64,000 bases of DNA. Origin: Bugula neritina. Its lineage: Eukaryota > Bryozoa > Gymnolaemata > Cheilostomatida > Bugulidae. Positions within the stretch are counted from its first letter, which is position 1. The number at the start of each line of letters is the position of its first letter. Position numbers and translations under genes: made by a program. The DNA is taken from positions 8,728,650-8,792,649 of the forward strand of contig OZ037772.1 in assembly GCA_964035545.1 (NCBI GenBank). The letters are read 5' to 3'. A model generated the notes under the pieces. That model saw only the letters and a list, made by a program, of their open reading frames with translations. It was not told the DNA's origin and searched no databases. Shown piece by piece: positions 1 through 64,000 of the stretch.

Positions 1-145
<145 letters not shown>

Positions 146-179
146 TTTTAAAGTTTGACATTTCATATTTATGTTCTTT

Positions 180-655
180 CCTTATGATTAGATTATATGA
201 TAATTATGTATGTACTAATTATGTTGTATTATGATTATGTTATATAATAATTATGTTATATAATAATTATGTTGAATATTAATTGTGTTATAATATTATT
301 ATGTTATATAATAATGGTGTTACATAATAATTATGTATTACTAATTATGTTATATTATAATTATGGTATATGATAGTTGTGTTATATAATAATTGTGTTA
401 TATTATTTTTATGCTATAATATAATAAATATGTTATGTAACAACTGTGTCATATAATAACTATGTTATATAATAGTTATATAGTAATTGTGTTATAATAT
501 TATAATTATATTATAAATAATTGTGTTGTATAGTAATTATGTTATATAATAATTGTGTTGTATAGTAATTGTGTTATATTATAATTGTGTTATATAGTAA
601 TTGTGTTATATAATAATTATGTTAAATAATAATTGTGATATAATATAATAATTAC
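180..655. repeat. AT-rich imperfect tandem repeat
   Basis: Degenerate units of about 20 nt built on ttatgttatataataattg are repeated many times, with GTG or ATG variants. No coding potential is visible. It lies directly upstream of the first visible exon of the NHL gene, so that gene's start codon exon is probably to the left of the window. Confidence 0.8.
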
Positions 656-671
656 GCAAAAGCTGTTTCAG

Positions 672-2165
672 GTATTCTTGATGCTGTCTATTATGGAAGT
701 GTCAACAATTACTTTAAAACGACAAATGTTATATAAGTAAGTATGTCTTATAAACATTTTTAACTGTTTTTGTTTCCTTTATTGACAACAAAAATAAAAA
801 AACAGAAATATTTTCAAGTAAAAACAAATACAAGGAAGTAAAAGTTTTCTGCATGACATGACGAGAAAGATAACTATAGAGCGTTAATTTATTCTGTACA
901 GTTTTGAGAGTGTGTCTATAAAGTTGAAAAGTTGTCTTCCCATGAAGCTGCTAAGTGATAAGTTACTTATATAAGTCGCATGTATAAACTAAACTATTAG
1001 ACATTTTTGTAAATAAAGAAAATAAAGTTAGTTTTACAAGAAGTAAGAGGTAAAAAAGTTATAATCATCATCAATATAACTAATTATTTAAAATTCACTA
1101 TTTGCTGGCTGAAATTTAAAAGAAGTCATGAGCAATAGGCGATGTAGTTTCATTATCTTGCTAAATTATAATACTTTCAGCTACGTCTTTGAAGAAGTTT
1201 CAATAAAGGCCCAATTAAACACTTTTCTGAATCAGAAAGGCTCCCTACGACTTCTTATGCAAGACTCCTATCAGCCTGATAACTTCATTCTAGTAGTTAA
1301 CTTTGCTATTTTCACAACTAAAAACTTTAAAGACTTTGAACACATTGCTGGCCACTCAACAGTAAGCGGGTACATGGAGGGGGCCTCTGACATATCCTTA
1401 TTTGGATTCATAAACGGTATGTTAGCGTCTCCAGAAAACAAGGCTAAGCTATGGTTAGCAGATACCTCAAACTCTTGTATTCGAGAGATAGACAGAATCA
1501 ATAACAAAACAACTACGTTTGCTGGATTTTGCTTAAATACCGAATCTGTTGATGGAAACGTGGCCATTGCGAAATTCGGTTACCCAATCAGCTTAGTTCA
1601 ACATCCAAAGCGTGTATATAGTGTATACTTTTTTGATAACATTCACATTCAGTTAAAAGTGTTAGAAAAGCAGAACGCCTCCTGGGAAGTCCGCACTGTG
1701 TATAACTGGGATAAAAGAATAAAAAGTCTGACTTTTGATGTATCTGGCTCCATATTGTATTTTGTTCTAGCCCGAGGGTTAGCTGAAATGCTGATGCATG
1801 TAGAGGAACCTAAAATAGAGCTGGTTTTTGAGACGCTTGAAGGGGATTCAGATGGTGCCCTCAACGTTTTTCGTGATGAAAGTGATCAGGCTATGGTCCG
1901 AGAGCTGAGAGATGCGGTGTTTCTGGAGAACAACCTCGGAATGCTAGTCGATCATGGAAACAGTCAAATTAGACTCATTGACTTGGAAACTTTTGAAATG
2001 TCTTCAGTTTGCCAAATGCAAACCAGCAACTACGAAGAAGTTCCAGGAAACATATCTAAATGTCGGATTGTACAACCTATAAAACTTACAAAGCGGAAAG
2101 GGGACAATTCCAAAATCTTCATTATTAATCAAAATACGATTTATGAATTTGCAATCAAAGGTAAG

Positions 2166-2221
<56 letters not shown>

Positions 2222-2295
2222 AAGGTGTGGGCCATGGTACTCTGTTCTGTGCTGATGAGGGGACAAACCCCGAAACAGCTGCTGTCCACAGATTG

Positions 2296-2352
<57 letters not shown>

Positions 2353-2653
2353 ACGTAGTACATATATACTTATATATTGGTGCTATTATCTGATAGAAAA
2401 TTCAACAACTACTGTTTCAACGCTGCCAACCACTAAGAGCTCACCGAATCATGTGATGACGAGGCAGACTGAAGACTTAACAACTCAGGTTGTACGGACA
2501 ACTCCAAAGAACCCAACTAAGTTTAGTTTAAAGTCTTTAGATTGGATTCTTTTAGCGGTGGGAATTGGGACAGCTGTTCTGATCTTGCTGATTGGCCTAT
2601 TAATGTTGTACTGGCGTGGTAAGCTAGCTTATCTAAATTACTTTTCTTTTTAG
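672..2653 (+). CDS. NHL beta-propeller type I membrane protein, copy 1 (5' end missing)
   Basis: Exons at 672-736, 1181-2160 and 2397-2653 join in frame (phases 2 and 1), giving about 433 residues in the window. The exon starts at the acceptor at 1180, not at the upstream in-frame ATG, because the neighbouring paralogue has the same phase and the matching residues YVFEEVS against YKFEDVS. The first visible exon is hydrophobic and probably ends a signal peptide whose start codon exon was not found. The large exon has NHL-like repeats: a G-Y-x-x-G turn, then IWIAD/LWLAD-type strands ending N-x-C-I-R-x-I/V-D-R, and TTFAG. The last exon is Ser/Thr-rich and then has a TM helix ([20 protein letters not shown]). 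Splicing is optional at 2618; reading through gives 12 more residues and a stop, with AATAAA 40 nt on. NHL propellers bind proteins or RNA; the ligand here is unknown. Confidence 0.78.
2168..2218. repeat. (TA)n array, left of ribozyme
   Basis: A pure 51-nt TA tract beginning 7 nt after the splice donor of the NHL gene copy 1. It equals in length the tract on the other side of the hammerhead motif. Confidence 0.95.
2238..2300 (+). ncRNA. Type I hammerhead self-cleaving ribozyme in an intron
   Basis: All parts of the catalytic core are present in order. Stem I 5' strand TCTGTG is at 2246-2251 and the CTGATGA box at 2252-2258. Stem II is GGGG/CCCC (2259-2262 and 2268-2271) with loop ACAAA. GAAA is at 2272-2275. 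Stem III is ACAG/CTGT (2275-2278 and 2282-2285) with a 3-nt loop, and the cleavage-site C is at 2286, giving a GTC triplet. The stem I 3' strand CACAGA at 2287-2292 pairs perfectly with 2246-2251. Beyond an internal loop (2243-2245 and 2293-2294) the stem continues with CTC/GAG and TA/TA. Very short stem III with an interrupted stem I is typical of hammerheads in Penelope-like elements and animal retrozymes. It lies in the sense direction of the host intron. Activity is predicted from sequence only. Confidence 0.9.
2299..2349. repeat. (TA)n array, right of ribozyme
   Basis: A pure 51-nt TA tract, the same length as 2168-2218. In RNA the two tracts are self-complementary and could extend stem I of the hammerhead into a long duplex. 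Confidence 0.95.
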
Positions 2654-2692
2654 ATGCATATCTTTTTCTTGAGAATTATGTAATTAGAATAG

Positions 2693-2698
2693 AATAAA
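2693..2698 (+). terminator. Poly(A) signal AATAAA of NHL gene copy 1
   Basis: Canonical AATAAA 40 nt after the proposed stop codon at 2651-2653. It supports ending the gene at the unspliced stop. Confidence 0.55.
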
Positions 2699-2699
2699 A

Positions 2700-3906
2700 C
2701 AATATGATATTGAAATAATTATTGTTTTTTATGTGTTTTTCTTAAAAATTGAAATGGTTTCATCTCATTTTGACGCTTCCTACTCATTTCTATTTTGGTA
2801 CGATATATATAATGATATGCCTATGTATACATGCATACATTGGTGTTGTATTGATTGCTAATATGAAGTATATTATAATGGTTAATTTTCACGGAATTAT
2901 TTGGAGCAAAAAATAATAATACAATAATAATAAAAATTATATTAATTTTATTGAATGCTTGATGAAAGAAATTGTTTTGAAAACAACAAAAAGATGTATA
3001 AAAAATAAAAATGAATAATAAGTTAATAAATATTGAAAAAAATCTTTTATGTGTTAAAAAACAAGCTATTGATTCAATTTTTTTAAAGTATTCATAAATT
3101 TTAAAAACATAAATTGCACGTAAAATACATATAATTATACTGTACCAAAATAAATAAATAGCGTCTAACTGGAAGCGTTTATCTGGGATGACACCATTTA
3201 ACTGTATTATATATAGTCATAATACATGTTTGTAGTGAAAAGTTTCACAAGCAGTATAAAAAATCCAGTCAAAGACTAACAAAGCCATATCAACCTAGTA
3301 ACAGGTGTACCCGGGAATATTTTAATTTCAAGATATATTCTCTGTCCAACCAATCAGATACAAAATCACGCAAGGACTGATCTCTGGAAGGTTCTTTAGG
3401 TGAAACAAATATCTGACAAAGCCATTCCTGTTTTCCAATATTTTTGAAATACTAAAATCAATACTGTTTTTTGTTTTACTCTTCAAATAAACTTAATGCA
3501 TTTTATATCACGGAAAAATTTTAATCAATATGAAAGAAATGCTGAGAAAATGCTAGTGGCTGAAATAATTTTAGGTAAAAATGGCATCGGTAAAAATGGC
3601 ACATAATGTTTTTTGAAAAAACTAGTAAGCTGGCAAGTTTAAACTACTTTTCTCTGTTTGATTTACAACTACAAAATCTTACATACTTTTTACTTATGTA
3701 AACAATACTTTAAGAAACTAGCTAATAATAATATTATTTTTCCTAACATATCAAAATAGAAAAATAAAAATTAATGCTATTAGAGAAAATTTAAAAGATT
3801 CCATTTATTCATAGAATGAAAACTAAATATTTTTACACCTGTAGAACTTAGTTAGTGTGATACAAAGTGTAATAAGCAAGTTCATGCAAGTTTGACCATA
3901 GTAACC
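2700..3906. other. Intergenic spacer between NHL paralogues
   Basis: AT-rich sequence with no exon I can support. It should contain the promoter and 5' UTR of copy 2, but no clear TATA or initiator element could be picked out. Confidence 0.5.
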
Positions 3907-6900
3907 ATGCAGCTAATTCTTCCAATCATCAATTTGGTGAGTCACAATTATTAGTAAAATAATTAGACTAAATTATCAAAAAAATTATATACTTATACTA
4001 TCACCTATTGTGACACTATTGATATTTGACTATTAACCTTTTAATAAAAATAACTGAGTAAAAAATGAAGAGCAAAATATTTTATTACTTTTCAGTGTCA
4101 AATGCTTTTATGCATATGAACCTATATATGAAAAATAATTAAGATGCTCTAATGTTTAAAGTTTTACAATTCTTGACCATTGACTTTGAAACACAGAATG
4201 TCAACATAACAATGTTATAAAAAACTAAAACAATTATTATTTAACAAATATTTTATAGCTGCTCTTGTGTGCCCTCTAACTGTATATTTTTTTGCAAATA
4301 AATATAGTCAGAGAAATTTATTTCAAACAGCCAATAATGTAGTTTAAACAATTTTAAGATGACATAATCATCAAATAAAAGCAAAATAATCTTGCGAATT
4401 TCTTTTTATAGCTAGACTTTGTTATGTAAAAATTATATGTCATAAATTACAACTATATATTACTTTTGGATTTCATTATTTTACAACTTTTCTCTGAAGA
4501 TCCTAAATAAGCCAAGATTAAGTTTGTCTCAAAACTCAACAGACAAGCAAATGCACAAACAAGCTGATTGTAACACAAACAAGAAGTTAATGATTGCATT
4601 CACTAAAACATAATTGAAACTCTCCTGCATGGCATCTGAATTCAAGACCTCTGGCATGAAAGCAGACAACATTTCACCATTTGCCCCAAAGAGACTATTG
4701 CGTGCAATCAATGCATATATACACAAATTTTTGTTAACATAAAAAATTTTACTGACTTTTAGGTTTTACTGCTGGTGAGATGTGCTAGTGCAGCAAGGAT
4801 TTTTAGAGATACTGCATACAGGTACTAAGTTATTATTGTCTGTAATGCTGTCCAAGATAAATGATTTAAAACTCAATAGCGAAATTTAATCTATGCCATG
4901 AATTTATATTACTATTAACATACTATTAAACAAAAGTACATAAAATAAAAATCTATATATGCTGTTATATATACTCAATAGCTATAGACTGCACAAGTTA
5001 TTAAAGCAACTTCATGTATCAGCTAACCTTTGTGCAAGCAATCCAAAAATTTAGGTTGTGAATTATTCTTGAACTGTTAGCATCAGCTTCCGTATAAAAA
5101 TTTCAATTCTTTAAAATGTTAAAAACATAGACCAGTTCTTTGTCTAAAAGCTACAGTTTCACTTTGGAAGTATTTTTATTTATGCAGGTACAAATTTGAG
5201 GACGTGTCTGTAGTAACTAAGACTACTAGCATAGTCAAAAGATTTGGTCCAATCAGCTTGCTCTTTACGGATGATTGGCTGGAAAGAAGTTTCTTTGCAG
5301 TTATTGGATTTTCCATCTACTCAACCAATGATTTCAAGAAGTTTCATTTAATAACCGGACATCCACTAGAAAGTGGCTACAAAGATGGTCACTATACCGT
5401 AGCTAGGCTGGGAAAAATTACAGGAGCCATAACTTCACCCATAAACGAGACGCATATTTGGATAGCGGATGAAACTAATCACTGCATACGAAACGTTGAC
5501 CGAATAACTCATATTATCACCACGTTTGCCGGCACATGTGAAGTGTCCGGCAATGACGATACATTTGCATCTTATGCATTGCTTACCAGTCCCATGGGTC
5601 TCGCAACTAGAAGGGAACAAACGAAGAATGTCTATTTCCACGACACGGGAGCAAACACAATTAGATATTTAAAGCCGACTCGAAAACTATGGGCCGTGGC
5701 TACGCTACATCAATGGTCTAGAAGAGCTCAAAGTTTACACGTAGATCTCTCAGGAAGTTTCCTGTATATCGTGATGCCTTCTTCGGTAGCGAGAATATCA
5801 ATTAAAGTTTCACCGATATTGGAGTATGTCTTCTTAGTAGCACGTGGGGCTTCAGACGGGCGACTGCAAGATGAGGCAAACGTTCGACAGCTCAGGGATT
5901 TGGTGTTTTTAGAAGACAATCTGTTTGTGGTAACAGATACGGAGAGTAGCAATCTGCGTTTAGTTGATCTGAAGTCTAGAACCATGTCCACCATATGCTG
6001 GTCCCAGGTACAGAGACATATCGAGAAGAACGGGAAAATTAGTAGCTGCAGAGTGATTACACCGACATATCTCTCTATCGGATTAAATAAGCTTGACATA
6101 TACATAGTGGGTCCTCGGTCTATTTACAAACTTAAAATAAAAGGTAAGCCTGTGGTCTGTAAGTCTGGTAAGTAGGTTTTTATGTCTGTGATTTTGGTTT
6201 GGAAATAGTAATACAATTTGGTTACCCAATCAACTTGGCTCAACATTTGAAACATTTATATAGTGTATACTTTTCTCATAACATTCACGTCCAGTTAAAA
6301 GTATAATATTTATTAGAGTATATTATAGTAATGGTCGTTCAATCTTTGCTGTAAAAGCATGACCTTTTATATTAATTTTATTTAGATTTAGATGCCACTA
6401 CTACCACTCGTATGTCACCCACTACGCCAATAACCACTAAAAGAACAACACCAACCACCACATCTACAACTACAACAACACAAAAGACTACAACAACAAA
6501 AACTACCAAAAAGACCACTCCTCTAACTCAAGAATATACGTCCTCATGGCAATATGTGGTGATATCTCTAGCTGTCTTTATTTTCTCATTCTCAATAGTA
6601 GGAATAATGCTTGTATGCATGTCAAGTAAGTAAATCATTCTCCAGAATAATATATATAATTGTAGTGATGAATTTACTCAATAGTCTCTGTGGTGTAATG
6701 GTAGCACACTTGCTTGCAAGCCAGAGGACTCGGGTTCGATTCCCAGTGGTGGCAACTAATTTACAAGCTATTTCGGCCTTTAGTAAAGTTTAGTTGTAGT
6801 ACTCCGAGGGAGTTGAGTGGCCAGGGAAGCCTGATGACTGAAGAAGTAGTAGAGAGGCCAGTGGAGTTGAGAGAACTGGGTAGGATGTAGCAATGAGTTT

Positions 6901-7770
6901 ACCCAGTGGTCCCGTCGTATAATGGTTAGCACACTTGCTGGCAAGCCAGAGGTCTCGGGTTCGAATCCCAGTGGGGGCAACTATTTTACAACAATGATTA
7001 CCTGACTCTACAGTCTACACCTTTTACTGCAACAACCAAAAAGTTTTATTAAATGCTAGATTAATTTTGTTTATATTTTTAAAAAGATTTCCCATAGCAA
7101 TGCTAAGTTCACTTTACAACTGTTTTGCTTAAACAAGTTGACAAAAACATTCATACAGTACTTTTCTTGAAGTAAAATTCTTGCTAATATTTTTAAATCA
7201 TTTGTGAAAATCATCAAATTGCAAGTATATTGCAGGAAAACATTAAATAATTGGTATATGCCTTTTTACTTGGTCAGAAATTTAATCTCTCAAAGTCAGT
7301 CAGTAGTAGTTTCTTAATATAGGAATATAGTGACACACTAATTACAAAACTTGGGGAGGGTTACAAATCCTTCCATTCTTTGCTGTAAAAAGTCATGCAA
7401 GTTATATATGTAGTCACTACCCCTGTGAGAAAACCCATGATGGAAGAGGTTGTTTTATAACAATAACGAAGCTCGCTGTTAATGCCTATAATGATTGACA
7501 TAGATATGGCGACTAGACACAACAGTTTAATTGTTCTAGTATGCTGATAGCGGAGTTGTAAATGTTTTAGTGAACAAATCTATGAAGTTGGAACAAATGA
7601 GAAAAGCTGAAGAAATATCAAAGCAACATAAGAAAAAAAGAAAAAAGAGGAAACCAACAGCGTCTCTAGTTGGGTCAGATAGTGAGTCCCTGTATGGGAA
7701 CCCCGTGGAAAAGCCTAGAACCAAGACTAGGAAACATACAAAACCTAAGCTAAAAAGTTCGCATAAGTGA
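3907..7770 (+). CDS. NHL beta-propeller type I membrane protein, copy 2
   Basis: Five exons at 3907-3936, 4763-4821, 5188-6143, 6386-6625 and 7571-7770 join with matching phases (0, 2, 1, 1) to 494 codons plus stop. Residues 1-20 form a clear signal peptide split over exons 1 and 2 (MQLILPIINLVLLLVRCASA). Residues 30-348 carry the NHL-like propeller, including the IWIADETNHCIRNVDR strand. Residues 350-395 are a Thr-rich, mucin-like stalk. A TM helix follows at about 402-427 (YVVISLAVFIFSFSIVGIML). The last exon is a strongly basic 67-residue tail with KKKRKKRK. Intron phases and domain order match copy 1, so they arose by tandem duplication; copy 1 lacks the basic tail. Likely a cell-surface protein of unknown ligand. 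The first two short exons rest on phase and signal-peptide sense alone. Confidence 0.8.
6213..6308 (+). pseudogene. Fragment of NHL copy 1 propeller exon inside copy 2 intron
   Basis: About 95 nt match 1573-1669 of copy 1 closely by eye, for example ggttacccaatca, tatatagtgtatactttt and cagttaaaagt are shared. The fragment lies in intron 3 of copy 2, is not flanked by splice sites and is not in frame. It is probably a relic of unequal exchange or gene conversion between the paralogues. Confidence 0.85.
6684..6757 (+). repeat. tRNA-like element 1 (SINE head or tRNA pseudogene)
   Basis: Contains a box A-like TGGTGTAATGG and a perfect box B GGTTCGATTCC at tRNA spacing. The anticodon arm reads CTTGC-TTGCAA-GCCAG, one base short of a 7-nt loop and mispaired, so this is not a working tRNA. 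It lies in intron 4 of NHL copy 2. Confidence 0.7.
6905..6981 (+). repeat. tRNA-like element 2, tandem to element 1
   Basis: Near copy of the element at 6684 (shared agcacacttgct, gcaagccagagg and cagtggnggcaact). It has box A-like CGTATAATGG and box B GGTTCGAATCC. Its start is about 224 bp from the first. The anticodon arm is again irregular (TGGCAA loop). Confidence 0.7.
7407..7480 (-). repeat. SINE 3' fragment
   Basis: Matches only the 3' end of the SINE family described at 10031 (gtcactacccctgtgagaaa, then acccatgat). The tRNA-like head is missing, so it is truncated at the 5' side. Confidence 0.65.
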
Positions 7771-7937
7771 GTGCATGTTTTGAACAGTAGTTTGATATTA
7801 AGGAGTCGCTTTTCCTTAGCTGAGACATGCCTTGTAAATTATTCTGTCGTCTTCCCTTAAGAAGATTGAAGAAAATTGCAGAAAGTTTAATTCACTGAGG
7901 TATCGGCTATTGTAAGGAAAAGTAACTCTAATGGCAA

Positions 7938-7943
7938 AATAAA
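7938..7943 (+). terminator. Poly(A) signal AATAAA of NHL copy 2
   Basis: AATAAA 168 nt after the stop codon at 7768-7770, the first canonical signal downstream. Confidence 0.5.
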
Positions 7944-9281
7944 GCACAAACCTATAGCATCCTCATCATTGCTACAAATGGTTACGATTACAATCGATGT
8001 TTGTTTCATCTTTTTAAATATTTTTTTAATAATAATTTATAGCTTTTAAACATAAAACAATGTGATTGGCTATTGTACAACTTTTTCACATTGCTATGTA
8101 AAATGTAACTTTATTGCATATTGCGGTTTAACTTTTGTTTGAACAAAAATCAAAGCAAACAGGAAAACAAATTTGATTTAAAAAAAGCAATGTAATGTTT
8201 TATCAATATGCTAATATAATTTGCGCATTGCTTTTCTAATTGGGATGAGCATGTAGAGATAACTCAAATAACTAGTATTTATACTACAGTTGAATGATAT
8301 ATTACAGCACTGCATGGGAATAATAAGCATCTTATGCCACTTGCAGGCGTCTCTCTGATTTCTAGTTTCAGTAAACTATGCAGACGTTAAACGAGTTAAA
8401 TCAGTATAGAATAATTGGTAAAGAGTTGTTATTCAATGTGATGCTTTATAATACAATAGTCATAGTTGCCTGTAATACTAGAACTAGGCTTTATAGTTAA
8501 GCTCTCCTAATTTGTGCCAGTTCTACACTCTTTAGCTTTAAGCTAAAACTTCATGTTTGCTTAATCAATAAGTAATTGGGGTTGGATTACCACTGAGAAA
8601 TTAAAAGTTCCTGTAGCAACAAAATAGCATTTTAGAATATTCAGTTATTAATAGATTTACACACGGAGAGAGCATAACTCCCCGATACCTAATTTCTATA
8701 TTGGTCTATTTTCTATTTTAGTTGATGCTGCAAGTTGTGGCTTAGATGTAAATTACTATAGTTTAACTTAGCAATTGTGATTAATTGCAGAGAAGCTTCT
8801 CCACTCAAATACACAACACAATTTTTTTTTATTATTTTTCAGTTTTTCAAATAGAAATAATAACACAATTAAACCAAACATTACTTTTGCTTACTTAAAA
8901 AATATACAAAGAGAACAATATATATAACAAACATAAAACTTGCAATTCTTTCTATAGCTTTCAAATAAATCGTAAAAGTTATAAAAGAAACAAAATTTGT
9001 GGCAAAGCTCTTATGCCAATATAGTATATTTACTATGGTGCTAAAACCGACTCTGTAATAGCATATTTTTTGCCCATGTACATTATAATTTAGCTAATAT
9101 ATGTTTGGAATACATGCGATCTATCTAAATTTTGGACTAAGGTATCACTAAAAAGAAAGAGTGTAATGTGCAATGTGTTGATTTTTCAACTCTCAATAAA
9201 GGGTTGAAAAATCAACATAGTATTGAAACAACATGTACTGTTATTATAACTATAAAATTACGTTAAAACAATGTATGCTAT
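7944..9281. other. Intergenic spacer
   Basis: AT-rich; no exon, SINE or MITE recognised apart from the hairpin at 9177-9216. The 3' UTR of the minus-strand lectin gene should occupy its right part. Confidence 0.5.
9177..9216. repeat. Perfect 14-bp inverted repeat
   Basis: Arms GTTGATTTTTCAAC and GTTGAAAAATCAAC enclose a 12-nt loop holding CAATAAAG. It lies about 66 bp beyond the stop of the minus-strand lectin gene, so it would be in its 3' UTR. Confidence 0.85.
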
Positions 9282-11607
9282 TCAAATTCCATGAACTTCG
9301 ACTTCATAAAGATTAACATAAGTATTAGCGTTGAACAGAATCTGAACAAAACGACCTCTGATAGGTTGTTTACAAGTAGCCAGGGTGTAGTATCGGTTAA
9401 GAACTCCATCATGGTAGTAACACAGGACTTCAGGGTTTGTTCCGGTAAATTCTATTTTTTCTTCTGCCATAGCAACTGTAACCTCAGCGTTCAAAGACCT
9501 TTCTCTCCAATTTTCATGGGGTGCTTAATTTTAAAAAATTCAAATTTAAATTTAAAATTGAAAATACTAAGCAGAAAAAACACGGTGAATAAATACTTCC
9601 TTCTGAAGTCTTTGCAAAAAAATTGTTACATAATTTATTTAAATTTGTCTCAAGCTGAGCAAAGCAGAGAATAGCATATTACGTCAGCTTTTCAACTTAC
9701 AAAATAGCACATTTTATAATCAACTTTATATTTTTTAATTGTCAGTATATTATTTAACCTCATTATATAAACTTCATAAAGATAATTATATAATGTACCA
9801 TTCCCTCTGTTGAGGATGTTGACAGCCCAGACACAGTAAACATCAACCAGATCCACTCTCCACCAGGGTCTGTGTTCTGGTCCTCGGTTGTGGGCCATTG
9901 ATGTCTCTATTTCATTTTCGGTATAAATACCATCAACAGCGTCTGATGCGAAAAACTTGTTTGGCCTGTAAACACTCGAGAGTGTTGCTGGTTTACCTGT
10001 AAAACAAAAAAAAACTCACACAAGTTTATATAGTCACTATCCCTGTGAGAAAACCCCTGATAAAAAGGGTTTTTTGTTAAAGCGGGCTAAAGGCTTATCT
10101 AAATGAGGCACAGGAGCCATTATGACTGAATGTTCTTCCTAACATCACCAATGGCCTTTGTCAGGGCTTGAACCCATGACCTTCGTGTTAACTAGGCAAC
10201 GCTCTAACCCCTAGACCACGGCTGCTCCCTAACCCCTCATTCACACTTACCGTATCGTACGCCGTAACAGCAAAAATAAAATGGCGACGCTGTTGCATTT
10301 TGTCGACGGGTGTTCACACATTGCCGTAAAAGTACAATGCATGACGGTGAGCTGTGATCAATCATAATAAAGCCAACTCGTGTCTGCGGTGATTTGAACG
10401 CCTTTGAATATTATTTACAAATTATTCGCAACATTCTTATCAAAAGATGTGATACAAATGCTATTTACTAAATAAAAGCAATTACATAAAAAGAATCTTT
10501 CTTTTAAATATATTCGTTTTTAAAATAATTGTGCAAACTAATTTAAATAATGAATATTTAAGCCGTCCAAATCATTTTTAAGTTTTTGATTTGCTTGATT
10601 TTGTGATTAGGGAAAGCTAGATTTTTAAGCTGAGTTTAATTCAAACAAGCCGGATAAAGATTTTTTTAATCTTTTAAAACTTTTGAATTGGTTAAATTAA
10701 ATCAAAAATAAGGGATTAAAATAAACTAGCGAACATGTTCTTTAAATTTTAGTACCAGATCAACTCTACCCAATAGGAGCCCACCGTGATTTTTTGAATC
10801 AACCACTGCTTGATCAACGCCGCAACGTATACCGGAGTGCAATTTAGGCCGGATGTTAACAAAAGTCGCTAAAATTTGCTGTTACGGCGTACGGTACGGT
10901 AAGTGTGAATAGGGGGTAACAAACAACCCCGGTTAAATCAATCAATATCGAGCTAGTCAGCACTGATATTCTATTGTTAACATTTTAATTCATACCTTAA
11001 AATTATAAGATGAATAGTGCATCATGGATCGAGTACTTATACAGTTATATGACTATTTATATTTTAAATAAATGTTTTTTCAGAATGTTGTCTGCATGAA
11101 TATAGAAAGCACACATACAACATCATTGAGCTTAAACATGTATCATATACATAATACTAAGAGTGAAATTATAGAACAGCAAATCTTATATGGTTGCTTG
11201 ATATAAAAAAATACTCGCTTTAGAGCATAAAACACTGTCATAATCAATTTGCTTAAAGTACCTCTTGCCAGAAGTTTGTTTGGGGACTTGTTGGCTCTCT
11301 GTGAAATAAAGATGTAATAGTCTTCCTTTCTCCCATTCCACTCTGTGAAGAGTTGAGGATTCACACATTGCTTCAGAAAACATCTTTTATTCTGAATATC
11401 ATAAATCATTCCCAAGCAATTCTCATCTTCTTTACAGTCTAGCAGACAGATTCCAACAACTTCACTAAATACTGATTCACCTGTCATATGATCTGTGACT
11501 GACCTGGTTTCTGGTACACTGTATCTTCTGAATCTGTTAGTGTCAGTGCTGCATTTACCACTGACAGGTGCCACAAGGTGCAGTAACACTAAAAAGAATG
11601 AAAACAT
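9282..11607 (-). CDS. Secreted Cys-rich (PAN/Apple-like) plus F5/8 type C lectin (fucolectin-like)
   Basis: Three exons on the minus strand, 11607-11262, 9996-9799 and 9523-9282, all joined in phase 1, give 262 codons including stop (261 aa). The start ATG opens a signal peptide (MFSFFLVLLHLVAPVSG). Residues 18-115 hold six cysteines with CLLDCKEDENCLG and RCFLKQC, resembling a PAN/Apple module. Residues 116-261 form an F5/8C (discoidin/fucolectin) domain: GKPATLSSVY, SDAVDG, PWWRVDL, NILNRGN then HENWRERSLNAEV, and a closing strand FVQILFNANTYVNLYEVEV. Fucolectin-type domains bind fucose and calcium, and the Arg-Val-Asp of WWRVDL fits the sugar-binding loop. The first intron is filled by a SINE and a MITE. 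Likely a haemolymph or mucus lectin, which is inference. Confidence 0.86.
10031..10228 (-). mobile_element. tRNA-derived SINE, near full length
   Basis: Read on the minus strand, it starts GGAGCAGCCGTGGTCTAGG (box A) and has box B-like GGTTCAAGCCC. A body follows with aggccattggtgatgttagg, cattcagtcataatg, gctcctgtgcc and gataagcctttagccc, and it ends ctcacagggatagtgacta. At least six other copies lie in this window. It is in the first intron of the lectin gene. Confidence 0.88.
10233..10916. mobile_element. MITE with long terminal inverted repeats, TAA target site
   Basis: The left end (ccctcattcacacttaccg, then gtacgccgtaacagcaaa) is the inverted match of the right end (tttgctgttacggcgtac, then cggtaagtgtgaatagggg). 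TAA flanks both ends (10230-10232 and 10917-10919), fitting the 3-bp target of PIF/Harbinger-type transposons. No transposase ORF is present, so it is non-autonomous. It sits 4 bp from the SINE head. Confidence 0.85.
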
Positions 11608-11851
11608 GAATTGAAAATAGTTAAGTTAGAAATTGATACCTATATTATACTTGATATATAATTGATGAACATGTCTATATGAGCCTTTCTGAGCAATTAC
11701 TAATTCTGTAGTTTTAAGTTTAATACATAATCAAATACTAATTTGATTGATTATTTTTTGTTAAGTACCTGAGCTGACTAAAGGGAGTTTAAATGTTTAG
11801 TTGCTAACTTAAGAGCATATTAGAATTAGATTTATAATAATCTTATAGAAA

Positions 11852-12054
<203 letters not shown>

Positions 12055-12743
12055 GATTTAAAGTTACAAAATTATTTCCAATAACACTCAATAATACAAT
12101 ACATAAAAAACTTTATGTTAAAATATTATTCACTCTTCTATCAAACTTAAGAACCATCAAAGTTGCATAAGTTATATTTATACTCATATATAAATACATA
12201 AATTACAGTTGCATAATAAATTAAGACAGACCTGCTAGATATGGAGTGTACATTTTGTGTTAATGGGTATCGTTGTTCTCTTTCTCTGGTGGCAACTGTT
12301 AACATCAGTGGTATATAAATAATATGAATCGCACTTATAAATATTGCTTGAAGAAATGAAAGAACGTGCATGTTATACAACTTCATTTGCTTTCCGAAAT
12401 GAAAACTATATACTTTCTATTTAATTATTGTTCTTTCTTTTAATGTATAAACTTAATATATGTTTGACAGTACCTTTTACAAGATTACATAATGCACTTA
12501 GACTGGTTTACACAATCTCTCATCTATAAAAATCAATTATCAAAATAAAGAAATCTTTCAAAGATGAAAACTATAAGAATATAAAATTTTCAAGACTATA
12601 ATCTGCTAATGTATTCAAACGAATTGTATATTGTATTGCATTGTATATTTTCTTGGTATATGCATCACAAAATATATTTATTTCATGTTTAGCATAATCT
12701 ATAGTAAAACAGCCTAAAGATAACAAGTGATAGTTATTGCAAA

Positions 12744-12817
12744 AAATGCCCCCTCTGGGATTCGAACCACCGGCTTGTAAGCAGCACCGCTTTAATCAAT
12801 TACGTACACCACAGGGG
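12744..12817 (-). repeat. tRNA-like element
   Basis: On the minus strand GCCCCTG and AGGGGGCA can form an acceptor stem, with box A-like TGGTGTACG and box B GGTTCGAATCC. The D-to-anticodon region is too long and the anticodon arm is irregular, so a tRNA pseudogene or SINE head is more likely than a working tRNA. It is related to the elements at 6684 and 6905. Confidence 0.6.
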
Positions 12818-13336
12818 CTGCTGAGCTATTTGAACGCTACAGTTAGGTTTTAGGAGAATCGATGAAAAGTTCAAAGATAAACATTTAGCTTACTTTCTCC
12901 TATTTTAAAAACTCTATGAATACATTTTAAATAGTTAAATAACAATGCTAGCAAAATTTAAATTAAACCTTATGCTTTTAATCAAGGTATGTACATGTAA
13001 ATTTATTCAAAATATTATGTTATGACTGCATAATACTGCCATGACTTTGTAGACACCACTTGATGCTTTTGGTGTCTGGTTTTTCCAGAAAGAGCTTACT
13101 GGCTTTCTTATAGGAATACAAACTCTTTTATAGAGAAAGTTTTTTACATGTGATGCAACTTGATTGTCATTTAGTTCAACGCTCACAGTTTATATTATTA
13201 TAGCGCTATGGCTACTATATCCTATTTATAATTGAAATTATTATTTTACGGTGGTTTTTTTACTGCAGCTTTTTATAAATGTACTGCTTGCAAAGATGTT
13301 AATATAAAATGCTAAGTTTTAACTGACTCAAGTTAA

Positions 13337-13705
13337 CCTCTATTCACTCTTTGCCGTATAGTGAGCCGCAACAGCAAAAACAAAATGGCAACGCTGTTAC
13401 GCTTTGTCAACATGCGTTCACACACTGAAAACAAGTACAACGCATGATGTTGAGCTGTGACCAATCATAATAAGGCGAACTATTGTCTGTGATGACTTGT
13501 ATGCTTTTGTATATTATATCACAAAATTCTTCTCAAAAGATGTGATCTAAATGCTATATTGACTAGATAACGGCAATTAAAAGAAGAAAACTCTTTGTTT
13601 GATATATGATTTCTTAAAATGATTGTGCAAACTGATTTGAATAATAAATATTCAAACCTTCCAAATAATTTTTAATTTTTTGGTTTGCTTGCTTTTGTAA
13701 TAGAC
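13337..13705. mobile_element. Truncated MITE, same family as 10233
   Basis: Starts cctctattcactctttgccg and aligns with the left part of the 10233 element (gcaacagcaaaaacaaaatgg, ctgtgaccaatcataataa, ttgcttgcttttgtaat). The right terminal inverted repeat is missing. Confidence 0.75.
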
Positions 13706-14501
13706 CATGTAACACTCAACCAATCAGCAAAGCGTACCAGCTCAATACTCCACAATTATAACTTATATAAAATTCTGCATATTCAGTTGCAAAATGCATG
13801 CTTCAATTTTTTTCAAGTGCATTACTTTATTTCATACCTTAAATTTATGACACTCTGATGTATTATTCAAAACATCTAAATTAAGTGTTTATAAAATGCA
13901 ATTGAATATTGCATGTCTACAAAAAATGGTACAATTTTGCAGCTTAAGGCCAGTTGTTACATAATTTTTACCTTTATTTGTTCTCTATCATACTAGTATG
14001 AATGAGTATTGTTCACCAATATGCCAGCTGGTAATGAGCCACCAGATTTTGGTACAGAACTCTCATTGGCTAGGCTTTTTGAATCTTCTGATCATCAGTT
14101 TTTGTTATTCGGGTTTATCTCCCCTGCTCAAATGTTATGATAATAAATAACACTTTTTCATAAATATTATCAGAGCTAATTTATTTAAATATGTTTACTC
14201 TTTCTTTAATAGTAACGAATCAACTTAAAAATGTTTTTGTTGTTTGAGATTTTGCTAAAAACTTGTAAACGTGTATTTTAACACTGTTTTTTTAAATATA
14301 AATTGCATATATATATATATATTTGTTGCAAGTCGTTAGTCTGAAGCTATACTTGTGACCAATTCGTATGTAATACTTTTTGAAATGGCCCCATAATCGG
14401 CCGTTAAAAATGTTATAACATCTTTGATTGCTGACACTCATACGCACCCTTTCAATATCATAGTGGAAGCACTATCATGTTCCTCTTCACTATGCTTTTG
14501 G

Positions 14502-14561
14502 TAAGTCATTACACCCAAAATCCCCTATTATCAGATCACTAGAAACTGTCAATGCAACTCA
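14502..14561. repeat. Direct repeat, left copy, flanking a MITE
   Basis: gtcattacacccaaaatccc through tagaaactgtcaatgcaact is repeated with few changes at 14865-14925, directly on the other side of the MITE. Confidence 0.8.
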
Positions 14562-14861
14562 CCCCCTGTTCACCCATTGACGTATAGTACGGCTGTAATG
14601 TAAAATATCAGCCATCTTTAATGTTTCCAGGCTGAAGTTTACAAAGTCCGCTATTAGGTAATTTACAAGACATTTCATTGGACAATTTTATCCAATGAGC
14701 TGACACAAAAGTTTTTCTGTCCAATAGGAACCCACCGCAACTAGTTTGAATCAAGCAGTGCTTGATCCTAACGTACCACACCGTACAGGAAGCTCAGAAA
14801 TTTGTAAAAATGGCTGATATTTTACATTACGGTGTATGATACGGCAATGTGTGAACAGGGG
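14562..14861. mobile_element. Short MITE with inverted termini
   Basis: Left end ccctgttcacccattgacg, then gtaatgtaaaatatcagcca, is inverted at the right end (tggctgatattttacattac, then cggcaatgtgtgaacaggg). It shares terminal motifs (ccgta, ttcaca) and an inner ccaataggaacccaccg with the 10233 element. Confidence 0.8.
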
Positions 14862-14864
14862 TTT

Positions 14865-14925
14865 AGTCATTACACCCAAATCCTCTTATCATCAGATAAC
14901 TAGAAACTTTCAATGCAGCTAAGTA
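14865..14925. repeat. Direct repeat, right copy, flanking a MITE
   Basis: Second copy of the roughly 60-bp sequence at 14502-14561. The MITE lies exactly between the two copies. Confidence 0.8.
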
Positions 14926-15545
14926 TGCAGAGTAATATGTGATATCGTTACCAATGGTGTTTGCAAACATAACATATTGCTAGAAAAAAGCCACCTAAAT
15001 TTGTCTGTTTAAGTTGTGTGATCAGCTGGTCACCAATGGACTTTTCATTGTGCAAAAGCTTTTTTTATTTGTAAATATTAATCTAGGAAAAAAACATATA
15101 AATAGCAGCTATTCAATTTAAGGTGGTTAAAATATTTATTAAACTCCAACATTTTAAATGATTGCAAATCTCTCTGGTTGGCTGATGAATGCATGTTTCC
15201 AGTTGTATACGTGCCAGCCGAAAGCATGATAACTTATATCATTCAAACAAAGTACTTACATTATAATTTCTACTTAAATTCATTTGAAGATGTTTTGCAA
15301 TATTGCACAAAGCCAGAAACATTAAGCCATTAATTTATAAGCAAGCCTTAGTAAATGAATATTGTTACGATCTGGTACCATGCAACTAGTTACAAACAAC
15401 TAGCTAGTATAAATTATATTTAGAACAAAAAATATCGGTGTTGTGTTTAAAAACAAATGAAATATGATGCAGTTTTAATTTAAAATTTTTAAAATAATAT
15501 TATATGAAGTTATTTATTTCCTGAATTTATCAGGTTAACTTTCAA

Positions 15546-15712
15546 ACTGAGAGAAACCCCTGAAGGAAAAAGTTTTGTTAAAGGACTTATTCATCTATGT
15601 GGCACAGGAGCAATTATAACTGGATGCTCTTCCTAACATCACCAATGACTTCTACTTGGGTTTGGACCCACGACTAAGCCAAACACTCTAACTATTGAAC
15701 TATGACCCCTAT
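15546..15712 (-). mobile_element. tRNA-derived SINE copy
   Basis: Same family as 10031 on the minus strand: gagagaaacccctgaagga, gtggcacaggagcaattata, ggatgctcttcctaacatca and an eroded tRNA-like head (ctctaactattgaactatga). Confidence 0.8.
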
Positions 15713-16082
15713 AGGGTTATAGTTCAGTGACTCTAACTCCTTTATAAGCTACTATGAGTTCATTAATTTAGCAATATTTAGGTAGTTTTTAATTTTTTTG
15801 ACCTGCATGATTTAATTCGTTTTAAATAATAAATCTTTGGAAACAAAATTATATTTTGATCTTCTAGCTTTATTCTGTGTATATTTACATATTACATTAT
15901 TTATAGTTGTAAGCAATCATAGTGGCAAATTTATCTGATGAGTGCACATCGTTTTTGTGTACGAAACTACTAGTAATAAATGCCATTATATTAATCAAAT
16001 CTCATTTTATTTCTTCTAATGTTTATGCTCTAGATTTATTTCTATAGAGCACTCTAGTAACGTTTTATAAAACACTCATTTT

Positions 16083-16086
<4 letters not shown>

Positions 16087-16151
<65 letters not shown>
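16087..16151. repeat. (TA)n microsatellite
   Basis: 65-bp TA tract. Confidence 0.97.
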
Positions 16152-16158
<7 letters not shown>

Positions 16159-16499
16159 CGTAAATATATATTTTATGGACAATGCGTTGGTTAAGGGCGT
16201 GTCATGACACACTGATTCGGCCATATTATTGGGTATAGGTTCCAATTGCCAGGGCCAAAGTTGACGCGTAACAGGTTAATTGAGTGATGCTAGAGTAAAG
16301 ATAAAACTGACTTAGCCCGAGCATTCACATATATGCTCTGAGATAGTAGATAGTAGGGAATTATTAAACAAATTAGGAAATATACAGAAAAGGTGATTTT
16401 TGTTTGGGCAATAAATTATACTGATATATAAGACATAGTTTTTTTGCAGTCATACAATATATTGCTAGAAACTAAACACTTACATCAAATTTAGGTTGA

Positions 16500-16515
16500 C
16501 CCCCCCCCCCCCCCC
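16500..16515. repeat. C16 homopolymer
   Basis: Sixteen consecutive C, unusual in this AT-rich context; may also be a length-uncertain sequencing site. Confidence 0.9.
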
Positions 16516-17997
16516 TTAAAATAACGAACTAATGAAATAGGCTTCAGTTTAATTTGTCATAGTGAGATTAATCTATGGGGTTATCTTCCCATGCATTTTT
16601 CAGGTTTTCCTTATAAGTATGATTTCATTAAATTTACATTTTGTTTTTTATTTTCGACCTGTTTTAATTGGTTTTCATATAATAAATATGAAAAAAATAT
16701 TGAAAGTCTAAAAGTTAGTTAGGTAATAGGTTCAGAAAGATGACAATTTAAAAAATAAGATTTAATAGTCCATAACATGTAAAAATCATTGTCATATGTC
16801 GGTCTGTTTTTGTCTCGGGCTCTTATAGTTATAGACAGAAATAAGTTACAACTCATAAGCATTTTTTCATATTTTGACCAAATCTTTAGAATATTACGAT
16901 TTAATATAACTCAGCAAGCACGAATTATCTTATAATAATATTCAGATGTCTTTTGGTTGCTAGGAGATTTTCAACAACATAATTAATGAGTTTTAATTAA
17001 ATTACTAGCTCTGGATTCGCCTTAACAGTTTGGAGGTATATCTATCCACACCCTAAACTATGACCATTTCGAAATTGAGGACTTAGGCTAGTATTGTGCT
17101 GACAGGTCTTAGCCTAAAATCTCTTCACCAGTTGGGGGTGTAAGCTGCCAAGCCGTATTACTTATTGCTGAGCTTAAGACTTCTGGTTAAATGAATAGGA
17201 TATGCCACTTCATGTAATGTAGATGATGGATTAGAAGATGCATTCAACTGAGACCCAGTGTCAATAGGTCTGGTGTCTTGGTAGTACACAGCTTTGCAAC
17301 CAGCTTTGGGTGGATTCTTGAGTTTGTAAGGTAAGGAACAATAGTAAGGTATTTAACATAATAAAAACACATTTTTATTCACAAAGTTATATATGCTGCA
17401 TAATATGAAGCTATGCTGTTTTTGGTTGGTACTTGATCAAGTGACCACTTTTGCAGAACTTTTTCAAATGAGTTGCGGAGCTTTTCATATGTTAATGGCA
17501 TAAACGAATTCGGTTTGATAAATGAGGAGTTTCAAATTAATGATTTTATATTACTTTTTAGCTGTAACAATTATTTGAGGAAAATCTGAAAGCAACTTTG
17601 CAAGTTCCATGGGCTGAGTGTCACATTAGATTATTGTTAATGTTAAAGTTTTTTGTAAGAGTTTGTACCTACGCTGCTTCAGAATTTTTCATTTAACGTT
17701 TGGAAACATTTGCATCAAATGAAACGGAAACCACAAGCTAAAGCAAACCTAAACCACAAATTCATCCATATAAATTCATTAGCAGTAGTGAAAATGCAGG
17801 CTATAACTCTCTGCCAGTAGCAATCAACAAATATCAGACACTAAATTTCTATGCTTTTTACTGGGCTGCCTGTTCCTCATGATATGTAATCGGAAGCACA
17901 TTGGCCTATATGCTTGCTTATATCTCTCAGAAGCTTATATAGCACATCAATTTGAGCAATTGGAACATATAGGATATCAATTGGAAGAGGATTTAGA

Positions 17998-18186
17998 GTC
18001 TTATAGGGGTTAGAGGGTTTGGTTTAGTAAACACGAAGTCAAGGGTTCGAATTCCAGAAAAGGCCATTGGTGATATTAGGAAGAGCATCCAGTCATAATT
18101 GCTCCTGTGTCACGTCTGAATAACTCTTTAGCCCAATTCAAAAAGACTCTTTTCGTCAGGGGTTTTCAAAAGGATAGTGACTATAA
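17998..18186 (+). mobile_element. tRNA-derived SINE copy
   Basis: Plus-strand copy: taggggttagagggtttgg, box B-like GGTTCGAATTCC, ggccattggtgatattagga, gcatccagtcataattgctc and tcaggggttttc, ending gatagtgactata. Confidence 0.88.
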
Positions 18187-18495
18187 GCCCATGAGTTATA
18201 TATAGCAAGATATAAAGCCTCTATGATTGTGATGGATATATTAATTTTTGACACATTTCTCAGACTTCAAGTCTCTAAATTCTATTTTGTAGAAGACATA
18301 AATATTAAGAGCTCATAAATATTTTGATGGAATAGGTGCATATATTAATCTTCATATAAATGACAGATGATAGTGAACAATTCAATAAATTAAATTTAGT
18401 CATTAATTTGTGAGGTAGATACTGATATTCACATTGTTTCTATCAGCAACTATCAAATATATGTGTTCAATAACGATTAGATGTATATGATATAT

Positions 18496-18570
18496 ATTAT
18501 AATTATATATATATATATAATTATATATATAATTATATATATAATTATATATATATATAATTTTATAGAT
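18496..18570. repeat. AT-rich palindromic repeat
   Basis: Repeated ataattatatatat units, able to form cruciforms. Confidence 0.9.
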
Positions 18571-19969
18571 ATATATATAATTCAGTTTTAAACTAGGAAT
18601 CATTAAAAACAAAAAATACTTTAAATTTTGAATTTTTCACCTGCAAGCATTTAATGCAAGCTAAGAACTGCCCCTCTTATAACCAAACCTGATTAACGCA
18701 GTTTGATGACATCTGCTTGCAAAAACAGCTGACAGCAATTGTGTCATGATTAGTAACATCACTAATGACCATATAATTTGAACCGCAATCATTTTTAGCT
18801 TACTATGTACCAGAAAAGTGCATCACTGTGGCTATATTAGTCTCATATATATAGTTTTATAAACTAGCTTATGCAAAACAAAATCATCTGTTTATTTGTT
18901 AAATTTCAAAGCTGACTTTTTACAACTGCTTATTGTTGCCGTTTCAAGTTTTTATTTTGTATTCAATCAGAGATCTCTATATTAGTAATCAATTGTAAAA
19001 ACTTCTCATGATGAATAAAGCAGCCCCTGGATTAGTAAATGAGTTATGCAACTACGCTTCAACACATCTTTCATCATCTTGCATAAATTTTGTAGTTAAT
19101 GTGTTTTTGTGTAGCTTCAGAAAAAGGATTATAGATTTAGTAATGTTCTACTAGTTTGTACTGAATGCTGAGGCAATCCTAATCTTTGTTCATCAAATTG
19201 ATAAGTAGCTGCTTAAGGGGATTAAGTTAATCCATCATCTTAAGTGTTTCGTTACTGATTTAAACAGTATACCAGGATATTCAACTCAGTTTAGCTTACA
19301 AGCAGTTATATAGTATAGCTGAGTCACATGTATAGTAGGTTCGTGAAGCAATTTTCTTTTTTATTAGCACATGCCTCATTTCTTAGCATGTCTTTTTTTA
19401 AACAACTTAACAACAGCTGAATAATTGTACTTTTTAATAGCTTTATATTTGTCACTGTGTGTAGCATTATACAGTGTGCATGTTATGTTGGTACTTTGAC
19501 ATAATATGGTTGTATTACTAAATAGGGACTTGCGCTTTGCAAAACTTTATTAGAATGTTTACCATTTGACTTAATACTTTACTCTACTGGTTTATATGAA
19601 ACACCTGCGGCAGTGATCTAAACTGTCCAGTAACTTGGTGCGTGAAGCACTTCTACATTGTATACATATCTACATGTAATGTTCTTTTATATACAAGAAC
19701 ATCACAGGCACAACATTTCCTGTATATGATTATTATTGTTTTTGCATTCATAAGTTTTTATTGCTATATTTGTCTGTTGCCGTACTATTATTAAATCATA
19801 AGTCAAAATGGCTATTCCCTCGATACTATGAAACCTATACTTTGAAAAGTAAACTACATATCTTTTTTTTTTAATTTTATTTGCGTTAACATATTTTGTT
19901 AATTTTCCCACAAGCAAAATATTTTATTTCTAGTTCCAAGACACCGTTGTTTATTGAGATTTAAGAACA

Positions 19970-25286
<5,317 letters not shown>

Positions 25287-25435
25287 ATGTATTTTCTATT
25301 TAATATCCAGTAAAGGCATTCTTTCTTGGCCGTTGACCAATTCTGTCCTTTTCTTTCTTATTATTTCATTATATAGTTACATAATATATTATATGTAGAA
25401 TTACTAAAAAGAACGATATTTAAGTTATGTTACTC

Positions 25436-25889
<454 letters not shown>

Positions 25890-26434
25890 CACCTTGATTG
25901 TAACACAGTATCACTATGACAATACTTAAACCATGTTTAATAGATTTACCTTGCATTATATGTTACCAAACGCTATTTCTTATGTTTTTATTTTATTTTT
26001 ATATTTGTTATAAATTATAATATTATTATAAATTATAATAAAATTATCATTCTCGACACGTATTTTATTTTTTTAAATTCACCAAAGCACTCAAAATAAA
26101 ACTGCAGCTTAAAGGTTAAAGTTTAAGGGTCATCAGAGTAGCCTAATCATCTCACCTCCTTCCCACCTATCAATCAACTTTGTCCATCAATATAATAATA
26201 ATATATCATAGTTATAGTTAAATTGATGTGGTTTTTGCACAGATTAGTGACGTCCAATTATACATTTATGCCTTAGTTCTGTCAAAATAAATTGGGTCAT
26301 TCATTAGTGTTAAATTTTTAAGAAAGATAGTTTAAGGTAAATATTGCTGCAAGAGCTAGGCTATTTTATTCCTTTAAACAGACAAATAAACTTTTCAATT
26401 AATTTAGTATTAATTAATTTAATTTAATTAATTT

Positions 26435-26596
<162 letters not shown>

Positions 26597-26599
26597 TGG

Positions 26600-29591
26600 C
26601 ACAACAAATAAATACTGCTGAGTTTTACATAATTCATAAGCTACCTTTTAAACGCTAATAATGGAAACATTTTAGTTATTGCACAAAATATGTTCTCCTA
26701 TAATTGGAATATAGTGGAATGAGAACATAGAATTATACAGTTGTTATTTTTACATAATTATAGACAAGTAATTTTGAAACTAAGAAATTTGTGTTAAAGC
26801 TAAATATACCTGGTATAGCCCTAAGCGTAGCTAGTTAAAGTCCTCTGTTAAAGTGTAATGAAAGAAGCTAAGCTAACAAGTACGAAACAGAGATGGACCA
26901 AGTACTTCACTGCTGAAGATTGTATTTGTTTAGTTGTTGAGAAACAATAAGTATTAGACTAGCTTTGGCAATGGAATTCTGCACATCCTTACTGCAGAAG
27001 TGTTTTTATATTGTCGTATAAGTGCAGCCACTTTGAAATATGCTATAACGTACCACTTAGAGAATTTATGTAAGCAACCCAAGACCAACACAGCTGCTCT
27101 ATATCAGCTAGCTCTCAATTTATGCTTCCTGATCAAAATACATAGATCACACAGAAAAAAACCGTCTTATCCAAAATAGTGGGTTGTGCTTGGCAATAGC
27201 AATACATCAGATAATTTAGGGAATTGGTTAGTTAAAACCAGAATTTGCTTGTTTTTTATATGGAGCATTTATATATATATATTATAGTTTTCTAAGCGAG
27301 CTACCATTACCTTGTTATAAAAAACAGTTTTCATTTTATGCTAGCATCCTAAGGTTGCTTCGTTTCTCCAGCACATAAGCCTTCTGCAAGGCTGATCGGT
27401 TTTTTGATAATTCTTAAATGAATTTGTAAAGTATTTGGAAACATTACACGAGTTGATTAGATGAAAGATTTCAAGCTGCATGGCTTGAGAAGACAGTGGT
27501 TTACAATGCAGTGTGGAAATTTGACTTGGTGAAATACTGCTGGTTTATTCATGCAGTTAATTTGAGAAATATTTCTAGGTGCTGCCTAATTACAATATAC
27601 TAAGTTATTGCTAAACTGTAAATAAATAAAAATAGGCAATTTCATAAGTGTAAACAATAAAAAAACTGGTGTATATTATTGAAAATCTGCTGTATAGCTG
27701 TTTTATTTAAACAAGGAACCAAAGGACGTGTAAAGAAACTATATAGCAGCAATTCCAAAGAATGCTTGATCTAAAAAGATAACATTATAACATTTTTTTT
27801 CAGTTTATTAAAAAACTTTGATTTTAAAGCTGATGTCCCTGGTGAGAAACCCTGATGCTAACGGCTGATAACTATGATTTTTAAGGTATGTAACTCAATT
27901 CAGCCTTAAATTAAGATAATTTCATTATCAATTTAAAAATCTTTTTGCTGAAGCTTTTAGTTTCTTTGCTAATTAATGTTTGTATAGCCATTACATAAGT
28001 AGTTCCAATATATTTATATTATATAAATAAACACTCATGCATGGTTATCTTCTCTTTTAATATAAAGATATTTGCTGGCACTTTTAAAATCATTATAGGT
28101 TCAAATATTATCTTTTCTTACTAAAGCAAAGTTAGATGCTTACAAATTTTTTTTATTAATTACAGTATGTTCATTGATCATGTAGTATCATGATATGTTG
28201 TACTTGTATACATTGTATATCGAAGGCAACACTGCATGGTAACGTGGTAGCCACAATTTGGCACAAACTGTTGCATGGGGAAAAGTAAATGTCATTATAC
28301 ACAAAATAAAGTAACAAATACACACTACTCCAAATTCTATATACAGCTGCTTGAATTGGCTTTTTTTCAATTTTCCAACAGGTTATATTACCTTATATGT
28401 AAAGTGCAGACTTGCATGTTGTCTATTAAAAGATATATCAATGTAGACTAAATTAATACCTGCTGAATGATTAACCCCAGTTAAGAGGTCAGGCGTGTGG
28501 GATGGGGGTTATAGCTGCACTGCTTTCATTACACAGTCATTTGAATGGAATGCATTGGAAGTGAAAACAGTTTGATTTAGTTATAGTCACACCCTGTCTT
28601 ACAGACAAGTTCATACTTTCCAAATCTCCAGTTTGAAGGAAAGTTTTACTACACTCCTGAGACATGCAGACATTGCAAGTGCTGTCTGTTTTCCTTTCGA
28701 TGCTAGTAACTGCTGCCTACTATCCACCAATCAGGAGAGAGTATTTCCTTCGTCATCGTTTGAGTTGGTATACAATATCATGTTTTAAACTTTAGTATAA
28801 ACAGCTTCGATAAATGATATGTCACTTAGATTAGAAGTATGACAATATATGTATATTGTGTTATATGTGGATTATGTTTATTATATATAAGATATAGTGT
28901 TATGTGCCATGAATTCTTAAATCATGCTAGTTTAACAATTTATTTGGCAATCTTCTATTTCTACTTTGCATTTTATTATGTATGGTATATGTAATGTATT
29001 TTATGTATAACGTATTATGCATATCATGGGCAGCTCTAAAGTCCTGCATGATTCTATAAATCTTTTAGCAATCAGTTTAAAACTAGTTCAAAGCATAAAA
29101 TGGCTGCCAGTAGTGTCATTATGTGATACCTAATTTATCATGTGCCTTATCCTTAAACAGTTTTGCCTATATTAAGTCATTGGATTACACCTACTTATAT
29201 ATATATCTATAAGCTTGTTGTAGCGATTGATGGACAATGAAATATAATATGATGTAGCATTACACTTGTAGACTTGGAGGGTTAGGAATTAATTCTTTAA
29301 ATAGATATTGTTTAAATAATATTCTAAACTTTTTTTATAACTATAAATGTAAGATCAGCTTCTAAAAAAATATATTAATTTTATTTTAATTATTTGTTGC
29401 CTTTTTTAAATACAAACATGTGTATGTAATACTAGGTTTTAAAAAAAGTGCAGTAATTTTAATAAGCAATTTATACTGAGTCTTTATTACTAAGGCTAGC
29501 TATAACACAGTAAACAAGTGAAATGCAGTGCATACGTCTGACTTTCTTCAACAAAATAACCAGTGAACTTATCTTATATTATTGAAATTCT
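26600..29591. other. Intergenic region without recognised genes
   Basis: AT-rich. No exon chain or protein similarity could be supported. It holds a short SINE 3' fragment at 27829-27880. Upstream exons of the small gene at 29592 might lie here unrecognised. Confidence 0.45.
27829..27880 (-). repeat. SINE 3' fragment
   Basis: gatgtccctggtgagaaacc and ctgatgctaacggctgata match the SINE 3' end in minus orientation; the rest is missing. Confidence 0.5.
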
Positions 29592-30506
29592 ATGCTGGCA
29601 GAATATCCAAGACCAGAGGCTATTCAGCAGTTTGATGACTCAACTACAGGAAACAGACACGCCCCCGAAGCGCTCAGGGTGCTCAGTGGTAAGAGTTTAT
29701 GTCATGTCTTAGAGAAGCAGTTAGAGTTACCTGCTCATGTATTAGCATTACGAATAGAAGGTGCATATATTAGCCAACAAGCAGCCGGAACTATTCTACA
29801 CTATATAATATAGAGTTTATTATGGTGAGGTTTCAGTTGTTATGTAAAGATAATAGAAATAAGCTATTTGAAAATAATATCTAAATTTAACCAAGTAGAA
29901 AACTAATAAGCTATGAACTGTCAACATAATATTATCGTGTGAAAACTGACTTTGCTTGAGATAGATTTCCTGTATGAATACATTTTAAAGCTTTCACACT
30001 GCGATACTAATTTAGACTTAGATTCATGCATACGAAGCCCTAAGCAATACAGGATAGTTACACTCAAGAGAGCTATGTAGACAACCTCAACCAATAACAT
30101 GCTTATAGTGCAGATGTTTGGGGCAAAATCCGTAACCTTCTTGTGATGTTTGCAAGAAAAAATATTTGTATCAGTGTCACACTCTGAAAATTGTAAATAA
30201 AGCCTGGACTAGGGCCCTAGCATACTAAAACTATTGCCAGAATAGTTTATATATACACCGTCACTCAACTAGAATGGGAAACCTCACATTTGGATCTAAT
30301 GCTATATTTCAGGTGCTCCAGGAAGCTTAGCAGATATGTATCAAAAAGACAAAGAAATAGAGCGATGGTATGTGGCGCCTCCTGCTGGTCTGTGGGCGGA
30401 TCCAGAAGAGTGGGAGGATGGGGAGAGAACTCCAGTTGGTCCACCAGGTAGTGATGCAGCAGCTATGGGAAAAGGTGCAAGATATGGACCCCCAGGCGTT
30501 CTATAG
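29592..30506 (+). CDS. Small protein, not recognised
   Basis: Two exons at 29592-29688 and 30313-30506 join in phase 1 to 97 codons including stop (96 aa). The product is hydrophilic, without signal peptide or TM. Exon 2 reads ADMYQKDKEIERWYVAPPAG, then WADPEEWEDGERT, and ends GKGARYGPPGVL. Coding use (unusually high G+C, Gly/Pro/Trp-rich) and good splice sites support it. I do not recognise a family. The ATG is followed 8 nt later by CTGGCAG, which could be a splice acceptor, so this may be only the C-terminal part of a longer protein with exons further left. It ends tail to tail with slc39a7. Confidence 0.55.
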
Positions 30507-30885
30507 GGAGGACTACCCAAGAAGTGTGTCGGGGAACAACTAAAGTTACATTCACATTTACTGTGCGTTGAAATAACACAATCTTTAGCCTTGTTTGTTC
30601 CCGAGACAAAAATACCGCATAATAGAGAATCGCTAGAAGCAGCACTGATTTGGGGGTGACTGAGTGCAGAATTTGTATTAACATTGTTGTTCAAACTGAA
30701 ACTATAGAACCAATACACTCAGTGACCACCAAGTTGGTGCTGCTTCTAGTAAATTTCGACATACATATAATAATGTAGTTGTAGACTGCTGGCAACAAAC
30801 TGCGTAGTCTGAGTGTACACAATCAGTAACTTTATCTTTTTTCAATTACCCGTACACCTATTATTTGGAACAATATTTTAAAAAC

Positions 30886-30891
30886 AATAAA
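30886..30891 (+). terminator. Poly(A) signal AATAAA, plus strand
   Basis: AATAAA 380 nt after the stop of the small gene at 29592-30506, directly before the opposing signal of slc39a7. Confidence 0.45.
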
Positions 30892-30914
30892 AACAAGGAA
30901 TAATTCAACACAAA

Positions 30915-30920
30915 TTTATT
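30915..30920 (-). terminator. Poly(A) signal of slc39a7, minus strand
   Basis: TTTATT on the plus strand is AATAAA on the minus strand, about 230 nt past the slc39a7 stop. The two convergent 3' ends would nearly touch or overlap. Confidence 0.5.
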
Positions 30921-31151
30921 GTAAAATGATATATATTTGCTAATCACTTGGCATAAGCGACAACAGAATTATAAAAAATACGAAATCTAAAATATACAAG
31001 ACAAAACATAGCCTAACAGGTCCTGGATAGAGTAAGTTTAGAGTCTACTTTAATTAGAAAGCAAGGTAAGTAAGAGATCCTTGTGCTCAAATGATATCCT
31101 AGTGCAGCCTAAAGCCTAGAGCTCAATGAAGATAATAAAATTGGTAGTCGT

Positions 31152-34100
31152 CTACTCATACTCCGCTATTAGCACCATCATGTATACTCCAACTAGTAGC
31201 GCAATTACTTCTTTTATACTCTGGCCTAATTTAGTGTCTTCTATAAGTTCAGGAATTACCTGGAAAACAAAGCAGGCAACATTTATATTGAGAAGACAAC
31301 TACCAACTAATAAAAGCTGCATTGTAAACTCTTCTCAGATGCTGAAAGAAAATTGCATATTGTCAGTAAAATGATATTTTCTTCTAAAAATTCCATTGAC
31401 TCTCAAGTTGAATTCTAATTAAAACAGTATAATGAGCAAGCTAATGGAGCAAAGTCTAAAAACTGTATTAAGGATCAGGAGAAAACAATTCCTAAAATAT
31501 ACTGGTATACAAAAATTAAACGATTAAAATTAAATTTTTAGTATTTAAACTACTGTGAACAGATACGAGGAGATGGGTAGAGGTAGATGAGTGTTGCAAG
31601 TAGAAAGAATATAATAAAGAATATACAATATTATATACTTAAATACAGAAAGCACAGCAGGATGTACTAAAGTGTAAAGTATACAGTATATACTACACTA
31701 GAGTATACAATATACAAAAGTATATACTACGATATAGTACAGAGTATACAGTATATACCAGAGTATACAGTATATAATATACAATAGTATATACTAGACT
31801 CTGTAGTACATAGTATACAGTATATACTAGAGTACAGAGTATACAACAGCCAGTTTATTTATCCAATATTATGAAGACTCACTGAAACAGTTGCTATGTA
31901 TATGAATCCTCCCGCAGTGAAGGGTAACACCCACAGTGTAGACTCAGTACTCATACCCCCAGCTGTGAGAGAAAGGAGGGTGCCACACATGGCTCCTATA
32001 GCCGTGGTGAACTGAAGCATAATAGCCTGTGAAACAAGAACATTTGGATGTTAGAGTAGTGGAGAACAGGCTAACCTACTCCATACAATATGTTGCAGAA
32101 AATATATTTAACTAAAATTGTGAATTCCTTCATCTAAACAATGAGTACTTTGAGTTCACCTGAATTCATGACTTTAAAAGAAATACACTTAGTATTAATT
32201 ATGTAGGTCACATGCCATGCTTGGACTATCAGTTTCACATCTAATACACCTACTAGTTTTCATACTAGCAACTAACTTGTTGCAAAAACAGAAAAAATAA
32301 TTATAATTTTTAAGATTTGTCACTATAGAATTTTATTGATTTACTTGAAAAATACTCCAGTGGGAAGAAAAGTTTATATACTGCAAAACACTACCAAAGT
32401 CCATATATATATGTATACAGCAGGTTATCTTGCACCCTTGTGGTACTACAAGAACTTTTAGCTTTAAAAATGCAGACTAAATATATATAGCAGCCATTAC
32501 GTTTGGAAAAGAGTGGCAAATAAATCAAACTTTGCCTACAACAACCACCAATCGTGTGCTGCATAACTAAAAGCGTGACCAATCACAAGACAGCTACCTT
32601 TTTCTTGCTGCAGCCACTCTGAACGAGTATAGCAAAGTCGCCAATCTCATGGGGCACCTCGTGTAGCAGTATAGTGACGGTGGTGATGAGACCCACAGAC
32701 TCCCCAGCCAGGAACGAGGCTCCGATAGCGAGTCCATCGGTGAAGTTGTGCGCGAAATCCGCAGCCAGATTGAGGTAGCCGGCAATCTTGAGGGACTCTG
32801 AACAGAGAATTTAAACAACTAGTGAATAACTAAAAAAACTCTCAACAGGTAAAACTATCCAATAGTATAATTGGAATAAATCACTTTAGAGGGAAGACAA
32901 CTTTAAATTATATTTTATATTCATTCTAGCAGTGTAGTGCGTTGAAGTAAATTGAGATCTTTAGCTTTTCGCCTTATTTACACAAAGTAGCAAATGAAAA
33001 AGTGAACAACAATAATAACAAGCAAAGGAAATTAATGATACAAGTTTCAGAGCACACGGAATAACTCCACATGATGCAAAGACCAGGGAGATATCTGAAC
33101 AGTTAGTAAGGTTAATTTGCTACTTTTCACTGTCATGTCTCAGCAGATACGTGTGTAAATATATTCCTCACTTTTCTAAATTCTGCTGAGAAAGCTACTC
33201 ATTGTTTCAATTCAGCAGCTACATGTGTACATAGCGGCGTATTCCTCACTTCTAACTTCAACTGAGAAGACTATGTCATACTAAATACACACCTTTATTG
33301 TCAGCCGGTGCTGCCTTTGCTGCCGGTTTCACTTCTGCTGACTCTTCTTCTTCTGATTCAGACGTTTCCTTCTTTTCCTTCTCCTCACTGGCAGCAGGTT
33401 TAGCAGCAGTGTGTGAGTGACCATGTGAGTGACCGTGTTCACCTAACCCATGAGTCATACAGATGTTAGAGCACTACTGATTACTACTAGCTAGCAACAT
33501 TTGTGTGTGTGAATATAAATATGAGTGTATGAACATCTAGTTTATACTATCCCATAATGCAATGAGCAAGAGAACTTCCTCCTTCCTAAGATATAGGTCA
33601 TGCTTGTGTAAAGTGAGGAGAACACTGATAGTAAGTGCTTCATAGAGAAGATGGCAACAATCATTTGAGAGCTTTTATTGTGGCACCTAAGCAATTATGA
33701 TCGGATGCTCGTCCTAACACCTCCAAAGATCTTACAAGGATTTGAACCAATAAGCAAGCAATTGAGTACCATACTAAGCCAGCAATCCAACCACTAGAGC
33801 ACAGCTGTTCCGCTTTTTGTAGGATAAGAAAATATAAATTAAATTTACTTACACTCATAACAATACTTTCTTTCTACAGCCTATCAGTTTATATCAAGAA
33901 AATAATTGTTTGCCCGTGAATATTCTCCTTAATTTCTTTCATACAAAGACCCAAGGCTATAAGCAGCAGTATTTTACTGCACGGCACTTATTTATAAAAG
34001 GCTATTACAACGAATACTAAACTATACCTTTGACAAGTCGGACAAACTTCTCCACACACAGGAAGGCTATGATCCCGGCCAGTACCCACAATCCAACAGT

Positions 34101-35567
34101 CATGTCGTGACCTCCTGATCCGTGAGAGTGACCGTGACTGCTCTCAGCGTGGGAGTGACCGTGACCACCGGATGATGCATCATGGGAATGTGGTGAGACA
34201 GCATGAGGTATCAAATGGAGAAATGCATCACCTAAATTAAAGATGACAGCTTTGATTCAACCCCAGAAGCAAATTATTTTTACCTTCTACCGGAATGATG
34301 TTATTTAGTTACTTTAGGCATTTTAATTTATGTTTCAAATCCTCAACAAAGATTGTAAAATTAGCAAAAATATTATGCAACTACAAGCAATTAATTTTGA
34401 AAATTATTCATGATTTTAAAACATGCTAACTTCCAATAAAACTAATGCTGAGGAATAAATGAAAATGACTACTTCATTTGCAGTTCAAAATATCTTCAAC
34501 TGATATCATGAATAACAAAGCGTTGGTTTTTTCAAGAAAGTCAATTAGAAAACTACAAAGAGGCCAGTTGACAGATTACCTAGTAGACCTCCAGATGCAA
34601 AAGCCAGAAGAATTTTGAGGAGAGGTCTGTGTCTATCATCATTGGCATTGTCGACAGGGATGAGCAGGAGAATAAAAACCGGAGTGACACTGATTAGAGC
34701 TGTAGCACCAAGAGCTTTGGCCCAAAGCATGGCGTTGAATCCCACATTCTTGGGCTCTAATAGTAATAACACAAAAGAAATGCAAACTTCGAAAATATTA
34801 AAAAATAAGACTTTTATATATATAGAAACTTTAAGTTAACAGCAAATTTATTTCTTAACTTACTCTAATCGTTTATTGTTTAAGTTAAGTGTTAAATTTA
34901 GGTATTATATTTAGATTTACCCTTAGAATTGTAATTGGAATTTGATGTACAAATTCAAAATTCAAATTGATTTCCTATATCATTATTTATAATTTTAATA
35001 TAATTATAAGAAAATAATAATTTTCAAATTATTATTTTGAATATAAAATCCGATTATGGTGCAATTATTACTAAAAATATAATAGTTGTTATAATTGTTA
35101 TTGTCAATTTACTTACAACTAGTACTAATAGTGATAACTAATTTAAGTCATAAAACTTAAACGTAAAACTAAATTTATTTTAATTCTATTAAAAATAAAT
35201 TTGCCATACTCGAACTAGTTCCAGAATTATCATGGCTATGCGTGTGCCCTGATGCAGAATGGGTATGACCATGTGAATGAACTTCATCGTGATGATGATC
35301 ATGATGATCATCATCGGCATTCACATTGCCATGACTATGACCGTGATTGTCCGAATGAGAATGACTGTGAGAATGGCTGGGGTGCTTAACGTCTGGCCCC
35401 CGGGCAGCAGCTTCCTCATTCACTTGTTTTGAGTATTTTAGTGCAGCTGGTTCTGATGGTTCATCATGTGAGTGACCATGGCCGTGTGCTAGACTGAAGA
35501 CACACAAAATGCTTAGTATTAGTACTAGTAACTGTGTGCGGAAACAAAACTTTATGGTGGCAGACAT
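31152..35567 (-). CDS. SLC39A7: Zinc transporter ZIP7 (SLC39A7)
   Basis: Seven exons, minus strand: 35567-35210, 34756-34580, 34231-34028, 33442-33293, 32797-32598, 32026-31883 and 31259-31152. Phases match throughout (1,1,1,1,0,0), giving 447 codons including stop (446 aa). ZIP7 releases zinc from the ER/early Golgi to the cytosol. The N-terminus has a signal-like helix and a long His-rich stretch ([44 protein letters not shown]). Then come [50 protein letters not shown], another His-rich loop and [19 protein letters not shown]. Exon 4 encodes a His-rich and acidic loop (SESEEEES) like the CK2 target region of vertebrate ZIP7. Exon 5 carries the metal-site motifs [10 protein letters not shown] and HEVPHEIGD of the LZT subfamily. 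The C-terminus ends MMVLIAEYE, as in the family. Confidence 0.95.
31640..31850. repeat. Imperfect tandem repeat next to slc39a7 splice donor
   Basis: Units such as agagtatacagtatatacta recur in the last slc39a7 intron, within about 35 bp of its splice donor. Confidence 0.75.
33666..33813 (-). mobile_element. tRNA-derived SINE copy, 3' truncated
   Basis: Minus-strand copy in an slc39a7 intron: gtggcacctaagcaattatg, atgctcgtcctaacacctcc, box B-like on the minus strand (gttcaaatcc) and head ctagagcacagctgttcc. The 3' end (ctgtgagaaaac) is absent. Confidence 0.78.
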
Positions 35568-35775
35568 GTTTGTTTAAGCAGCGAATTGAACGTGGCAAGC
35601 CTCAAAGCAATCTAAAAAACTTTTTTTATAAATTGACAAACAATACATAATTTTACAATATAAAAATAAATTACATTTATAACATTTAAAATCGAACTGC
35701 AAGACAAATTCTTTGCGATGTTAAAGATTATAATGTTAGTTGATGGCGTGGCGCGCATGCGTCAGTGTAAACAAC
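35568..35775. promoter_or_regulatory. Bidirectional promoter slc39a7 / GOLGA2
   Basis: Only 208 bp separate the two start codons. Near the GOLGA2 side, GCGCATGCGTCA at 35753-35764 resembles an NRF1 site (GCGCATGCGC) overlapping a CRE half-like TGCGTCA, and GATGGCGTGG just upstream resembles a YY1 site. No TATA box is seen at a useful distance. Such layouts fit TATA-less housekeeping promoters; binding is inferred. Confidence 0.65.
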
Positions 35776-38700
35776 ATGGAGTCCTCCAAGGATAGGGATT
35801 CAAAGTTAGCATCTGCTAGGAAAAAGGTAGCTTTATGTTTCTTATACCAGTTTGATTTTTTGATGTCACACTATAAAAAATTAATTAAATTTAAATTACG
35901 GCTTTTAGTCCTCTTTTTATAGGGATGATGCCGGCTATTGCAATAATGCAATTATAATTATTTCATTTCCAAAATGAAAATCAATTCTAGTTTAAGTTTA
36001 ACCTTAACTTTATGAGTTCAAGTAACTTCAAATTCAAGTTTCCGTTTGAAATGACCTTTTTATTTTGATTCAAAATTATTTTAACTTATACGTTGTAATT
36101 GTTTTCATTTTTCTTTATGTATGCATAGATATTTAATATTTATGTAAATATTTGCTTTTGCCTTTTGATTTTTAAAAAATTACTTTATAATTATAATGAT
36201 AATATTATTAATAATAAATAATTATAATTAATATTGTTGTTAATAATGACATTAAATATTATTAATTATTGTTATTGCTTTAGCTTAGCTATCGCTATGT
36301 GCTATAGCCCTATCATTACATTTACAATTAAATTATTCAAAATTAGCTACATACTGATACTAAAATAGATATAATATTTCAATACATGATAAACTCTAAC
36401 AAAAACATGCTATTAAGAGAAACTCAGAGGGGGGGGGAGTTTATATATTTACTAGCTTGCTTAATTTTTTGAAAGCTTATAGCTACACAGATTTAAAGTA
36501 ATAATATTTGTGAGAGCAGATCTAATATTTTTTTATAGGTTCACTGTATTATGTTAATTTTATGTTTTTTTTGCAGCTATATTTAGATTTTAGACCTACA
36601 GTTAGCAGAACAACTTTATATTCACTATTATAAAGTTGCTTAATGTGATTTTTATAGCTCAAGAAATTTAAGACGCAGAAAGTAAATAAGCCATCATCTG
36701 ACAATGCTCATGCTGCTTCGGCAGATTCCACCACTTCAGGGTTAGTAGTTTAATGCAAGTGTAAAGTTATTAAAAGTAGTGTTATTCTGTAATTCTGCCA
36801 ATGTTGTAACTTGCAAGTGCCTGGTGGTGAATAATGAGCAGTAAAAAAGGCACTGATGCCTTACAAACCAACACTTGGTTTGTAAGGCATTAGTGCCTTT
36901 TTATTGCTGAGTTAGTTTGATAAATTAACTCAGCTGTATTTATCGTTTGCTGAAATAAAAGGAACGTTGATAACCACTAATTACTCTGGTAACTCTATTG
37001 CCTGCAATCACTATCTTAACTGATTGAAAGTATGACTCATCAGTTGATTAGTCATTCACTGCTGGTTGTCTGCTCATTGGTCAGTAAAATGACTGATGAT
37101 TTCTTGCGTATTGTTTTTCTCTTGGTCTAGTTCCTCAGGAAATTGAACTTTTCAGAATTTTTTTGTCTCGAATTAATAATATTGATTGCTGTTGATTCAT
37201 GCTGTTTTGCCTTCACATTTGCTTGGTCAGTTAATTTTTTATCTTTAGTTAATAATGGTATGATTTAGCTGTGTAATTCTGATTATACAGTGACGTTGTG
37301 TCAGACTCGTCAGCCGTGGAGAGCTTACTCCAGCTTTCGGACCAGCTGAACGGGCTGCTAGACGACAGCGCTAACTTAGACAGGAGTGTAACTAACGGCT
37401 CGTCATCTTACTCCAACTCAACCGCAATGAATGGTAAGACTAAATACTATTAGACTAATTTCATAACATTTGTAGTAGACAGGACAAGATAGGTTGAATT
37501 GAAAATTTTGTAGTGGACTAAATGCTATTTATGTTTTTTGAGGGGATATTTTTTCATTTGAAGGTAGCAGTTACAATCATAATTTGAGACATGTTGAGAA
37601 ATATAGCGAAAGGCTTGATTTGCTGTGTAATTATTTTTTGTTTGCAATAATTTTCAGAGAAAAATCTAAAGTTGTTAGGAAGCAGTTTTATAATTACCCG
37701 TTGCAAATAATAAATATTAAAATTGAAAGACAGTTGACACTCATTTTGATTTTTCAATTAGATGTAATATTTTGCAATTTATAATATATATTTCCGGATT
37801 TTCGTCTTACTGACTATGATTTTCTATAACTATAAGGTAATTTATACACTGAAACTGTTTAAAGCAAATAGACTAGTGATGATTGATTACCAGTCAGGAC
37901 ATGCACTTAGTTTAATAGCTTAGATATTAATGACATGTCCATCAACTGGATTTAGTTTTCCAGACATGTTGATCATGAAATGATATATCTTGATTATTCA
38001 ATAATAGTTTTGTTATGTCTACAGTGGCTAATGCATTCACAAATATTACATAATAGTGTATTGTGATATTCACTTTATATTGTAAAGCGGATACTACATG
38101 ATATAAAGTGGATACTAAATCATAATATTATTTAGTATTCATTTCATATTATTAAGTTGATACTAAATAATACCATGATGTAGTGTAATATTGACTAAAT
38201 TATTACGTAGTTTCAACAGCGGTTTGTTTAACAACAGGTGGTGCAACTTCTCCGAAAGGTCACAGTTCACCGACAGCTGACGTACTAAACAATGGCGATG
38301 CTGTGATGCAGCGGAACAGAGAATTGGCAGACAGAGTCAAACAACTCCAACAGAAAAATAACCAGCTTAACCGGCAGATGCAGTTACAGGTGAGAGTACT
38401 GTAGGTACAGGTGAGAATACTGTAGGTTCAGGTGAAAGTAAACTGTAAGGACACGTGAGAATGCTGTGGGTACAGGTGAGAATACTGAAGGTACATGTGA
38501 GAATGCTGTAGGTACAGGTTAGATTACCATAGGTACAGGTGAGAAGAATGTAGGTACAGGTGAATATACTGTAGGTACAGGTGAGATGTATTTAAATATA
38601 TATTACAAGAGCAGTTTGGTTTTACTTTTTTTATATGAATAAACAAATGCATTTTACAGTAAGTGGAGGCAAAAGTGTAAAAAGGAATTTTGTTTATATT

Positions 38701-38965
38701 TGCACCAATCAATTATAAATTCGGTGTATTCGAAGCTCACAGGACGACCATATAGTGCAAAGCATCTGTAAGCAAATGCTGTGTTATACAGCCTCAACTT
38801 TATCTGAGAGAATTAAATACTAGATTATAATCTCCTTTTTAGACTGAGAGGGTGGCAGAGTTGGAGAAACACTTTAATACCAGTGAATCTGAGGCTACTC
38901 AGAAGGCCAATGAAGAGCTTCAGAAGGCCAGAGAGAGACTGGAGGTGCATATTCAAACCATAGGT

Positions 38966-39004
<39 letters not shown>

Positions 39005-42000
39005 GTATTACAGGTATATTATTCCCTGTGTTGCAGATATTTTATTCCCTGTATTACAGATATTTTATTCCCTGTATTGCAGGTGTATTATTCCATGTAT
39101 TACAGGTGTATTATTCCATGTATTACAGGTATATTATTTCTTGTATTACAGGTATGTTATTCCTTGTATTGCAGGTATATTAGTTGAAGAGAAGCAGACG
39201 TTACAGTCCCAGTTGTCTTCTTCACAAAAACATAGTCAACAGAAGTCAGGTGAGTCGGCCAATAAGATCACAAGTGTCATTGTGGCAGGTGTCATTGTAG
39301 CAGATGTCATTGTGACAGGTGTCACTCTAACAGGTGTCACTGTAGCAGATGTGATTGTGACAGGTGTCACTCTAACAGGTGCTCTGCTTGCATAACTCCT
39401 GCAAGGTAATGGTGCCATCAGGCCTTTTCGAGCTACTGGTTCTCTGATTTCCTCCCATTACTTAAATTAGAGTTCAATTTTTTAGTTATTCACTTTTTTG
39501 TATTTGAGATTAACTCTACTTTTGGCTTGTGTAGATGAAATAGAAGATTACACCAGTAGACTAAAAGCATCAAGACTGCGGGTGGCGGACTTAGAGAAAC
39601 AGCTTGCCGTAGCAAATACTCATAGAACTCGGGCCGAAACGGCCTCAGGGGACAACTCCAAACAAGTTGATAAACTTAAGCAAGATCTCTATACTAAAAG
39701 GTGAATTTTCTGGGTTTTTTGGTCAAATTCTTCGCTTTAAAGATTATAGCAACTGGAAATGGGCTGAAGTAATCTTGTTAGTGGATTGTGCAGTTTTTAT
39801 GTGTGATACCGTTGAGATATCATGTGTTGAAAAAATGTTGAGAAAAACTGGGGTTGATTGATGGCATTGTGTGGGTAGCGAGTCATTTGAAGACACAAAA
39901 TGAACATCTCTTGTTTTTATGTTGTTTTGACTTAATGCTGTCACGGCAGTGACTAAATATATGGGGGAGGGTGAGGGTGGTTTTATGTATGCAGTAGTTT
40001 AATGTGTTGTGTGCATTAGTTCGCCTGCCTGTATGACTGTGACAATGTTAATGCTCACTAAAAGTGATAATCTGTTGCTATCTTCAAGTTTGTGTACAAT
40101 ATCTTACATTAAAACTGGGAGAGTGTGATGGAAGGGAAGTTAAAATAATTTCTGCTTTGAAGGTTGCCGTGGTGTTAGTCATCATATCAGCTTTAGCCTT
40201 TCGCTAGTTTTAAAATAACATTTTTTAACAAACACAAGGTTTCTCGTTTACTTCATTTCATTAAGTGAACATTTCATAGAATGTTTTAAAATTTATTCTC
40301 GTTTTACTTTTGATTTCACCTTTTAAGAAATGTTTATAAGTGTAGATTAGCCTTGACTTTAGCTTAGCCATAGCTTCAGTTCCCTCTTTATCGTTGCAGT
40401 CGGGATTTAGATGAAGTGTTGGAGCAGAGGGCACAGCTGGAAAACCAGTTGCAATCGAAACTGTCGGCCAACGCCGAGTTGGAAGCTACTCTCTCTGACC
40501 TCCGGGGCAAGTTAGATCTCTCTCAAGCGTATATTCAGCAGCTGAATAGCGGGGAGGTCGTGCCTAGCCACCCCAACTTGTACGCTGAGCAAGTTGAGGA
40601 ACTCCGGGCTCAAAACAATCAGCTGCACGAAACAATCTCACAGGTGAGTCTAGTGTGTAAGTATATAATACATGTAGTGTAAGTATATAATACAGGTAGT
40701 GTAAGTATGTACAGGTAGTGTAAGTATATACAGGTAGTGTAAGTATGTACAGATAGTGTAAGTGTATACAGGTAGTGTAAGTATGTACAGATAGTGTAAG
40801 TGTATACAGGTAGTGTAAGTATATGCAGATAGTGCTATCTGCTGTATTACATCATTTCTAAGAGTTGTCCCTTCTGTGTTGCAGCTAGAGGATTCCCTTC
40901 AAAAGGCTCAGGCTGAGAGAAACCAGAGTATTGATCAGTATAATCAGATTATCCAAAGCCTACAGCTGGAACACCAGCAGGTGGGTGGTCTGGCTATGGG
41001 TAGGCGGGTCATAGGAAGGAACTGGGCGGGGCTAAGTTAAACACTAGAACTAATATACTAATATATCTACAGCTCTACAAATAGTGTATTAGGTTTTTTC
41101 ATACTGAATTTATTAAAAATTTACCATTTTCAATAAATAAACTTGGCTTGGCATAAATCATTTCAATTCATAAATGAAATAGCGCTAGGGATGAGTGATT
41201 TTTATGCTACGTTATTGTTTTTAGTAATTATTTTTCCAATTTTAGATTAAATATTCAGAGTAATGTTTGACATTTTTCTTTTTGTTAGATACATTCCGAG
41301 TTAGAATCTAGTCATGGTCAGATAACTTTTCTCCAGCAGCAAATTCAAGATTTCCAGTTAGAGAATAAGAATCTACAAACACAGTTGGGTGAGTGACACA
41401 GCTATATGCAGATGACCTGTTGAAATTCTTAAGAAATACATCAAGTACTGTGTGAATTCTTGACAGATTTGAAATAATGGTTTATATGTTCAGTTGCCAA
41501 AGATTCGCAGGTTTGTAGATTAGGTAATTGTAAGTTTAGATCTCAAGATACTTGTTTGTGTTTCTGAGGCGAGATGTATGCAGCTGCAAATAAAGAAATA
41601 TTTTATAAATCCAGACATGTTCATTCTGTCATTACTAGATGGATTGAGAAATGATGGATGATTTCAATGAAAAATGGTATCGTTGTAAACTTGCGTACTT
41701 ATGTTGCTCTAAGGTCTCATTTATTATATAACTAGTTCTGCGGTTTCATGAAATGCTGCGACATTCTGCATTTCAACTTATATTTTTATTATAGAAGAAG
41801 CGCAGAACCAAAGGTCAGGTGCCGAAAGTTCTGAGATGGAGTCACCAGAAGACACGCCCACTCCTGCAGACACACAGACAGCAGGAAATGTGTACAGTGA
41901 GGAGCAGATGCAGTCCGTAGTGTATCAGTACGAGCAGCTGAGGCAGCAGTACACAGCGTTAGTCGGCAGCGTGGAGAGTATGACCTCAGATAATCAGCAG

Positions 42001-42792
42001 CTTTCCAGGTACTGCGTGTGATATTGTATTACCAGACTTTTTACCTGCGTGTACAAGTAATATATTATATGTATGTATTATATGTAATAATAGACAGTTT
42101 AGTTTATGTAATTTTTAATGTATTCAACATATTATGTTTCAATAATATACAGAACGCAAAGAATTGACAATTGAAGCATAAGGTACAATCTAAGCTCATA
42201 TCTCACCGTATAATCTTGTCTAGGCTGCTGGAAGATAGAGAGGAAGTCATATCCCGTCTCGAGTCTACCCTCGAGTCCATTCAGGATGAGAAAGACAACT
42301 CCAAACGTCTGCTGGAAACTGTAGAAGGAGACAAATCAGCTCTGAGTAGAGCTCTCAGTCAGAATAAGCAGTTGAAGACTCAACTTGAGGAGTTGGAAGG
42401 ACGGTGAGTATTCAGTAGTAGCAGTAGTGAGAGTAGTAGTGGTAGCGGTAGCAGTAGTAATAGTAGCAGTAGTAGTGGTAGCAGTAGTAGTAGTAGTAGC
42501 AGCAGCAGTAGTAGTAGTAGTGAGAGTAGTAGCAGTGGTAGTAGTAGTAGTAGTAGTGGTGGTACTAGTAGTAGTAGTAGTAGTGGTAGTAGTAGTAGTA
42601 GCAGTAGTAGTACTACTAGTAGTAGTAGTAGTAGTAATAGTAGTAGCAGTAGTAGTACTAGTAGTAGTAGTAGCAGTAGTAGTAGTAGTACTAGTAGTAG
42701 TAGTAGCAGTAGTAGTAGTGGTAGTAGTAGTAGTAGCAGTAGTAGTAGCGGTAGTAGTAGTAGCGGTAGCAGTAGTAATGGTGGTACTAGTT

Positions 42793-42841
<49 letters not shown>

Positions 42842-45800
42842 CAATAGTAATAGTAATAATAGTAGTAGTAGCAGTAGTGATATATACCTATAGAGATAGT
42901 ATATACCTATAGAGATAGTATATACCCGCGATTGCGTTGTATTGCAGGTTTATCAAGATGGCAGAAGATAACATGACTTCTGTAACATCACTACAAAGTG
43001 AACAACACAGAAACAAGGAACTGTCCAATCAGCTTGCAGAGAAAGAGTCCCTCCTCCACCAGACTGGCCAATCATTGGCTGAGAAGCAGAAGTAAGTGAC
43101 ACTCGCGTAGTAGTACAACTGTTTGGAGGTTTATTCATATTTATTTCTTCTCTTCTTCTCTTTATTTTGCAACATAGTTGTTATTATGTGTAGGATCTTC
43201 AACTCCATCCAACATATACTCTTTTGTGTCTACAAACAAAAATTTTCTCCACTTGCACTCTGAACTTTTGACTTCAAACTATTATTAGTTGTAATAAGCA
43301 TCTAGATTCTAGCATATTCATGTAATAGTCAGTGGGCTTTTGTTGTGTCCTGTCTTGATTTTTTTAAACATTTGTCCAAGTTAGTTTTCTTGAAACAAAA
43401 TTTTGTTCTCAGTAGTGATTCAATATTTTGAGCTACTGGTTTTAGCAACTATTTACAGTATTGACAACTAGAACTAAGTTGTATGGTGTCCTAATATGGT
43501 TTTATCCAACTGGAATAAATGTCCAGCTGAATGTGTATTTGAATAATTGTAATTTTCACAGCAACCTTTGCTGCTGTTTACAATGTTGTCATTCTAGTCT
43601 GTTTTATATCATTTTAATATAATCAGTTTCCTGATTGACTGTTACTGTGTGTACTGTTTTCTGATTGGCTGTTTCTTTCGTTCAACAGTTTCATAGCAGA
43701 ACACGAAGCACAGTTTGAGAACGTCTCCAAGATGTCCCACCAGCAGGAGCTGCTAGCTGATAGAATCAGACACTACGAGGCACAAATACAGGTTCACTCA
43801 TCTCTTCTAAACTCTTTCTAGAAATACTATGGCTCTAGTCTAGCTTTTAGTATCAGTTATCTAGTCATGTTCTATTTCTAATGTGTTCTCTGAAGTCTTG
43901 GAATTAGACGTGTTGTGTAGTTTACTATTATCGATCAGTTATAATTGCAAATGTTGGAACTCTGGTTACCCGCCCGCAAATAAACCTCAACTTTAGCAGA
44001 TTACATAGTTCATGTTTGATATATAAATTGCCTGCTTTGTTAGTCGATTCCTTTTACATCGATTGTGGTTAATTCTAAAAAAAATATTTGATTTGTGTAT
44101 AGGACTATCGTCGACAATCATATATGCTGTACTATCAAATTTATTTCAATACTTGGGTGTGTAGTGAATACATCTCTTGTGGTTCATCTTGAATAAACTG
44201 ATTTGATTGGTAAAGAGATCAACAGTCAACCAATGGTATATGCTTTTCTATAAACTGTTAAATAATTACTCATAAAAATATATGTCCAACATCTAAACTA
44301 CTTAGGCCGTGACTTTACACTTATGTCGTGCTTTTGTGTTCACTAACTATTTTTGTTCTGTTTGTCTTTAACCTGCCATAACACTGTTGGTATTTATCTT
44401 AGTGTATCCTTAGAGTTGTCTTCTCTTGTTACTCTAGTTGCCTGGAATATTGTAGATTATGGGTACTCTACAGAGGGAGCTCCACTCTAGCCAGGAGACA
44501 GTGCGAGCATTGACTGCTCAGAACTCTGAACTCAGAGGCATGATTGTACAGCGAGGTAATATTAGGATGTGGTGTTAGTTTCAGAATTGTCTTCTCCTGT
44601 AGTTCATGTGGTTATGACTCACAAAACTGCTCGATGTTAGCTTCAGTGGTTTCATCAGCTTTTCTTCTTACCTTTTTTGAATTTGTTATTGATATTATAA
44701 TATTATATAGTTATTTAAATGTATTTTGATATATAGTAGTAAAATGCTAGTGTGTTGTGTAATATTGTATTGTGTCATTCTATTTTATATTTGGTTCCAT
44801 ATTAATAAACTACTTTTCATTTTAGTATGCAAGTCCTCCGTATTTCATCATTAAAAAATATCATGTCAGGGTATTTTAATTAGTTTGTATTATCTGATTG
44901 TATAATTTTATGATGTACAAGTATTTTTTATAAAATGCAGTATATAATATGCATGTATAGTATTAGTATAGCGTAGTATAGTATATAGTATTAGTATAGT
45001 GTACTATATATAGTAAGAACAATTTTTATACTGTATAGTACATGAAGGTGAATTATCACATCACAGTTACCCTCTTTCCATTATCTCATTCGCCAATATT
45101 TGTTGAATTAGCCAATCACACACAGAGATACATTTACACTGTTATATCATAGACATGTATTCTCTATAGGCACCTCAGTTCAGTCTACGGCCAACGAGCC
45201 AACTGACAATACAGACACCGAGAATACCTTCTCAGCCAATGCTGCCGACAGCACTGATTCAGTCACTCCGACGACCTCCACGTCCGCTGATCAGTCGTCT
45301 GTGGTAAGTTGAGATGTCTGTCTGTGTTTCTAAGGCACTTGAAGGGCATCAACTTTTTTATATATTCATATATTTTTCTTATATATTCATATATATATTC
45401 TCGAATATTCATAGATTCAACAACTAAGCACGGCCATACAGCAACTGGAAGCCGAGAAAGCTCACCTGGAGAACAGGTGTGAGCAGGTGACAGCTGAAAA
45501 CAACAGACTGTCCAATCAGCTTCTCTCTCAGTCTGAACTTCCTGCAGAGTCTAACAGAATCACCAGACAGCAGTACGAGGCCCTACAGCATGCCCTCGAT
45601 AGCTTACAGGTATTCTAGTTCTTAGTCTATATATTATATATATATAGGCTATACTATAATTATACTATGCTATACTCTATACTGTACATATACTACTCTA
45701 TACTCTATACTACTCTATACTATATACTACTCTATACTATATACCACTCTATACTATGTACTACTCTATACTATATACTACTCTATACTATGTACTACTC

Positions 45801-48800
45801 TGTACTATATACTACTATATACTATATACTACTATATACTCTCTATTCTATATACTACTCTATACTATATACTACTCTATACTATATACTATACTATATA
45901 CTACTATATACTATACTCTATACTATATACTACTCTATACTATATACTACTCTATACTATATACTCTATACTACTCTATACTATATACTATACTATGTTC
46001 TATACTATATATTACTCTATACTATATACTACGCTATACTATATACTACTCTATACTATATACTTCTCTATACTATATACTATACCATACTCTATACTAC
46101 TATATACTACTCTATACTATACTATATACTACTCTATACTATATACTACTCTGTACTATACTCTATACTATATACTACTCTATACTATACTCTATACTCT
46201 ATACTACTCTATACTATATACTACTCTATACTATATACTATATACTATACTCTATACTATATACTATACTCTATACTATATACTATACCATACTCTATAC
46301 TCTATACTATATACTACTCTATACTATACTATATACTACTCTATACTATATACTACTCTGTACTATACTCTATACTATATACTACTCTATACTATATACT
46401 ACTCTATACTATATACTACTCTATACTATATACTATACTCTATACTATATACTACTCTATACTATATACTACTCTATACTCTATACTACTCTATACTATA
46501 TACTACTCTATACTATATACTATATACTATATACTACTATATACTATATACTACTCTATACTATATACTACTCTATACTATACTATATACTACTCTATAC
46601 TCTATACTACTCTATACTATACTATACTATATACTACTCTACTCTATACTATATACTACTATATACTATATACTACTCTATACTATATACTACTCTATAC
46701 TATATACTACTCTATACTATACTATATACTACTCTATACTATATACTACTCTGTACTATACTATATACTACTCTGTACTATACTCTATACTATATACTAC
46801 TCTATACTATACTCTATACTCTATACTACTCTATACTATATACTACTCTATACTATATACTATACTCTATACTATATACTATACTCTATACTATATACTA
46901 TACCATACTCTATACTCTATACTATATACTACTCTATACTATACTATATACTACTCTATACTATACTATATACTACTCTATACTATATACTACTCTGTAC
47001 TATACTCTATACTATATACTACTCTATACTCTATACTATACTATACTATATACTACTCTACTCTATACTATATACTACTATATACTATATACTACTCTGT
47101 ACTATATACTACTCTATACTCTATACTACTCTATACTATACTATACTATATACTACTCTACTCTATACTATATACTACTATATACTATATACTACTCTAT
47201 ACTATATACTACTCTATACTATATACTACTCTATACTATATACTACTCTATACTCTATACTACTCTATACTATATACTACTCTACTCTATACTATATACT
47301 ACTATATACTACTCTATACTATATACTACTCTATACTCTATACTATATACTACTCTATCTCTATACTATATACTACTCTATACTATATACTATACCATAC
47401 TCTATACTACTATATACTACTCTACTCTATACTATATACTACTATATACTACTCTATACTATATACTACACTATACTATATACTACTCTATACTACTAGG
47501 ACAAGTACACGGTAGTCATGAGGTCTAAGGCAGAACTCCTGGACAGATCAGAGATACTGGAACACGAGAACATGCAGCTGGAGGCCGAGTCTGAGACTAT
47601 CAACGAGTACATTGCTCTCTACCACCAGCAGAGATCTCTCATGAAGAGTAGGGCTGAAGACAAAGACAGGTTAGTCGAGAGATCAATGCTGTCTTGTTCC
47701 TAGGCAACCAGTCAGTTGGTTTATTCAATACTAGTCTATCAACTTTTAGGATTAACAGTGTGGCTGTCGAAGAATCTTTTGTATATTATATTGTAAAAAG
47801 AATTGAACTATGCTCAGTGTTAATGTGTTTTGCTAAGTTCCGGGGTATCATTTTTGCTAACTTGTCACAAAAGTTCTATTTTTTTTGAAGATTTATTTCA
47901 TGATGGTGTACTTTTGAATTGTTTGGCGGTGTTTTTTGGTGTGATGCATAAATGCAATAACGACAGACACCAGTGAAAATTAAAACAAAAATCCCGGCCC
48001 AGTTTACTATGTGTACTGCATTAGTAGTTCTATGCCAATTGTCCTGGTTTATTATACAATTTTTCATTTGTACACTCAGTGTACTCTACCAGTAGTTCTA
48101 AACATAATACAACTATCTATGTATACTCAGCTCACTGCTAAGCCCTTCATAAACTGCCATCGTCTCTAATAAAGTAAATTTACACTCCGTGTGCTTCGGG
48201 TATATTTCCCGTACTTCAGGTATATTTCCCGTACTTCAGGTACATCCAGCAACTAGCAGATGAAAGAGAGAAAGTATCGGTGAAACTCTCTGAGTTACAG
48301 AGTCTAGTAGTGAGACTATTACAGGAGAGACAGTATCTTCACTCCTATACTAATGGTAGCAGCGTTCCTATTGGCTCTCCTCAACACAATACTAGCCAAC
48401 CTAATCCTTCTCAATCCATGGATGGTAAGTCCCTCCGCTATTTTGTTCTGTGGACACATGTTTGTGATGTTGTGAAGCCCATCACTAAAGCGTTGGTTTC
48501 AACAATACTTGGCAGTTGTTTGTCCAGTCAAAAGACTCAGAGATTGGTTCAATAGAAATGTTATCCGTGTGTTTGAAAAGGTTGATGCAAAAAATAAAAG
48601 AACAGTCTTTCATAACTATAAACTGATTATTCATAGATAAACAACTATTAGATGTGATAATGCTGTTTCCTATATGAATAAATTAAACTTTGTAGTCTCT
48701 CTCTCAATAATAATTATCTTTTGCCTAATTTCTGCACTTCCTGTACAGGGAACACAACTTCTAAGAGCTAAAAGCAAACCCTTCTATTAACACAGATAAT

Positions 48801-49738
48801 AGGTTTTTTTGATTTTTTTATTTAACTTAGTAAACATTTATATTACATTGGTCATCCGCAGCAATATTTATTGTCACTCTTTTGATTAAAACACCAAATA
48901 GTCAGTTCAACTTCACCTGCGTATTTTGAGGTCAACTCGATTTAGCTATTGTTTCTTGCTGTCGTATAGCTGTTCCACTTTCTTCCTTTACAGACTGGCC
49001 AGACTACGAGTCCGAGAGTGACACTTCCCAGGTCGAGGCTATCATTAACCAATCATCTCCGGCCACACCCTCTGACGAGTCTCTCACTATGGATACGTCG
49101 ATAGAATCAGCGTATGAGCATCAGCCTAGCTCCACGCAATTTGTAGACTTGAGTCAGGATTTTATTGAAGGAGGTGAAAGGTGTGTTTCACTTCTCATTT
49201 GATGTCAATTCTGTCGCCTTCTTAGAATTTATACCTCTGGCATTATTTGTTTCCAAGATATAAAAATATCCATAAAATTTACACTTTCACACTTTTTATA
49301 TCTTGCTAACATGTAGACACATTCTTAGAATTTACACTCTGAAATTTTTCATTAGTTGCCAGGATACACTGTTTATCTGTTGCTAGGCCACACTGTTTAT
49401 CGGTTGCCAGGATACACTGTTTATTTGTCACTAGGATACACTGTTTATCTGTTACTAGGATGCATTGTTTACCTGTTGCTAGGATACACTGTTTATCTGT
49501 TGCTAGGACCCACTATTTATTTGTCGCTAGGATACACTGTTTATCTGTTGCTAGGACCCACTATTTATTTGTCGCTAGGATACACTGTTTATCTGTTGCT
49601 AGGATACCGGGTGTGACTGCGCAAAGAATCATGACTCTCCTGTCAGAGATTGGTCACGTGAATAAGATCGACAGAGGCACTGACATCTCACACATCCTAC
49701 ATTGCTCTCACTGCAGTGGTCCTGTTGTCACAATGTAG
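35776..49738 (+). CDS. GOLGA2: Golgin subfamily A member 2 (GM130)
   Basis: GM130 is the cis-Golgi matrix coiled coil that binds p115 at its N-terminus and GRASP65 at its C-terminus. Twenty-one exons join in frame to 993 codons including stop: 35776-35826, 36658-36740, 37291-37433, 38238-38389, 38843-38963, 39175-39249, 39535-39700, 40400-40643, 40885-40980, 41289-41388, 41795-42008, 42224-42403, 42948-43091, 43689-43791, 44456-44555, 45170-45303, 45415-45609, 47500-47669, 48240-48424, 48994-49180, 49603-49738. The 992 aa compare with about 1000 in vertebrates. Family hallmarks are the basic N-terminus KLASARKKLKKFKTQKV (p115/importin region), LQVHIQTIG-type EVHIQTIGILVEEKQTLQ near residue 180, RALSQNKQLKTQLEEL near 530 and TINEYIALYHQQRSLMKSR near 800. 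The C-terminal tail CSHCSGPVVTM suits a GRASP65 PDZ ligand. Most of the rest is predicted coiled coil. Many introns hold tandem repeats at splice sites. Confidence 0.95.
36844..36902. repeat. 28-bp hairpin with 3-nt loop
   Basis: Left arm aaaaaggcactgatgcctta, then caaaccaa, pairs fully with the right arm, with one G-T wobble. Loop is CAC. Lies in GOLGA2 intron 2. Confidence 0.9.
38383..38590 (+). repeat. Minisatellite repeating the GOLGA2 exon 4 splice donor
   Basis: Ten units of about 20 nt (TACAG/gtgagaatactgtagg type). The first unit is the real junction TTACAG/gtgaga; the others repeat the last exon bases and the donor. Confidence 0.9.
38969..39000. repeat. (TA)n next to GOLGA2 exon 5 donor
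   Basis: 32-nt TA tract beginning 6 nt into intron 5, which consists only of this tract and the following minisatellite. Confidence 0.95.
39002..39182 (+). repeat. Minisatellite repeating the GOLGA2 exon 6 splice acceptor
   Basis: Eight units of 23 nt (ccctgtattacag/gtatatt). The eighth is the true acceptor, tgtattgcag/GTATATTAG; the seven upstream copies repeat both the polypyrimidine-AG and the first exon bases. Confidence 0.92.
39269..39381 (+). repeat. 18-nt tandem repeat in GOLGA2 intron 6
   Basis: About six units of gtgtcattgtagcag type following the exon 6 donor by 19 nt; several units have CAG/GTG. Confidence 0.88.
40641..40840 (+). repeat. Minisatellite beginning at GOLGA2 exon 8 donor
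   Basis: About ten units of 19-20 nt (atacaggtagtgtaagtat), each with ACAG/GTAGTG and an inner GTAAGTAT resembling U1-complementary donors. The real donor is CACAG/gtgagt at 40643/40644. Confidence 0.88.
42410..42880. repeat. (AGT)n trinucleotide repeat, GOLGA2 intron 12
   Basis: About 470 bp of AGT with AGC, GGT and ACT variants, starting within the donor region cggtgagtattcagtagtag. It gives long spurious open frames on both strands (poly-Val and poly-Leu). Confidence 0.97.
45640..47497. repeat. 1.86-kb satellite of TATACTACTC units, GOLGA2 intron 17
   Basis: Made almost wholly of tatactactctatactata-type units with 5-15 nt variation, filling intron 17 from about 30 nt after the donor to the acceptor ctactag itself. 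All three plus frames stay open for 500-600 codons, but only because the unit lacks stops. Confidence 0.97.
48196..48243 (+). repeat. Duplicated acceptor before GOLGA2 exon 19
   Basis: Three 20-nt units (cgtacttcag/gtatatttcc), the last being the true acceptor cgtacttcag/GTACATCC. Confidence 0.85.
49356..49608 (+). repeat. Minisatellite repeating the GOLGA2 exon 21 acceptor
   Basis: Ten units of 24 nt (ttgctag/gatacactgtttatctg) precede the true acceptor ttgctag/GATACCGGG. Each unit copies the AG and the first five exon bases. Confidence 0.93.
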
Positions 49739-50363
49739 ACGTGTTGGTGAGTTGGTTTGTTTGTTTCCATGGTAACAGAACATTGGTCACCATTGGTTAG
49801 CATTTTATAATGGAGCTTTCTAGAAATACAGGATAAAGTTCTCGAAAATAGATTTTGAAGTTCTAAAAGGTTTGTGCTAAGCAATATGGAAATACTGTGT
49901 CTGTTTGTATATTTATATGTTGGTGAATATTTGTAGGTGAAACTGTGTAAAGAAAAAATAATTTATTCAACATACTATTGGCTGAACTTTCAAGATTCAA
50001 CCAGTTGGAGTCTTCATTACATTCACGGCTATAGGACACCTTGATATTTCTATTGTTATTCTAACTCCTGTAGTGTTATTTATTTGCTCATATTAAATTT
50101 TATCAACTACAAGGAAGTGTTATTTATTTCTCTAATATATTGCACTGAGTTGTGAAACATAATACATTATTCTTTTGCTGCAAGTACCTTCTATATGATG
50201 TAATAATTTAATACATGTGTTATTCTATTATTTCTGTTTTCAATTGAAATTGCTGCTGGTGAATACATGTGAGCAGTATTTCTTAAATATATCTATGCAA
50301 CCAACTTAATGCCTGGAATTTTCATCTCCTTCACATGAACTTGCGCCTTTCAATGTTGGCACC

Positions 50364-50369
50364 AATAAA
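50364..50369 (+). terminator. Candidate poly(A) signal of GOLGA2
   Basis: First clear AATAAA after the stop, 626 nt downstream. An ATTTAT-rich stretch nearer the stop could use a variant signal instead. Confidence 0.35.
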
Positions 50370-51732
50370 TTTTCAACACTTGAATATATCTCACTAATTT
50401 TTTCTGAAAATTCTGATACTTGGGCTGTTTGGTGCATTCATTAAGTTTGCCTCAAATAAGGCTGACATCTTGGTTTAAGGGCTTATGAATGATGTATAGG
50501 CTATTTTGACAGCTTTATCTGTTTAGCATCAGCATCGACCTCCATTTCTTAATTTTCAATTATTACTGAACAGCTGCTTTCCTGTCCCCCTCATCATGTA
50601 GAGAAACAGCAAAACTTCAAGATGAATGCACAAAATTGATTTTATCTCACAACCAACAGGCCACCTTGGAGTTGTGTTTAACTGATAGCCAAGATATATG
50701 TGCGCCATTTAAAGCTGCATATATATAGAGTTGGATATTCTTTAACAAGATAGCTATAGCATCAACAACAAAACACCTGTTCTTCCATGCAATATGAGCT
50801 TATGAAATCTTAGCCGTGTCGTCTCAAAAGGTAAACCTGTAAATATGCTAAATAGTGACCTTACACTGCGCATATTTATTTTGATTTGTCTTTTCAACAT
50901 TTGGCAAAATCATGACAGCTGCATTTGTTGTAAAATCAAAAATTTAAATTTATTCCTTATGGTGTAAGGAGCACAGCTATAAGTCAAGTGAATTTGGTTC
51001 CAGTTATTAATGTAAAATAGTGTAGTGTAGGTGTGGCCTGTGTGATGATATATATGATATTTTAACAGATATAAAACAAGGTATGCATTCAATAGCAAAA
51101 TAATGTGCATATAAATTGAGCAATTGAGAGTGTATTGAGAGAATTATATGCATCAGAACACACTTCAAACAAGATCTGAGGGAGAGCATAAACTTGTTAG
51201 GCTGCACTGCCCGGGTTTCAAAACTGCGGAACAACACCAGGCAAGTATCCTAACCAAGAGGTTTTAAAGATTAAAATAGGAGCTGGAGTCAGCTAACCAG
51301 CTGGCAGCCAAGCCTATTGCAGAGGAAAGCAGCTTAGTAGACAAAACACCAAGCTGTACAAAAGGCTCTGATAGACTATTACCAGGTTAGCTGCTCAATT
51401 ATAACTTAAAAATTACAATTATAAATGTAACGCAGTACTGCATGTTGCGCAGCATTTATATATCAAACTTGCGCTAAATAGGCTAATAATTTTTATGCAT
51501 ATTATGAAGCTGCTCAGGTAATGCAGTGAGTTTAACATTGACAAGGAAGCAACATTTAGGTAATCACTTTGCTAAGCTTTCTACTAGCCAATGAAACTTT
51601 TTAGCCTGCTAGGCATATTTGTTTTGGTATAGCTAGAGATTTCATTCCAGCACTGAATCAATCAGTAAAAGCCTATATAGCTTACCTGTACTGAAGAGGT
51701 TGTTAATAACAAAAGTTCTCAAATTATGAGTA

Positions 51733-51877
<145 letters not shown>

Positions 51878-52004
51878 ACGCTACTAACAATTTTGGTTCT
51901 ATAGCGCACTTAATTTTGGTTGTATTTAAATATGGGTACTATTTCCTGAATGTTAACAATGAGGTGTTTGCTACCCAGATTTAGTACAGGTTGAGCTATA
52001 TAAC

Positions 52005-52318
52005 TCTAAACACACTTTGCCGTAATGTAGGCCATAACAGCAAAAACACAATGTCACTGCTGTTACACTTGGGTCACAAGCTGAACAAAACGTATGACGC
52101 TGGATTGTAACCAATCATAATTAAGGTAATTCATTTCTGCTGTGACTTATATGTTTTTGGATATTATTCTCAAAATTGTCGCCATGCTCTTCTCTTCTTT
52201 TTCTAATCAAGCAGTGTTTGATCATCGCCATAGTGTAGGCCTATACAGCCCAGATGTTTTTAAAAATGGCGGCCATTTTACGTTAAGGCCTGCAGTACGG
52301 CAAAGTGTGTCTAGGGGG
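52005..52318. mobile_element. MITE copy, same family as 10233
   Basis: Left end aaacacactttgccgtaatg, then ggccataacagcaaaaacac, is matched in inverted form at the right end (cgttaaggcctgcagtacgg, then caaagtgtgtctaggggg). Inner gtaaccaatcataattaag matches the other copies. About 310 bp, so internally deleted relative to 10233. Confidence 0.8.
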
Positions 52319-54739
52319 CAAGCATGAAATGTTTGTGAGGAAGTGTAAAACCTTCCAGCTTCCCTAAAGATAAAATGGTTGTCGGCTTTGAAATTTGAGA
52401 AGGAAAGAAAGCACTGCGCACTCATTTTATGCTATTCTTCAAAATTTCAGAAACTATAATAAGATGCATTACTTCTGCTCTAAATAATGTTTGTAACAAG
52501 ACACTTCTTACTTACATGGAATTTTAGCATTGTAATGTATTTATAAGCTTTGATTCAGTTTTCTAAAGCTATAGAATGACTCTGCATTTTAACCCTCGGT
52601 ATATATCTACAACTAGTATTGTATTGTGTAATCTATTTCAATGACGAACAAGAGAACAAAGGCTCTATACTGTCTGTTTAAAGAGTGAACTTTGCACACG
52701 CAGACACACATGCTGTTTTTGCTGTAGGTAATCTTAAGGCTTCTTGATTAAAATATGTTTCATGATCAAGCTTCACTCACTTTATCCTGTGTCATTTATT
52801 AGAAAGCAGCATATCCTGATAGTTATTTGGCATACTTAATACAGCATAATAATATAGTCCATGGTTTTAATTTATTAATTGATGATGCATGCCAATGCAT
52901 GTAATAACAACAACCATTAAATCATGTACAGCATCTAACGCAATACAAACATTATAGCTGAATTATTATAACTGCAAACAACCTTTTCATTGTTGATTAT
53001 AAGTTCAGCCAAAGTCATTATCTAACAAACAAAAGGCATTTTTTTCAGTTTGTAACACTGTGGGTGATCAATATTAAAAGTATAGGCCTACAATAAGACT
53101 AATAAAAATGTATTATACCATAATGTGTAATGGGGAGGGGAGGGTTCGCTAAGAATGGATGTTCAGCTCAATTTTTGCTTGTAATCCTTCTTTTTTAAAA
53201 TGTTGAAAAATATTGTATTTGGTTTATTTGAACTTCATACTAAAGCTATTTTTGGTATTTCATGAACAGTTTCTTTTTCACCAATAAATTTTAACTAATC
53301 CCTAAGCAATCGATGTGCATCACTTATATTGCATTAGTAAGCCTGACCTGTTTCGATATAAACTGCTGCTATATATATGATCAGTTAAACTTGTCCATTT
53401 CTACAACATTTCTCTGATGAAAAAGTGCACAAAGTTCCAAGTATCAATGATATGTTGTAGGGGAGGGTGGGGCTAGTCGAACCAAAAGCTGCGTTTTGAG
53501 CATAAGTTTCGAAGAGGTTTGGGGGGGGTGTTTGACGGCTCTCAACAATGCCAGATGATTTATGCCACCGCCTTATGCTTTACCGTATTCGTTGCTGTCA
53601 TTAAGCTTTCCTTATCTGCATGTTCCTCTGTTTGTCTTCCGTAGTATGTATAATTTTTCATCATTTTGAAAACATAGTTTAGTTACACAGTTGACCTACA
53701 TTCTGATTTGTTCTAGTTCCAACTGTATGTTTGGATTTATATATTGATGACAAAAAAGCTTTCTAATTAAAAGAAATATAAACTTAAATGTAAAAATTAG
53801 TGTGCCCAATTATAGTTAATTTAGTGAAAATAATTAGTGGGGCAAGTTGTACCTGGTTTAACTTGCTCCACTTCCTATGTGGTTCAATTAGCCCCACCTG
53901 TCATGCTACCAACTATTGTCAATATCTGCTGGGGCTACGATATCTCTGCAACTTTAGGTTATTCTAAATAATACATGCCTGAATTCACTTGACTAGACTA
54001 TTAAAATTTGAAAAGTTATGCAACTTTTTATGGAAAAGTGAATTTTTAGTTTGCTCATTTTTCTTGCAAAAAATGTGAAAAATATTAGCTCACATGAAAA
54101 TTTATGCTTTGGTTTAGGATATTTCTATATGTTTAGTAGTTCACCTAAAAACTTCCTAAGTAAAGGAAATAAAATGGTGTAATGATTTAAAGGAGAAAAC
54201 TTATATAGCATGTGGTTCAACTATCCCTATATATCTGTACATCATTTTATACACTGCTAACTTTGTACCACTGCGCATTGCCCAACAAGTGTCCACATTA
54301 TTGTACAGCAGTTAAAAGCTTGAAGCGACCTTTCTTTAAGAATAAAGCAGCATATAAAGCTGCATGCTAAGAAGTTTGTAAAAATAATTTTCCTGCAGCA
54401 ACTTTTTACTTTTGACCCTTATCTGTACATGCTCGGGTCGATGATTTCAATATATAAGTAAATTTGTATACGAACCATGACTTATATGTTATTATAAGCA
54501 ATAATTTTAGTTGAACAAGTTTTGTTTTGTGGCTAGGGCAAATTTATTACAATAGAAAATCTAATCTGGAATTATGGAAATGAATTAATCAATAAGTTTT
54601 ATCCTAGAAATTAATCAGTGGTCAAAGTTAAGGGCTGTGCACCAGGTATATGTCATACCCGAACAACAACATTCTATGATATTCAGAATTAGCTTATGTA
54701 AAATTGATGATTAAACAGTAAATATGGGCTGACAAAAAA

Positions 54740-54806
54740 CTGGTAGTATATTATAAAGCTTTATGAGAGGGCATGCCCTCTCATAAAGCTTTATATATAC
54801 TACCAG
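54740..54806. repeat. 67-bp near-perfect palindrome
   Basis: Arms of 32-33 nt (ctggtagtata through gagagggc) meet without a loop at GGGCATGCCC. The only mismatch is one extra T in the left arm. Confidence 0.95.
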
Positions 54807-56500
54807 TAACTTATAATAGCCAGTGTCATTACAGTTACCTGAATAGTTTGGCAAATGAGCAGCTGGACTCAAATTATTTTCTGGTGCCAATAGAATAATA
54901 GTCATTTTTTGTACAAGCTCCGACAATAACCTGATTCATGCTTGCATTATGCATACCGATAAAACACACAATTGAAGATATTTATGTTTTATCTATAGTA
55001 GTTTTACTGGTTTGCTAAGCGACACAGCAAGCTTATTTAGATGACTGAACTTTACCATGATGCCTTTATGAGTGTAGTTAGATTGGACAAGTGAAAGTTG
55101 GTATTAATATATAGTTTATTGTAGCTACTAAATTTACAGATCACTAGCACTTTAACACCATGAAGTCTGTAATATTACAGTAAAATTAAGGTAAGCATTA
55201 GAATTTGAATACAGTATGGTTGAGTAATTTGTATAATATAATATAAAACATAATGTATTTAATATAATATAATGCAATATAATATGAAAAATGACAAAGA
55301 CAAAGTGTATTAAAATTATAGCTATTAACTCAGCTTATAAGATAATTGCAGTTAATTACTGAACAAATCACAAGAGATTACAAAAAATTTACAGGGAAAT
55401 ACAAAAGAGTATAGCAAACCCTTATTGTTCTCCTTTAGCTTGTCTTAGACTGGCTTCTGATTGGTGAATAAAGTATAACAATATAGCTATAAAACACATG
55501 CATGAAGATCATGCAAGCACATCATATTTTAATGGCTAAAAATACTCTACTGACCAGGAATCAGGGACACAGTTGAATAATACAGAATAATGTGCACTGT
55601 TCCCATTGGCCACCTAAACTGCCCCATTGACCCCATTGGCCCCAACAGGTTGCCAGCTTGCACAAACAAATTGCAATTGCTTTGAGTAACTAAATTAGGA
55701 GTGTAATAGGAAAAATGTGAACATGAGCTGTAAAGTAACTACTAAACTGTTACATTTCATATTAAGAAGTTAAGCTCAATTTAACAGTCCTAATTTCTTT
55801 CTTATAGTTCATTTTGTTTTAAAATGTAATTAAATTTGCAGCTTGAACTAAGAAACCAAAGAAAATAGATTGGGCATAAGGGTATACTTCACCATTTTTC
55901 CCTGACAGAGTTAAAAACCTGAAGCCTCATGACAGATGGTAAGCACTAAACATTTGGTAGTTGTTTTACGGCATACCCTCATTATTTTCTTTACACCATG
56001 CCCACTAGAATTAAGTCTATAATTACAATTTATACTATTAACAACAAATATTTGAAATGTAACCCAAATCATTTAAACAAATTTGAAATGTTTTAGGAAT
56101 ACATTATATACCTTTCCCGGATGTATGATTTACTAAAAAAGTTTATTTAGTTATTTAGTTTTGTAGTAGCCTTTGATTTTGATCATGTCCCACAGGGTTA
56201 CACCATAAGTATGCAATAGAATAGTATAGAAAAAAAATAATCGCCTACTGTTTTAGCATCACTTCTAAAATCTGCTTCAGCATTTACATTTGTATTTTAA
56301 TCAATTTGGTTAATTGAATTTTTTGTATTGCCTTTTTAATGTCAATAATACATTGCATAGCTACCTCATTTTTCATTTGTAGACAAATTGCTAAAATATC
56401 GCAGAAAGTGGTATTTTTCATTTTAACAACAACCCTGGAAAGAATTTGTCATTTTTAAAAAGTTTAGACCTGATATGAAGTGTAGTCTTTTTAATCAGAA

Positions 56501-57412
<912 letters not shown>

Positions 57413-57512
57413 GTAAGCAGTCAATTTTTTTTATATTTTTTGCTATGTAGTATGTATTTAATATGTAGTGCCAAATGGTCAAAAATTCACTCATTATTAT
57501 TGTATCTCATAA

Positions 57513-57765
57513 GCTTACAATGAAGTATCTAGCCATGCATTAATATTTCTCATATGCTCACAAAATGCTCTCAAATCCTCTTTATTCATGCTCTTAGGTC
57601 TATTATTTGGTCTCACATGCACTGTTAATATTCATTCCACACCTTTATTTTTCTCTCTTATATGCGCATTATTCAGTCTCATACCTCATATCCCTATTAT
57701 TGGCTCTCTTATAGACATTATTTATTCTTGTATGCTTATTATTGCTTCTCACGCCATAATGGCAG
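57513..57765 (+). repeat. Left arm of a long internally repetitive inverted repeat
   Basis: tctagccatgca, atttctcatatgctc, atgctcttaggtctattatt and cattattcagtctcatac match the reverse complement of 63745-64000. The arm itself is built of loose units of about 20-25 nt (cattattcagtctcatatgc). Confidence 0.85.
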
Positions 57766-58788
57766 TATAATTGCAGTACATTTCTAGTATAGGCTAAGCA
57801 CCATTTCAGTTTATCAAGTTTGTGTGAATAATGCTGTACCAACCAAGTGAGTAAGCAAGTTATGCAAGAATTTTGGCAGCTAAATTTGAATCCTAATCTT
57901 GTATAAGTGTAATAAAATGTTATTTTGAAAAGGCAATATAATGATAAATTTCTAAGTATACGCATAACTAAATCTGTTTTGTAGCATGAGCAAGCTATTA
58001 GTATTATTGTTTATAGTAGTGATTAAAATTGTAATTGAAGCACACTTTATTTTATATAGTAAAATATTAGCATATGGCAGGAAAATTTATTCTAAATAGG
58101 CTAACTGATCTATGAGATCTTTTGAATGCTGCATTTATAACTTCTATTTTATGGCAAATGAATTTTTTGTTATAAACCAAGTTATTGCTCATTTTTTGCC
58201 ATCATAAATTTCACACCATATGGGCTAATTTGGGTTTGCTTCTTTGCAATTTATTTTAGTTTATTTGATGTAGAACTGACCATGATAATTCTCGAAATTA
58301 TATTCATAATTTTGGTTTTTGCCATTTGAAAATTTATGAAAAAGCGACAGAGAAAGCAATTCCAGATACTAACAGTATATTTTGATATGTGCTACTACTA
58401 TAGTAGCATAATTGAAAAGGGCATTCTGTTCAAAAATAGCTTGCTGAATATAGTTTTTACATCACTTTTATTTGACTTGAACTAACAGCTCTATAAACTA
58501 CTGCTTTACATTTATCTCAATCCTAAACAGTAAATTATTCTTATAATGTATCCTTACACTGTTGTGTAATAGTATTTCATTTGAATCAATTGTAATCTTC
58601 TTGTTTACTATTCAACAATAAGTCTTTAACTGGTTTTTGGCTAAGTTTACATTCAAGATTAAATTTTTTACCCTGATGCCAGATTTCCACAAAAAGTTGG
58701 TTGTAATAAATGTAAGTTCAAGTATAAACATAGCTTTTAGCAAATAATTTTACACAAATTACCCTATAACTGGTTTTTATTTTTTGTG
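57766..58788. other. Spacer inside the inverted repeat
   Basis: AT-rich, nothing recognised. Confidence 0.4.
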
Positions 58789-61614
58789 ATGCTTGCTAGC
58801 CTGGCAAACCTCATATTGCCGTATCCGCAGTCGCACATCCCGAGTCAGCCCAGGCCAGTACCATCGCAACTGCAGACACCTGATGACCTGACTGGCCTCA
58901 GTATATAGGCCTGTTTATTGGTGTATCAGATCAGTTCCCGTTGAAATGTGCATGGACAGACCACTTGTTCCCTCTCCTGATGATGGTTGTCTCTTGCTAG
59001 TGATATGGTGAATAGGCCATCCTGATTGTTCTTAAAGGAGCCGGCAGTGGCAGAGATGTTGAAACCTGATGGAGTCGGCACAGTTCCTTGGCGTTTCACT
59101 AAAAAGTGGGATTGGATTGGAGGGCATTGACGGCATCTGAGTTGGTTTCCGACCAAAGGTGGCCATGCTTTCAGCTATAGACGCTCCCCTCCTCCAACCG
59201 CTGCTTAACATCACAGAAAGCGGGTCCCTCATCCCATATCTCTATATTCAGGCACTGTTACAGTCCTCCTCTGGCCAAAGGCTCATACCGTCGGCGTAGG
59301 AGAACTCAGCAATAATTTCTGGCGAACAAGCCACCTGGTTTATACAGGTTCAGCATGCTTACACAGCCAAATCAGTGATGCATGATCTGTTCACAACCTG
59401 AACGTTCTTCCATACACATATGGTCGGAAGTTCTTGCCCGCTTTGACTACTGCTAAGAGCTCCTTTCCTGGTGGTTCAGTAGTTCTTCTTAACGGTTGAG
59501 AGAGTCTTGCTGTAGTAAGCTACCACTTCCTCCATTTCACCCTAGACTTTGGACAAAATAGCTCCAACGCTGTGGTCCCTAGCACTGGTGTAAAGGATGT
59601 ACGCCTTAACTGGGTCTGAGTACACCAGGATGAGCACTTTCATCAGTATGCTTAAAGAGATCAATTGCCTGCTGCTCCTCGAGTGTCCAGTGTCACTGTA
59701 CTCAATTTAAAGGCTGTGCCATTCCTGCAAACCACAGTATGTACTGCCTGCAGTACCCTACTATGCAGAGGAATGCCTGCAATTCATGGAGCTCTCTGGG
59801 GAAAATCAACTTTTGCAGCCCGTACCTCGTTCGGATCGGTAGGATCGCCGTCCCGGCTGACCATGTGACCCAGTTACCTGACCTTCGGCTGTAAGAACGC
59901 ACACTTGAAAGGTTTCAACTTTAGTCTTGCTGCCCAGAGGGGGTAAAAATTCTCACGCGGACAAATGACATGAGTCGCAATGTCTGGGGAAATGACAATG
60001 GATCTTTCCATGCATCCCTTCCACCACTCTCAGTTTCACAACACCCTGTAGTTGACCTTGCAGCGTAGGTTAGCCTGGGACTATTCTGATACTGTGCAGT
60101 CTTGCGCTTACTGCGTGCTGCCTACCAAGGGCCTGTCAAACTTGTCGACACAGAAAAGTTCCTTCCCAGCAATCGCCTCCGCCGACTTCTGGAAATTTAC
60201 GTGACACTGGTGTTTCTCCAAGAATAGCATGCACATGATGGCGTCCTCCATCAGGTGGCTGATGATGAAAGTCTCGTCGATCACCTAATAACAGACTGAT
60301 TCAGGTAATGTAGTGTAATGATGCCGTAGAGAGGAATGCATAATTCGTCCGCCAATCTACCATGCGCATCTTCATACGGCTTGAAGCTCGCTCGCTCCTG
60401 AGTACTAAGAGTTTCAGAGAGACGCTGGCTCAACAGTTTTTTAGTACACCCAGTCTCCAGTAAAAAGGTGGCAATTTTACTGCAACCTTCCCGGGTAGGA
60501 AGTAGCTACTACTATACGGCTGGGTGCTCTTAGAGCAGTCAATCTGTGGGGAGAAACTTTTTTGGTCTTCACAGCGGCCCTCCTTTTTGGTTTTGACGGC
60601 ATTGGGGTTTTTTTGAGGTTTGAAGGGTAGCTTGGGAAACTCTTCCAAGTAAGCTAAATTTTTTACAACTCCGTCGGGTAACCCCGTGAATCAGTTGCTC
60701 AGTGGTCAGACAGGAGGTTCGGGTAGGTCTTTCAACCTCTAATGTCTCCTAGGTACATGTCACTCAGTGTCTACAGCCTCCATTGTCGTCCTCCTGAGTG
60801 TTGTCTAGACCTCCTTCTGAATAAGGTTGGCTTTAGGCTTATGGTTGGCAAAAGTTACTGTGGGTCTTGGGTGTTTAAAGGCACTCTCCGTTTCTGTGGG
60901 TAGTCATGCGGCACATTTTCGTCTGTTCGACATCCCCAACAGATGAGGTGTAGAGGGCTGACAAGGTCGTTCTGTGATCTAGGTGCTCGCCTATCAGCTT
61001 GAGTCTGTTGCATTTTTATTACTTCTACCTGCTGGCTCTTCTCCATGTCCATCAGCATAGTGAACTCTGTGGGGGCCGGCGAGGCCGTGGTAGCAGTCGC
61101 GACTTGAGGCACCGACAGGGCGTGTCGGATTGCCCCCTGTTCATTTTTTTGACTTGGTTAGCAGTGGTCTTGGAGGGTCGTCTTGCAGTTTCTTCTGAAA
61201 CCCTGCTGCTTGTCTCTGGCATCCCAAGCAGTTATGCCAAATTAGGTCCTGATGACTCAAAAGATATGGTCCACATCGGAGCCCAGGCCGTAACATTTGG
61301 CCCGATTTGTTAAGCAGGTCTGGAGTTGGAGAAGTCGCGCCGGGGCCAGTCATTCAGCGATGATAGATGCATCCTCAAACTCTCAGATGAACTGCTCAAC
61401 CTCCCCATTTCCTCTGAATGACTTGAGGCACTATAATACTTGTCTCCAGGTGGCACCTTCTAACTTAACGGAGGGCTCTAACCAACACCCTTATGATGAG
61501 AGAATTTTCTTAAAGCCATGCTTCTTCTGCACTAGCTATTTTGCCTCACTGCCTCTCTGTCTAAGGCTACTTAATTATTTCTAAATTTCACTGCTGCCAC
61601 CAGTGTAGTAATTT
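58789..61614 (-). mobile_element. Decayed Ty3/Gypsy LTR retrotransposon
   Basis: Read on the minus strand the usual order is preserved, with stops and frameshifts. A Gypsy-type primer-binding region ctggtggcagcagtg lies at about 61589-61603. Gag follows with a damaged zinc knuckle (CWGC, then H, near 60904-60945), and a retropepsin near 60130-60475 (FLLETGCTKKLLSQRL, Asp of DTG changed to Glu). Reverse transcriptase is mostly deleted but its end is seen (ELHELQAFLCIVGYCRQYIL near 59720-59790). RNase H lies near 59330-59640 (KELLAVVKAGKNFRPYVYGR, TDHASLIWLC), and the integrase zinc-binding end (RWYWPGLTRDVRL, then CQASK) near 58793-58900, where the element stops. It cannot be active. Confidence 0.88.
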
Positions 61615-61800
61615 GGTTAATTTGGAATAACTGAGTGGAGAACATAACTCCTTGCATTTAATAGAGAAGCGGAGCAAGTCTTGTAAGGTATATAAGAGTA
61701 TCATTATTGGGTGTAGAAGCATCCGAGGTTGGTCTTTATCCGGCTAGCTCTAGCTGTAGACTGAATCTACACTGCAAGCTCACCTCGTTATATTCTCTGG
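61615..61800 (-). repeat. Putative 5' LTR remnant of the Gypsy element
   Basis: The sequence directly upstream (minus strand) of the primer-binding region ends ...ttactaca and has a TATA-like cttatatacc about 80 nt inside. No second copy was found at the other end, so LTR identity is inferred from position. Confidence 0.4.
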
Positions 61801-63744
61801 AAAAATTCTTTCCAGAATATTTTACCAATATTCGGCCAAAAATCGCTCATGTTGGACATGTCAAAGTCTCCGAATGGATGCCCGACACTTTGACATGCCC
61901 GACTTTGAACAACAATCAGTTTACACTGCACAAAAGAAAATTGGACTAGAAAAGTAATAATGAACCATGCAAATGGGTTGGCAATTAAAGTAAACAGTAA
62001 ATCACACAATGTTATTGCAGAATAAAAAGTAACTCCCAAAAACAAACGATAAGTTAAGCTAAGGCTATATATTATATATTATATATTATATTATATAAAA
62101 AGGGCAACTTCCGAAACCTATCACATTACTTTTAGAACCAGCTGAAATCTCAATAATTTGAAAGCTCACAGTAAGTTGTTCATTTTTGTATTGTGATTAG
62201 TGATTAGTTGGTTGCAAGCTAATGACTCTGTTATCCAGAATTAAGTTGTAGTCAAATTGATTTATGCCAGTTAACAATGTGAGTGTGAGAGCAAGTAGAG
62301 GGGATGGGGGCACAATGAGCCAAATTTTTAATTTGTCACTCTCATTCGTCTGTTTTTCAAGTTACTATTCAATAACCTTTACTATAAATGCTACACCAGT
62401 TGTCTATTATAAGTATCAGTTTGTTGTTTCTATCTCTTTCACAACTTTCACAATAATGAAATTTCCATGACGAGAGAAATGGCCAATTGTGCTCTGGTGC
62501 CAAGGTACAATAGGCTGTATTTACACAATTTTGTCATCTAGTTAATTCATAGGCCCACCTTTAAGTTTTTGAGAGCTTTCATTTTCATTTGCAATGTTCT
62601 TTTTTTAACTATATTTATGAGTCGTTGCTTCACCGGGGTGTCAGTCAAAATGGAGATAGAATTACGCTTTGGTGCTGAGTGGTTTTTATAAGACCTGTTT
62701 TAAAGAAGGGGCAAATTTGTTCAGGGGTAGTATGGTAGCTGCTACAACCTTAGATGTCGACACATTGCTGCTTGGACTAGAGGATAGTTGATCTAACACA
62801 TTTTAATTGGCTCCGTTAGCCGGTGTGAAAGTAGAAGCTATTGCTATAGGTAATCTTTTTTAATTTCATGAATAGCAATGGTATTACCAGGGTTTTGTAG
62901 ATGCCATAAGTTGTATGCATCATATTGTAATATCTCTCTAGCTGAGAATAAACAGCAGCGCCCAGTGGCTGGGGTTTGTGGCTAGAGCGTGGGGGAGGAG
63001 GAACTTAGCAAATCACAATTTATTTTGGTCAAATACATGTATATTCTCTCAATGATATAATGTATACAATAAATGTCATGACTATCTATGATTAGGAGCA
63101 GCAGAGTGTTTTGTATGATGTATAAAACTGCAAAGCTATAACTTCATCAGATGTATGTGAGGGCAGCGTAACTTTGTAATTTGGTAGTCTTTCCATGATG
63201 TCTCTGATATTGTGCAAAACATACAAGTCAGCTATGACTATGTCTATAGATTTTACCAACTTTTCAACCAATTTGTGGGTAAACTAACCAAGGACAGTAA
63301 TCAAAGTGCAATGGTCGAGTGGCCCATTGTGTTCCGATCAGCGTGGCCCATTGTGCCCCACATGGGCAAGTTGAAGGTAAATAGGACTCAAAGAAAATTT
63401 ATTTTAGAATTAGTTTTCATACTATTTAAGCAATGCAGAGACAAGCAATGGCAAAAATATCAGTACAAATTAGGCTTGTTACCTTTGAGTATAAAAAGTT
63501 ATAGAGGTTCAATGACATCATAAAAAATTTACAATAGGTAAAAGCAGATTTTCACTCACTTCTTCAACATGTAGGTTCCGCAAGTGCTAAAGATACAATG
63601 GCTGAATAGTTATGTCATTTTTTTAATAAAGAAAGAATCACAAATCTAAGTCAATAAGTTCTCTCACAAATTGACCGCCTCTTTGTACCCTTATGACCTT
63701 TGTACCCCAGTTACCCCTACTGTGAAAAAGTATGAAAGACAATA
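61801..63744. other. Spacer between Gypsy remnant and right inverted arm
   Basis: No gene supported. Repeated phrases gcccattgtg and ggggcacaatgagcc occur at 62300-62330, 62480-62510 and 63315-63360. A short mirror-like segment catgtcaaagtc ... actttgacatgcccgacttt is at 61857-61906. Confidence 0.4.
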
Positions 63745-64000
63745 ATGAGAATAAGATAATGAACAACAACTATAACAGAGCAAATAATAGGGGTATGAGA
63801 TTACATAATAAATATATGAGACTGAATAATGAGCATAAAAGAGAGAGAAATAAGAGTATGGAATGAATAATGACAGTGTGAAACCAAATAATAGACCTAA
63901 GAGCATAAATAATGAGAGTATGAGAGCAAATTATAGACCTATGAGAATGTTTTGAGAGCATATGAGAAATACTACTGCATGGCTAGATGCTTATAAGATA
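63745..64000 (-). repeat. Right arm of the long inverted repeat
   Basis: Inverted, diverged copy of 57513-57765 (tgaaaccaaataatagacct, gagcatatgagaaatact, catggctaga). It continues to the window edge, so the outer boundary is unknown. Confidence 0.85.

Follow-up and report, generated by a model that had tools for sequence, protein, structure and literature searches.

A hammerhead ribozyme in an intron of Bugula neritina as part of a retrozyme family with junctions in (TA)n, and its possible mobilisation by Penelope-like elements

On sequence grounds, the hammerhead motif found in the window (the whole 64,000-nucleotide stretch of Bugula neritina DNA analysed here) belongs to the remaining 3' part of a non-LTR retrozyme of the metazoan type, a non-autonomous element with one type I hammerhead per unit. 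Such retrozymes are an already known kind of element and the single window copy is ordinary by itself. The informative part is the junction map, in which hundreds of similar copies have one main 3' end placed in (TA)n. In this genome we observed the repeated unit, its copies, their fixed 3' end, the (TA)n flanks, the scattered 5' ends, and Penelope-like elements (PLEs) with the same landing sites. We consider it probable that a PLE-like enzyme primes internally, at nicked (TA)n, on uncut or circular retrozyme RNA, where we infer the cleavage, the circles and the enzyme. The features around the insertion are the following:

2161..2396, + strand: host intron carrying the insertion (GT...AG, phase 1; 236 nt), with splice sites predicted from the sequence and the joined frame
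2168..2217, no strand: (TA)25 target microsatellite on the 5' side of the element, read in the window sequence
2218..2301, + strand: 5'-truncated retrozyme copy, the last 84 nt of the 272-nt unit, with 100% identity to the genomic unit over 84 nt
2240..2297, + strand: type I hammerhead ribozyme, from the letters and pairing, predicted cut 2286/2287
2295..2301, + strand: GAGGTAT, the fixed 3' end, 15 nt past the cut (456 genomic ends) and presumably the start of reverse transcription (RT)
2299..2348, no strand: (TA)n on the 3' side, whose first bases overlap the element end, read in the window sequence

The hammerhead motif

Stem I is formed by 2246-2251 and 2287-2292 (6 bp), followed by an internal loop and the outer pairs CTC/GAG (2240-2242 with 2295-2297). 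Stem II is GGGG/CCCC (4 bp, 5-nt loop) and stem III is ACAG/CUGU (4 bp, with the 3-nt loop CUG), while the core comprises CTGATGA at 2252-2258, GAAA at 2272-2275, and C2286 directly before the predicted cut. When stems II and III were required to have at least 4 bp and stem I at least 5 bp, this strict descriptor matched a single place in the 64 kb when both strands were searched, and gave 0 matches in 200 random 64-kb sequences built with the dinucleotide transitions of the window. Letters, pairing, and descriptor agree with the complete hammerhead, having all core bases and three stems, that an earlier note had placed here. Its assignment to type I, with retrozyme or Penelope affinity, was also borne out.

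Two of the checks that had been proposed for the motif gave opposite answers. The covariance search was negative, with no Rfam hammerhead at the gathering threshold in the window and none at E<=10 in positions 1800-2800 (1001 nt). With a 96-nt query, RAGATH-1-hammerhead (19.1 bits, gathering 56.3) and Hammerhead_3 (14.9 bits, gathering 48.5) were found in the right register, both sub-threshold. The folding energy of the isolated motif is ordinary when compared with shuffles (z 0.20), and the hammerhead fold of 63 nt lies 2.4 kcal/mol above the minimum-energy fold. On the other hand, the search of the genome for further copies recovered the 47-nt core in 85 exact copies (38 forward, 47 reverse) and in 462 copies at up to 3 mismatches, the exact ones included, with 0 for the reversed-pattern control in both cases. 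Since it belongs to such a family, the motif is a real feature. On the identity of the element, the genome copies outweigh the Rfam negative, as far as comparison of sequences can tell, and they say nothing on cleavage; the self-cleavage of the hammerhead is something we infer.

The retrozyme family

The genome searched has 215.8 Mb in 295 contigs, the window being on contig C8, and exact cores are present on every one of contigs C1-C9. BLAST of the genome revealed at least 41 matches at 96-100% identity, with 40 of the 771 first-look candidates scored. Full copies are composed of head-to-tail noncoding units of 272 nt, and the core recurs about every 272 nt in many places, which places the family within the tandem units of ~150-450 bp and dispersed copies that define a metazoan non-LTR retrozyme. 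One genomic unit has a GC content of 45.6% and, when tripled, a longest open frame of 49 codons, being thus noncoding and below 50% GC. No open frame for RT and GIY-YIG is present in the 272-nt unit, which contains no long frame, and no LTR was noticed in the retrozyme loci read.

Folded as a circle, the unit reaches -103.5 kcal/mol, whereas its shuffles average -68.1 (z -7.1; none of the 200 shuffles as low). In the single fold of the single unit considered, this lowest-energy circle keeps stem II alone, corresponding to 4 of the 14 hammerhead pairs, and is devoid of stems I and III. Two retrozyme subfamilies could be recognised, in which a hairpin upstream of the ribozyme is altered on both arms with the pairing kept. 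Among 38 units, 23 have one form of the hairpin, 4 have the other, 6 are variants, and 5 were unmatched by the search expression. As the two-arm change is one event, it gives weak evidence for a selected hairpin. Among 72 ribozyme copies, 14 of 63 changes fall on nine conserved core positions, that is 1.6 per position versus 1.3 elsewhere. We thus rejected core conservation among the inserted copies, since these nine positions changed no less than the rest. The inserted copies decay regardless of the ribozyme, with no sign of selection on its core.

The host gene and the intron insertion

The predicted GT at 2161 and AG at 2396 fuse the upstream frame (from 1113) in frame to an exon at 2397-2618, which encodes a Thr-rich stalk and a hydrophobic helix. 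Nearly all of the 236-nt intron corresponds to TA repeats and the insertion. These predicted splice sites and the joined frame support the sense orientation within an intron of a membrane-protein gene, as was initially suggested. The NHL name given to this gene stands less well: the host exon has no Pfam match, and NHL was found at 21.7 bits (cut-off 20) only in a neighbouring similar ORF at 5123-6163. A frame at 5123-6175 (+) resembles the insertion-bearing gene and has a weak NHL match, and by eye the two look like tandem paralogues. A relative protein from a metagenome is 88% identical to the host protein, and the start of its intron, of which ~48 nt are comparable, has a different composition. 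The insertion therefore looks lineage-specific, consistent with a recent event, as judged on those ~48 nt.

In all likelihood the window copy is a passive insertion in the intron, although its ribozyme, lying on the sense strand, may cut that intron; with one hammerhead, this copy alone cannot give a circle. The earlier note regarded the motif as possibly solitary or domesticated, a view overturned by the genome, where hundreds of copies of the 272-nt element exist and the window retains its 3'-most 84 nt. Because this copy is 5'-truncated, no retrozyme body lies beside the hammerhead.

Two other readings of the window motif were considered. A chance match to the hammerhead core would be in agreement with the lack of an Rfam match at threshold, with the ordinary folding energy, and with a core that is not spared in the retrozyme copies compared. 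We give it almost no credence, given that the strict descriptor matched nothing in the 200 random windows and that the family is tandemly organised with one hammerhead per unit. A domesticated intronic hammerhead regulating this gene would account for a complete ribozyme lying in sense orientation within an intron, and is nevertheless highly improbable: the same core is found in 84 other copies and, within the ~48 nt judged, the different intron start of the metagenome relative (88% protein identity) makes the insertion look lineage-specific. A domesticated intronic hammerhead should occupy a single conserved locus, and hundreds of copies were found. On this copy number (85 exact and 462 near cores), a solitary or domesticated ribozyme was rejected.

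Junctions of the retrozyme copies

From loci L001-L068, 80 segments were parsed as elements, of which 56 were distinct after duplicate removal. These loci had been picked by ribozyme or unit similarity, hence patterns were additionally counted genome-wide. Of the 56 elements, 49 terminate 15 nt beyond the ribozyme cut, at GAG(G/A)TAT or a sequence close to it; the other 7 comprise 3 that end with GATTGA before TATATA and 4 singletons. Genome-wide, CTGTCCACAGATTGAG(R)TAT followed by (AT)n was found in 456 places at up to 3 mismatches (control 0), and the CTGTCCACAGATTGAG stretch running on into the next unit, which represents unit-unit junctions, in 134 (control 0). Ends at the other (TA)n-like site of the unit, TTTTAAATAT, were absent, with 2 matches versus 3 in the control. 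On these counts, RT priming wherever the unit offers ATAT was rejected for the AAATAT site.

A TA run of at least 12 nt lies within 60 nt of the 5' end in 44 of the 56 elements and within 60 nt of the 3' end in 52; 42 elements have both, the background being ~2.5% per side. The median TA run is 47.5 on the 3' side versus 10.5 on the 5' side. As the 3' runs are the longer ones, the template may have carried a (UA)n tail of its own, derived from read-through transcription.

Elements vary from 62 to 1375 nt, with up to 5 units among those read, and their 5' ends scatter all round the unit. Only one of the 56 has its 5' end within 2 nt of the cut, and this is a rearranged start (L003). The cut site is intact in the copies. 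Since copies with the canonical end read through it, the template would have been uncut or re-ligated there. Furthermore, half of the elements (28 of 56 exceed 287 nt) are longer than a full unit, for which a closed circle or an uncut multimer suffices and a cut linear monomer does not. Run-off cDNA from ribozyme-cut linear monomers was rejected, as copies usually end beyond the cut and just that one 5' end lies near it.

A circular template predicts that the units within one element are alike. Unit identity is on average 0.982 within elements (9 elements with at least two full units) and 0.968 between elements (687 pairs), and 54 of 5000 label permutations reach the within-element value. In L057, a single element joins units of the two retrozyme subfamilies in a chimeric array. 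A single circle cannot give such a mixture, which points to template switching or a mixed multimer at this locus. The junctions are explained equally well by circles and by uncut multimers.

Penelope-like elements in the same genome

PLEs were searched with a 38-residue motif. It was found in 50 places at E<=1 in the genome, all but three spanning the full motif. In the family named here PLE-1, the frame has an RVT_1 match of 42.5 bits and 1311 database relatives at E<=1e-5, and its protein is 96% identical to a public-collection protein (P0002). Its loci are L071 (892-2589, -), L073, L070, and L072, with a 777-codon open frame in L073. In a homologue with 45% identity Pfam recognises a GIY-YIG domain, and the C-terminus of PLE-1 aligns to this domain. 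In PLE-1 itself there was no Pfam GIY-YIG match, and the genome-wide search with this model returned a single match, presumably SLX1 from its motif. Pfam GIY-YIG was thus rejected as a PLE finder, as it gave one match in the genome and missed PLE-1. A PDB sequence search with the PLE-1 protein returned weak RT matches alone. The frame with RT and GIY-YIG (via the homologue), the tandem copies, and the tail make PLE-1 Penelope-like.

The 3' end of PLE-1, TTTATAAT followed by (AT)n, occurs 49 times in the genome when up to 2 mismatches are allowed (control 0). An alternative 3' end lies ~35 nt later, also in (TA)n (L070, L071, and L072), and in L070 and L072 the 3' end occurs in inverted copies. 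Upstream of the 3' ends there is a CTGAAGA...GAAA motif with no Rfam match, which we take to be hammerhead-like. A second family, PLE-2, is represented in the window by two features:

15849..16086, + strand: PLE-2 3' end, ending in (TA)n, from sequence comparison with the genome copies
15929..15981, + strand: second hammerhead, type I, within PLE-2, from Rfam and a descriptor, predicted cut after 15975

This hammerhead was found by a descriptor with a stem III of 3 bp. In the 96-nt search it matches RF00163 with 26.3 bits (E 5.8e-5; gathering of 34 not reached) and outscores the retrozyme hammerhead at 2240-2297. With 40 of 227 candidates scored, the PLE-2 3' element has at least 44 genome matches. 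This family, too, ends in (TA)n at two points, one in the window copy and L076-L079, and the other in L070 and, in reverse orientation, in L079. Frames upstream in L076 and L078 look like a PLE endonuclease; Pfam found nothing in the one PLE-2 upstream frame examined. Both PLE-1 and PLE-2 stop in (TA)n at either of two points, downstream of a motif that is a hammerhead or resembles one. Hammerhead PLEs are co-resident with the retrozyme, by Rfam (below gathering) and descriptor in PLE-2, and by a motif presumably hammerhead-like in PLE-1.

Sequence similarity between the retrozyme and PLE-1 or PLE-2 is not beyond that of chance or shuffled sequences, and common ancestry was rejected for lack of a match above shuffled sequence. 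As no sequence is common to them, the PLEs are candidates for the mobilising enzyme, and the genome is also rich in RT genes of other kinds. At least 150 RVT_1 matches were counted, with 150 of 2124 candidates scored and all the listed ones above the cut-off. The frames are often of ~930-1105 or 1450-1580 codons, and several retroelement families look recent.

A possible route of mobilisation

In the route that we propose, tandem retrozyme copies would be transcribed, and the hammerheads would cut the RNA into units, which a host ligase would close into highly paired circles, by analogy with published work in other animals. The enzyme would be a Penelope-like RT equipped with a GIY-YIG-type endonuclease, a kind of element with at least two families in this genome; it would nick (TA)n DNA, and reverse transcription would start inside the RNA at GAG(G/A)UAU, 15 nt past the cut. 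The RT would then copy between 0.2 and 5 units of the circle, or of an uncut multimer, and could stop anywhere. We propose more tentatively, with somewhat less than even confidence, the narrower version in which the PLE enzyme nicks (TA)n, starts the cDNA at one internal point just beyond the hammerhead, and travels round an RNA template that is a closed circle. If this is true, the exact 3' ends, the random 5' ends, and the multi-unit inserts would be products of one step common to the host PLEs, and the genome would record how animal retrozymes move.

Two other mechanisms have to be weighed against this internal priming by a PLE-like enzyme. Linear read-through transcripts could carry a (UA)n tail from the source flank that pairs with a new (TA)n, so that the fixed 3' end would be inherited and not chosen by an enzyme. 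The longer TA runs on the 3' side, the one 3' end common to most copies read, and the mixed array in L057 would be in line with this. We regard this explanation as rather unlikely, since it leaves the 5'-side TA runs (at least 12 nt within 60 nt in 44 of 56) unexplained, requires a source RNA that escapes its own ribozymes, and does not anticipate the two distinct 3' ends of PLE-1, which internal starts predict. Very unlikely, in turn, is a satellite DNA that spread at the DNA level, by unequal exchange, rolling-circle DNA reinsertion, or microsatellite-driven recombination, with the hammerhead as an incidental passenger. The tandem units and the (TA)n on both flanks, which is recombination-prone, would suit it. 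Nonetheless, the copies are short (up to 5 units among those read), dispersed, and truncated on one side, which is the signature of retroposition, and they have a near-constant 3' end, with exact cores on contigs C1-C9.

Relation to known systems

Cervera and de la Pena 2020 (PMC7229834) described non-LTR retrozymes of metazoans, whose hammerheads are of type I. As presented there, they are similar to this family in having noncoding tandem units (170-400 nt in that work), each with a single type I hammerhead, and in their low GC, strong self-pairing, and co-resident PLEs. In most metazoan retrozymes described in that paper the circle permits the hammerhead fold. It mentions target duplications longer than 4 bp, and its discussion raises mobilisation by PLEs from circular RNA as a hypothesis. 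Its main text contains neither "target site" nor "microsatellite", whereas the present analysis locates both the (TA)n target and the 3' end of the family. In titles and the beginnings of abstracts of the open-licence literature we found no report of (TA)n together with retrozymes, which is weak evidence of absence, subscription papers being outside this search. Plant LTR retrozymes also have a hammerhead and spread via circular RNA (PMC4918200). Their hammerheads are of type III and located in LTRs (PMC7229834), in contrast with the type I hammerhead and the absence of any LTR seen in the window family.

According to the in vitro work on Poseidon, a PLE of Anolis carolinensis, RT starts inside the RNA and AT-rich DNA is cut; two starts give an optional tail, and ribozyme cleavage is dispensable (PMC11167929). 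As here, the ribozyme of Poseidon is upstream of the RT start and the target is AT-rich, and its two-end pattern is that of PLE-1 (PMC11167929). It differs from the retrozyme in being autonomous and protein-coding, and its RT start is stated to be not homologous to the cut DNA (PMC11167929), whereas the putative retrozyme start is a UAU abutting (TA)n. The Penelope elements of Adineta vaga, as reported in PMC3846280, also have pLTRs, an optional 31-bp tail, and inverted copies, and differ from the retrozyme in being coding and in their rotifer host. A preference of Penelope elements for simple AT-rich targets is cited in the same paper (PMC3846280).

By analogy, the present genome fits a combination of features published for PLEs, which would be joined here: the landing site, the internal 3' end past the ribozyme, and the scattered 5' ends. 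Together with the hundreds of closely similar copies and their main 3' end in (TA)n, two PLE families with the same habit provide defined enzyme, RNA, and DNA substrates for testing the mobilisation of the retrozyme.

Other observations in the window

A tRNA match (34.5 bits) was found at 6684-6754 (+). At 45649-47495 there is a 1.8-kb array of 17/34-bp repeats (CTATTCTATACTCTATA), in which all three forward frames are open.
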